DNA from: a virus
Reading direction: 5' to 3' (one strand)
IMG/VR virus record: IMGVR_UViG_3300035666_000056
Span: 1-41,104 of that record
Length of the DNA stretch: 41,104 nt
Part shown: piece by piece, positions 1 through 41,104 of the stretch
How positions within the stretch are numbered: position 1 is the first letter of the stretch
Layout: every line of letters begins with the position of its first letter
Notes under the pieces: generated by a model
What the model was told of the DNA's origin: nothing
The model's database searches: none
The model's input: the letters and a program-made list of their open reading frames with translations, nothing else
Program-made: the position numbers and the translations under genes

Positions 1-127
1 ATGTTAAAGGCGACTTCAAACTTAGACGATAATGGCAATCCTATTAGCAAACCTGCGCCTGTTAGTACAACACCACCTGCAGACGATGACAGGTTAAGGT
101 ATGGCAAACAGGTGATGGCACAGGTAT
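1..127. repeat. Terminal overlap, left copy (identical to 40978-41104)
   Basis: Bases 1-127 are identical to the last 127 bases of the window. The repeat lies inside one continuous reading frame and its length equals a common assembler k-mer. The simplest reading is a circular or circularly permuted genome of 40,977 bp with an assembly overlap, rather than a biological terminal repeat. Confidence 0.95.
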
Positions 128-321
128 ATGCCAGATACCCAGACAAGAAAGAAGCAAACGATGTTATTGCTAAAATACCGACTCTTTACGGTGTAAAAGG
201 CAATCTCTATCAAATACCCTTGGAAAGATTAAAAAGCATAGTAATGTTACTTAAGGCGGTTGATAAGACACAAGCGGACTTTATCACACACCTTCAAAGT
301 AATATGAGTGTTAAAGAGTAG
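1..321 (+). CDS. Putative single-strand annealing protein, C-terminal part (starts at 40681 across the junction)
   Basis: This is the last 106 codons of a 205-residue protein whose first 99 codons are at 40681-40977. The first base here is an internal codon (Met100 of the joined protein), not the start. The part seen here has a Pro/Thr/Asp-rich linker followed by a helical C-terminal segment of about 65 residues. The N-terminal half carries the motif AETSAIGRALANYNF, common in phage ERF/Rad52-like annealing or DNA-binding proteins. It stops at TAG 319-321, just before a strong hairpin and the replication genes. A role in recombination or replication is inferred from that motif and from the neighbouring initiator and helicase. 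Confidence 0.7.
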   Translation: MLKATSNLDDNGNPISKPAPVSTTPPADDDRLRYGKQVMAQVYARYPDKKEANDVIAKIPTLYGVKGNLYQIPLERLKSIVMLLKAVDKTQADFITHLQSNMSVKE

Positions 322-333
322 AGGGTAATTAAA

Positions 334-362
334 ATCCGCCTGTGAGACAGACACAGGCGGAT
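334..362 (+). promoter_or_regulatory. Strong intergenic hairpin (11-bp stem) without U-tract
   Basis: ATCCGCCTGTG (334-344) and CACAGGCGGAT (352-362) form a perfect 11-bp stem with the loop AGACAGA. In the + direction it is followed by CTAGTAAATAG, so it is not a classical rho-independent terminator. It may be an RNA-processing or stability element separating the annealing-protein gene from the initiator gene. Read on the minus strand it is followed by TTTTAATT, so a weak leftward terminator is also possible. Confidence 0.6.
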
Positions 363-375
363 CTAGTAAATAGTT

Positions 376-419
376 ATTAACGCAAAGGATAAGTTTCGTT
401 AATGTTTAAATTATACAAT
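376..419 (+). promoter_or_regulatory. Possible promoter/operator ahead of the initiator gene
   Basis: An inverted repeat ATTAACG (376-382) / CGTTAAT (397-403) precedes a -10-like TACAAT at 414-419. No good -35 hexamer is present at 16-18 bp spacing. It lies 40-85 bp ahead of the replication initiator start. Promoter function is uncertain; the inverted repeat could be a binding site for the initiator or for the small HTH protein encoded at 40437. Confidence 0.3.
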
Positions 420-460
420 GAAAACTCCAATTAATAAAATTTTAGAAAGGATTATAACCT

Positions 461-1258
461 ATGAGTTATTTATACTGCCCAGAGTTAGTCTGGTCGAACC
501 CAAAATTAACTTTAACCGAGAAAGTACTGCTCGGTCGCATAATAGCACTATCCAATAAGTATGGATATTGCAACGCATCAAATAAATTCTTTGAAGACGA
601 ATTAAATCTCACCCAATCTACTATCACCAAACACATCGGGAACTTAACAAACAAGGGATACCTCAAGAGAGTTGTATTAACTGATGATAAAAAACAGGTG
701 GTTGAAAGAAGGCTGTATTTTCAATTTGAAGTGCCAGAGTTAACAGACACCTCTAGCAAAAACTGCTATACCCTCCCCCCAAAAACTGCTATACCCTCCC
801 CCCAAAATCTACTAGGAACATTAGATTTAACATTAGATGTGTCAAATTCTAAAGAATTTGACTTTGACGAGCAAATAAAAACTTTATATGGGATAGAACC
901 TGCACCAATTCCAGACAAGAAAAAGTCTAAAAAGATCACCCAAGAAGATGGAATGATAAATACCTCGATCCTTTTAGAAATAAAGAAAGCGACTTTGTTA
1001 AAAGACCTGCCTATGTCTGTGAAGCAACAGCGAATATTTGCAAACTTTATCAGAGCAAGGTTAAAAAGTGTTATGCCACCAGACGGTTATAATGAGAAAG
1101 ACTTGATTTCATTATTGAATGAGGTAATAACTAACATGGCAAGGGATAATTTTATGAAAGATAAAATGGGAGATCTAAAACTATTTTATTACAGGATGGT
1201 TTTGTTTCACCCAGTCTTCAAAGACTCCAAAGCGTATAAGAAAGAGGTTTATCTATGA
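461..1258 (+). CDS. Replication initiator / replisome organiser (winged-helix N terminus)
   Basis: A 265-residue protein expected to bind the origin and recruit the helicase. Residues 1-90 resemble the HTH_36-type winged helix of phage replisome organisers: an LTLTEKVLLGRI helix, then NKFFEDELNLTQSTITKHI as the helix-turn-helix, then NLTNKGYLKR and a wing. Residues about 95-160 form a low-complexity linker, and the C terminus is a helical domain. The start is set by TTTAGAAAGGAT 5-10 bases upstream. It overlaps the helicase gene by 4 bases (ATGA), so the two are translationally coupled. The linker DNA carries tandem and inverted repeats that look like an origin, an arrangement known from lambda O and lactococcal replisome organisers. 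Family assignment is by pattern only. Confidence 0.75.
   Translation: MSYLYCPELVWSNPKLTLTEKVLLGRIIALSNKYGYCNASNKFFEDELNLTQSTITKHIGNLTNKGYLKRVVLTDDKKQVVERRLYFQFEVPELTDTSSKNCYTLPPKTAIPSPQNLLGTLDLTLDVSNSKEFDFDEQIKTLYGIEPAPIPDKKKSKKITQEDGMINTSILLEIKKATLLKDLPMSVKQQRIFANFIRARLKSVMPPDGYNEKDLISLLNEVITNMARDNFMKDKMGDLKLFYYRMVLFHPVFKDSKAYKKEVYL
758..862. other. Candidate replication origin inside the initiator gene (iterons + inverted repeat)
   Basis: Two perfect head-to-tail 23-bp repeats lie at 758-780 and 781-803 (AAAAACTGCTATACCC followed by TCCCCCC). Because 23 is not a multiple of 3, the two copies are read in different frames, so protein-level selection does not explain them. They are followed by a 12-bp tandem pair containing AACATTAGAT (817-826 and 829-838) and a perfect inverted repeat GTCAAATTC / GAATTTGAC (841-849 / 854-862). 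All lie in the part of the gene encoding an unstructured linker. Origin function is inferred from the iteron-like layout and the initiator-helicase context. Confidence 0.6.
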
Positions 1259-2094
1259 TTGAATTGACAGAAAAACAAGTTGAATTTGAAATTCAAAAAC
1301 TTTCCGAGATAGAAAAGATAACCGCTCCCTTCAAAAATTATGATGGCAAGGACCAAATAATACACGGTAACGCATTAAAAAACGATTTAACCATAGATCT
1401 ATCAAAGAAATACCACACTTCAATTTCAAAATTAGATGAAACAATTGATGCTTTTAAGGCAGGAGATTTGGTAGTGGTGTCTGGGATATCTGGTCACGGA
1501 AAGACTGAGTTACTTGTATCTTTTACAAAGGATTTTATAGATAGAAAATACAAACCGTTGTGGGTATCTTTTGAGGTAAGTCCGAGAGATTTTGTAACAA
1601 GGTTTGGCAATTACGATTTAAACTTTTATATACCTAAAGAAAACAAACCGATGGATATAAAGTGGCTATTTCAAAGGATATATGAGGCAAAGGCTAAATA
1701 CCAAATTGACATGGTATTTATAGACCATCTGCATTATCTAGTACCCTTTGAAAAGTTAAGGATTGGAGACACCTCGCTTTTATTTGGTAGCATCATGCGA
1801 GAGATAAAATCCCAGGCGGTCAAACTGGATATTACGATCTTCTTAGTAGCACATCTTAAGAAGGTTGATGGTGTTTCATGTCCAGACGCATCGGACTTAC
1901 GAGACAGTAGTTTTGTCTTTCAAGAAAGCGACACGGTTTTAATAGTGCATAGGGATAACAAAGATGGTGTAGTAGATAATACTTCAATTGAAACCGATGC
2001 CATGATTAGAGTGGCAAAAAATAGGTGGAAAGGCACACTTGGACTTATCAAAGTCAGATACAACAGAAAAGAACGAAGGTTTAAATATGTTTGA
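1255..2094 (+). CDS. DnaB-type replicative helicase (RecA-like core only)
   Basis: A 279-residue ATPase of the DnaB/RecA superfamily that would unwind the phage replication fork. Walker A is GISGHGKT at residues 77-84, Walker B is MVFIDHLHYL at 153-162, and a sensor-like FLVAHLKK follows. The C terminus has the DnaB-like DTVLIVHR and AKNRWKGTLGLIKVRYNRKERRF region, which includes an arginine-finger-type Arg. It is much shorter than bacterial DnaB (about 450-470 residues) and has only a short N-terminal extension in place of the primase-interacting domain. No primase or polymerase gene was recognised nearby, so host proteins probably complete the replisome. Its ATGA overlap with the initiator supports coupled synthesis. 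Confidence 0.9.
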   Translation: MIELTEKQVEFEIQKLSEIEKITAPFKNYDGKDQIIHGNALKNDLTIDLSKKYHTSISKLDETIDAFKAGDLVVVSGISGHGKTELLVSFTKDFIDRKYKPLWVSFEVSPRDFVTRFGNYDLNFYIPKENKPMDIKWLFQRIYEAKAKYQIDMVFIDHLHYLVPFEKLRIGDTSLLFGSIMREIKSQAVKLDITIFLVAHLKKVDGVSCPDASDLRDSSFVFQESDTVLIVHRDNKDGVVDNTSIETDAMIRVAKNRWKGTLGLIKVRYNRKERRFKYV

Positions 2095-2287
2095 CTCTGT
2101 AGAGTATGTTTTAGATAGTATCTCAGAGCCTCTATATGACCTCCAGACGCATTTATATTGGAAACAGGCATTTACTATCTACTCACGAATTATGGAGGGC
2201 TCTGGGGGCATTGTAGAGCCTCACATTAAAGATAAAAATGAGTTTATGAAAAAGGATTTTTTGAAGTTGTATAATTCTTTGAAGTGA
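2087..2287 (+). CDS. Small acidic hypothetical protein
   Basis: 66 residues beginning MFDSVEYVLD. The start at 2087 is chosen because GAAGG lies 7 bases upstream; an upstream in-frame Met at 2039 would overlap the helicase by over 50 bases without an SD. It overlaps the last 8 bases of the helicase gene, so it belongs to the same transcript. No motif is recognised. It is the last gene before the hairpin at 2319-2368. Confidence 0.65.
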   Translation: MFDSVEYVLDSISEPLYDLQTHLYWKQAFTIYSRIMEGSGGIVEPHIKDKNEFMKKDFLKLYNSLK

Positions 2288-2318
2288 TATATACTGCACA
2301 TAGGTTTAAGCTGGTATG

Positions 2319-2368
2319 AAAGATGCCTCCAGGAAATGGGCAGGAAACTATATATTGGAGGCATCTTT
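2319..2368 (+). promoter_or_regulatory. 13-bp hairpin that sequesters the Shine-Dalgarno of the next gene
   Basis: AAAGATGCCTCCA (2319-2331) pairs perfectly with TGGAGGCATCTTT (2356-2368). The 3' arm contains GGAGG (2357-2361), 8 bases ahead of the ATG at 2370, so the ribosome site is buried in the stem. The arm ends in CTTTT, so it could also act as a weak rho-independent terminator between the replication genes and the following small genes. Both roles are inferred from structure. Confidence 0.7.
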
Positions 2369-2369
2369 T

Positions 2370-2630
2370 ATGTCTGCTCAAGAGAAAATTGATAATTTTA
2401 TCGGTTTCTTTCCAGATTTGTTGAAAGATATTTATCTCGTGGATCAGTACAAGGTTTATAATAACTTGGCACAGAATAATGCTTACTGGGTCGGTTATTT
2501 AAAAGCAAAGACTGAGTTAAGAAACAAACTATACGAGAAAGAAAACATACCAATTCCTCCAGAGCAAACATTATACTTTCCAGATGAGAACATGAGTATT
2601 TACTTAGATCCGTTAGAAAATAAATTATGA
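2370..2630 (+). CDS. Hypothetical protein, translation probably controlled by hairpin
   Basis: 86 residues beginning MSAQEKIDNF. The ATG at 2370 has GGAGG 8 bases upstream, inside the 3' arm of the 13-bp hairpin. An in-frame ATG at 2316 sits in the 5' side of the hairpin and has no SD. The protein is predicted soluble and rich in charged and aromatic residues, and no family is recognised. It overlaps the next gene by 4 bases (ATGA). Confidence 0.65.
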   Translation: MSAQEKIDNFIGFFPDLLKDIYLVDQYKVYNNLAQNNAYWVGYLKAKTELRNKLYEKENIPIPPEQTLYFPDENMSIYLDPLENKL

Positions 2631-2845
2631 ATGAAAACACAAAGGGAGAAATAAAAGTAATCCTTGAGGATTTAGTTAGAAAATCCATTAAAAACCCATC
2701 AGCTTTTAGAATTGAAGTTTCAGTAGAACAGGCATTAATTGAAATAGACAATTTAATAGGTTATAGGTTAAAAGATGAGTCAACTCCTAAAAAGGAAACT
2801 AGAAAACAAGAACCTAAAGAGGTAAAATACAAATATATTAAATAG
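2627..2845 (+). CDS. Small hypothetical protein with basic C terminus
   Basis: 72 residues: an acidic helical N-terminal half (residues 5-45) and a Lys-rich tail ending KEVKYKYIK. It starts within the stop of the previous gene (ATGA), so it is probably translated by coupling. The function is unknown. Confidence 0.6.
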   Translation: MNENTKGEIKVILEDLVRKSIKNPSAFRIEVSVEQALIEIDNLIGYRLKDESTPKKETRKQEPKEVKYKYIK

Positions 2846-2861
2846 TTAAAAGACAAAGGAT

Positions 2862-3161
2862 ATGCAAAAGTTAATTAACATTTACGATGGGATGTGGAAT
2901 TCCATCATTAAATTATACAGATCAAACCCTCACAGGTTCTTTTTATTATTCATCCAATTAGGACACACATCTATTATGGTGCATCTACTTATAAAGGCTT
3001 ATGACAGAAATGTCATGGAATTTGTGGTGCTCTTGGGTTACTTTGTTATACATTTAATCATCTATGCCTTTTTAGTTATGGCGATTGAAGATATCAGGAA
3101 ATTATATAGTTTAGTTCTTGAGTTAGCACGACTGCTCAAGGATAAAGAAAGTGAGAAATAA
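2862..3161 (+). CDS. Two-pass membrane protein, unknown function
   Basis: 99 residues with two hydrophobic segments (residues about 25-44 and 51-72), separated by a short charged turn AYDRN, and a charged helical tail ending KDKESEK. AAAGGAT lies 6 bases ahead of the ATG. It is one of several small membrane proteins in the early arm. A role at the host membrane, such as superinfection exclusion, is possible but not shown by any motif. Confidence 0.65.
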   Translation: MQKLINIYDGMWNSIIKLYRSNPHRFFLLFIQLGHTSIMVHLLIKAYDRNVMEFVVLLGYFVIHLIIYAFLVMAIEDIRKLYSLVLELARLLKDKESEK

Positions 3162-3162
3162 A

Positions 3163-3483
3163 ATGTTTAATCCGTATTTAGCGATGTTAGGTAGTATGAT
3201 GGTTCGTTCAAGGAGACTTGCAAGAGTAGAACCAGAGGATAATGGCGGTGTAGGTGTATCAACTGTCTGGACTTCAGACGAAGGATATGAAACTGCCATT
3301 TTAGATGCAAATGGTGTTCACCCTGTTGAAAGATATGAAGATGAAGAGAGTGCGTTACAAGGGCATGAGAGATGGGTAAGTGATGCCAACAAATTGACAG
3401 AGGTGACAAAGTTAGGACTCTCATTGACTGGTAGCGAACCAGAGGTAATTAAAGTAGAAAAAGTTAAAGAAAGTGAGAAATAA
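3163..3483 (+). CDS. Conserved phage hypothetical protein
   Basis: 106 residues. The N terminus is MFNPYLAMLGSMMVRSRRL. A central segment (TVWTSDEGYETAILDANGVHPVERY, then a helix with HERWV) resembles a small protein common in phage early regions whose function is unknown to me. The ATG lies one base after the stop of the previous gene. A GTG at 3151 is in frame, but the same junction sequence recurs before 3485, where only the ATG makes sense. The C terminus KVKESEK mirrors that of the preceding protein because the junction DNA is duplicated. Confidence 0.65.
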   Translation: MFNPYLAMLGSMMVRSRRLARVEPEDNGGVGVSTVWTSDEGYETAILDANGVHPVERYEDEESALQGHERWVSDANKLTEVTKLGLSLTGSEPEVIKVEKVKESEK

Positions 3484-3484
3484 A

Positions 3485-3742
3485 ATGGACGATATAAACA
3501 AACAAAGTCAAATAGAATACGACAGATTACTTGATAGTTATATTGAAAAGATTAACGATCAACAAGCACAGATTGTAGAGTTAAAATTAACAATTTTAGA
3601 TTTGAATAATAAACTTGATAGTAGCGTTAAACAATCAATCAAAAATGATTTAATAAATATACTTGGAGCACAAGCAGATGAAATTACTGACAGTGCTATA
3701 AATGACATCGTAAATTATATTTTAGAAAGGGAAATCAAATGA
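3485..3742 (+). CDS. Coiled-coil hypothetical protein
   Basis: 85 residues beginning MDDINKQSQIEYD. Residues about 5-45 form a heptad-like helix (YIEKINDQQAQIVELKLTILDLNNKL) predicted to be a coiled coil, followed by a short helical C terminus. The start uses the same duplicated junction as the gene at 3163. It overlaps the next gene by 4 bases. The function is unknown. Confidence 0.6.
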   Translation: MDDINKQSQIEYDRLLDSYIEKINDQQAQIVELKLTILDLNNKLDSSVKQSIKNDLINILGAQADEITDSAINDIVNYILEREIK

Positions 3743-4074
3743 GTGAGGAAAGAAAGTATAAAACAAAAAAAGGTTTTGGAGGTATTGAGGTGTGGGATGG
3801 TATCCCAGACAATGTTGAGTTTATAGATCCAGAATCTCCAGACTGGCAAGATTACTCTTCAGAGATGTTTATAGGTGCTTTGAAGGTTCTAAATCAAGTA
3901 TATGAAGGTAGAACTGCTTTTTATTCAGCATACAGCGAAGAGTATGATAAATACTACAACGAGTTTAAGTCTTTAATAACAAAAGATGCTAAGAGTGTTT
4001 GGAGTGGTGGGTGGTTGGTAGGATTTAATGAGTTTGATAAGTCTGTATTTGATAAGAAAAAAAGCGAGGAATAA
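3739..4074 (+). CDS. Hypothetical acidic protein
   Basis: 111 residues, rich in Trp, Tyr, Asp and Glu (for example IEVWDGIPDNVEF and VWSGGWLVGFNEF). No transmembrane segment or catalytic motif is visible. The SD AGAAAGGG is 6 bases ahead of the start, and the gene overlaps the previous one (ATGA). The stop is directly followed by the next ATG. Confidence 0.6.
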   Translation: MSEERKYKTKKGFGGIEVWDGIPDNVEFIDPESPDWQDYSSEMFIGALKVLNQVYEGRTAFYSAYSEEYDKYYNEFKSLITKDAKSVWSGGWLVGFNEFDKSVFDKKKSEE

Positions 4075-4419
4075 ATGCTTACTGCAGTAATAATCATTTC
4101 AATTCCGCTAATTGTATTTGGAATTGGAGCTGTAATTTATGGGATTATTGAAATTATTAAATTAGAAAAAGAGAATAAAAAAGCACATCAAGCATACATA
4201 AAATCTATGAATGAAAGTTTCATGGAGCGTATGTTGCATCATAGAAATCAAATTATTCAAATGATTGAATATAACTATGCCAATAAAGGTGGTTCTGTTT
4301 CTGATTTGCCAGAAGATTTAAGGTTGAAAGTTGATGTAATGCTTGAGTATTTGGGTCACAATCAAACTGAAAGAATTGATTTAGTATATAAATTGTTTCA
4401 GAAGACGGAGGATAAATAA
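4075..4419 (+). CDS. Single-pass membrane protein with cytoplasmic helical domain
   Basis: 114 residues. Residues 2-27 are a hydrophobic N-terminal anchor, followed by a Lys/Glu-rich helix and a soluble C-terminal domain of about 80 residues. The start directly abuts the previous stop and has GAGGAATAA just upstream as SD. The topology suggests a bitopic inner-membrane protein. No family is recognised. Confidence 0.6.
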   Translation: MLTAVIIISIPLIVFGIGAVIYGIIEIIKLEKENKKAHQAYIKSMNESFMERMLHHRNQIIQMIEYNYANKGGSVSDLPEDLRLKVDVMLEYLGHNQTERIDLVYKLFQKTEDK

Positions 4420-4420
4420 A

Positions 4421-4795
4421 ATGCGAAAAATACGGTTTAGGGCTTGGGATATAGAAAATAAATGTATGAGAAACAATGTTGCAGTTGGTTTAGGAATGGT
4501 TGAATATGATTTGTCATGCCATCAACCAGTTGAAATTATGATACCAATGCAATTTACAGGACTGTTTGATAAAAATGGAACACCTATTTACGAAGGGGAT
4601 ATTGTTAAATGCAAGTTTGCTTTTGGTGACAATGTTTGTGAGGTTGTGGAAGAAAAAGGTTGCTACTGGGTATCTCAAAAAAATAAAGAAATAAAAGACA
4701 AAGCACACGATAATCTGTATTGGCATATTGACGGTATAGAAGTTTTAGGAAACATCTATGAGCATCCCCATTTGTTAGAAAGTGAGGGTAAATGA
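4421..4795 (+). CDS. YopX-family protein
   Basis: 124 residues. The start MRKIRFRAWDIENKCM, the middle MQFTGLFDKNGTPIYEGDIVKCK, and the end IEVLGNIYEHPHLL are the diagnostic blocks of the YopX family. These proteins are common in phages and prophages of many bacteria and have no settled biochemical function. The SD GGAGGATAAATAAA precedes the ATG. The length is normal for the family. Confidence 0.88.
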   Translation: MRKIRFRAWDIENKCMRNNVAVGLGMVEYDLSCHQPVEIMIPMQFTGLFDKNGTPIYEGDIVKCKFAFGDNVCEVVEEKGCYWVSQKNKEIKDKAHDNLYWHIDGIEVLGNIYEHPHLLESEGK

Positions 4796-5064
4796 AAGAC
4801 GAAAAGTTAAGTCTGCCAGAGATATTCCAAGCTCTGCGTGAGGTATTTGGAATAGAGGAAGCTCGTGCTATTGTGATTGACTCCTACGATCCGATATTAA
4901 GTGCTTTCTTTAATCAGCCAGTATTAGATATTATTAAATTTGACAGGGCAATAAATACTCCGTATGAAATGAGTTTAAAAGAAAATTTGAAAAGGTTATG
5001 TAAGGATCAAGATCATAATTACGATGTTATATTGAAAGCGTTATTAGTTACACAGAAAGGATAA
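4792..5064 (+). CDS. Hypothetical protein
   Basis: 90 residues, mostly helical and predicted soluble (LPEIFQALREVFGIEEARAIVI). It overlaps the YopX-family gene by 4 bases (ATGA), and GTGAGGG lies just ahead of the start. No known domain is visible. Confidence 0.6.
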   Translation: MKDEKLSLPEIFQALREVFGIEEARAIVIDSYDPILSAFFNQPVLDIIKFDRAINTPYEMSLKENLKRLCKDQDHNYDVILKALLVTQKG

Positions 5065-5065
5065 T

Positions 5066-5290
5066 ATGTTAGTACATGAAGCTTTAATTGAATTATATGG
5101 CTATGAGACAGTAAATAGTTTATATGATGAAGCCTATTTATCTTATGAGTCATCATTAAATAACAGCCCTACATTTAATTTATCAATATTCAATAAAGTA
5201 TTAGAATCTAAAAATATAAATAAATTAAGTGAGAGTGATTTGTCTAAATACAAGTGTTTAAGCAGGGTTATTTTCAAATCAGAGGTATAA
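5066..5290 (+). CDS. Hypothetical protein, last gene of the rightward arm
   Basis: 74 residues beginning MLVHEALIELYGYETVNSLY. AGAAAGGATAAT lies directly ahead of the ATG. It shows weak similarity in pattern to the preceding protein (an [E/H]AL..L.G.E....Y opening), so the two may be distant relatives. The rightward terminator follows at 5344. Confidence 0.6.
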   Translation: MLVHEALIELYGYETVNSLYDEAYLSYESSLNNSPTFNLSIFNKVLESKNINKLSESDLSKYKCLSRVIFKSEV

Positions 5291-5310
5291 TTAAATTACA
5301 ATTCTTTTGT

Positions 5311-5331
5311 CAAAATTGCATGAAAGATGCA
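5311..5331 (-). terminator. Possible leftward (late) terminator
   Basis: A short stem TGCAT (5317-5321) / ATGCA (5327-5331) has the loop GAAAG on the + strand. Read on the minus strand it is followed by ATTTTG, a minimal U-tract. It lies just past the endolysin stop, where late transcription should end. The stem is only 5 bp, so this is weak. Confidence 0.35.
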
Positions 5332-5343
5332 GTAGATTACAAG

Positions 5344-5380
5344 ATGACCTTGGTATCAAATGCCAGGGTCATTTCTTTTT
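5344..5380 (+). terminator. Rho-independent terminator of the rightward arm
   Basis: ATGACCTTGG (5344-5353) pairs with CCAGGGTCAT (5363-5372), giving 10 bp with one G-U, and is followed by TTCTTTTT. The hairpin overlaps the stop codon and the 3' end of the convergent endolysin gene. It marks the meeting point of the two arms. Confidence 0.8.
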
Positions 5381-5998
5381 AATAGCATCACGAAGTGAAA
5401 ATCCTAAAAGTGCTAAAAATAATGTATCAAGCAGATTAAATGTTTCATCATTTATATAACCTAATTGATAACCTATAACAGTTAGAACTATTAAACCTAC
5501 TGTAATGTATGTCTTGTTGCCGTCTAATGTTGATAGATTAAAGTTTGCCAATAAATTGTTTGATTTAACTTTCTTTCTAATCCACCCTTGTACGATGTAA
5601 CCATCCTTTTTATTAACATATACATGTCTTTGTACATGATTTATACTACCTAAAGGAAAGTTTTGATCCAAAGATGTAAATGTGTTTAAATCTCCTTCAA
5701 TAAATATTGATACATGACCATGTGGTAATTGTTTAGTTTTTTTCCAAATCATAATGTCACCTTTTTTTGGTAATGCGTCTGGAGTGTTTTCAATAGTTTC
5801 AAAGTCTGGATTTTGTTTTGCTATATCGTATATTTGAAATGCAGACATAACAGGAAACATTTTAATTGGATCTTGGATGCCATATACTTCTTTTAGATAC
5901 TGGTTAAAACTATCAACACATTGAAATCCATATTTCTTATCAAAATCAATGCCAACACCTATGTATTTATTAAAGAATTGGTCTGGTGTTAATCTCAT
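5369..5998 (-). CDS. Endolysin: CHAP amidohydrolase/endopeptidase with C-terminal holin-like membrane domain
   Basis: 209 residues. Residues about 1-140 are a CHAP domain that would cut peptidoglycan cross-links or amide bonds: Cys27 in YGFQCVDSF, KKGDIMIW at about 78-85, His95 in LPHGHVSIF, and a terminal VQGWIRKK. Residues about 155-209 (DGNKTYITVGLIVLTVIGY, a short loop, then LLDTLFLALLGFSLRDAIKKK) look like a stand-alone two-helix phage holin domain ending in LRxAIxK. The fusion would tether the enzyme to the inner membrane or combine holin and lysin in one chain. It is the last late gene, next to a second holin candidate. The start has no clear SD (ATATTTAATTTA-ATG). Confidence 0.85.
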   Translation of the reverse strand: MRLTPDQFFNKYIGVGIDFDKKYGFQCVDSFNQYLKEVYGIQDPIKMFPVMSAFQIYDIAKQNPDFETIENTPDALPKKGDIMIWKKTKQLPHGHVSIFIEGDLNTFTSLDQNFPLGSINHVQRHVYVNKKDGYIVQGWIRKKVKSNNLLANFNLSTLDGNKTYITVGLIVLTVIGYQLGYINDETFNLLDTLFLALLGFSLRDAIKKK

Positions 5999-6016
5999 TA
6001 AATTAAATATACTATA

Positions 6017-6205
6017 TTACTTAAAGAAATAGGATATAAATACTTGTATTGCCATAGCAATACCAATCCCAATAAAAATATATTTTTGTAACCCTTCAAT
6101 TTTTTTTTCTATATTTGGGAGTTTATTTTTAACTACTTCATCCAAGTTTGCCTTGATATTTTCCACTTTCTCTTCGAGTTTTGCCATTCTTTCATTTAAG
6201 CTCAT
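6017..6205 (-). CDS. XhlA-like holin/antiholin candidate
   Basis: 62 residues. Residues 1-40 form an amphipathic coiled-coil helix (NERMAKLEEKVENIKANLDEV), and residues about 42-60 form one transmembrane helix with a C-terminal Lys. This is the architecture of XhlA-type hemolysin/holin accessory proteins. It overlaps the tail-collar gene by 4 bases and lies directly before the endolysin, so a role in lysis timing is likely. Confidence 0.65.
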   Translation of the reverse strand: MSLNERMAKLEEKVENIKANLDEVVKNKLPNIEKKIEGLQKYIFIGIGIAMAIQVFISYFFK

Positions 6206-7467
6206 CTTAGTAAATTGAAGATAAATGAACCTCCCTTTTCTCCTTTATATTTTATAAATGCTACTGTTCTAAACTCTGGATCGTTGCTACTACTATCTGC
6301 TGTTGTATCTGCACTATCTAATACCAAATTAGTTGATGAAACAGTTACTGCGTGTGTGTGGTTAAAAATTCCCCCCTGTGCATTTCCATCGTGTCTTGTA
6401 TTTGCACCAAATACAGATGTGCTTCCTGTGTGATTATGAGATATAGCACTATGTGTATGTGATGAACTTGCGTGGGTGTGTGTATTACTTCCACCTGTAT
6501 TTCCTATATCCCCATTTGTATTTGTAATTTTTAAATGGTTACCATACATTGATGAAACTATCTCAAAGTTACCTGGAATATTTGCTATTGTTCCAAGCCA
6601 TAAACCTATTATTCCAACAGGTGTGTAAATTGTTCCACTTCTATTTTGTAAGGCAAGTAACTTCTTAAATGCAGGTTCTACATTTTCTGATGTTGTTGTA
6701 GATGGTGTATCGCTTGTTGAATTACTTGCACTATTTATAGTGGTCGTATGTGTGTGTGTTTTAGAAGCCATATCACTACCACCTGTATTATCATTAAAGG
6801 GTCCTGCAGATAAAGGAGTTGTTAATTGTGTGTGGTCGTGTGAAATACTATGCGTATGAGTTAATGTATGTGCATTTGTTAAACTACCCCCTGTCGTCCC
6901 AGCGTTTGCCCCTGCACTCGCACCTTTTAAATATTTATCAGTTAAGTCTGGTGTTGAATTATTACCATCGCATTTGTAATACCCATTATATTTACCTGTA
7001 TTATTTGAAAAACCTGAGTCATCACTCAAACCTAAACTTAAATTAGGAATACCCCCTGCTGTTGATGTCGGTGTTATATAAATAACAGAATAAAAAGGAG
7101 GATTATTTGAAACAGATGTATATGTAACACTAACTGATGAAACAGAAACATTTGTCGGTCCTCCTGATGTCTGACTTGGGTGTGCGTGGTCTGAAGCAAC
7201 ACCATTTTGGTCAGATGAACCCGAGTCCTCAATAGTTCCACTACCTGTACCATAACTTATTGTATGCGTGTGTGACTGCATTGTATGGGTATGTGATGAA
7301 CCTGTATGCGTATGTGTTGAAGCTCCCCCAGTTACATTAGGATTAGTTGAGCCATCAGTATTACCTTTTGGAAACCTATCATCTAAATCTGTAACTCTTT
7401 GCCAACCTGCAGGAATTGAGGTATTTGTTCCTGTCCAGATAAATATAACTCCATTAGGAATTGCCAT
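6202..7467 (-). CDS. Tail-collar protein with three tandem collar modules
   Basis: 421 residues. The opening PNGVIFIWTGTNTSIPAGWQ followed by DRFPKG is typical of the phage tail-collar domain. The pattern then repeats three times: a lead-in (DRFPKG, DKYLKG, GNHLKI), a Gly-rich stretch, clusters of HxH motifs (HTHTGSSHTHTMQSHTHT; HTHSISHDHT; HTHASSSHTHSAISHNHT), and a closing PPFYSVIYI / EPAFKKLLAL / DPEFRTVAFI. In T4 short tail fibres such His pairs bind metal at a trimer axis. It is probably a distal receptor-binding or fibre-tip protein. GGAGGAATAAT precedes the ATG, one of the few strong SDs in the late arm. Confidence 0.85.
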   Translation of the reverse strand: MAIPNGVIFIWTGTNTSIPAGWQRVTDLDDRFPKGNTDGSTNPNVTGGASTHTHTGSSHTHTMQSHTHTISYGTGSGTIEDSGSSDQNGVASDHAHPSQTSGGPTNVSVSSVSVTYTSVSNNPPFYSVIYITPTSTAGGIPNLSLGLSDDSGFSNNTGKYNGYYKCDGNNSTPDLTDKYLKGASAGANAGTTGGSLTNAHTLTHTHSISHDHTQLTTPLSAGPFNDNTGGSDMASKTHTHTTTINSASNSTSDTPSTTTSENVEPAFKKLLALQNRSGTIYTPVGIIGLWLGTIANIPGNFEIVSSMYGNHLKITNTNGDIGNTGGSNTHTHASSSHTHSAISHNHTGSTSVFGANTRHDGNAQGGIFNHTHAVTVSSTNLVLDSADTTADSSSNDPEFRTVAFIKYKGEKGGSFIFNLLR

Positions 7468-7468
7468 A

Positions 7469-7657
7469 TTATTCCTCCGTTAGAGGGTATTCTACGACTT
7501 CTGCCAGTAACCAGAAAGGTTTATCAATAATTTGTTTTGCTCTATCTAATGCTGATTCGTATGTGGTGTCTATAAGTCTTAAGACAACCTTTTCATGTAA
7601 GTTGCCTAATTCATCTTTTCTTTCATATCCGACTAAATGAAATACTAAATATGTCAT
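7469..7657 (-). CDS. Small tail-region hypothetical protein
   Basis: 62 residues beginning MTYLVFHLVGYERKDELG, acidic overall, with an alpha/beta look. It overlaps the upstream structural gene by 4 bases and abuts the collar gene. It may be a fibre chaperone or a minor tail component, by position only. Confidence 0.6.
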   Translation of the reverse strand: MTYLVFHLVGYERKDELGNLHEKVVLRLIDTTYESALDRAKQIIDKPFWLLAEVVEYPLTEE

Positions 7658-8343
7658 AAGTTTTGCCCTACAGTAAATCCTAAATACGCACCAGTCCCAT
7701 TTTGAATAAATCCAAATACATCCATTTTAGAAGCAGTACTTGTAAGTGTTGGTGTAACACCGTTATCCCATTTAATTGTTGAGAACCAGGTAACTGTCCG
7801 ACTACCAGTTCCATCTTGACCAAGTAAAACGATAAAAGCATCACCATTACCTACATTAGATAATGCCAATGTTCTGTTTCCACCTAAAGTAACCCTTTGT
7901 TTTTTGTAAGTTTCAATATCAAATGTAATAGTTGCACTATCTGTAGCAGTTGCCCAGTCTAGTACTTTATGATTTCCAGTAGCAGTATGTTGCTCTGTAA
8001 ATACATCGTTTATAGCGTCAGCCCATACAACATCTGGCACAAACTCAACTACTGCTCCAATTGCATGTCCTAAAGCAGATGTACCCCCTAATCCTCTTAC
8101 AAGCCCTGTAACAGTTGATCCAGACACCCCTGTAAAAGAGATATACTCTGTGAGCGCAGGTGTTAATGCTCCGTTAACATCTATCCTGTCAATAACTAAA
8201 ATTCCAGGTATTGATGATGATGCTTGGAGATCTGCTGAGACGGATGTCGAAAATGTTATTGTACCTGTTTCTCCAGAGGTTAAAGTATTTGCTAATGCTT
8301 TTTGAATTGCGTTTTTAAGTGGAACATTATATAGGTTTGCCAT
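7654..8343 (-). CDS. Putative tail fibre / minor tail protein
   Basis: 229 residues, rich in Ser, Thr, Gly and Val with a beta-structure pattern. The segment EYISFTGVSGSTVTGLVRGLGGTSALGHAIGAVVEF resembles a module found at the N terminus of phage fibre proteins. The C-terminal half (LGGNRTLALSNVGNGDAFIVLLGQDGTGSRTVTW) resembles a repeated beta-sandwich found in fibres. It lies between the tail-nozzle and collar genes. The start has no SD; the leader is TTTATTATTAATAAATT directly before ATG. Confidence 0.65.
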   Translation of the reverse strand: MANLYNVPLKNAIQKALANTLTSGETGTITFSTSVSADLQASSSIPGILVIDRIDVNGALTPALTEYISFTGVSGSTVTGLVRGLGGTSALGHAIGAVVEFVPDVVWADAINDVFTEQHTATGNHKVLDWATATDSATITFDIETYKKQRVTLGGNRTLALSNVGNGDAFIVLLGQDGTGSRTVTWFSTIKWDNGVTPTLTSTASKMDVFGFIQNGTGAYLGFTVGQNL

Positions 8344-8381
8344 AATTTATTAATAATAAATAATTAATTAAATATCAATAT

Positions 8382-10337
8382 TTAAATTCTATTAGCACTA
8401 GAAATAGAGCCCTCTGGCTGTAGAGATGCAATGATTTTTAAATCTACTAATTCAAAGTTTGTTTCTGTTTGCGTTTGTGTAACTTCAATTTGTATTGTTC
8501 TACCGACTTTATAAAATGATGTCCATCTTATAATATCCTCTGGTGTTGATGCTGTTATATTTAAATTTGTTGTACCATAGTTCTTTGTACCCCATAAATC
8601 AGAACCCCAACCAGTACCCCCACTTGATCCTTGTAATTCAAAAGATAAAGCTTCACTAGCAGTCGTGCCATCTCTTTGCTCATATAATATTTGTATTGAG
8701 ACAGTACCAGATACATTTCTAAATAAAGTATTTATAATTTCAATCGTTTTTAACACAGACCAATTGTTAAAATCATCCTTTTTTGTTTTCACAATTTTAA
8801 CTATTGCAGTGCCACTATCGGATTTGTATATAGAATTAAAATCTCTAATCTTTCCGTCATCACAACCTGCTAAGTATAATACTTTTCCGTTGTCATCTAT
8901 ATACTCAAGCCATTGAGTTATACCAAATGGTGTTTTCCAAGGACCAATAAAGCATCCTCTTTCATAATCATAGACCATCGTGTCTTTTGTGCCTGGAAAT
9001 GAAAATAAATATTTGTAATCTAAGTACCCAGATGCCACACGATTTAAATCACTATCTGTAACCCCTTTAACATAAGGTCTAATTCTAGCACTCACTTCTC
9101 GTGTTCTAATTTGATTTAGATAAGCCTGTTCTGCACCTATTGTTTGTAATCCAGTTCTACCAAAGTAAAAAGTGTTATTTTGTATATTAACTATACTTCT
9201 AAAAGATGAGCATCCTACAGGTGCAACTAACTGGTATTGTGGTGTTAACACGCTGTAATTTCCAATTTCTATATATGAAAGAGTTACTAAATATACGCTT
9301 TCCTTCATAAATACTAATATGCCTGGAGTTGTAATACCCCCTAAAGATGACTGACCAATAGTTTCAATACCTGTTATCTCATCCCCACTGTCTGGTGCAA
9401 TTCGTATATAACCACCGCCATTTTGCCAGTTAAACCTGTCTTGATAAGGATATTTACCAGATATCATAAGCATAGTTGGATCGTTTTCAACACCTGCTAA
9501 TACTAAACGGTCATCAAACCTTGTTATATACTTCGCTTTAACTCCAGATGTTGTATTAGTAGTTTGTGGAAATGTAGACGATTGAGGAATTCCAGAGTCT
9601 CTAAAAGATGTAACAGTTGACCCGACAGTAGCAATTAATGTTTCATCTCCTGGAAGCCCTGCGTATATACCAAACCCTTTGACTAATCCAGAGGCTGTGG
9701 ATGGCATAACCCATGTTAAGTTTGCAGTAAAGTTTTCTCTATCAAAAGACATGTTAGTAAGCAAAGCTGATGATGATGGTAAGGTTTCTCCTGCATTTGA
9801 AAAGGCACTTACTTTATAACTCCATGTAGCAGTACCTGTAGCACCAGATACAAATGATGCCACTAATGATGCTGGACTTGATATCCCAGAGTAAATAGTA
9901 ATATTTGTGCCGTCATACCTACATAAGTTTGTGCTACTTGATACAATATATTGATAATTTGCTATTTGAGAAGAGTTTATAATTGCTCCAGAGGCAAATG
10001 ATGCTCCCCCTATAAGTGTAGTAGATGCGCCAGATTTCTTTCTTAAATACCCACTATCATTTACATATAACAACTCATTTGCGCCAGTATTTAAGTTTTC
10101 ATACTTTTCTAACATTCTAATTGTTGTACTGCCCGCTGATAAGTAAACTTGACTGCCCCACCTACTAGTTAACACACCTTCACCTATTAACATGCAGTTG
10201 TCCGACTGCACTAATTCAGTCTTTTTAATTTCTGTTGGTGTATAAAATAAGTTTAAACCCCCTGCAAAGCCATTATAATTTTGAACCAGCTTTGGTTGTG
10301 GTATATATTTTGGTGCTCTTGGATTTAAAATAGGCAT
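8382..10337 (-). CDS. Tail tubular protein B-like (nozzle, T7 gp12 type)
   Basis: 651 residues. The N terminus has the pattern NGFAGGLNLFYTPTEIKKTELVQSDNCMLIGEGVLTSRWG, followed by beta-propeller-like repeats (YDGTNITIYSG, DRLVLAGVENDPTMLMISG, FYFGRTGLQTIG, DTMVYDYERGCFIGPW). This matches the nozzle family of short-tailed phages, which forms the distal part of the tail tube. It sits directly downstream of the tail tubular A gene, as in T7-like phages. TAGGAGT lies about 9 bases ahead of the ATG. The length fits the family (roughly 600-800 residues). Confidence 0.75.
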   Translation of the reverse strand: MPILNPRAPKYIPQPKLVQNYNGFAGGLNLFYTPTEIKKTELVQSDNCMLIGEGVLTSRWGSQVYLSAGSTTIRMLEKYENLNTGANELLYVNDSGYLRKKSGASTTLIGGASFASGAIINSSQIANYQYIVSSSTNLCRYDGTNITIYSGISSPASLVASFVSGATGTATWSYKVSAFSNAGETLPSSSALLTNMSFDRENFTANLTWVMPSTASGLVKGFGIYAGLPGDETLIATVGSTVTSFRDSGIPQSSTFPQTTNTTSGVKAKYITRFDDRLVLAGVENDPTMLMISGKYPYQDRFNWQNGGGYIRIAPDSGDEITGIETIGQSSLGGITTPGILVFMKESVYLVTLSYIEIGNYSVLTPQYQLVAPVGCSSFRSIVNIQNNTFYFGRTGLQTIGAEQAYLNQIRTREVSARIRPYVKGVTDSDLNRVASGYLDYKYLFSFPGTKDTMVYDYERGCFIGPWKTPFGITQWLEYIDDNGKVLYLAGCDDGKIRDFNSIYKSDSGTAIVKIVKTKKDDFNNWSVLKTIEIINTLFRNVSGTVSIQILYEQRDGTTASEALSFELQGSSGGTGWGSDLWGTKNYGTTNLNITASTPEDIIRWTSFYKVGRTIQIEVTQTQTETNFELVDLKIIASLQPEGSISSANRI

Positions 10338-10338
10338 A

Positions 10339-10998
10339 TTAATCTACTCCTATTATGTAATTTCCTGTATTAAATGGTATTTTATTATTTTTACCAAATG
10401 GGACATTCTCTTCCTCTATTGCATTAGATAACATCCTTTGTGCATCTGCTTGTAATAAAGGATATCTTGAGTCTGCTCTTGCTTGAAATACTAAAGCAGA
10501 AACTCTTTTAACAAGATATTGTGATGCACTTGTTGGTACATAATCTGTCAATGTTGCGACACTTGACGGAAATGACATATAATCAATTTGTGCTGACACA
10601 CCAGACTCTAAAGCAGGGTTTATTGTTAATGTTTTGTTTCTTATAGTTCCACTTAAATAACAATATTTATCGCTTGAGTATTTATTAAATCTGTCTTTTT
10701 GATCAATAAGTGGGTATTCTGTGGGTAAGTCTGAGCCGTCTCCAAACACATACAATGTAGACATAGCCTCTCTCCAGTTTACTGGCAAACTGACAACTTG
10801 ACTGCTAACAGTAGAGGTATTTACATGCAAAACAGTTCTTAAATCTCTCCAAGTGTAGGTATCCGCCCATTCACCTAAAGCATCATTTATATACTGAATT
10901 CTAACTGTAAGATCTGTTCCTACAGGGACAACAGCATTTTGTTCTGTTAATGCTCCAACAGATTTAAGTATATTGCTTACATTGTAATAGGTACTCAT
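10339..10998 (-). CDS. Tail tubular protein A-like (head-tail adaptor, T7 gp11 type)
   Basis: 219 residues. The N-terminal helices carry LKSVGALTEQNAVVPVGTDLTVRIQYINDALGEWADTYTWRDLR, a typical adaptor pattern, followed by a beta segment and C-terminal helices LVKRVSALVFQARADSRYPLLQADAQRML. The length matches T7 gp11-like adaptors (about 200 residues), and the neighbour is the nozzle gene. The assignment rests on pattern and synteny. The start lacks an SD (AT-rich leader ending TTTTAAATTT-ATG). Confidence 0.7.
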   Translation of the reverse strand: MSTYYNVSNILKSVGALTEQNAVVPVGTDLTVRIQYINDALGEWADTYTWRDLRTVLHVNTSTVSSQVVSLPVNWREAMSTLYVFGDGSDLPTEYPLIDQKDRFNKYSSDKYCYLSGTIRNKTLTINPALESGVSAQIDYMSFPSSVATLTDYVPTSASQYLVKRVSALVFQARADSRYPLLQADAQRMLSNAIEEENVPFGKNNKIPFNTGNYIIGVD

Positions 10999-11016
10999 AA
11001 ATTTAAAATAATAAAA

Positions 11017-11199
11017 TTACAAAGTTTTTTCAATGATTTCTTTGTTTTGATTTTTCTCTAACTCTTCAATGTAATCTGAGATTGTTTTAAGTGCTTTTTG
11101 CAACTCTATATGCTCATCCCAAGTTCCCTTGTGAGCCATTAAAATAGTAGCAATTAAATTAAAAAGTCTGTTTTTCTCATCAGCAGTCATTTGCATCAT
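11017..11199 (-). CDS. Small helical hypothetical protein
   Basis: 60 residues, all helical and charged (DEKNRLFNLIATILMAHKGTWDEHIELQKALKTI). ATG ATG CAA ATG at the start leaves the exact Met uncertain; GAGTGGA upstream supports the first. It overlaps the preceding gene by 20 bases. It may be a small tail-assembly protein, by position. Confidence 0.55.
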   Translation of the reverse strand: MMQMTADEKNRLFNLIATILMAHKGTWDEHIELQKALKTISDYIEELEKNQNKEIIEKTL

Positions 11200-11458
11200 T
11201 CCACTCAGAAGTTTGTTTTATTTTTTGATACATTTTAGATGTTGTATTCTCGTCATGTATAAAATCAAAATCATCTCCAGTCCAAGAAAATCTGTAACTT
11301 TCTAAAAATGCAGACCCAGATTCAAAATCTTCTTTTGATAAATATGAGACTAATTTACATCTTGCAGTTTTTGTTGGAAATGAAATATCGTAATCGTATA
11401 TTTTATGAAATTGGGTATCTATTCCGTATGCAGTTTTAACAGATTTACATAATGCCAT
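11180..11458 (-). CDS. Hypothetical protein between fibre and tail-tube genes
   Basis: 92 residues from MALCKSVKTAYGIDTQFHKIYDYDISFPTKTARCKLVSYLSKEDFESG. The pattern is like small structural proteins of phage tails that carry 'sYlskea...gk..l......'. An upstream TTG at 11473 is in frame, but the ATG at 11458 fits better after the fibre stop at 11476. AATATAGGT is a weak SD. The function is unknown. Confidence 0.6.
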   Translation of the reverse strand: MALCKSVKTAYGIDTQFHKIYDYDISFPTKTARCKLVSYLSKEDFESGSAFLESYRFSWTGDDFDFIHDENTTSKMYQKIKQTSEWNDANDC

Positions 11459-11475
11459 ACCTATATTATACAAAA

Positions 11476-14145
11476 TTAAGCGTTATAAGCGTATAGCCAT
11501 TTGAAACTACCATTGACTGCGATTCTAATCTTATGCGAAAAAGTTGTAGCAGTTGATGACGCAATGATAGGGTTACCAGCTCCAATAGTTGCTTCAAAGT
11601 TTATAAACTCTTCAGATATGTCTGATTGTTGCAAAATTAAAGTAGGAATTCCCGCAGTTGTTGAGTTTTGGTTTACATCTAACATAGCATCTGGAGTAGT
11701 GTCTGCAATACCCAATCTTCCTAAAAGGTATGAGTTTGCACCCCATTCAGAATAAATTGCCCAAGAATTAGTAACTGTTCCAGCTTGATTATTTACTGAG
11801 ATATTATCTATAAATAAGCCATACAAGTTTGTAATAACCCCTGTTTCAGAGTATGGTCTAACATTTATTCCTTTAGCCTCAAAAGTTCTAATACTACTTG
11901 CGGCACTTCTATAATGTCCATAAGCAAAGTTTACAGCCTCAACAGACTGAATAAAACCTCTGTCAGTTGCAACATCTCTTAACATATCAGCACTAAAACC
12001 ATAGACATAACCACCGATTGAAACATTAGAAGCAATAGCCATTTCCAAACCAAAGTTTATAGTTCTATAAAAGTTAATTTTTGAAGTTGTGTAGTTTAAA
12101 TTACTATTTATTGTTAAACCACCTGTAGAAGCATCCCAGTTACTAAAGTCTGTTCTTATTGAAGTTACAAAATTAGAGGCTGGACTTTGGTTAATACCAA
12201 GTCTCCCATCATTTCTAACAATGAAAAGTTGTGTAGCATTAGAGTTTGCCGTATATATTGCATTGTTTGTATGGTCGGATGAACTTGCCATAATGTCTAA
12301 AGCACTATTTGTTGTTGGAAACATATTATTTACTCCCAATGCTAATGTTCCCTTGTGATAACTTGTTCCACCATCTGAATAAATTGAGTAAGCCGCATTT
12401 TTTGTAACAATACAAGCATTTGATAAATACATATTGTAAAAATAACTAATAGAAGCATTTGCCAAACCAACAATGTTAGTTTCTAAAAGTCTTATGTCAA
12501 AAACATCTGAGTTTTCTTGTTTATATGTGATTTTTTGGCCAACAACATAATCAATTAGAGTATTAGAACTTCCATCAACATTTACATAGTTTTCCTCAGC
12601 AGTAACGGATGCAACAACACCAGAAACATTTGATGTAAGTGCAATAACATTTGACATAGCAGTTTTATTATTTAAAGGGGATGTTGATTCAATTTCCAGA
12701 GTATTTGATATTGAATAAGTATCATCTACAGCACTTGGTCTATACCTAAAATCAAACTTTGCAATCGGACTTTGTGAATGTCCAAATAATGTATAACTTT
12801 CAGTTGGGTTTACAAAAACTTTTCCATTTGTTGTAGTTGGCATTGAATTTGGAAATAAATATAAATTTTCTGTATCTGTTATTCCACCATATAATAATTG
12901 CCCCCCACTTCTACCAGCAATTAAAAGGTATTGTGTGTGGTCATCAATTCCCAAAGAAACAGTTGAGCCATGAACTATTACATTTAATGCAGACAATGAA
13001 CCTAAACTTGGTTTTGATACAACTGATGCGTATGATAACTCATTTAGAGCAGATAAAGATCCTAAACTAGGCTTGGACACAACTGATGCGTAGGATAAAT
13101 CATTCAATGCAGATAACGATCCTAAACTAGGTAATGACACTAAATTGTAAAAATTAACGGTATTTTGAACTGCTAAAGATCCTAAAGATAAAAATGCTAA
13201 CACAGATGGAAGGCTTTTATTTTTCCAAAGAGTGCCGTCTGATTGTAATACATGCCCAGATGCTAAACTTAAAATTGCAATATCATGTATTTCTCTTGTT
13301 TCATAACCATTTAATACATTAACTACTAACTCGCCATCAGATGTCGCTTTAACAACTGTTCCTACTCTTACATAATGAAGTGGTGCTAATTGAGGTGTGC
13401 TTGTAAATAAACCAGCTGTTACACCAGATAAATAAAGAGTATCCCCTGCTGTATAAGAAGATAAATTGATCCCAGATAATGCACCAAAGGTCGTAACCCA
13501 ACCTGTCGCTCCGTTATTTATATCCTCTGCAGTCATACCAATAGTAAAAGCAGAAGTCGTATCTGAATCGGCTTTTGCTCTTTCTATTGTTGGAGTATTA
13601 CCAGATACACCGTTTATATATACAACCGTGCCTTTTATCATATTTGTACCAGTTGAGTTTCTAACTCTTCTTGGAAAAATAGACTCCATACCAACTGCAA
13701 CATCTACATTTCCTCCTGGCAATCCATACTCTAAATGACCGTAATTTGTATTCCAGTTTAATAATCCTTCTGTAATAACAGTAGCACCAGCTGTTAAGTT
13801 AAATTGTAAATTGTTTAAATTTAAATTCCCAATACTTCCTTGAGATGCGTAAACTGTGTTTGAATATAATGTATTAGTGCTGATAGTTGAGGAGTTAACT
13901 CCGTGAAAGAAACCTGTATGTATTGAAGCGTTTGATAAAACTCCGAGGCTTGATGTTGTAAGGTATCCAATACTTGCAGAACTTCCATTAGCATGAATGA
14001 ATTGTACCAAATTTAAACTGGCATAAGATAACACACCTAAATTATTGACTACAAATGGGTCTGTAATAGATGCTAAAGATATCAAAGCAACATCTGAGTT
14101 TCTTAACTTTTGAAGTAATGGATCAAAATATGGAATTATTGTCAT
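11476..14145 (-). CDS. Large tail fibre / receptor-binding protein
   Basis: 889 residues. The N terminus is rich in LGVLSxASI-type repeats. The middle has three tandem 20-residue repeats (consensus PSLGSLSALNxLSYASVVSK) near residues 335-387. A Gly/Ser/Thr-rich beta region follows, with a C-terminal strand-rich end IRIAVNGSFKWLYAYNA typical of fibre tips. It overlaps the upstream gene by 4 bases. It is by far the longest tail gene and the best candidate for host recognition. The family is called from composition, repeats and position, not from a conserved enzymatic motif. Confidence 0.7.
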   Translation of the reverse strand: MTIIPYFDPLLQKLRNSDVALISLASITDPFVVNNLGVLSYASLNLVQFIHANGSSASIGYLTTSSLGVLSNASIHTGFFHGVNSSTISTNTLYSNTVYASQGSIGNLNLNNLQFNLTAGATVITEGLLNWNTNYGHLEYGLPGGNVDVAVGMESIFPRRVRNSTGTNMIKGTVVYINGVSGNTPTIERAKADSDTTSAFTIGMTAEDINNGATGWVTTFGALSGINLSSYTAGDTLYLSGVTAGLFTSTPQLAPLHYVRVGTVVKATSDGELVVNVLNGYETREIHDIAILSLASGHVLQSDGTLWKNKSLPSVLAFLSLGSLAVQNTVNFYNLVSLPSLGSLSALNDLSYASVVSKPSLGSLSALNELSYASVVSKPSLGSLSALNVIVHGSTVSLGIDDHTQYLLIAGRSGGQLLYGGITDTENLYLFPNSMPTTTNGKVFVNPTESYTLFGHSQSPIAKFDFRYRPSAVDDTYSISNTLEIESTSPLNNKTAMSNVIALTSNVSGVVASVTAEENYVNVDGSSNTLIDYVVGQKITYKQENSDVFDIRLLETNIVGLANASISYFYNMYLSNACIVTKNAAYSIYSDGGTSYHKGTLALGVNNMFPTTNSALDIMASSSDHTNNAIYTANSNATQLFIVRNDGRLGINQSPASNFVTSIRTDFSNWDASTGGLTINSNLNYTTSKINFYRTINFGLEMAIASNVSIGGYVYGFSADMLRDVATDRGFIQSVEAVNFAYGHYRSAASSIRTFEAKGINVRPYSETGVITNLYGLFIDNISVNNQAGTVTNSWAIYSEWGANSYLLGRLGIADTTPDAMLDVNQNSTTAGIPTLILQQSDISEEFINFEATIGAGNPIIASSTATTFSHKIRIAVNGSFKWLYAYNA
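12985..13140 (-). repeat. 60-bp tandem repeats inside the tail fibre gene (about 2.6 copies)
   Basis: Copies at 12985-13044, 13045-13104 and a partial one at 13105-13140 have a period of exactly 60 bp and share blocks such as CCTAAACT and ACAACTGATGCGTA. In frame they encode 20-residue units with the core SLGSLSALN.LSYASVVSKP. This suggests growth of the fibre shaft by unequal recombination. Confidence 0.85.
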
Positions 14146-14468
14146 GAAGTGTATGAATAAGTGGTTCTAGCAGACCATTGTTTGTTATAAATTGTCGAAC
14201 CATCAGCATAATAAATACTAATTGGATTATTGGTGTTTATTTTTTTAATCTTCCAGACTGCGGTAGATATAGATGACAATGGTAATGCATAACCTACATA
14301 AATGTCTGCACCTGCTATATCTATTAACTGAGTTTCATCAACTTCTCTAACCCTTTGAAAAGCTTGTCCTTCTATTACATTTCCAATCCTTCCAAATTGC
14401 TCGAACATCATAATAGCCTCTGGACTATTAATTCCATTACCCATTTGGTCTATAATATTATTTGTCAT
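14142..14468 (-). CDS. Small virion-associated protein upstream of fibre
   Basis: 108 residues. The C-terminal part ADIYVGYALPLSSISTAVWKIKKINTNN followed by YYADGSTIYNKQWSARTTYSY matches a short beta module (AdG...n.W..R....Y) often encoded next to phage fibre and head-completion genes. It overlaps both neighbours (ATGA with the fibre gene, 11 bases with the upstream gene). A fibre-attachment or decoration role is inferred. Confidence 0.6.
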   Translation of the reverse strand: MTNNIIDQMGNGINSPEAIMMFEQFGRIGNVIEGQAFQRVREVDETQLIDIAGADIYVGYALPLSSISTAVWKIKKINTNNPISIYYADGSTIYNKQWSARTTYSYTS

Positions 14469-14835
14469 TTATAATCCTTTCTATATCTCTATTCAAAATG
14501 TCTCTTTGTTGTACTAGAAATATATATCTTGATATTGTTTTTATTTGTTTCTCTAATGCTGACTTTCCTAAAGTATTACCTAAAGATTTGACATGGTATA
14601 TGATGTCATCTAAGTTTTGTGGATTAAGAGAGTTAACATACTCTATAATCCTGTTTAGATCTACATCATATCTGGCAATTTCATTATGAGGTATGTTAAA
14701 CATTTCTGCTATTTTAAACTTTGCAGTTTCAATAGGGATTACCACTTCCGTTTGTTGCGGAGTTTCTTTATTATCAGTTTGAGTATTAATCTCAACAGGT
14801 ACTTCGTATTTTTTAACATCTTCACTACCTAACAT
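14458..14835 (-). CDS. Hypothetical protein
   Basis: 125 residues with an acidic, Gln/Thr-rich N-terminal stretch (residues 10-35) followed by a helical domain (AKFKIAEMFNIPHNEIARYDVDLNRIIEYV). No known motif is visible. It has no SD; TTTATATACT lies directly ahead of the ATG. By position it is a minor virion protein or assembly factor. Confidence 0.55.
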   Translation of the reverse strand: MLGSEDVKKYEVPVEINTQTDNKETPQQTEVVIPIETAKFKIAEMFNIPHNEIARYDVDLNRIIEYVNSLNPQNLDDIIYHVKSLGNTLGKSALEKQIKTISRYIFLVQQRDILNRDIERIINDK

Positions 14836-14852
14836 AGTATATAAATACTAAT

Positions 14853-15188
14853 TTATTGGTCTTTTTTCAACTGTTGATATGCGTACAATAGTTTTTTAAA
14901 GTCTTTGAAATACATTGAAACTATTATATCTTGCCTGTCCCTTTTTGTTATTGCCAGAGCAAATTTTTCAGAAGTATAAGCCTCTGCTAGTGCATGTTCT
15001 ATACTAAAACTTCTACCAACTTTGCATTGAATAGCAAACTCATCAGTATTTGCTATATCAACACCTAATCCTTCTTGGTACTCTAGGTTTCTTTTAGCCT
15101 CTGGAAATACATCTTTAATTAAATTTACAATCTCTCTTTCAAAATTATGCCCTTTGTTTCTACTTCTACTTCCACTCATTCTATACAC
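14853..15188 (-). CDS. PD-(D/E)xK nuclease, Holliday-junction-resolvase-like
   Basis: 111 residues. SRSRNKGHNFEREIVNLI supplies the first acidic residue, NLEYQEGLGVDI the central Asp, and FAIQCKVGRSF the xK, in the order expected of small PD-(D/E)xK resolvases (Hjc/VRR-like). An active nuclease would resolve branched replication intermediates before packaging or degrade host DNA. It is unusual to find it between tail-fibre and glycosyltransferase genes. It overlaps the upstream gene by 13 bases, so it is co-expressed late. Confidence 0.75.
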   Translation of the reverse strand: MYRMSGSRSRNKGHNFEREIVNLIKDVFPEAKRNLEYQEGLGVDIANTDEFAIQCKVGRSFSIEHALAEAYTSEKFALAITKRDRQDIIVSMYFKDFKKLLYAYQQLKKDQ

Positions 15189-16015
15189 CCCATAATTACT
15201 TGTGCGTAATTTATTGCTAAATATTTACGAAAATCTAAATCATTGTTTTTGTTGTAATCATCTTTTTCTATAAATTCTTTTAACGAACTATTTAAAACAC
15301 TAACAGGTAAGTTATCAGATATTTTGTTTTTACCAACAGTTATAACTTGCGAGTTGCATAAAATAGATGCAAGAGCCAACTCGTAAGCGTCTTGCTCTTT
15401 ACCTGTTAAAAGAGTGTATTTAGAATAATTAAACACATGGTTTAAGTTTTTTGTGTTTTTTAAATCTAAATTGAAGGTGTTTGCTATTTTATCTGATATT
15501 ACTTTTAAACCATTTAAATCTAAGTTTAGATCGTTATGAAACATACAAACATCAAACATTTTGTTGCAGTTTTCATTTTTGAATATTTGAAAGTTAATTG
15601 AATTTTTAACTATGCTGTTTTTATATATTGCGTCTTTTTCAGTCTCTACTATGACATTCTTAAAGTAATTAATATATGAGTCATGGTGGTATTCTCCTTT
15701 ATGGATTAGAAACTTTGGCACATTTTTATTAATCTTAATGTTTGAAAAGTCAAAGTTTGTGTCTCCTACAAAGAATACATGTGTGGGATTAAATACTTTA
15801 TTTAAAGCAAAATCCATAGATTTAACTGTATCTCGTAAAACTACATTATATTTATTTTTTCTAAGTAGGTTTAAATTATCTGAGAAGGCAAACAATTCAT
15901 ACTCGTAATTTTTATTTAACCATTCAAATGAGTTTATTAATCCGTTTTCAAGGTTGTAAAAGTCGGAGATATCTTTTTTTTGTGTATATATAAATGCTAA
16001 TCTTTTACCTCTCAT
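15176..16015 (-). CDS. Putative degenerate GT-B glycosyltransferase or sugar-modification protein
   Basis: 279 residues opening MRGKRLAFIYTQKKDISDFYNLENGLINSFEWL, with a Rossmann-like alternation (FFVGDTNFDF, PKFLIHKGEY). A C-terminal segment KYTLLTGKEQDAYELALASILCNSQVITVG looks like the GT4 donor-site helix (E..ElAl..I..) in weakened form. It sits in a run with two glycosyltransferases and a methyltransferase, overlapping the methyltransferase gene by 11 bases. The context suggests glycan modification. The sequence evidence alone is weak. Confidence 0.45.
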   Translation of the reverse strand: MRGKRLAFIYTQKKDISDFYNLENGLINSFEWLNKNYEYELFAFSDNLNLLRKNKYNVVLRDTVKSMDFALNKVFNPTHVFFVGDTNFDFSNIKINKNVPKFLIHKGEYHHDSYINYFKNVIVETEKDAIYKNSIVKNSINFQIFKNENCNKMFDVCMFHNDLNLDLNGLKVISDKIANTFNLDLKNTKNLNHVFNYSKYTLLTGKEQDAYELALASILCNSQVITVGKNKISDNLPVSVLNSSLKEFIEKDDYNKNNDLDFRKYLAINYAQVIMGCIE

Positions 16016-16715
16016 TTACAATCTTAGTCCAATAAGTCGTACCGTCACCGTGTGGTAATGTAGGACATGGAAAGTCGCCTATAAATGGAAATCTATCTTG
16101 CATTCTCCTCCATAATGGTTCGTTCTCTGGGTTCATTGTGTAATCTTCCATCCAAAGAAGTTTTTTAAGATTTAAAGTATTATTTTTATGTCTTTCAATT
16201 AACTCTTCCGTTTCCATTTCTCGATCCATTCTATTTTCCCAATTAGGTGTTAGATATATATCATGTATGTGGACTAATGTGCCTTCCTTTAACTGATTTA
16301 CTATATTATCTAAATACCAAGCACAGAACCATTTTTCATGGTGTGCGTCTATAAACATAAAATCTATTATTGAGTAATCAAATTTAACTTGTGTTACATC
16401 TCCTGGAACTACATATACAGATTTAACATTAAATAAATTAGTAATTGCATCTTGTAATACATCATTGAAATCACACATGTAATGTGTGAACTCCTCATTA
16501 TTTTTAAGCAATGCTTTTTGTATTATATGAGAGGATCTTGATTTTCTTTCACATCCTAATTCAAATACATTTTTAAATTTGTTTTCTCTAATGAATGCAT
16601 AAAGCAACATTGAGGAAAGATTGGAGTATTGAGAGTAAGGTAATTTGTACCACACCTCACTTACAAACTCATCGCCATATTTTTCAATTAAGTTTAAAAG
16701 TAAATCCTGCTCCAT
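16005..16715 (-). CDS. Class I SAM-dependent methyltransferase (Methyltransf_24-like)
   Basis: 236 residues. NVFELGCERKSRSSHII at about residues 49-65 is a SAM-binding motif I variant. FMFIDAHHEKWFCAWYLDNIVNQLKEGTLVHIHDIY holds the acidic motif and the HDI metal-site pattern typical of the Methyltransf_24 group, found among sugar and small-molecule O-methyltransferases. It lies between the split glycosyltransferase and the putative GT-B gene. Methylation of a virion glycan is inferred. Confidence 0.75.
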   Translation of the reverse strand: MEQDLLLNLIEKYGDEFVSEVWYKLPYSQYSNLSSMLLYAFIRENKFKNVFELGCERKSRSSHIIQKALLKNNEEFTHYMCDFNDVLQDAITNLFNVKSVYVVPGDVTQVKFDYSIIDFMFIDAHHEKWFCAWYLDNIVNQLKEGTLVHIHDIYLTPNWENRMDREMETEELIERHKNNTLNLKKLLWMEDYTMNPENEPLWRRMQDRFPFIGDFPCPTLPHGDGTTYWTKIVNER

Positions 16716-16716
16716 A

Positions 16717-17289
16717 TTAGAAATGATCCATCCACTTTCTTGCTATTATTTCCCATTCAAAATCTTTAGCACCTTCAATTCCTTTTATTTTTTCAGCTTC
16801 ATATCTTTTTTTATCTTTCCAAAGTTTAAATAAAGCATCAAGCCATTTTTTTTGATTTTCTGGCAAGGACATAAATGATGGTTTATTTGTATCAACATCT
16901 ATTTTAACCCCAGCATAAACAGTATCCTGTAATCCTGCGTAATTTACAGTTACAGGGACACATCCTAGTTTTAATGAGTCTAATGCAGAAATACAATTAG
17001 TCTCCCCAAAATCTGTAGGGTAAGCCCAAATGTCAGCATTTGCTGTGGCTTTATCTAACTCTTCTTTTGAAACTCTACCGTGCTCTGTAATACCGTCTTG
17101 TTTCATAAGTTCCAGCATTTCATTTTTCCATTTCAACATATCTGGGTTATTAGAGTGGAATTTGTCAAATAACACCCACCCATAATATATATCTAATGTG
17201 GCATCTGGTATCTCTTTTTTTATATCCGACCACATTTTTAATAAGTATATTAAACCTCTGTCATAGGATGATTTATATATTAATTTCAT
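16717..17289 (-). CDS. Glycosyltransferase GT4, C-terminal (donor-binding) half
   Basis: 190 residues. It opens MKLIYKSSYDRGLIYLLKMWSDI, then has IYYGWVLFD, HGRVSKEELDKATANADIWAYPTDFGETNCISALDSLKLGCVPV and NYAGLQDTV. This is the second Rossmann domain of a GT-B enzyme, with the E..C...LDS...G donor-sugar site. It lacks an N-terminal acceptor domain, but one is found at the end of the preceding gene (17286-19103). The two frames overlap by ATGA exactly where intact enzymes have the SNGI...SSYDRG linker. It most likely works as a two-chain enzyme. Confidence 0.8.
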   Translation of the reverse strand: MKLIYKSSYDRGLIYLLKMWSDIKKEIPDATLDIYYGWVLFDKFHSNNPDMLKWKNEMLELMKQDGITEHGRVSKEELDKATANADIWAYPTDFGETNCISALDSLKLGCVPVTVNYAGLQDTVYAGVKIDVDTNKPSFMSLPENQKKWLDALFKLWKDKKRYEAEKIKGIEGAKDFEWEIIARKWMDHF

Positions 17290-19103
17290 AAGGTAATTCC
17301 GTTAGAAATAATAACTCTCTTTTTAACATCAAGCTGTGGTATTTGTTCAGAATGCCATTTGCTTTTAAAGAAAACTTTGTCAATTTTTTTCATTCTATCT
17401 TCTGTCCATTCACTTGGGTTACAAATGTCATGTAAGTCTACAAATAATTTTCTAGTTTTAATATTTGCATCAGCAAAGTGTGGTGTTCTCCACATAATAA
17501 ATACATTAAATAAATCGTTCCAATTTACTTGCCAGTATTTAATATATGCTACACCATTTATAACTACATTCTCTGGAGTGTCGCAATATACAGTGACATG
17601 GTATCCTATTTTTGCCCACTGCTCACTTAAATAAATAACAGCAGACTCACTGCCTCCAATACCACTTTTAAGGTTGTTACCATTCCATTTTTCAAAATGA
17701 GGTTGATAAAAAGATGCAAAGTAAACAATAGATTTGTCATCATGCTTTCTACCTGGTAAGAATGAAATAATTTTTTTAACAAACTCTTCATGTTCTATTT
17801 CCTGTGGACACATGTGTATGTACTGAATTAAATCTCTATATCTATTATTTTTTATCAAATATGTCGCCATATTTAAATATCCTTGTGCGATTGTCTCTTT
17901 TTCTTTTTGTTGGATTGTATCGTCTAATAAACTATCCTTTTTGTATTTTTGTCTTTTTCTAGCATACTCAATACATTGATCCAATTTGCCAGTTTTGTAA
18001 GCCTCTTCCCACTTAAGGGTGTAATAGAGATAATCTAAATTTGCAGGACTTTCAATTAAAGCTGTAGCATCTTTAGGTTTCATTTGTTCGTATATATTTA
18101 TAAAATGTTTAAAATATTCAAATTTGTTTAAATATAAATAACACTCTGCAATTCTAAGTATTAAATCTTGGTTTATAGGGTTGTGCTTATAAGATAGTAA
18201 ATAATTAGATAAAGCGCCTAGTATATTGTTTGATCTGAAATAAATGACTCCTATATACCAATATGCAGTGCCAATCTCTTCATCCCATCCAGACATAGGA
18301 ATATATTTATTTAAATAGTGTAATGCTTTATCAAAGTAATCTGGTCCTAAATCATAATAAGTCTTACCTAAATAAAGCAATGTTCTTGGATCTTTTTCCT
18401 CTTCTTCTTTTGCCTGTAATTCTAATAGTTTAATGTTTCTTTGGATTGCAGTATTAGACTGAGCATTTTTCATAGTATGCACCCATGCTAAATGTAAGCC
18501 TTCCTCTGGTTTGTATGGTTTATAAATGCTATTGTATCCTCCAGATGGTATTAGTACTTCATGCACATTCATTTTCCAAGTAAAATCATTTTTTTTAACA
18601 AATCGTTCTCTTAAATGCTTAAGTATTATTTTGTCTATACCATTTTCATTAAATTCTACCTGGTATAAATATGTGCAGAATATTGAATTTACATTTCTAT
18701 TGTGCGCGTCTTTTAATAACTCTTTAATTTCATTTCCACCAAATAAAATGTCATCTGTATCAGCCCAGGAAACATAATCGTAATCGTCTGGTACTATATC
18801 AAATACTACATTCCTTGCTTTGTTAAACCTAGCAAACTCCCACTTTTCTCCATCAAATTTGTGATATATCTCTGGGTGTGTTTCTGGGTTTGTGGAAATA
18901 CTTACACCATTAAATTCTTTAACTAATTCGTGAATTTTAGAATGCTCCCCACTTGTGCCTGTGACTGCTACATATAGCCCATCAAAATAAGGCATAAATG
19001 ATGTAAGTGACTGTTTGAAATTATCGTAATCGCTGTCGTCTTTTACTATGTAAGTTAATGCAACTCTTACCTTTTGCTCTACCAACTCCGCCTGCTCGTT
19101 CAT
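17286..19103 (-). CDS. Modular glycosyltransferase: GT2 + TPR + GT4 N-terminal half
   Basis: 605 residues. Residues 10-230 are a GT-A/GT2 domain (ALTYIVKDDSDYDNFKQSL opening; DxD at 114-118 in WADTDD; WKMNVHEVL later). Residues about 235-400 look like TPR helices (DPRTLLYLGKTYYDLG; GTAYWYIGVIYFRSNN). Residues about 455-605 are the first Rossmann domain of a GT4 enzyme, with GIGGSESAVIYLSEQW and VYCDTPENV, ending KKRVIISNGITL. The chain stops exactly where the donor domain should begin, and that domain is supplied by the next gene through an ATGA overlap. The likely substrate is a virion protein such as capsid or fibre. There is no SD before the ATG. Confidence 0.8.
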   Translation of the reverse strand: MNEQAELVEQKVRVALTYIVKDDSDYDNFKQSLTSFMPYFDGLYVAVTGTSGEHSKIHELVKEFNGVSISTNPETHPEIYHKFDGEKWEFARFNKARNVVFDIVPDDYDYVSWADTDDILFGGNEIKELLKDAHNRNVNSIFCTYLYQVEFNENGIDKIILKHLRERFVKKNDFTWKMNVHEVLIPSGGYNSIYKPYKPEEGLHLAWVHTMKNAQSNTAIQRNIKLLELQAKEEEEKDPRTLLYLGKTYYDLGPDYFDKALHYLNKYIPMSGWDEEIGTAYWYIGVIYFRSNNILGALSNYLLSYKHNPINQDLILRIAECYLYLNKFEYFKHFINIYEQMKPKDATALIESPANLDYLYYTLKWEEAYKTGKLDQCIEYARKRQKYKKDSLLDDTIQQKEKETIAQGYLNMATYLIKNNRYRDLIQYIHMCPQEIEHEEFVKKIISFLPGRKHDDKSIVYFASFYQPHFEKWNGNNLKSGIGGSESAVIYLSEQWAKIGYHVTVYCDTPENVVINGVAYIKYWQVNWNDLFNVFIMWRTPHFADANIKTRKLFVDLHDICNPSEWTEDRMKKIDKVFFKSKWHSEQIPQLDVKKRVIISNGITL

Positions 19104-19125
19104 TGGTATATATTGTATCAGATAA

Positions 19126-19521
19126 TTATATTTTATCTGGCACTTTTATTATAGGTATTCTTTTAGCGATTTCTTTTGTGAATTTTCTATCCCACTTTTG
19201 ATCTGGATAAACTGCTCGTATCATGCTATGAAATGTCATCGGAACTTCGAGTTGTCTTTGCCAAATATCCGTGCCATTTTCTTTAATAATGCCGTTATTG
19301 TTTTTTAACTCTCTTCTCAACTCTGCTATGCTTTTTTGAAATGCGTCATATTGCTCTGGGTATTCGTTATACCAAAGAGTAAATAACTCCCATATAATTT
19401 CCCAGTCTTTTTCACCATCAACAAAGTTTGGTCTGCCACGAGCCAATTCAACTATTCTTTCAACTGATTTTAATTTATTTGCTGAAACTGTTACATATCT
19501 TACATCAAATTCGTCATTCAT
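19126..19521 (-). CDS. Hypothetical protein downstream of capsid gene
   Basis: 131 residues, helical, with many Trp, Glu and Arg residues (KDWEIIWELFTLWYNEYPEQYDAFQKSI). Its position directly after the major capsid gene suggests a head-completion or decoration role, but no motif supports it. No SD is seen ahead of the ATG; a 10-bp hairpin lies 7 bases upstream and may affect its expression. Confidence 0.6.
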   Translation of the reverse strand: MNDEFDVRYVTVSANKLKSVERIVELARGRPNFVDGEKDWEIIWELFTLWYNEYPEQYDAFQKSIAELRRELKNNNGIIKENGTDIWQRQLEVPMTFHSMIRAVYPDQKWDRKFTKEIAKRIPIIKVPDKI

Positions 19522-19528
19522 AATGATT

Positions 19529-19552
19529 GGGAGTATTATAAATAATACTCCC
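19529..19552 (-). terminator. Hairpin after the capsid gene
   Basis: GGGAGTATTA (19529-19538) / TAATACTCCC (19543-19552) form a perfect 10-bp stem with a TAAA loop, lying between the capsid stop and the next start. On the minus strand it is followed by AATCATTATG with no U-tract. A partial terminator or mRNA 3'-end stabiliser setting the high capsid-to-downstream ratio is plausible. A second imperfect hairpin, TATACC...GGTATA, lies at about 19559-19586. Confidence 0.6.
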
Positions 19553-19607
19553 TTTCATTATACCCCATTAGAAAACTCAATGGTATAGCAACAGGGATTT
19601 ATGATTA

Positions 19608-20498
19608 CTAGATAAGTCCAGTAATCTTTACAGATGATGGTTCAGCTAATGACTCAACAGTCATTTCTGTTACATACATTCCTTTATCTGCATCCCCAGT
19701 TTTTGCTAATTCAATGTACTGAGGCTCTCTTCCTTCTAAGAATGCTTGTTTAAACATTTCTAGTTTTAGAGCATAAAGTTTTTTATCTGCTACATCTTTG
19801 TGAGGAACGACTTGTACAACTCCTGCTGATGACTCAAATGTACTTACATTTTGATATAGAGTACTTGTGTTATTAGCGAAGTTAGTTACATAAGTTCCAA
19901 AAGATGTAAATCTCCTCTTAAGAGTCATGGTTGTAACAATTGTGTCTGCTACATAACCTTGACCAACTTTCTCCCAAGATCTTTGGATAGCATCTTCAAC
20001 ATGAGCCATTGTAAGTGACAAGTCTGATAATACAGAAGTGTTTGTGGAAATACATCCATCAATTCCTGTAGTACCTCTTGCAACTCCAGATGCTCCAGAT
20101 GCTCGAGTACCATTTAATGTTACCCATTCCATCTTTGCAGATAGTCTTTCTAAAGCTTTTCTCTTTTGAAATGCTAAAGGATCTTCGTTAGTTGCTACTG
20201 TAACTGCTCTTTCAGAACCAGTAACTTGAATTACCTCTGTGATAATAGCGGTAATGTTAGTACTTCTTGTTGGAGCTGTTAAGTCTACAACAGATGCGTC
20301 TGCGCCTTCAATAGCAAATGACACAGTTGTAGGTCTTGCTTGATAGTAAGTAACCCACTCGTGTAGTGTATTTCTAGCAACAGATGTTCCTAAGTTTGCA
20401 GTTAGGTAGTTTCCTTGTAAAGGAGATACATCTTTTAAGATAGACAATAAATCTTCTCTTCTAGATGCATCTTGATATGTACCTAATCCGATCGGCAT
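19608..20498 (-). CDS. Major capsid protein, SU10-like (DUF5309-type) HK97 fold
   Basis: 296 residues. The N terminus, DASRREDLLSILKDVSPLQGNYLTANLGTSVARNTLHEWVTYYQ followed by EGADA, matches the signature of SU10-type major capsid proteins (xRREDLL.ii..isP..t.......heW........EGAda). The C-terminal half carries a typical beta-rich MCP segment (VVQVVPHKDVADKKLYALKLEMF ... VESLAEP). It follows the scaffold gene by 13 bases and has the best late SD (GGAGGTGAATATTT-ATG), as expected for the most abundant virion protein. Confidence 0.85.
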   Translation of the reverse strand: MPIGLGTYQDASRREDLLSILKDVSPLQGNYLTANLGTSVARNTLHEWVTYYQARPTTVSFAIEGADASVVDLTAPTRSTNITAIITEVIQVTGSERAVTVATNEDPLAFQKRKALERLSAKMEWVTLNGTRASGASGVARGTTGIDGCISTNTSVLSDLSLTMAHVEDAIQRSWEKVGQGYVADTIVTTMTLKRRFTSFGTYVTNFANNTSTLYQNVSTFESSAGVVQVVPHKDVADKKLYALKLEMFKQAFLEGREPQYIELAKTGDADKGMYVTEMTVESLAEPSSVKITGLI

Positions 20499-20511
20499 AA
20501 ATATTCACCTC

Positions 20512-21306
20512 CTACTTAATAATTCCCAGTAGTTTAAGTCGTGCGTCAAGAGCTGATTGACTTCCATTTAAAGTTTTATTTCGCAAATCATTTAAATCAA
20601 CAGTTGGCTCTCGTCTGCCATTAGAAGCTGAGACTGGAGCATTGCTTAATATTTGATTTTGCGTTTTCTTACTTTCCATTTCAATTCTTTCGTTTTCTTT
20701 TTTCACAACTGTACTAGGTTTATAAAAACTTAATACTTGGTCGGCAACTTCAGTTAGGGTAATGTTCTTACCTTCGTGATATTTTTGCCTAAGCACTCTG
20801 TCTTTGACAAACTCAAAGAAATGAGGGTCAAATTCTTTGTGCGTTGGGTTAAGGTAAGGGTGCTTCATGTGAGCTTCCTTTGCCTCTACTTCCTCCCTCG
20901 CTTGTTCTGCAAGGCGTCTTGCTTCAAGAGCTGACACTTTTAATGCTTTCAAATCTGCATTCAATTTTTGAATGTCAACTTCTCCATCCTCAGTTACATA
21001 ATCTGACTCTGGATTGATCTGTGCATTTTTATCACTCTTGAATGAGTCATAAACTGAGTTATATGAGGGTTTATTCTCAGTTTTCGTTTCCTTTTCTAAT
21101 GAAACAATTTTTTCATTTAACTCTTTATTTCTTTTTAAGAGTTTTTCAAATTGCTCCTTTGTTCTGCTATTAGAGTCCTCTGGTAAGGCAAACTCTGCTA
21201 CAGACTCCTGTCCTAATTCGTTTAGAGATGGCAAATCTGCTGGGTTAATTTGGACATCACCCTGACTGTTTAAGTCATTTGTGCCGATTGGATTTAATTC
21301 ATCCAT
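20512..21306 (-). CDS. Capsid scaffolding protein
   Basis: 264 residues, acidic N terminus, coiled-coil segment around residues 50-75 (EQFEKLLKRNKELNEKIVSLEKE), a long Ala/Glu/Lys helix at about 120-165 and a basic C terminus. This charge pattern and its place directly upstream of the capsid gene fit a scaffolding protein that would be removed during maturation. The SD AAGAAAGGT lies 8 bases before the ATG. Confidence 0.75.
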   Translation of the reverse strand: MDELNPIGTNDLNSQGDVQINPADLPSLNELGQESVAEFALPEDSNSRTKEQFEKLLKRNKELNEKIVSLEKETKTENKPSYNSVYDSFKSDKNAQINPESDYVTEDGEVDIQKLNADLKALKVSALEARRLAEQAREEVEAKEAHMKHPYLNPTHKEFDPHFFEFVKDRVLRQKYHEGKNITLTEVADQVLSFYKPSTVVKKENERIEMESKKTQNQILSNAPVSASNGRREPTVDLNDLRNKTLNGSQSALDARLKLLGIIK

Positions 21307-21402
21307 ATATACATACCTTTCTTGCTCTATTTGAAATGGCGAGCATCACCAAACAAGATATATAATTCACTTTTAATAAAGATAATTTTATTTGTCAATG
21401 TT

Positions 21403-21411
21403 TGATATAAT
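21403..21411 (+). promoter_or_regulatory. Extended -10 promoter for the lone + strand gene
   Basis: TGATATAAT (TGn plus TATAAT) lies 64 bases ahead of the ATG at 21475, on the strand opposite to all neighbouring late genes. No good -35 is seen at 16-18 bp. The same TGATATAAT occurs at 40388-40396 ahead of another early-type gene. Confidence 0.5.
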
Positions 21412-21430
21412 ATTTTGATTTAACAAAATC

Positions 21431-21462
21431 CGCAGGAGTTTTTCTCTCATCTTTCTCCTGCG
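21431..21462. promoter_or_regulatory. 8-bp GC-rich hairpin in the 5' leader of the lone + strand gene
   Basis: CGCAGGAG (21431-21438) / CTCCTGCG (21455-21462) has a pyrimidine-rich 16-base loop. For the + gene it ends 12 bases before the ATG and holds the only SD-like sequence (CAGGAG) in the leader. For minus-strand transcripts it is followed by GATTTTGTT, so a leftward terminator upstream of the scaffold gene is also possible. Confidence 0.55.
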
Positions 21463-21474
21463 TTAAATAAACTT

Positions 21475-21801
21475 ATGAATAACCAGGAATTTGAAAATAA
21501 CACAGAGCTTCTATATCAGAAAATAAAAGACATATTAAATTTAAAAGGTGTTGAGTATCAAAATAACAAAGATGTATTTTCAAACTTCAAAGATAATGCG
21601 GAAAGACTTGGTTTAAGTAAATATCAAATATGGACAGTGTATTTTAATAAACATGTCGGATCTATAAATAATGCAGTTAAAAATAACCCATATAATCCAA
21701 ATGATATTAATAAAATTGAAAATTTAGAAAGCCGAGTTTTAGATGCTATGGCTTATTTATTTTTATTACACGGAATGATTTATGAAAATAAAGATGAATA
21801 A
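21475..21801 (+). CDS. Nucleotide-modification-associated domain protein (Nmad1/DUF1599-like)
   Basis: 108 residues. The run KGVEYQNNKDVFSNFKDNAERLGLSKYQIWTVYFNKHVGSINNAV followed by NLESRVLDAMAYLFLL has the pattern (DY.n..D.f.NFk..a...gl....v..vy..Kh......R..D..nY..ll) of the DUF1599/Nmad1 family, all-alpha NTP-pyrophosphatase relatives linked to modified-nucleotide metabolism in phages. It is the only gene transcribed rightward inside the 29-kb late arm. It has its own extended -10 element and no ordinary SD. The orientation and separate promoter suggest a late insertion or moron-like gene. Confidence 0.7.
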   Translation: MNNQEFENNTELLYQKIKDILNLKGVEYQNNKDVFSNFKDNAERLGLSKYQIWTVYFNKHVGSINNAVKNNPYNPNDINKIENLESRVLDAMAYLFLLHGMIYENKDE

Positions 21802-21809
21802 GGGAGGCA

Positions 21810-22073
21810 TTACTGCCCCCCTTGATCTCGCTTCCTACGCCTTCTATCGCTAAATGTTCCTTTAGTTTTAGGAACTTTATTATGTCTTAAGAAATGACAA
21901 TTTTGACACAAAGTACGCAAATTATCAAAATCATCAGAACCTCCAGCACTTCTTGGTGTTATATGGTCAATTTCTAAAATAATGTCCGAAGCACGACCGC
22001 CCTTGCCACAAAATTGGCATAGGAACTTATCTCTTTCAAGAATAGCCCTGCGGATCTCCTTCCATTGGACCAC
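21810..22073 (-). CDS. HNH endonuclease
   Basis: 87 residues. Zinc-site pairs C19xxC22 and C56xxC59 frame the catalytic block I35-D36-H37 and N51 in NLRTLCQNCH, the compact HNH fold. The start is GTG at 22073, with an almost full-length SD AGGAGGTGAT 2 bases upstream. HNH proteins beside terminase genes often aid packaging cuts; this one lies between the basic-protein cluster and the scaffold, so it may instead be a free-standing homing-type nuclease. The C terminus is very basic (DRRRRKR). Confidence 0.88.
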   Translation of the reverse strand: MVQWKEIRRAILERDKFLCQFCGKGGRASDIILEIDHITPRSAGGSDDFDNLRTLCQNCHFLRHNKVPKTKGTFSDRRRRKRDQGGQ

Positions 22074-22083
22074 ATATCACCTC

Positions 22084-22311
22084 CTATTTAATTCTATACA
22101 CTGCGTTAAAACTTGGGTTATGAGACTCCAAAGATATTGTCTTAATTTGATAACCATAGTTAGACAACTCACGAGTCAAAGTTTTTGCAAGTTCTAAATA
22201 GTAAGTATAAGGATGATTGTTGCTTATCTTAATCTCATAGAAGTGAATTGCGTATCCACCGAGGTTATCGACCAGTTCGATTACCAGGAAACCTTCAATG
22301 ACATGGCTCAT
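22084..22311 (-). CDS. Small hypothetical protein (alpha/beta)
   Basis: 75 residues, MSHVIEGFLVIELVDNLGGYAIHFYEIKISN, with alternating beta strands and one helix (ELAKTLTRELSNYGYQIKTI). It resembles the following upstream protein (22320-22565) in layout: beta strands, central 'Y...A...L..eGY.I..I', beta end. The two may be paralogues. AGGAGGAAAC lies just before the ATG. Confidence 0.6.
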   Translation of the reverse strand: MSHVIEGFLVIELVDNLGGYAIHFYEIKISNNHPYTYYLELAKTLTRELSNYGYQIKTISLESHNPSFNAVYRIK

Positions 22312-22319
22312 GTTTCCTC

Positions 22320-22565
22320 CTATACATCCTCGTTGTAGTAGATGATATATGAATGAGGGACAAACCTAAATTCTTTAAGTCTAATTTCAGTAATCCTGTA
22401 ACCTTCTCGTATTAAATATGAGCATCTATTAACTGCAATGTCGTAAATATGAAAATAACTTTTGCTATCAGCAATTGTTCTTTCAAACCTAATATTATCG
22501 TCTTTTTTAAGAGTAATATCAACAGTGTAAGAGTACTCGGGTCTTGGCTGTCGGTTGTGATACAT
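22320..22565 (-). CDS. Small hypothetical protein, possible paralogue of the next gene
   Basis: 81 residues from MYHNRQPRPEYSYTVDITLKKDD. The start at 22565 is chosen because AAGGAGAGG lies 3-12 bases upstream; the longer frame would need a TTG start. It has a beta-rich N terminus, then a helix and GYRITEIRLKEFRF. The pattern is shared with the protein encoded at 22084-22311. The function is unknown. Confidence 0.6.
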   Translation of the reverse strand: MYHNRQPRPEYSYTVDITLKKDDNIRFERTIADSKSYFHIYDIAVNRCSYLIREGYRITEIRLKEFRFVPHSYIIYYNEDV

Positions 22566-22630
22566 ATACCTCTCCTTCAATGCATTCCAACACCTAGATT
22601 ATATATTATGATTTTAAATTAAGTTGATTT

Positions 22631-22906
22631 TTAACAATTCCATTTGCGAAGTGCTAATGCTTTTCTTGTAGGTTTACCTTTTTCATCTTTCATAGGTCCA
22701 GGCATACCCCCCATCCGAGCGCAGAAGCTCTTTCGTCTATTGTAGGCTTTAGATCCCTTTTTAAGTTTAGAAGGTGGTGTCGTGACAGCCATGGAAAGTG
22801 TACTCCCTGGATTTTCTTTCCTGTAGGATGCAATACCTTTTCTGTTTAATCCGCCTTTTGGATCTTTACCTTCTTTCCTTTGCCATGCACTTGTTTTATA
22901 TGCCAT
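22631..22906 (-). CDS. DUF6321-like basic phage protein
   Basis: 91 residues, strongly basic. The blocks AWQRKEGKDPKGGLNRKG, SYRKENPGSTLSMAV, KAYNRRKSFCARMGGMPGPM and the terminal ALRKWNC are characteristic of a small phage protein family I recognise as DUF6321. It is often found near portal and internal virion genes, and no function has been established to my knowledge. It overlaps the upstream gene by 1 base. With its basic neighbours it could bind packaged DNA. Confidence 0.75.
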   Translation of the reverse strand: MAYKTSAWQRKEGKDPKGGLNRKGIASYRKENPGSTLSMAVTTPPSKLKKGSKAYNRRKSFCARMGGMPGPMKDEKGKPTRKALALRKWNC

Positions 22907-23205
22907 TATTTTTTCTTGTAAGTTTTCAGCTTATCAAACTCCTTTTTGGAAATAGTAGATTTTGATTTTGGTTTTGATGTCCCCATTCTTTTGGCAAGGG
23001 CTATGTTTTTAACTAAACTATTTTTCATTGATTTTAATTGTTTAATTGTTTTTCTTTTCATGTCGCTACTTTCGTTTTCATCTTTTAATACTAGACTTTG
23101 GTATTCCTTGAGTAAGAATGCTACTTTTTCATTTTTAATTTTAATTAAATCTCGGAATAATCCTTTTCTTTCATATTCCTCTTTTAATTTTTCAAAAAGG
23201 TTCAT
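22906..23205 (-). CDS. Basic helical protein
   Basis: 99 residues, Lys-rich, with a long helix over residues 3-75 (FEKLKEEYERKGLFRDLIKIKNEKV ... KNSLVKNIALAKRMG) and a tail of Lys/Ser ending KTYKKK. The ATG overlaps the stop of the 51-residue basic gene (ATGA). It may be a DNA-condensing or internal head protein; no family is recognised. Confidence 0.6.
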   Translation of the reverse strand: MNLFEKLKEEYERKGLFRDLIKIKNEKVAFLLKEYQSLVLKDENESSDMKRKTIKQLKSMKNSLVKNIALAKRMGTSKPKSKSTISKKEFDKLKTYKKK

Positions 23206-23357
23206 TTCTTTTTAGATTTTCCCGCACTTCTTAATGCGATTGCGATTATTTGTGCTCTACTTCTTGCTTTACCACCAGCACCTTTTGCTTTACCTTTTTT
23301 CTTGTTATCAGCATAAAGTTCGCTGATGTTTTTGGAAACATTCTTACCCAAAGGCAT
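23202..23357 (-). CDS. 51-residue very basic protein
   Basis: The short frame starts at 23357 (MPLGKNVSKNISELYADNKK) and ends ALRSAGKSKKK. About a third of its residues are Lys or Arg. It begins one base inside the stop of the 44-residue gene (TAATG) and ends in an ATGA overlap with the next gene. AAAGGTATGAAATA precedes the ATG. The tight coupling on both sides supports it as a real gene. It is a putative nucleic-acid-binding virion protein. Confidence 0.7.
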   Translation of the reverse strand: MPLGKNVSKNISELYADNKKKGKAKGAGGKARSRAQIIAIALRSAGKSKKK

Positions 23358-23491
23358 TATTTCATACCTTTCTTTTTAGCCATCATTTTCTTTTTATCTG
23401 TCATTTTCATTCCAGATTTTTTGGCGTATTCTTTAGCCATTTCTTTACCTTTTTTACTATATGCGAATTTTTTATTTCCTACTTGAGGCAT
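23357..23491 (-). CDS. 44-residue very basic protein
   Basis: The short frame starts at 23491 (MPQVGNKKFAYSKKGKEMAK) and ends MMAKKKGMK. Lys makes up over a third of the chain. GAAAGGAATTAAA directly precedes the ATG, a clear SD. The pattern 'kKFaYskkGk..Ak.yAkk.g.' recurs among tiny phage proteins encoded near head genes. It is coupled to the next gene by TAATG. Confidence 0.72.
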   Translation of the reverse strand: MPQVGNKKFAYSKKGKEMAKEYAKKSGMKMTDKKKMMAKKKGMK

Positions 23492-23534
23492 TTTAATTCC
23501 TTTCAAATAAATTACTAATTTAAATATAATAAAC

Positions 23535-26500
23535 TTAGATTAATTTTGTAGGTTTTTTCTTTGGTACTTTTATTTTTTTAATTTTAACAGGTTTGCTTTT
23601 TTTAACTTTAGGAAGTTTTGGCATTTTTAATTTAGCAGTTTTAATAGATGGTTTTTTAGGTCTTAATTTAGATCCCCTTTTACCTCCACTTGTTCCAGTT
23701 CCTAATTTTCTATATGCTTTCATTCTGTCTAATTCTAATTTCAAAGCCCTATCAGCTTGTGCAAACTCGGCTTGTTTCTTTGCCTCTTCTGATGTTGCTT
23801 TTTCTTTTATTATTTCTTCTTTCTTTGGTATTTCATACCTTTGATTTTTAAACTCTAAAGACGGAAAGTTTTTTTCACTATCTGGCACTGACATTCTGTT
23901 ATACAACACATTCAAATAATCGTCTGTAATAAAAGGTATTAATTGTATTTTGTCTTTTGTTGAATTATATTTTTCTGTCCATTTTAATAACTCTTTTGAG
24001 TCTTTTGGTTTTTCTCTAAGAAAAGACAAATCACCTGTTTTAACTTCACCTACATTTGGCTCGTAATAATAATATCTATCAGTGTCTTCAGCTTGTAACA
24101 TTTCTAAATATTTATTAGCCTCCCCTGCTAATATATCGCTTTGCAAACCAGATTTAACTCGGTTTACTTCATCTTCAAACATATTTTCAATTGCAGATCT
24201 TGATTTGCTGTAATATGAAAGCCTGTCTTTTTCTAATCTCTCTTCAGAATACTCATCGCCTGTTTGTAATTTAGCCCTACCTTTCAAAATAGGAAACTGA
24301 TTATATAAGTAAAATGGGTTGATAATTAATTTGCCATCTTCATCATATTTATTAGGAACAGAGTCTTGTAATACAGGAACACTTTTAATTAACTCTTCAT
24401 ACCAAGTTTGTGGGTCTTTTGTCACACCTTCGTTTGTAAATCTACCCATCCAGTCTATAAAACCTTTAAAAGGAATTCTTTGTGAAACTACATTTGCTGT
24501 AAATTCATCTACTGCTTGTTTTTGAAAACTTGGATTAACAAAGTCTTTAAATATTCTTAAACTATCAACAAAGGATTGATCTGATGCTAATAAAAATGTA
24601 CCTGCTGTGTACATTAAAACTTTTTCATGCTGTTCTTGAGTTATATTTCCTAATCTTAATTGGTCATTTCCGTTTGCTATTGACCCAAGAGTTACTGATA
24701 ACCTTGGGTCATATTTTAGGTAATCAATCCAAACTTTTTGATTGTCTACTTCTACTAAGAAAGAATATGGCTGAATACCGTATTCTTTCCATAAATCACG
24801 AGTTGCTTTGTCTTGCGGATAGCCACCAGTTAACTTTCCCTGTGCGTACATATTAGCCCCCCAGACACCTATAACTGAGCCTAACATTGCTTTAGACAAG
24901 ACATCCATTTTGTCTTTAGAACCTATAAGATTTAATCCACCAAAAGGTGTTGCCTCTAATCCTTGTCTTATCCAGTTAATAGGAACTTTAACAAATGGGA
25001 TTATTGTCATAGATATAAATCTTACAATCTCATTATCAGCTCTTCTTGTTGTATATAAAGCAGATCCTAATGTTCCAAAAAAGTCATTTAAAACTCCTAA
25101 CCCTTTTTCTGTCATTTCACCTCTTAATATTTCTCTGATTGTTTTGTCTATTATTTCTTGGTCTAACTCCGACATAGCCTCTATATTGTCTTTTATTGCT
25201 TTTTTGTAAGCTGGGTTTATAGCCTCATCAAAACCAGCTTTTAATACTTGAAATACAAAGCCATCTAAAGCATCTAATAAATTTGTTGGAATACCAAGCG
25301 CATCTTCTACTTTTCTACCAAATGTATCTGGTTTAGTTAAAGGAACTTTATCTTCATCTACTATACCTGTTGGGAGAGTAACTGCATTTATTTTTTCTTT
25401 AAACTGTTTAAAAGCAGTTCCCACTTTGCCAAAATAATTCTTTTTTTCTGACAACTTAGCCCCTCGCATCAATTCCAATCCATCTTTCATTAATCCGTAA
25501 GTACCATCCATTATTCCTCTGAAGGTATCCCTTATAAAATTAGTTGATCCTTTACCTTGAAATACAAATTCTCTTAATGCCCCTCTTAGAAATCTAAGAC
25601 CAGAGAATGGGTCATATTTAGGTGGCTTTACTTTACCTCCTTTAATAATCTTTTCAAAAGAGTACCTACCAAACTCAAGCGATCCTCTTAATGTGTATAA
25701 TCCTGTGTTCCATAATGTTGTACCAAATACTGTTGAGGAGTTAATAACAGTATTCAAAGAAGAAAGCATCGAATTATAAGCAACTTTTTCAAGCCACTCC
25801 ATAGGTGTTGCAGGTATAAACTCTCTATATAGTTTCGTAAATTCATCATAATTATTTAAATCGATTTTATTTTTGATAGCGTAATCTTTCATTTTTTCAT
25901 ACGCGTCTTCATAATTTTTAAGTTTCTTTAACTCTTTTTCTAAAAGTTTAATCCTATCAAATGCCTCCATATCTTTAACCCTTGTCACTTTTGCTCCAAA
26001 AGAAGCAAGTAATTGTGCAGTTCCTGTTTTTGCATTTTGCGATCTGCCTAATTTATCAAAGAATTCTTTAGTAGCCCTTCCATTGTTTTTAGTTAAAATA
26101 GCCTTTGCTTCAGTGTCTATTCTTAATATTTCTGTTGCTAACTCTTCCGCTAAATTTGTTTTACCAAGATCATCTACAACTCTCTGTGCTCTTTTAGAAA
26201 TTTGAGTAAATTGATCTCGAGCCATAGCCTCAATTCTTTTTAATGGCATTTTAGGTCTTTGAAGTAATTTAGATATAGTAGTTAGATTTTTCTCTATTGC
26301 TCTTTGATATTGTTTTTTACCAGTCGTAAATCTTTCAATTGATATTTGTCTTACTCCACCATCTTTAGGTACAAGTACTGGAGGTATTTTTTCAGTAGTT
26401 TTTGCTGTTTCTTTTGTTATTTTATTTACTTTACCTTGTAGTTTTTCAAAAAATATAGAGTTTGCTTTTATGTCATCTGGTTTTATTTTGTATAAAGCAT

Positions 26501-27596
26501 TTATCTCGGCTTTAGTTAATTTTCTACCTAATTTCTCTTCAATAGCAGGTATTTTTCTCCTTTTAAGATCGTTTAATAAACTTCCCATTTTAGTAAAATC
26601 TATATACCCTCTGTTATCTGCTAATATAACTTTTGAAATGTTTAAGAAAGTGTTTGCTGTTTCTTTTAAATTCGCATAAATCTTTGGTGAATTTTTTACA
26701 AACTTTTGAGCAGTTTTTAAAGCATTAGCAGTGCCTTTTACCCCTGGAAATAATAATGTAGGGTCTATCACCTCTGCTATAACATCTCTTATCTCGTTTA
26801 ATATATAAATATTGTTTTGTTCTTTTAACTTTGCAATTTCAATATCATTTAAATTCAATTCTCTTTTTTTAGATTGGTATTGCACGGTATTTGAAGGCAA
26901 ATATAACTCTGCTGGGATGCTGTTGAATTTGTTATTGTATAAGTTATTTTTTGAAACATTTAACTCCCCTAATCTTGCCTTTTCTAATTCCTCAGCTGTT
27001 GGACTTATACCTAAGTCTCTTTGCCTTTCTGCTAATTGCAGGTTCTGATAATAAGGTTGAATAGTGGTTTTGTTTAAATAATTTAATACATTTGCAGTTG
27101 TTTGCAAAGTAATTCCTGCAACTTCTTTTGATAATCCTGCCTCTGCTACTCGCACTTTTGACCCAGCCTCAGGATTTAGAAACATCTGCACATCTCTAGC
27201 CACTCCCTCTGAATATTGCGGACCTACTGGATTAAGAAATAAACCCGAACTAGGTGCTATGCCATACTTAGCACTTGTGTCAATGTAATTTTTAAGAGCA
27301 GGTACTAAGTTTTTTTCAAACATGTATCCAAAGTCATCCCATATTTTTTTTGTTTGAAATTCAAACACTCCTGGTTTTTGTGTAATATATATACTTTTAG
27401 CAGGTAGATTGTCATTAAATATTATAGGTTTTGATATTTGACTTGGAATAGGAATACTTGGTGGTTTTCTCTCTGGTCCTATAAAGGGTTGTGGTGCAGG
27501 AGTTGGAGCAGGTTTTGGTGTGAATGTATCTTTTATAGCATTTACAGCTTTTAAACCTATATCACTGGCTGATTTTTTAATCTGTTCTATATCCAT
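23535..27596 (-). CDS. Giant internal virion / DNA-ejection protein (1353 residues)
   Basis: The largest gene of the genome. Residues 25-55 form a Pro-rich linker (FTPKPAPTPAPQPFIGPERK). A long, mostly helical body follows, with several amphipathic or hydrophobic stretches (such as AMLGSVIGVWGANMYAQG at about residue 900). A Gln/Ala/Glu coiled segment comes next, and the last 45 residues are Lys/Pro repeats (KLKMPKLPKVKKSK). Very large helical proteins encoded near the portal in podoviruses are usually internal virion proteins that form a channel for genome entry. No lysozyme or transglycosylase motif was recognised, and an RNA polymerase is not indicated. The start lacks an SD (TTTATTATTAATACATT-ATG). 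Confidence 0.65.
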   Translation of the reverse strand: MDIEQIKKSASDIGLKAVNAIKDTFTPKPAPTPAPQPFIGPERKPPSIPIPSQISKPIIFNDNLPAKSIYITQKPGVFEFQTKKIWDDFGYMFEKNLVPALKNYIDTSAKYGIAPSSGLFLNPVGPQYSEGVARDVQMFLNPEAGSKVRVAEAGLSKEVAGITLQTTANVLNYLNKTTIQPYYQNLQLAERQRDLGISPTAEELEKARLGELNVSKNNLYNNKFNSIPAELYLPSNTVQYQSKKRELNLNDIEIAKLKEQNNIYILNEIRDVIAEVIDPTLLFPGVKGTANALKTAQKFVKNSPKIYANLKETANTFLNISKVILADNRGYIDFTKMGSLLNDLKRRKIPAIEEKLGRKLTKAEINALYKIKPDDIKANSIFFEKLQGKVNKITKETAKTTEKIPPVLVPKDGGVRQISIERFTTGKKQYQRAIEKNLTTISKLLQRPKMPLKRIEAMARDQFTQISKRAQRVVDDLGKTNLAEELATEILRIDTEAKAILTKNNGRATKEFFDKLGRSQNAKTGTAQLLASFGAKVTRVKDMEAFDRIKLLEKELKKLKNYEDAYEKMKDYAIKNKIDLNNYDEFTKLYREFIPATPMEWLEKVAYNSMLSSLNTVINSSTVFGTTLWNTGLYTLRGSLEFGRYSFEKIIKGGKVKPPKYDPFSGLRFLRGALREFVFQGKGSTNFIRDTFRGIMDGTYGLMKDGLELMRGAKLSEKKNYFGKVGTAFKQFKEKINAVTLPTGIVDEDKVPLTKPDTFGRKVEDALGIPTNLLDALDGFVFQVLKAGFDEAINPAYKKAIKDNIEAMSELDQEIIDKTIREILRGEMTEKGLGVLNDFFGTLGSALYTTRRADNEIVRFISMTIIPFVKVPINWIRQGLEATPFGGLNLIGSKDKMDVLSKAMLGSVIGVWGANMYAQGKLTGGYPQDKATRDLWKEYGIQPYSFLVEVDNQKVWIDYLKYDPRLSVTLGSIANGNDQLRLGNITQEQHEKVLMYTAGTFLLASDQSFVDSLRIFKDFVNPSFQKQAVDEFTANVVSQRIPFKGFIDWMGRFTNEGVTKDPQTWYEELIKSVPVLQDSVPNKYDEDGKLIINPFYLYNQFPILKGRAKLQTGDEYSEERLEKDRLSYYSKSRSAIENMFEDEVNRVKSGLQSDILAGEANKYLEMLQAEDTDRYYYYEPNVGEVKTGDLSFLREKPKDSKELLKWTEKYNSTKDKIQLIPFITDDYLNVLYNRMSVPDSEKNFPSLEFKNQRYEIPKKEEIIKEKATSEEAKKQAEFAQADRALKLELDRMKAYRKLGTGTSGGKRGSKLRPKKPSIKTAKLKMPKLPKVKKSKPVKIKKIKVPKKKPTKLI

Positions 27597-27633
27597 AATG
27601 TATTAATAATAAATTTGAGGTAATAATTCCAGA

Positions 27634-28653
27634 TTATTCTATCTTATTTCCAGTTCCTCTTTCATAAACACCGTCTGGCAATATGACAACATCGTATGTA
27701 ACACCTGGGTTATACTCTATACCGTTTGAGGTAACTTTATTTCTAATTGAGTAACTGTTATCTCTAACAACTCCAGCTTTTAGAAGTTCACTTGGAGTGT
27801 AATTTGATATTAATTGGTTTAAATATTTTTTAGCAGTGTCTGGGTTTGCTAATGCTTGATTGTTTACCTGTACTGCTTGTGCTGTACTTCCGCTTTGAAA
27901 TAATTGAGGATATTTGCTCTGTATATTAAGTTGTGCCTCATATTTGCCAATATCAATCTTTGACTGCTCGGCATAATTTGAAAGTGCAATTCTTTGTTGC
28001 TCATAAAAGTTATCTAAATTTTGCCTTCGTGTATTGAAGTCTTGCAGTGCTTGTATTTGTGCATTTGCTTTGTTTATAGCCAATACACCCTTTTGATTTT
28101 TAATAGTATTTATCTCTTGTCTGAATACATCTCTGGCTTGAGTTATGGCTCTGGTTTTGTTTACTTCTAACTCTGCCAATTTATTAGTCAAATTAGTATT
28201 TATATCTCTTTCTGTTGCTCCTAATTGTAACAATGCTTGTTCAGATTGCTGTCTTGCTTGACCCATGCTTCTTTGAGTCTGTGCTCCTAAATACTCAGCG
28301 GTTGCTTGACCTGCTGATGATCCTCCGACACCTCCAAATAACTGTTGGCTTCTTTGCATTGTTTCCTCATACTGCCTTCTAGCACCAGCAAGTGCAGTTT
28401 CTCTTCCAGCTCTTGTTTGCTCTTTTTGCATGGCAACATTCTCTAAACCTGTTTGTGCTTGTTGCTGTAATATAGGTTTTTGGACATCGTAACCTTCTGT
28501 AATTGTTTTTTCATATTCTGGCTGTATTTGTTGTAACTGTGCTAACTGTTGGTCATACAAAGATGTCGCAGTTTCAAAACCTCTATTAATTTCTTTTTGC
28601 TGGGATTTGAGTGATTTTTCTAATTGTTTTACTTGTTCTTTTCTACTTGCCAT
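27634..28653 (-). CDS. Coiled-coil internal virion protein
   Basis: 339 residues. Residues 1-250 are almost entirely heptad-like and rich in Gln, Ala and Glu (KQLEKSLKSQQKEINRGFETATSLYDQQLAQL). A central Gly/Ser break (QLFGGVGGSSAGQATAEYLGAQTQRSMG) is of a kind found in head-to-tail internal proteins. The C terminus is a small beta domain (YNPGVTYDVVILPDGVYERGTGNKIE). It lies between the portal-side genes and the 1353-residue protein, with which it may form an ejection complex. The leader before the ATG is AT-only with no SD. Confidence 0.6.
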   Translation of the reverse strand: MASRKEQVKQLEKSLKSQQKEINRGFETATSLYDQQLAQLQQIQPEYEKTITEGYDVQKPILQQQAQTGLENVAMQKEQTRAGRETALAGARRQYEETMQRSQQLFGGVGGSSAGQATAEYLGAQTQRSMGQARQQSEQALLQLGATERDINTNLTNKLAELEVNKTRAITQARDVFRQEINTIKNQKGVLAINKANAQIQALQDFNTRRQNLDNFYEQQRIALSNYAEQSKIDIGKYEAQLNIQSKYPQLFQSGSTAQAVQVNNQALANPDTAKKYLNQLISNYTPSELLKAGVVRDNSYSIRNKVTSNGIEYNPGVTYDVVILPDGVYERGTGNKIE

Positions 28654-28690
28654 AATTTATATTTAATAAATCAACACTATAAATACAATA

Positions 28691-28909
28691 CTATTTTTTT
28701 TTATTGTTGTCTTTCCTTTCTTTTGCAGTTCTTTTATTTATTTGTTCTACAGGAAAGGGATTAAAAGGATCGTCATAAAATCCTATTTTGCATTTGCTAC
28801 ATATAACACGAGTTAAAGATAACCTTTTAAAGAAATGATCACAAATATTTTGATTTACCGTTGTTTCATGTTGATAAAACTCAACTGGACTGGTTTGACT
28901 TTTGTTCAT
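28691..28909 (-). CDS. Small zinc-ribbon-like protein near portal
   Basis: 72 residues. Residues 23-48 read CDHFFKRLSLTRVICSKC then KIGFYDDP; the spacing of Cys/His (CDH ... CSKC) suggests one zinc site. The C-terminal third is Lys/Arg-rich. Short proteins with H.F.R...TRV.C..C.lGf are seen beside portal genes in other short-tailed phages. It overlaps the upstream gene by 29 bases. Confidence 0.65.
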   Translation of the reverse strand: MNKSQTSPVEFYQHETTVNQNICDHFFKRLSLTRVICSKCKIGFYDDPFNPFPVEQINKRTAKERKDNNKKK

Positions 28910-29219
28910 TTATTCTATTTTGTATATTTTTAACGATGGTTTCCTGTTCCTCCATAAACAGATTAATCATTCTAATAGCCTCTGCTGTTCCATAAGCCTT
29001 TGTATATTCAATCATTAAGTTTTCAAATTCTCGGTAGTTGCTCGGATTGGGATACTTGGGTAAGTTCAGAAGGTAAGACTGGAGTATTTGCCATCCCTTG
29101 CTGTGCTTCATTGCCAAAAGGGTTTGCGCTTGCTCCAATAGAAGATAATCCTGTCGGCTGACTTCCTGGTACTCCTGCTCCTGCGAGTTGTTGAGGTAAT
29201 CCCTGAGGTGATTGTCCAT
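28881..29219 (-). CDS. Helical protein overlapping the portal 3' end
   Basis: 112 residues, helical: EVSRQDYLLLEQAQTLLAMKHSKGWQIL and FENLMIEYTKAYGTAEAIRMINLFMEEQETIV. Its first 66 codons lie inside the last 197 bases of the portal gene in another frame, where the portal encodes a low-complexity Gln/Pro/Gly/Ser tail. Later in-frame Met codons (at 29111, for example) lack an SD, so the long overlap is favoured but not proven. Position suggests a portal-associated head protein. Confidence 0.6.
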   Translation of the reverse strand: MDNHLRDYLNNSQEQEYQEVSRQDYLLLEQAQTLLAMKHSKGWQILQSYLLNLPKYPNPSNYREFENLMIEYTKAYGTAEAIRMINLFMEEQETIVKNIQNRINEQKSNQSS

Positions 29220-31098
29220 TTACATTACTTTCAAATAATTTACTTGCATTTTTAACTCCATTGTCTTCTAAAATATTAATTAATAAATCTTTAATGTTAA
29301 TTTTAGCACCTTCCATAGCCAATTGCTGTTGTACTCCTGGGGATAGTAAAATATATAATGCCTGGTTTCTGCCATTTATAGCCTCTTCAGACACACCAAT
29401 AGCCATAGATTTCACATCTGGGATGTAATCAAATGATCCTGTTAAATCGTCTGGTTCTACAAATAATTGAGATAGCATACCATCCTCACTTATTTCAAGT
29501 TTAGGTTTAATGTTACCCTCTTTATCTTTAACAGGGTATAAAGGCACTTCAGATACATTTTTAATAACCTCTAACTCTTCTGGTGTTATTCCGTTTGGTG
29601 TTTGTTCTATAAGTGTGGCAGTTTGTGTTAACACATCATCTGGTATTTCTGTTTGTGCTAACTCACTATTTTTTAATTCGTTTAATATATCTTTGCCTAA
29701 AATTCTAATAACATAACTTTCTTTGTCTTTTTTAGAAAATAAAAATTGCTGGTTCATTTGTATCCATGACTCCATAATATCTTTTAAGAATTCCTCTAAA
29801 TATATTTGATTATATGCGTCTCTTGATATTTGTTGTTTTGTAGATGCTCTAATCTCTGTTGCTGTTTTCTCACCTTGCAAAGATGGGTTTAGAGTACTTG
29901 TATTAAGTGAATTATCACCCATAGCCAATTGAAATGATGCTTTCAAAGCAGGGTATATTGTAGAGAATGATTGAATAGCCTGGGATGCTCCTTGGTGTTC
30001 TACAACATTGTTTGGAGAGTCACCTGTAAGCCATAAAGCATTTGGACCATAAATTAATGTTTCAAGTCTGACACCGTTTGAGTTATTTGCGACTTTCAAA
30101 GGAGGGTTAGTAGATAGGTTTAATTGATCAATTGTACCGCATAAAATGGCTTGTGTGGCACGATATAATCCCAAGACGGACTCTACCTCGGACTCACCAT
30201 ATACATCATCACCTACAGGGTAATAACGAAGCATAGAAATAGGTATATTCTTTGTGTCCATAGGGTTTTCTTCTGTTAAAAGAATAATGCCGTGTCTTGG
30301 TAAGAATACATGTTTCAAATCATGTCTGTATTCTGTTACCACCTCTAGTTTAGGAAAGTATAAGTCTTGACCTACTCTATCTTCTAAAGATCTTAATTGC
30401 TTCACAATTGAGGTGTATTTATTATCTCTTCTCTCAGGTTTTACAGATGTCACCTCGTCTATAAGAGATGATTTCAAAATATCCAAGTTTTTATATAAAG
30501 GTTTTCCATCTACATCTAATTTAGCCTCTAAGTCTTGGAATGTTACCCATTCTCTTACCTGCACCCAGTTGGCATTTTTAATATGATTTGCCTGGAAATC
30601 TACAAATATGTCTCTATTATCTATAATTTTAATATCTGGTCCTTGGTATATTTTATTGTTTCTTTTTTCAACATTCCAATAATTAAGCGTAAATGATGCG
30701 CCAAATAATCTAGCCTGGATATCTGATAATATAATTTTCTCAAGCATACTTCCGCTTTTGTTAGCATTATCCCACTGAAAATCTAATGTGGCGTTTATAA
30801 TCTTTGCTTTTAGGTAATCAGATGCCTCCCTTGGCACGACTGTACCTCTTAACTTACCTGTAAACATCCTGGAGGTTTTCTCCAAAATTGTAGTTCGTAT
30901 AATAGGGTCGGTTACCTTTGATCTGTAAGGAAAGTTATTTGGCAAATAACCAAAATATGCTTTTAATACATCATCCCATCCATTCTTTCGTATCTTTCTC
31001 TTGTCCATATCATCTGATCCTAGAGTGTAGTGATACATTAACTCTTCAAGAAGCATGCCATCTTCGTAAGAGTATTTTTGATTTTCTTTTTGACTCAT
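29023..31098 (-). CDS. Portal protein
   Basis: 691 residues, forming the dodecameric ring for DNA packaging. The N-terminal region has DMDKRKIRKNGWDDVLKAYFGYLPNNFPYRSKVTDPIIRTTILEKTSRMF. The middle has VVTEYRHDLKHVFLPRHGIILLTEENPMDTKNIPISMLRYYPVGDDVYGESEVESVLGLYRATQAILCGTIDQL, the PxxxxGxSxxE...q...... wing/stem pattern of podovirus portals. TLNPSLQGEKTATEIRA follows, the conserved A..TATEi element. The last 65 residues are a flexible Pro/Gln/Ser tail, overlapped by another gene. The start is SD-less (ATTTATTATAACTAAATT-ATG). Confidence 0.85.
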   Translation of the reverse strand: MSQKENQKYSYEDGMLLEELMYHYTLGSDDMDKRKIRKNGWDDVLKAYFGYLPNNFPYRSKVTDPIIRTTILEKTSRMFTGKLRGTVVPREASDYLKAKIINATLDFQWDNANKSGSMLEKIILSDIQARLFGASFTLNYWNVEKRNNKIYQGPDIKIIDNRDIFVDFQANHIKNANWVQVREWVTFQDLEAKLDVDGKPLYKNLDILKSSLIDEVTSVKPERRDNKYTSIVKQLRSLEDRVGQDLYFPKLEVVTEYRHDLKHVFLPRHGIILLTEENPMDTKNIPISMLRYYPVGDDVYGESEVESVLGLYRATQAILCGTIDQLNLSTNPPLKVANNSNGVRLETLIYGPNALWLTGDSPNNVVEHQGASQAIQSFSTIYPALKASFQLAMGDNSLNTSTLNPSLQGEKTATEIRASTKQQISRDAYNQIYLEEFLKDIMESWIQMNQQFLFSKKDKESYVIRILGKDILNELKNSELAQTEIPDDVLTQTATLIEQTPNGITPEELEVIKNVSEVPLYPVKDKEGNIKPKLEISEDGMLSQLFVEPDDLTGSFDYIPDVKSMAIGVSEEAINGRNQALYILLSPGVQQQLAMEGAKINIKDLLINILEDNGVKNASKLFESNVNGQSPQGLPQQLAGAGVPGSQPTGLSSIGASANPFGNEAQQGMANTPVLPSELTQVSQSEQLPRI

Positions 31099-31117
31099 AA
31101 TTTAGTTATAATAAATA

Positions 31118-32458
31118 TTATTCTAAATTCCAACCTTTAAATAAATTTTGTGTAATTTGAAATAACTTGCTACTATTTGCAGTGCCTTGGTCAATATTTG
31201 TAAAATAATACTCCATGGCTCTGTTAAAGTGCGAGTATTCGTCATGTACTGGGTCTTCGTTTGATGTATTCATAAAATTCTCTCTGTCTGGATACCTGTA
31301 ATTTAAGATACAATCTCTAACTCTTGTTAATTTATCCGATACAAATAAACCTATAATATATTTATGGGTAATTCTAATCTGTTCCTCTATTTTTACATTA
31401 GGAATTGTGCGTATATGTATCCCATTTTTACCATACTCTTGGATAATTGAGGTATTAGTGACATGGTTTCTAGCCCTACCAGCAGGGTCTCCTGTATAAA
31501 GAGTAGGTTTTTTATACGGTTTACTGTTTAAAACCTGGATAAAATGCTCAATGGAGGCGTTCTTTTCCTCGTAATAATCAATAATATTAAACTCTGGTCC
31601 ATTTCTTTGAAACCATATAATAGCAGTAGGGTCATTTACCCCAAAATCAAAAGATACATGCAATTCTAAATCTGGATTGTATTCAAGAGGTATAAACTGC
31701 CTGTGCATATCCCACGATTTATAAACTTGACCAGATACAGATACAAACTCTGCTAAATACTCCTGTTTAAAATAATCATCACTTATTTCTTTGCGCGCTT
31801 TGTCAATTTCTCCAGGATCTAGATAAGGATTGTCATAAGATGTGAAATGAAATGAAGCGTAATCTTCATCATCTAAGTGTTTGTTATACAAATCCCAAAA
31901 ATGATTGAAACCCTTTGGAGTACTAATAAAAATAGCCTTGCCTTTAGTGTCTGTTAAAGTAGGTCTTAAGATCTGATTCCAGGCATACCACCAGTTTCTA
32001 GTGGAGGCGACCTCGTCTGCTATTAATAAATCGATACCATTACCTCTAGCGGACTCTATGTTTTCAATACCCCTAAGCCATATTTCCGATGGGTTTTCAT
32101 CACTTAAATGTGTAATTCCAGTTCTTTTATTATAACCAGCTTTAGATTTAAGCATAATTTCAAGTCTGGTTTCGTTAGGCTCTTTAATAATAAAATCTAA
32201 TGTTCTCTCTTTTAAATCACCCCATACAATATCCCTAGCCTGTTGTCTTGTGGGTGCAAAATATACAATTTTACTGCCAGGGTTATTTAGTGCAAAAAAT
32301 AACATTTCACTTATAGAATAAAATGTCTTGCCAAATCTTCTCCCTGCACATATAACTTTAAATCTTTTATTTGATTGATAAACTTTCGCCTGTGCTGGAT
32401 GAAAGGAGAGGTTCATCTGTTTCATGGGCTTCGCCTGTGATAATTCTTTCTGCTTCAT
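31118..32458 (-). CDS. terL: Terminase large subunit
   Basis: 446 residues, the packaging motor ATPase and headful or site-specific nuclease. Walker A is CAGRRFGKT at residues 37-45, Walker B is DLLIADEV at 143-150, and the coupling motif IFISTPKG is at 177-184. The RNase-H-like nuclease begins at about 267 with VSFDFGVNDPTAI. All are in the expected order, and the length is standard. It overlaps the small subunit by 92 bases. AAAGAAAGAT precedes the chosen ATG, and internal Met12 and Met15 have no SD. The genes are in the canonical TerS-TerL-portal order. Confidence 0.95.
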   Translation of the reverse strand: MKQKELSQAKPMKQMNLSFHPAQAKVYQSNKRFKVICAGRRFGKTFYSISEMLFFALNNPGSKIVYFAPTRQQARDIVWGDLKERTLDFIIKEPNETRLEIMLKSKAGYNKRTGITHLSDENPSEIWLRGIENIESARGNGIDLLIADEVASTRNWWYAWNQILRPTLTDTKGKAIFISTPKGFNHFWDLYNKHLDDEDYASFHFTSYDNPYLDPGEIDKARKEISDDYFKQEYLAEFVSVSGQVYKSWDMHRQFIPLEYNPDLELHVSFDFGVNDPTAIIWFQRNGPEFNIIDYYEEKNASIEHFIQVLNSKPYKKPTLYTGDPAGRARNHVTNTSIIQEYGKNGIHIRTIPNVKIEEQIRITHKYIIGLFVSDKLTRVRDCILNYRYPDRENFMNTSNEDPVHDEYSHFNRAMEYYFTNIDQGTANSSKLFQITQNLFKGWNLE

Positions 32459-32873
32459 ATCTTTCTTTTACCATTTCTGGAAATACAATATTTACCGTGT
32501 TGTTATTTGTCTCCTGCAACATCTCATGCTTTCTTTCTTGTCTAAATACGGTCTTTTCTAAATACCATTTAGCAATATTCACATCTTTATTACGCACCAT
32601 GTTATCTACTATTATGTTTCGTGCGACTATCACAGGAAATATCCTTGCCTGTTCCGTTTCTGTTTGGAGACCAGGTATTTTTTCACACCAATCATAATAA
32701 GTTTGTCTTGAAACACCCACATACCTTGTAGCCTCTTCAACAGTTCCGCCAAGTTTAAACACTTCAATTAGTTTGTTTTTGATTTCTGGCGTATATACCA
32801 CCATCGCTGATACTTTTCTGTTTATTTTGTTTCGCTTTGCTTCTTTTTGAGGACCGTGGTACTTTCCTGCCAT
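32367..32873 (-). CDS. terS: Terminase small subunit
   Basis: 168 residues. Residues 25-55 hold a helix-turn-helix (LGGTVEEATRYVGVSRQTYYDWCEK) for recognising the packaging site. A helical oligomerisation segment (ARNIIVDNMVRNKDVNIAKWYLEKTVFRQERK) follows, then an acidic C-terminal tail. This is the usual phBC6A51-like/Terminase_1-type layout. AAAGGAGATTT precedes the ATG at 32873. The gene starts inside the 3' end of the ParB-MTase gene and ends inside terL. Confidence 0.85.
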   Translation of the reverse strand: MAGKYHGPQKEAKRNKINRKVSAMVVYTPEIKNKLIEVFKLGGTVEEATRYVGVSRQTYYDWCEKIPGLQTETEQARIFPVIVARNIIVDNMVRNKDVNIAKWYLEKTVFRQERKHEMLQETNNNTVNIVFPEMVKERYEAERIITGEAHETDEPLLSSSTGESLSIK

Positions 32874-34042
32874 AAATCTCCTTTGCCTATATACTGAAAA
32901 TATCTTTTTCTAATAACATCGCAATAGTGTGGGTCAATTTCCATAGCGTAACATACTCTTTGCAGTTTTTCACACGCTATTATTGTAGAGCCAGATCCTG
33001 CAAATAAATCAAGCACAATATCTCCTGCTTTTGATGAGTTATTTAATGCTCTTTCAATTAAATGTATAGGTTTCATAGTCGGATGCTCTGTACTCTTTGT
33101 TGGTCTATCAATATCCCATACAGTTGACTGCTTTCTGTCCCCATACCACATGTGAGACGCACCTTCTTTCCATCCATAAAGTATAGGTTCATGTTTCCAA
33201 TGATAATCCTGCCTACCCATAACAATTGAGTTTTTATTCCAAATAATACATTGTTTAACAAGATAACCTGCTCTGTTTAACGCATTTCTAAAATTCAAAC
33301 CTTCACTATCGGAATGACATATATAATACGAAGCACCAGCCTTTGAGCTGACATACATATTCGTAAATGCCTCATAAAGAAAATCTTGGAAATTATTACT
33401 TTCAAATACATCGTTTTGTATTTTCAAAGCATCTTTTGTCTTTCCTGTGTAATCTACATTGTAAGGCGGATCTGTAAATATCAAATCTGCTTTTGTATCC
33501 GATAAAAGATATTGCACATCATCTAAAACAGTCGCAGACCCACACATAAGCCTATGGTTTCCCAACATATAAATCTCCCCAGGTTTAGATACAGCATCCT
33601 TTGTCACACCAGGAATGTCATCTTGGATTTCATTGTCTGGTGCATACCTGGTAAGAAGAGTATTTAAATCTAAATCACGACCTATGCTTATGGAAAAATC
33701 ATTCAAATCAATTTCATTTTTATATTCCTGTGCCAACTCTGCTAATTTAACATGATCATAAAACCCTACCTCTTCGTTATCTGCTAAGGCAATTTCTACC
33801 TTTTCTGCATCACTGCCAGGTTCAACTACTGATACCCACACCTGCTTTATACCTAAATCTCTCATTGCTCTAAGTCGCATGTTGCCACCTATTACCTCAC
33901 CATCTTTTGTTATAATAACTGGTTTAAACTGACCATATTTAGTAATCCTTCGTTTCAAAGTTTCAAACTTATCATCCGTTATACTTCTTGGGTTTCTATC
34001 CCAATTAAACAATTTCTCAATATCCCATAGTTCTCTTGTCAT
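32822..34042 (-). CDS. ParB-domain / DNA methyltransferase fusion
   Basis: 406 residues from MTRELWDIEKLFNWDRNPRS. Residues about 5-95 are a ParB/Srx-like domain (NPRSITDDKFETLKRRITKYGQFKPVIIT; VIGGNMRLRAMRDLG). Residues about 150-385 are an N6-adenine or N4-cytosine methyltransferase, with DPPYNVDYTG at 191-200 and the SAM-binding FAGSGST at 347-353, in beta-class order. It may protect phage DNA from host restriction or mark it for terminase, whose gene is next. The start at 34042 is preferred: TTTTAGGATTAGC precedes it, and it overlaps the stop of a tiny membrane-protein gene (ATGA). A longer frame to 34114 would bury that gene. Confidence 0.92.
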   Translation of the reverse strand: MTRELWDIEKLFNWDRNPRSITDDKFETLKRRITKYGQFKPVIITKDGEVIGGNMRLRAMRDLGIKQVWVSVVEPGSDAEKVEIALADNEEVGFYDHVKLAELAQEYKNEIDLNDFSISIGRDLDLNTLLTRYAPDNEIQDDIPGVTKDAVSKPGEIYMLGNHRLMCGSATVLDDVQYLLSDTKADLIFTDPPYNVDYTGKTKDALKIQNDVFESNNFQDFLYEAFTNMYVSSKAGASYYICHSDSEGLNFRNALNRAGYLVKQCIIWNKNSIVMGRQDYHWKHEPILYGWKEGASHMWYGDRKQSTVWDIDRPTKSTEHPTMKPIHLIERALNNSSKAGDIVLDLFAGSGSTIIACEKLQRVCYAMEIDPHYCDVIRKRYFQYIGKGDLWQESTTVLKKKQSETK

Positions 34043-34149
34043 GCTAATCCTAAAATTAAAATAAATAATAAAACTGCTAACACTACACCGACTAACATAC
34101 ATCCCATACCGCATCCCATATCAGTTATGTTTTCTAATAATTCATCCAT
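34039..34149 (-). CDS. 36-residue single-pass membrane protein
   Basis: The frame MDELLENITDMGCGMGCMLV leads into a hydrophobic helix ending LLFILILGLA (residues about 17-36). The stop overlaps the ParB-MTase start (ATGA), and the frame contains that gene's SD. A TATAAT lies 7 bases ahead of the ATG, so if it is the late promoter the message would be nearly leaderless. It would be the first gene of the late arm. The function is unknown; a Cys-rich GCGMGC motif precedes the helix. Confidence 0.55.
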   Translation of the reverse strand: MDELLENITDMGCGMGCMLVGVVLAVLLFILILGLA

Positions 34150-34157
34150 AGTGTGTA

Positions 34158-34163
34158 TTATAT
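34158..34163 (-). promoter_or_regulatory. Possible late promoter -10
   Basis: Minus-strand TATAAT immediately upstream of the first leftward gene. No matching -35 hexamer is found at 16-18 bp (the region reads TAGGGTATT), so an activator or a phage factor would be needed. It is the only good -10 hexamer directly before the late arm. Confidence 0.35.
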
Positions 34164-34247
34164 CTAAAATAATTTCAAATACCCTATTGTAATTTAATTC
34201 AAAATGTGATATAACGAAAGTAATATAAAGCGCGAGGTTATCTATAT

Positions 34248-34342
34248 ATATATTTTATTCTATAAAATATATTTTATTGAATATATTATTCTATAATATA
34301 TTCAATAGTTTAATATATATTATTCTATAATATATATTAAAC
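34248..34342. repeat. Array of three back-to-back perfect AT hairpins with TCT loops
   Basis: Hairpin 1: arms 34248-34258 / 34262-34272 (11 bp). Hairpin 2: 34275-34289 / 34293-34307 (15 bp). Hairpin 3: 34308-34323 / 34327-34342 (16 bp). All three share the centre ATTAT-TCT-ATAAT or its close variant TTTAT-TCT-ATAAA, and the arms are almost purely A/T. They fill nearly every base of the interval. This is non-coding DNA between the two divergent arms. Confidence 0.9.
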
Positions 34343-34425
34343 ACATTATATATATAAATATATATATATTATATATAAATATATATATAAATAAATACAT
34401 AAATAAATTTGTCTTTTTTTTTGTT
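34343..34425. other. Extreme AT-rich tract (possible DNA unwinding element)
   Basis: About 80 bases composed almost only of A and T, mainly (TA)n with AAATA steps, running into a T-rich stretch at 34413-34425. No gene is seen. Together with the hairpin array upstream it forms the least stable DNA of the genome and could be an unwinding or regulatory element. Confidence 0.6.
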
Positions 34426-34538
34426 TTAACTTTCAATTTAACCTAAAGAACACAAGCACAGTCCTGGGGTTTAACTTTTTGTTAAGTTCTTTCTTTCCAT
34501 ATTAGGTTGTCCTGCTAACGGGGGTAGGGGTGGTTGTC

Positions 34539-34748
34539 TTACCTTTTAGAGAGAAGATTTGTGTTTACAGCAAAGACGATCCGACCAGTTCCGTTCTCCT
34601 CCTTCCTAATAAGGTTTCCTCCACCGCCTTTTTTTGTCGCTCTAACAACAATGTGCCCTTTATAAGCCATATACGCCATTTTAAGGCGTGTTTGTATCCG
34701 AAACGATACCAAACCCACCTTTTGTAAGTAATCGCCTATAAATGCCAT
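34539..34748 (-). CDS. Possible small protein in the control region
   Basis: A 69-residue frame beginning MAFIGDYLQKVGLVSFRIQTR and containing MAYKGHIVVRATKKGGGGNL, ending LLSKR. The frame is the only sizable one between 34150 and 35477. Its composition is closer to coding than the surrounding AT tracts. No SD precedes either Met and no family is recognised, so it may not be expressed. If not coding, the stretch at 34440-34800 holds nothing else I can name apart from short G-runs near 34519-34533. Confidence 0.35.
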   Translation of the reverse strand: MAFIGDYLQKVGLVSFRIQTRLKMAYMAYKGHIVVRATKKGGGGNLIRKEENGTGRIVFAVNTNLLSKR

Positions 34749-34889
34749 TTTTGGGGCTATAAACACTAAATAAATAATCTGGTCTGTGATCAAAATTATC
34801 TAAAAGTCTATGTGTGTATATACCGCGAGTAAACCGAACTCCTATTAATACCCACGCGGGGGTGGGGGGTCTAGCACACGCGAAGCAGT

Positions 34890-34935
34890 ACTGCCAAAAT
34901 TAGCACTCGTATATATATAGTGCCAAGTATATATA
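34890..34935. promoter_or_regulatory. Palindromic TA-rich element between G-rich stretches
   Basis: GCACT (34902-34906) and AGTGC (34918-34922) flank a CG(TA)n core. The region 34800-34990 also holds CCCACGCGGGGGTGGG and a GGCGCGCC/GCGCGCGC run, unusual for this AT-rich genome. No gene is seen from 34800 to 35476. The stretch consists of regulatory-looking repeats up to the early promoters. Confidence 0.45.
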
Positions 34936-35010
34936 GGGAGGCCCATAGTATTTATATAGTACGGCGCGCCCGCGCGCGCTATACCTATACGCTTTCTACT
35001 AGAAAAGTAC

Positions 35011-35038
35011 TTGTATATATATACTTCCGTGGTATAAT
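35011..35038 (+). promoter_or_regulatory. Early promoter candidate P1
   Basis: TTGTAT (35011-35016), 16-bp spacer, TATAAT (35033-35038). A CTAG-centred palindrome ATACTAGTAT (35037-35046) begins on the -10 and would cover the start site. It faces the rightward arm. Confidence 0.55.
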
Positions 35039-35101
35039 ACTAGTATATACAAAGTATATATAGGTATATACCTAGTATATATAGAAAAGTACAAAAAGTA
35101 C

Positions 35102-35130
35102 TTGACTTATATATACTAGTATAGTACAAT
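35102..35130 (+). promoter_or_regulatory. Early promoter P2 with operator in spacer
   Basis: TTGACT (35102-35107), 17-bp spacer, TACAAT (35125-35130). The spacer contains the perfect palindrome TATACTAGTATA (35112-35123). A further CTAGTATATAC copy follows at 35132-35142. It reads toward the early genes. Confidence 0.7.
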
Positions 35131-35245
35131 TCTAGTATATACAAATAGTATATAGGTTGGAATACTAGGGCGCTCGTATATACGGCGCTAATTAGTTCCT
35201 ATATATATATACGCGTAGCGGTATTATCCCTGCGTATATATAGGG

Positions 35246-35274
35246 TTGACTTTTATATACTAGTATAGTACAAT
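35246..35274 (+). promoter_or_regulatory. Early promoter P3 with operator in spacer
   Basis: TTGACT (35246-35251), 17-bp spacer, TACAAT (35269-35274). The spacer again contains TATACTAGTATA (35256-35267). P2 and P3 are near-identical over about 28 bp, so a single regulator could control both. The transcript would begin at about 35281, with a leader of about 195 bases before the first early gene. Confidence 0.72.
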
Positions 35275-35280
35275 GGGTTA

Positions 35281-35476
35281 TATAGTAAATATTTGGTGCG
35301 CGTACTTTGAAAACTGAATAAAGGGAGCGTGAAGTTGGAAACGACTCACGGGGTGGTGGAAATTACAAACACACCTGCGCTGTATAGCAAATATGCTGTA
35401 TCCCTATAAGCGCCAGCTGAAGGCAGGGTTTACTTGCTGGGTGTATCAACCGCTTGTAAAAAGAAAGGTTTTAACT
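35281..35476 (+). ncRNA. Structured 5' leader of the early transcript
   Basis: Non-coding leader with several hairpins. CGTGA(A)GTTG-GAAA-CGACTCACG (35328-35350) is a 9-bp stem with a bulged A and a GNRA loop. AGCA/TGCT (35386-35396) lies inside GCGCT...AGCGC (35377-35413). CCAGC/GCTGG lies at 35413-35440. It ends in the block AACCGCTTGTAAA (35448-35460), which recurs before the next gene, and the SD AGAAAGG. No known riboswitch or ribozyme core was recognised. Confidence 0.5.
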
Positions 35477-35935
35477 ATGAAACAGTATATTTTTACAGCT
35501 TACAATGATGCAGGTCCAACTTTCAAGTATTTGATAAAATGCGAGTATGTAGATGAAGGCAGATCGTCTTCAGAATTGAAAGATTACGCAGTAGCACAAT
35601 GCTTGGCATATTACCACAGCAAATATGTTGCGCAAATCTACAGAGCATTTGCTAACTCAGGTGCAGACGAAGCACCACTTCTAAGAGACGAACGAGAATT
35701 GTATGAAAAGTTTATAAGCGAAGACAGCGGTGAGTATAGAGACATGTTTATCGACGACTTAACAAATCAAGCAGGTCTTGACTACTGCAGACTGTCAGAA
35801 ACTTACGCAAAGAACTTTGGCATTCGAGTAGCACTTGACTTATTCTTTCTATTACACCAGAACTGGTATGAAATAATAGAATTACCAGACAACTTAGACT
35901 TAAGCGACGCAGGTTACCAGATATTATTTAGATAA
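35477..35935 (+). CDS. First early protein, unknown function
   Basis: 152 residues from MKQYIFTAYNDAGPTFKYLI. AGAAAGGTTTTAACT precedes this ATG; a longer frame to 35393 would run into the leader hairpins and lacks an SD. The protein is acidic and rich in Tyr and Leu with helices (SSSELKDYAVAQCLAYYHSKYVAQIYRAF). No motif is recognised. As the first gene after the strongest promoters it is a candidate for early host takeover. Confidence 0.7.
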   Translation: MKQYIFTAYNDAGPTFKYLIKCEYVDEGRSSSELKDYAVAQCLAYYHSKYVAQIYRAFANSGADEAPLLRDERELYEKFISEDSGEYRDMFIDDLTNQAGLDYCRLSETYAKNFGIRVALDLFFLLHQNWYEIIELPDNLDLSDAGYQILFR

Positions 35936-35948
35936 TTATTTGTTACAG

Positions 35949-35982
35949 GCGGTTGCTATACCTAGTAAGAAACCGACTTTGC
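35949..35982 (+). repeat. Intergenic RNA element, copy 1
   Basis: GCGGTT, nine bases, then AGTAAGAAACCGACTTTGC. A second copy with identical spacing lies at 36247-36280, and the 3' half recurs at 37693-37710. GCGGTT can pair with AACCGC at 35993-35998, just ahead of the next SD. Confidence 0.65.
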
Positions 35983-36022
35983 TTAATATATTAACCGCTT
36001 GTAAATTGAAAGGCAGACAACA

Positions 36023-36232
36023 ATGAAAATTAAAGACTTGATAAAACAATTAAAACAGTTAAATCCAGAAGCGGATGTGCTCTTAGGGAGTGACGCCGAG
36101 CTTAATGATATCTACACCAAAGTATTTGTAAGTGTATTTAGTACAGAACCAGCAAACGAACAAGAATTAGAATTAACACCAGAAAATGTTAAAAAGATAA
36201 AACAAGTTATTATTTACGGCACACATAGATAG
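36023..36232 (+). CDS. Small phage protein (KIKDLIKQL type)
   Basis: 69 residues. MKIKDLIKQLKQLNPEADVLL is a very common opening of small phage and plasmid proteins of unknown role, followed by a beta-rich middle and acidic patch and ending KQVIIYGTHR. TTGAAAGGCAGACAACA precedes the ATG. Confidence 0.65.
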   Translation: MKIKDLIKQLKQLNPEADVLLGSDAELNDIYTKVFVSVFSTEPANEQELELTPENVKKIKQVIIYGTHR

Positions 36233-36246
36233 TTTATTTATTACGA

Positions 36247-36280
36247 GCGGTTAATATATCCAGTAAGAAACGAACCTTGC
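36247..36280 (+). repeat. Intergenic RNA element, copy 2
   Basis: GCGGTT, nine bases, then AGTAAGAAACGAACCTTGC, matching copy 1 at 35949-35982 base for base in spacing. It lies directly upstream of promoter 36289-36316. Confidence 0.65.
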
Positions 36281-36288
36281 CAATATCC

Positions 36289-36316
36289 TTGACTATATAT
36301 ACATCTATGGTATAAT
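36289..36316 (+). promoter_or_regulatory. Sigma-70-type promoter with extended -10
   Basis: TTGACT (36289-36294), 16-bp spacer, TATAAT (36311-36316) preceded by TGG. Closely similar to the promoter at 38206-38233 (both end CTATGGTATAAT). It would drive the small genes from 36352. Confidence 0.75.
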
Positions 36317-36351
36317 GACAGCATAGTAGATAGTTAGAAAGGTCAGAAACT

Positions 36352-36450
36352 ATGGCGAGACCAAGAAAAGTAAAAGACGCAGGACTTAAAATTAGCATAT
36401 TATTCACGATGCTAATGGTCACCTTGTATCTTTTGATGATAGCACAGTAA
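36352..36450 (+). CDS. 32-residue membrane protein
   Basis: MARPRKVKDAGLKISILFTM then a hydrophobic helix ending LLMIAQ: a basic N terminus (five Lys/Arg in the first eight residues or so) and one transmembrane segment, consistent with N-in topology. AGAAAGGTCAGAAACT precedes the ATG, and promoter 36289-36316 lies just upstream. It is too short for most gene finders. Confidence 0.6.
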   Translation: MARPRKVKDAGLKISILFTMLMVTLYLLMIAQ

Positions 36451-36470
36451 TTGTTTTAGAAAGGATATAT

Positions 36471-36674
36471 ATGAAGGTTTATTATGTTAAGTATAAACTG
36501 CACGGCGAGTGCAAAAGCAGACGAGAACTTGCATCGAGTGGAAAGTGGGCAGTACGACTTGTGCTGAGAGAACTTCTAAAAGAAGCAGGCAAAGAGTGGT
36601 TTCTAAAGGATTCAGAAATGTACGAGCGTGCATCAGAAATAGGAATCACAGATGTCCAGATAACGACATATTAG
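36471..36674 (+). CDS. Small basic hypothetical protein
   Basis: 67 residues, MKVYYVKYKLHGECKSRREL with a central helix (AVRLVLRELLKEAGKEWF) and a beta end. TTTAGAAAGGATATAT precedes the ATG, the standard early SD. No family is recognised. Confidence 0.6.
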   Translation: MKVYYVKYKLHGECKSRRELASSGKWAVRLVLRELLKEAGKEWFLKDSEMYERASEIGITDVQITTY

Positions 36675-36698
36675 TAATTAGTTTAGAAAGGATAAAGA

Positions 36699-37004
36699 AT
36701 GGAATTATACACGGTGTTTATTATTATGCAAGACAGCGATTATTCTAAACCCGAGGTGGTCCAAGCTTACGAGCAAGAGGCATCTACTCCCTACAAGGCG
36801 GAGTTCCTTGCCACCGAGGAGTATGTTTACGAATGCTTGAGAGAGCAAGACGGCGTAATCATAGGTATTAGACAGGACTTGGAACGAATGAAAGAAGAAG
36901 AGGGACACTCACAAGAGTATATAAAGGCGGTCCGTGATGTGTTTCATAATTGTGGAGCACACAGGGCAGTTGCCTTTCCTAATAGGTTGATAAACAGAAT
37001 TTAA
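36699..37004 (+). CDS. Early hypothetical protein, paralogue of 38955-39281
   Basis: 101 residues, MELYTVFIIMQDSDYSKPEVV ... YKAEFLATEEYVYECLREQD ... a C-terminal NRLINRI. The block (A/K)AE...TEEYVYE and the overall spacing recur in the protein at 38955, so the two derive from one ancestor. TTTAGAAAGGATAAAGA precedes the ATG. The function is unknown. Confidence 0.65.
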   Translation: MELYTVFIIMQDSDYSKPEVVQAYEQEASTPYKAEFLATEEYVYECLREQDGVIIGIRQDLERMKEEEGHSQEYIKAVRDVFHNCGAHRAVAFPNRLINRI

Positions 37005-37048
37005 GAGGTATTATGCACACGCAGTATATAGTTTAGAAAGGATAAATT

Positions 37049-37285
37049 ATGGAGTCACAAGAAGGCAGAGCGCTTTTCAAAATTGAAAATAATGAAATTG
37101 AGATTTATGAAAAGACAAATTACGGCACGACTCACATCTATATCAAACGCAAAGAAATCGCAGATGCAATCTCGCGTTTGACTGGGAGAAAGACCATAGA
37201 CAAATGGGATATAAAGACACTCATAAGTCTGGGTTTCAATTTCAAAATAGTCGCAAAGACAGATGTGTTGGATTTAAACTTATAG
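37049..37285 (+). CDS. Early hypothetical protein
   Basis: 78 residues: a beta-strand-rich N terminus (ALFKIENNEIEIYEKTNYGTTHIYI), then a basic helix (KRKEIADAISRLTGRK). It is compatible with a small nucleic-acid-binding fold, but no motif is recognised. TTTAGAAAGGATAAATT precedes the ATG. Confidence 0.6.
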   Translation: MESQEGRALFKIENNEIEIYEKTNYGTTHIYIKRKEIADAISRLTGRKTIDKWDIKTLISLGFNFKIVAKTDVLDLNL

Positions 37286-37339
37286 TATATAGTCGCCTTG
37301 CAGGTGGGATATAGGTCAAACCTTCAGAAAGATAAAAAG

Positions 37340-37687
37340 ATGAGAATTGAGAACTTTGAGAATTTAGAATTCTTTGATTTAGTAGATAATTTAGATTTGC
37401 AGATGGCACTAGATGACATCGAACACACGATGTGTGGGTTGGATGACGACGAGCAATTTAGAATTGGATGCTTTATGGAGGACTTAGCATTCATATATAG
37501 GTTGCCAATTAAAGGCGAGAACACGCTTGTAAATATAGCAAACAGCACATCGCACTGGAGATACCAGTATGTCGCACGAGTTATAGCATTCATGATATAT
37601 AGAGGATGCGAGTTCGAGAACTGGGATGACATCATAGTAGGTCTTGAGGTAACGCCACAGGAGTATTTGCAAATATACAGCAGATAA
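37340..37687 (+). CDS. Acidic early protein
   Basis: 115 residues from MRIENFENLEFFDLVDNLDL, strongly acidic. CAGAAAGATAAAAAG supports this ATG; an upstream Met at 37298 lies in the repeated intergenic element. Helical throughout (LDDDEQFRIGCFMEDLAFIYR). The strong negative charge is reminiscent of DNA-mimic inhibitors, but that is only a compositional hint. Confidence 0.6.
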   Translation: MRIENFENLEFFDLVDNLDLQMALDDIEHTMCGLDDDEQFRIGCFMEDLAFIYRLPIKGENTLVNIANSTSHWRYQYVARVIAFMIYRGCEFENWDDIIVGLEVTPQEYLQIYSR

Positions 37688-37692
37688 CAGTA

Positions 37693-37732
37693 AGTAGAAA
37701 CGAACCTTGCAGGTGGGAGGTTAAACCTGTAG
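37693..37732 (+). repeat. Intergenic RNA element, third form
   Basis: AGTAGAAACGAACCTTGC (37693-37710) matches the 3' half of the elements at 35949 and 36247. CCTTGCAGGTGGGA (37705-37718) is shared with 37296-37309, ahead of the gene at 37340. CAGGT/ACCTG can form a small stem just before the SD. Confidence 0.55.
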
Positions 37733-37744
37733 AAAGGATAAACA

Positions 37745-37840
37745 ATGAATAACAACAGCGAGATAACAATTGGACTTATAATCATGATTACATTTGCGAT
37801 CTTGATTGGGATTGCATATTTCATGCTTTCCATTGGATAA
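37745..37840 (+). CDS. 31-residue membrane protein
   Basis: MNNNSEITIGLIIMITFAIL and a continuing hydrophobic run to FMLSIG form one transmembrane helix. GTAGAAAGGATAAACA precedes the ATG, a full early SD, which argues that this tiny frame is expressed. It ends 7 bases before the next start. Confidence 0.62.
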   Translation: MNNNSEITIGLIIMITFAILIGIAYFMLSIG

Positions 37841-37847
37841 CAAATAT

Positions 37848-38126
37848 ATGAGCAAGACACAACAATTTTACAACTCATATTTTGAAAAGAATGATTATTT
37901 TAGAGTGATAATAAACGGCTTAGAGTTTAAATTTGACAAGGACGACTTAAGAGTATTTATTAAGCATCTTTCTAGCACGGACTTATGCTTTGATGACTAT
38001 GTATTTGAAGGTTGCTTTCACCATAACCACTGGTTTGCAAGACTTAAGAATTACATAATCGCCAGATACAACGGCAGGTCGGAGAGTGACTTAAGAATTC
38101 TTAGCACATGGTTTCAAGCAGTATAA
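37848..38126 (+). CDS. Early hypothetical protein
   Basis: 92 residues from MSKTQQFYNSYFEKNDYFRV. The ATG at 37848 is used because an earlier in-frame Met (37806) lies inside the 31-residue gene. GGATAACA lies about 6 bases upstream. The sequence is aromatic- and His-rich in the middle (EGCFHHNHWFARLKNYI). No family is recognised. Confidence 0.6.
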   Translation: MSKTQQFYNSYFEKNDYFRVIINGLEFKFDKDDLRVFIKHLSSTDLCFDDYVFEGCFHHNHWFARLKNYIIARYNGRSESDLRILSTWFQAV

Positions 38127-38135
38127 TACAAGGGA

Positions 38136-38200
38136 GCGGATGTCAGTGTGTTTGCAGTAAAGACAGAACAGGGACAGCAACATTTATGCATCCGCATCTT
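38136..38200 (+). terminator. Terminator-like long-loop hairpin
   Basis: GCGGATG (38136-38142) pairs with CATCCGC (38189-38195), followed by ATCTTTT. The 46-base loop can fold further and could hide a small RNA. It directly precedes a strong promoter, so it probably insulates the two early sub-operons. Confidence 0.55.
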
Positions 38201-38205
38201 TTAAC

Positions 38206-38233
38206 TTGACATATTATACAACTATGGTATAAT
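38206..38233 (+). promoter_or_regulatory. Strong sigma-70-type promoter with extended -10
   Basis: Consensus TTGACA (38206-38211), 16-bp spacer, TATAAT (38228-38233) preceded by TGG. It is the best consensus promoter of the window. The ArdC-like gene starts 38 bases downstream. Confidence 0.85.
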
Positions 38234-38270
38234 ATAATTAATAGTAAATAGTTATAGAAAGGATAAACAA

Positions 38271-38675
38271 ATGACAAAGAAACAACAACTCATGGAGCAT
38301 AAAGCAAAGTTAAAGACTTTATACACAGAGGAGCAGTTAAACGAAGCACATAAGATGATAGAAAGACTTGGCAAACTTGGGTTTTATGTATCTCCTGCAT
38401 CCTTCTTAGATGTCAAAGACAAGATGGAACACTTAGGATTAGAAGGTGTGCCGTTTATAGATGTTAAGACATTCTTAGGATGGAAAGAAGAGGGTCGAAC
38501 GGTCAGAAAAGGTGAGAAGGCACTGTATCAATCAGTCAGCTTTAACAAGATCGAGAACTTCAAAGAAAATTCTGACGGCACTTACGAAGTCTCAGAAACA
38601 TTCAGAGCAGGTAAGGTCTATTCACTCTTTCATAGGTCGCAGACAGACGAATCTAAAAAGAAAGATAAAAAGTAA
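38271..38675 (+). CDS. ArdC-like N-terminal-domain protein
   Basis: 134 residues. The block VKTFLGWKEEGRTVRKGEKAL ... VYSLFHRSQTDE carries the TfxgWke.GR.VrKGEka...LFh.sQTe pattern of the ArdC N-terminal ssDNA-binding domain (DUF1738-like), known from antirestriction proteins and phage polyvalent proteins. The metallopeptidase C-terminal domain of full ArdC (about 300 residues) is absent. It follows the strongest promoter, so early protection of entering DNA is a reasonable inference. ATAGAAAGGATAAACAA precedes the ATG. Confidence 0.7.
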   Translation: MTKKQQLMEHKAKLKTLYTEEQLNEAHKMIERLGKLGFYVSPASFLDVKDKMEHLGLEGVPFIDVKTFLGWKEEGRTVRKGEKALYQSVSFNKIENFKENSDGTYEVSETFRAGKVYSLFHRSQTDESKKKDKK

Positions 38676-38689
38676 TTAGTAAATTAAAA

Positions 38690-38716
38690 GGTGGGAGGGT
38701 TTGAAACCCTCCCACC
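38690..38716 (+). promoter_or_regulatory. Perfect 13-bp hairpin between early genes
   Basis: GGTGGGAGGGTTT (38690-38702) / AAACCCTCCCACC (38704-38716), G at the centre. No U-tract follows; the sequence continues AAACAGAAAGGATAAAC into the next SD. It is more likely an RNA-processing or stability element than a terminator. Confidence 0.7.
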
Positions 38717-38737
38717 AAACAGAAAGGATAAACAACA

Positions 38738-38962
38738 ATGAAGTTTGTAATAGTATATAACGACAAACGCATAAATAAGGCAGACTTAACCCTCGAGGTT
38801 GACGCAAGGGACTGGAACGAGGCAGTAGAGAATTTTTACATCTGGGTTTTACAAAGCGAAGGGTGGTCATCGTTTCCAGCAGATCTAGAAAATCTTGAGT
38901 ACTTTGCCGAGGGAGAGGTTGGAGTAAAGTTAACAGCGGTAAGGATAAACAAACATGAATGA
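38738..38962 (+). CDS. Early acidic hypothetical protein
   Basis: 74 residues, MKFVIVYNDKRINKADLTLEV then WNEAVENFYIWVLQ and an acidic middle. CAGAAAGGATAAACAACA precedes the ATG. Its last codons contain the SD of the next gene, which overlaps by 8 bases. No family is recognised. Confidence 0.6.
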   Translation: MKFVIVYNDKRINKADLTLEVDARDWNEAVENFYIWVLQSEGWSSFPADLENLEYFAEGEVGVKLTAVRINKHE

Positions 38963-39281
38963 GTACTTAGTTATTGTAATAGATGATAGTTATAGAGGAT
39001 TCCAAAGTAGTGTCAGTTATGCCACGGTGACCAAGGCACGGACTTCTTTTCAAGCGGAGATAAAGATAACAGAAGAGTATGTATATGAGATGTTAACAAA
39101 GGCAGAGGATCTGTGGCAATTAGAAGTTTTAAACTCTATGCGACCGATTACAGGTGAGTTATGCTCTATATATTACCAGAGGGTCAGTAATATATTTGCA
39201 TCGATGGGTTTCAAAATATATGCTTATGCTCTAAACAAAGTAGATGGTTTAAACACAGAAAGGATAAAGAATGAGTTATAA
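38955..39281 (+). CDS. Early hypothetical protein, paralogue of 36699-37004
   Basis: 108 residues, MNEYLVIVIDDSYRGFQSSV ... FQAEIKITEEYVYEMLTKAE ... ALNKVDGLN. It shares AE...TEEYVYE and the same helix spacing with the protein at 36699. GGTAAGGATAAACAAAC precedes the ATG. It overlaps the next gene by 11 bases, with that gene's SD inside its 3' end. Confidence 0.65.
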   Translation: MNEYLVIVIDDSYRGFQSSVSYATVTKARTSFQAEIKITEEYVYEMLTKAEDLWQLEVLNSMRPITGELCSIYYQRVSNIFASMGFKIYAYALNKVDGLNTERIKNEL

Positions 39282-39555
39282 TATAATTTCAAACAAAGAG
39301 AGAAACAAATTTATCAAGGAGAAGTTAAAAGTTGAATTCTCACAGGGATATAAATTCTCTGTGACCACGAGTAGAAGTGGATGGACTGACATCGCAGTTA
39401 CTATGAAAGATCCAAATAATAAATTTAACTTTGCCACACTTCAAGCGATTGAAAATTATGTTTTAGAAATAACAGAAGGCACGGACTATGAAATCTTAAA
39501 ATACTCAACAGATGAGGGAGATATAGATGTGCGTCTGAGTGTATATAGTAAATAA
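39271..39555 (+). CDS. LPD29-like small protein
   Basis: 94 residues. KEKLKVEFSQGYKFSVTTSRSGWTDIAVTMKD has the helix-then-KFSVr.sr....siDV pattern of the LPD29/'large polyvalent protein associated' module. In phages this module is found in polyvalent proteins or as small stand-alone proteins of unknown role. CAGAAAGGATAAAGA precedes the ATG. Its presence near an ArdC-like protein fits the polyvalent-protein toolkit split into separate genes. Confidence 0.55.
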   Translation: MSYNIISNKERNKFIKEKLKVEFSQGYKFSVTTSRSGWTDIAVTMKDPNNKFNFATLQAIENYVLEITEGTDYEILKYSTDEGDIDVRLSVYSK

Positions 39556-39574
39556 TTTTAGAAAGGATTAAAAC

Positions 39575-39832
39575 ATGACATCCAAAGAAAAGAAAGAATT
39601 GAGCAGTGAATTGCTTGATGCCATAAGTGACAGAATGGTCGAGAACATTGAGTATTTAGAGGACAGAACTATTAGGTTGTATTACCAAATAGTCTCCCAA
39701 GGTGAGTTTGATATAAAGTATGTTAAATCACTATTTGATAATTTTAGAACCGAGCTTATATCCGAGCAATGCGACTTGGTGTGTTTAGCAGTAGAGGAGG
39801 CAGTCAAAAATGCAGAGTCAAAACAAGGTTGA
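39575..39832 (+). CDS. Acidic helical early protein
   Basis: 85 residues, all-helical and acidic (LSSELLDAISDRMVENIEYLEDRTIRLYYQIV). TTTAGAAAGGATTAAAAC precedes the ATG. It overlaps the next gene by 23 bases. No family is recognised. Confidence 0.6.
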   Translation: MTSKEKKELSSELLDAISDRMVENIEYLEDRTIRLYYQIVSQGEFDIKYVKSLFDNFRTELISEQCDLVCLAVEEAVKNAESKQG

Positions 39833-40145
39833 ATTCTATCACAGAGGAGTACTTACCTCGCCACAGCTTAAACTGTGGCAGGTATATGAAGGGTTTAGAG
39901 TAGAAAGAGACCAAATTAAAAATGATTCTATGGTCTCAGCACTTGCTATATATCCGTTGAATATTTTTCTATATCAAAGCAAGAGTTTTGAAGGTGTAAA
40001 ACCCGAGGATAATATTTACTGGGATGTGGTATGTACAGGCGATGGCAATATAACAGCACTTGTAAATCACCTGCGATGCATAAACGATAGTTGCTATTTA
40101 AATATAGATTACGATGACGAGCATGTAGAAAGGAGAAAATTATGA
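39810..40145 (+). CDS. Early hypothetical protein
   Basis: 111 residues, MQSQNKVEFYHRGVLTSPQL, mixed alpha/beta, with Trp, Tyr and Asp in the C-terminal half (INDSCYLNIDYDDEHVERR). GAGGAGGCAGTCAAAA precedes the ATG, a stronger SD than the early consensus. It is coupled to the next gene by ATGA. Confidence 0.6.
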   Translation: MQSQNKVEFYHRGVLTSPQLKLWQVYEGFRVERDQIKNDSMVSALAIYPLNIFLYQSKSFEGVKPEDNIYWDVVCTGDGNITALVNHLRCINDSCYLNIDYDDEHVERRKL

Positions 40146-40390
40146 AATATCCATTTAAAAAGGTAATCATAAGGGTCTCCGCTTTGCTATTTGTCTGGTT
40201 TCTATATTTGAAACACAAAGATCCGTGGGTGTATTTGATTTATTTCTATATCCTATATGCCGAGGTTAAGTTTCACAAACAAGAGGAGGCACTGGATACG
40301 GAGCGGTTTAAAACAGAACACTGGAGAGACAAGGCACTCGATTATCTGGAGATGTATAAGAAACATGGTGTTAAAAAAACAAAGCAGTGA
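40142..40390 (+). CDS. Early membrane protein (two hydrophobic segments)
   Basis: 82 residues. Residues 7-24 (VIIRVSALLFVWFLYL) and 29-42 (WVYLIYFYILYAEV) are hydrophobic, followed by a charged helical tail. GTAGAAAGGAGAAAATT precedes the ATG. The topology suggests a hairpin in the inner membrane. The role is unknown. Confidence 0.6.
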   Translation: MKYPFKKVIIRVSALLFVWFLYLKHKDPWVYLIYFYILYAEVKFHKQEEALDTERFKTEHWRDKALDYLEMYKKHGVKKTKQ

Positions 40391-40396
40391 TATAAT
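40388..40396 (+). promoter_or_regulatory. Extended -10 promoter for the replication block
   Basis: TGATATAAT lies 41 bases ahead of the HTH gene at 40437 and overlaps the stop of the membrane-protein gene. No -35 consensus is present. It is the same nine-base element as at 21403-21411. It could drive the HTH, annealing-protein, initiator and helicase genes as one unit. Confidence 0.5.
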
Positions 40397-40436
40397 ACAA
40401 CTGATGTAAATTATTTATTTAAGAAAGGATAAATTT

Positions 40437-40679
40437 ATGGAGTTTAATTCATATAACAAAGGTAACAGTAAAGTGTATCAAGGTGTGTCTCTAATTTTTG
40501 AGCATTTCAAAGAAAGAGAAGCAAAATTAGTCCATGCACTTTATAACCACATTTCTGTAGAAGAGGTGGCACAGGTGCTTGGTGTAACTAAGAAGTTTCT
40601 ATATACCAATTATGGTGCAATCAACACAGAGAGATCGGAACTTCTAAAAAGAGTGAGAAAAGAAAAGAGAGGCAAATAA
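40437..40679 (+). CDS. Small HTH DNA-binding protein
   Basis: 80 residues. The central segment HISVEEVAQVLGVTKKFLYTNYGAI is a helix-turn-helix (V.EVA..LGVTK..LY). The N terminus contains FKEREAKLVHALYN and the C terminus is basic (RVRKEKRGK). TAAGAAAGGATAAATTT precedes the ATG. It directly precedes the annealing-protein and initiator genes. It is a candidate regulator for the TATACTAGTATA operators or for origin firing. Confidence 0.65.
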   Translation: MEFNSYNKGNSKVYQGVSLIFEHFKEREAKLVHALYNHISVEEVAQVLGVTKKFLYTNYGAINTERSELLKRVRKEKRGK

Positions 40680-40680
40680 T

Positions 40681-41104
40681 ATGGCATGGAACTTAGAAAA
40701 CTATGAAACAGTTGAAGAGAGAATTAATAAATTCTATGCAAAGTTTCCAGAGGGTCGGATATTAACGGACATTTATTACCACGCGATGGACTATGTTGTA
40801 TTTAAGGCATCCGTGTATATAGATGACACTTTGGTATCCACAGGATTTGCATCGGAAAGCTCCTCTTCAGCTCGAATGTCTCAGTCTTTCTTAGAGAATG
40901 CTGAGACCTCTGCCATAGGTAGAGCACTGGCAAACTATAACTTCGCTAAAAAGGGATCTAGACCTTCAAGGGAGGAAATGTTAAAGGCGACTTCAAACTT
41001 AGACGATAATGGCAATCCTATTAGCAAACCTGCGCCTGTTAGTACAACACCACCTGCAGACGATGACAGGTTAAGGTATGGCAAACAGGTGATGGCACAG
41101 GTAT
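40681..41104 (+). CDS. Putative single-strand annealing protein, N-terminal part (continues at base 1)
   Basis: Starts ATGGCATGGAAC one base after the previous stop; GAGAGGCAAATA serves as SD. MAWNLENYETVEERINKFYAKFPEGRI, then FKASVYIDDTLVSTGFASES, then ENAETSAIGRALANYNF and SRPSREEM. The AETSAIGRALAN signature is frequent in phage ERF/Rad52-like annealing or ssDNA-binding proteins. Joined over the circular junction the protein has 205 residues and stops at 321. It would act in recombination-dependent replication or repair alongside the helicase. The family is assigned by pattern. Confidence 0.7.
   Translation, partial: MAWNLENYETVEERINKFYAKFPEGRILTDIYYHAMDYVVFKASVYIDDTLVSTGFASESSSSARMSQSFLENAETSAIGRALANYNFAKKGSRPSREEMLKATSNLDDNGNPISKPAPVSTTPPADDDRLRYGKQVMAQV
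40978..41104. repeat. Terminal overlap, right copy (identical to 1-127)
   Basis: Identical to bases 1-127 and in the same reading frame as the gene starting at 40681. This copy should be removed when the genome is closed to 40,977 bp. Confidence 0.95.

Follow-up and report, generated by a model that had tools for sequence, protein, structure and literature searches.

Iteron origins that lie inside the gene of their own initiator are known from both plasmids and phages. In RepA_N plasmids such as pSK41 and pTZ2162, the Rep boxes sit centrally within rep, where they encode a dispensable linker, and are bound by the N-terminal winged helix of the Rep protein; the typical iteron of this kind is a semi-palindrome that converges on an A-tract (PMC5703833, PMC7145576). 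The chimeric Rep of pPR9 joins an HTH_36-type N-terminus and its origin to a pSK41 C-terminus and supports autonomous replication (PMC5703833). Among phages, 80alpha gene 20 is a case in point: supplying the gene in trans does not rescue its deletion, genes 20 and 21 together drive the autonomous replication of a plasmid, and an origin lying within the gene is what the authors infer (PMC5499656). The 80alpha record likewise annotates the origin inside gene 20. In SPP1, gp38 binds the direct repeats of oriL within its own gene 38, and an AT-rich element there is the unwinding element (PMC6316719). Lambda ori, in gene O, also places iterons and an AT-rich tract within the initiator gene (PMC5499656).

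The stretch of phage DNA analysed here (the window, 41,104 nt) shares this layout. The same 127 nt stand at its beginning and its end, indicating a complete circular phage genome with a 40,977-bp circle. We consider it very probable, from its sequence features and from comparison with relatives and with the systems above, that a repeat cluster in the middle of the initiator gene is the theta-type replication origin of this phage, embedded in the gene of its own initiator. As such it is a fresh example of the in-gene iteron origin rather than a new kind of origin.

The gene (positions 461–1258, plus strand) encodes a predicted 265-aa phage replication initiation protein of the HTH_36 type. It matches PF13730 (HTH_36) with E=1.3e-8 and 34.9 bits, which passes the Pfam threshold (cut-off 25), and PHROG replication initiation families with E down to 1.1e-12. 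AlphaFold2 predicts an N-terminal winged helix-turn-helix domain at aa 1–88 (461–724, pLDDT ∼95), the putative iteron-binding domain, and a C-terminal helical region at aa 168–230 (962–1150, pLDDT ∼80) that may recruit the helicase or replisome and that has no Pfam match. Between them, aa 95–133 (743–859, pLDDT ∼30) are predicted to be a disordered linker, which coincides with the repeat array and AT-rich tract described below; the original prediction had placed the cluster in just such linker-coding DNA. Foldseek searches with the winged helix return the RepA_N initiator structures 4pql, 5kbj, 4pt7, and 4pta among the best PDB matches, with MarR-type winged helices interspersed. Of these, 4pql ranks second to third (E=0.01), MarR-type folds score alike, and nothing reaches E 0.001; therefore, the winged-helix fold alone assigns no family. 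PDB sequence searches with the initiator protein or its profile found no meaningful relative.

The next gene (1255–2094, plus strand) starts inside the end of the initiator gene with a 4-nt overlap and encodes a predicted 279-aa replicative helicase of the DnaB_C/T7 gp4-like type (PF03796, E=3.5e-24; PHROG primase/helicase, E=6.6e-29). This helicase consists of the RecA-like domain only, without a primase part, and its nearest likeness in tblastn searches is to the T7 gp4-like primase/helicases of cyanophages. The window phage has no identified loader gene. The leader between the ORF at 1–321 and the initiator gene folds with z = −3.4 and holds a strong GC-rich hairpin with 11-bp arms (334–362). 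The hairpin has no T run 3′ of it on the plus strand and is possibly a regulatory element rather than a terminator.

The layout of the window gene resembles that of the RepA_N plasmids, and the pPR9 chimera has an N-terminus of the same Pfam family, HTH_36. However, PF06970 matches neither the window protein (E up to 1) nor any of 46 relatives (at 0.01), and a DnaD-like C-terminal match is absent from the window protein. The protein comes from a phage that has a helicase gene of its own beside the initiator gene, and the half-site symmetry is weak. Gene 20 of 80alpha and ORF016 of phage 77 likewise carry iterons and an AT-rich tract in the initiator linker, and a gene for helicase loading comes next. 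Phage 77 is a fellow member of the HTH_36 group that includes the window, whereas the 80alpha winged helix falls outside it (no hit); in both 80alpha and phage 77 the next gene is a DnaC-like loader and not a helicase, and the iteron sequences differ from those of the window. SPP1, the likeness to which rests on its published description, additionally carries oriR and encodes a dedicated loader, gp39. Lambda relies on the P loader and on host DnaB, whereas the gene following the window initiator encodes a helicase and not a P-type loader; the lambda iteron sequence is unrelated, and the matches of the window protein to O-like PHROGs are weak (E 1e-6 and above) and rank behind those to other replication families. 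The original prediction had likened the locus to lambda O and to lactococcal replisome organisers. The layout of iterons plus AT-rich tract within the gene is indeed shared with lambda, but RepA_N plasmid origins and SPP1 oriL are the closest functional models. As to the lactococcal organisers (Tuc2009/TP901-1 type), the Pfam matches of the window protein at E up to 1 include no replisome-organiser N-terminal domain.

The core of the cluster is a 23-bp tandem repeat. As had been predicted, two perfect copies are present, at 757–779 and 780–802, and the repeat runs on as 2.5 copies over 757–814 with 94% matches. None of 1000 synonymous-codon shuffles of the gene reached the 28-nt exact self-match at period 23 (the longest shuffled run was 15), and the tandem-repeat score of 29 compares with a null mean of 9.0 and a null maximum of 13 under synonymous shuffling. 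Taking the register from relatives (see below), the array reads as three plus-strand units: unit 1 at 751–773 (CTCTAGC-AAAAACT-GCTATACCC; in full, CTCTAGCAAAAACTGCTATACCC), unit 2 at 774–796 (TCCCCCC-AAAAACT-GCTATACCC; TCCCCCCAAAAACTGCTATACCC), and unit 3, with a degenerate right half, at 797–819 (TCCCCCC-AAAATCT-ACTAGGAAC; TCCCCCCAAAATCTACTAGGAAC). In unit 1, the half-sites TAGC (754–757) and GCTA (765–768) converge across the A-tract. The half-site palindrome is clear in this unit only, and the window inverted-repeat count of 4, against 1.95 under the null, is not a significant excess, as 5 of 40 shuffles reached it. The array is small (2–3 units) and holds two TACCC/GGGTA cores 23 bp apart. 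The 23-bp period makes the two perfect copies encode different peptides. Codon usage is also unusual: the array uses the rare codons CCC, CTC, and TCC, and three of its four prolines are encoded by CCC, as against 3.4% of prolines in the other genes counted. An exact search of viral contigs with the window iteron CTGCTATACCCYCCCCC gave only two matches, both in unrelated genes; by this measure the iteron sequence itself is phage-specific.

Immediately downstream lies an AT-rich tract (817–862, plus strand, 78–80% AT), a candidate DNA-unwinding element. It contains a direct repeat, AACATTAGAT, at 817–826 and 829–838. The 12-bp repeat pair of the original prediction is therefore present, but as a 10-nt exact repeat with a 12-bp period. 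Sixteen of 1000 synonymous shuffles do as well, which makes the pair weak alone, and it is in frame, encoding TLDLTLDV, and could be a protein repeat. The earlier argument that a frame-shifting period implies conservation at the DNA level holds for the 23-bp repeat, and the codon choice supports it. Further along the tract is a perfect inverted repeat, GTCAAATTCT-AA-AGAATTTGAC (841–850/853–862, plus strand, 2-nt spacer), whose arms are 10 nt rather than the predicted nine; it is equalled by 10 of 1000 synonymous shuffles and may be part of the origin. The 23-bp array is the strong element of the cluster; each of the other two, the 12-bp pair and the inverted repeat, is weak when taken singly. 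The tract is also ordinary for its genome, in which 6.5% of 40-nt windows are at least 80% AT, and the region at 34.24–34.40 kb is far richer in AT.

To place the array in a family context we collected 255 initiator-like ORFs, which formed 82 clusters at 75% identity and yielded 75 full-length non-redundant representatives from Staphylococcus, lactobacilli, Clostridia, Fusobacterium, Acetoanaerobium, Pseudomonas, Treponema, and environmental phages. HTH_36 (PF13730) is matched by all 46 aligned relatives. The relatives are distant, with at most ∼40–45% identity to the window initiator over the N-terminal domain, and searches with the initiator, helicase, and terminase found no close siblings in the collections searched. 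A direct comparison of repeats that are kept while the linker drifts was therefore replaced by a family-wide synonymous-shuffle test. In 61 of the 75 initiators the linker tandem repeats outscore 95% or more of the synonymous shuffles, and in 42 they beat all 60; by contrast, only 3 of 72 neighboring genes pass the same test. These repeats are centred at about aa 111, directly past the winged helix. Such DNA-level arrays, at the same place in most relatives, support the original prediction of an origin-like cluster within the initiator gene.

Examination of the arrays by eye highlights a common unit of half-site, A-tract, half-site, and TACCCC, as in CCCCTATTGACGCAAATGTCAATACCCC; half-sites that converge across an A-tract are typical of the group without being universal. 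Short inverted repeats in the relatives' linkers are 2.7-fold overrepresented (5.52 against a null of 2.02), and the TACCC/GGGTA core occurs 159 times in linkers, against 40.5 expected from synonymous shuffles. Its density is 11.8/kb in linkers and 0.83/kb elsewhere, a 14-fold enrichment. Most core spacings are 22–25 or 44–46 bp. Many relatives have in-frame 24-bp periods that give PIDKNVNTPID-like repeats. Nonetheless, cores occupy more than one reading frame in 32 of the 38 genes with two or more cores, which argues that selection acts on the DNA; for the family as a whole, these sequence comparisons rule out a protein-level reason for the repeats.

In most relatives the iterons are followed directly by AATAATACAAGTATTAATAATACAAG or a variant of it, which forms a conserved AATACAAG block. 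Scored as present at 19 or more of 26 identities, the block is found in 61 of the 75 representatives, and is thus common rather than universal. AT content rises from ∼0.6 in the iterons to 0.8–0.9 in the block. Codon choice within it is strongly skewed relative to the rest of the same genes: AGT encodes 96% of serines inside the block and 29% elsewhere, ACA encodes 83% and 39% of threonines, and AAT encodes 99% and 72% of asparagines, respectively. This bias shows that the block is constrained as DNA, and it is probably a shared unwinding or single-stranded DNA-recognition element. The AATAATACAAGTATTAATAATACAAG block is kept at the codon level across very different phages, for example in the linkers of L018, L021, and L013. 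The window gene differs here. Its best match to AATAATACAAGTATTAATAATACAAG reaches 16 of 26 identities at another position in the gene, and a different AT-rich repeat (78–80% AT) occupies the place of the block. The missing block is what chiefly sets the window apart from its relatives in this sequence comparison. We found no description of the family-wide origin grammar or of the AT-block codon conservation in the literature searched, which did not cover older reviews, and we do not claim novelty for either.

Comparison across the family also indicates which domain reads the iterons. Among 60 representatives (1770 pairs; partial rank correlation with 500 permutations), iteron similarity correlates with winged-helix identity when C-terminal identity is controlled (0.28, 0/500 permutations), but not with C-terminal identity when winged-helix identity is controlled (0.01, 186/500 permutations). 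Statistically, then, the iteron sequence tracks the DNA-binding domain and not the C-terminus, and physical linkage could be part of this correlation. Phages 77 and 80alpha offer a specific case: downstream of the AT tract their gene halves are nearly identical in DNA, and the winged helix and the iterons both differ. The loci of this natural domain swap are L016:1944–2687 and L259:1440–2210. Together with the 80alpha genetics that put the origin in the gene, an array that travels with its DNA-binding domain fits the origin reading given in the original prediction. Two candidate controls were rejected. Lactobacillus phage A2, considered as a mapped-origin control, has its annotated origin outside an HTH_36 gene, and the plasmid match L261, considered as a plasmid Rep control, is phage-like, with the gene order SSAP-ssb-HNH-initiator-helicase.

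From these relatives and from known systems (RepA_N plasmids and SPP1) we infer how binding, melting, and helicase loading might proceed. The N-terminal winged-helix domain would bind the 23-bp iterons at 751–819, probably as side-by-side dimers; because 23 bp is about two helical turns, the iterons would lie on one face of the DNA. The loaded array would strain and then open the adjacent AT-rich tract (817–862). The C-terminal part may then recruit the helicase encoded by the next gene. As no loader gene was identified, direct recruitment is only a guess. The encoded protein stretch is predicted to be only a flexible linker, which would make constraint on the DNA possible at the array. No DnaA box, either consensus or with one mismatch, occurs in the first 2.2 kb, and a DnaA-dependent origin is therefore not indicated. 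GC-skew is uninformative on the origin: its minimum (34.9 kb) and maximum (5.4 kb) both fall about where gene direction switches, and thus reflect transcription rather than an origin. The distant skew minimum that the original prediction offered as a refuting sign is therefore no usable test.

Other explanations of the repeats have to be weighed against an origin. The initiator may bind the repeats to control its own expression or copy number, by roadblock, autorepression, or handcuffing, and the origin may lie in another part of the genome, such as the AT-rich intergenic region at 34.2–35.3 kb. That region does contain a long run of AT-palindromes between divergent gene blocks (34.24–34.40 kb), and SPP1 has a second origin away from its initiator gene (PMC6316719). 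However, no match to the 23-mer occurs elsewhere in the genome at up to three mismatches (0.00 expected), half-site near-matches outside the gene are isolated, and the part at 34.9–35.3 kb, with two near-identical promoter-like sequences, resembles an early promoter region. Moreover, the sites within the gene constitute the origin itself both in 80alpha and in the RepA_N plasmids (PMC5499656, PMC5703833). We consider a purely regulatory role improbable.

Still less probable is that the 23-bp repeat is a recent, functionless duplication produced by replication slippage and tolerated in a disordered linker. The copies are 100% identical, as expected of a fresh duplication, and AlphaFold2 does predict linker disorder, but relatives from Bacillota, Fusobacterium, Pseudomonas, and Treponema carry independent arrays that agree in core, spacing, and position, and the synonymous-shuffle and control-gene tests point to DNA-level constraint in the family. 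A protein-level role, in which the repeats serve as a Pro/Lys-rich motif of the linker, could draw on the in-frame 24-bp periods of many relatives and on the in-frame AACATTAGAT pair of the window. Against it stand the period of 23 and the different peptides of the window copies, the multiple frames of the cores in 32 of 38 multi-core relatives, and the loss of the repeats in synonymous shuffles that preserve the protein; this explanation strikes us as very unlikely.

With an in-gene origin preferred, the comparisons can be joined into a broader reading, to which we give an even chance of being right. HTH_36 phage initiators would share one origin grammar: a TACCC-cored semi-palindromic iteron in a 23–24 bp register, after which comes a AATACAAG unwinding block conserved as DNA. 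Phages would exchange the DNA-binding domain together with its iterons as one cassette, apart from the helicase-recruiting C-terminus. The window phage would then represent a divergent branch in which core and spacing are kept, the AT block is replaced, and handover goes straight to a T7-gp4-like helicase without a loader.

For a phage without a close relative in the collections searched, the analysis narrows the candidate origin to a precise 69 bp plus the AT tract beside them. What had been an anecdotal observation in a few phages becomes, through the family comparison, a rule for scanning genomes: an out-of-frame iteron array in an in-frame gene would point to a replication start site and to the domain that reads it. 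Natural swaps of a binding domain together with its iterons suggest a way for phages and plasmids to alter origin specificity and keep the host-interaction part; they also open the recognition of iterons by HTH_36 domains to direct testing.

Several other loci in the window merit mention. The near-perfect AT palindrome run between the divergent gene blocks spans 34241–34405 and is a possible regulatory or secondary origin region. The sequences at 35102–35130 and 35246–35274 are 97% identical, promoter-like (TTGACT-17-TACAAT), and set within TATATACTAG-type repeats, and probably mark an early promoter region. A 60-bp tandem repeat (12981–13140; 2.7 copies, 81%) lies inside a large minus-strand gene (11476–14145). 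Finally, the gene at 32822–34114, which adjoins the terminase gene, encodes an N6/N4-type DNA methylase with a ParB_N-like N-terminal stretch.
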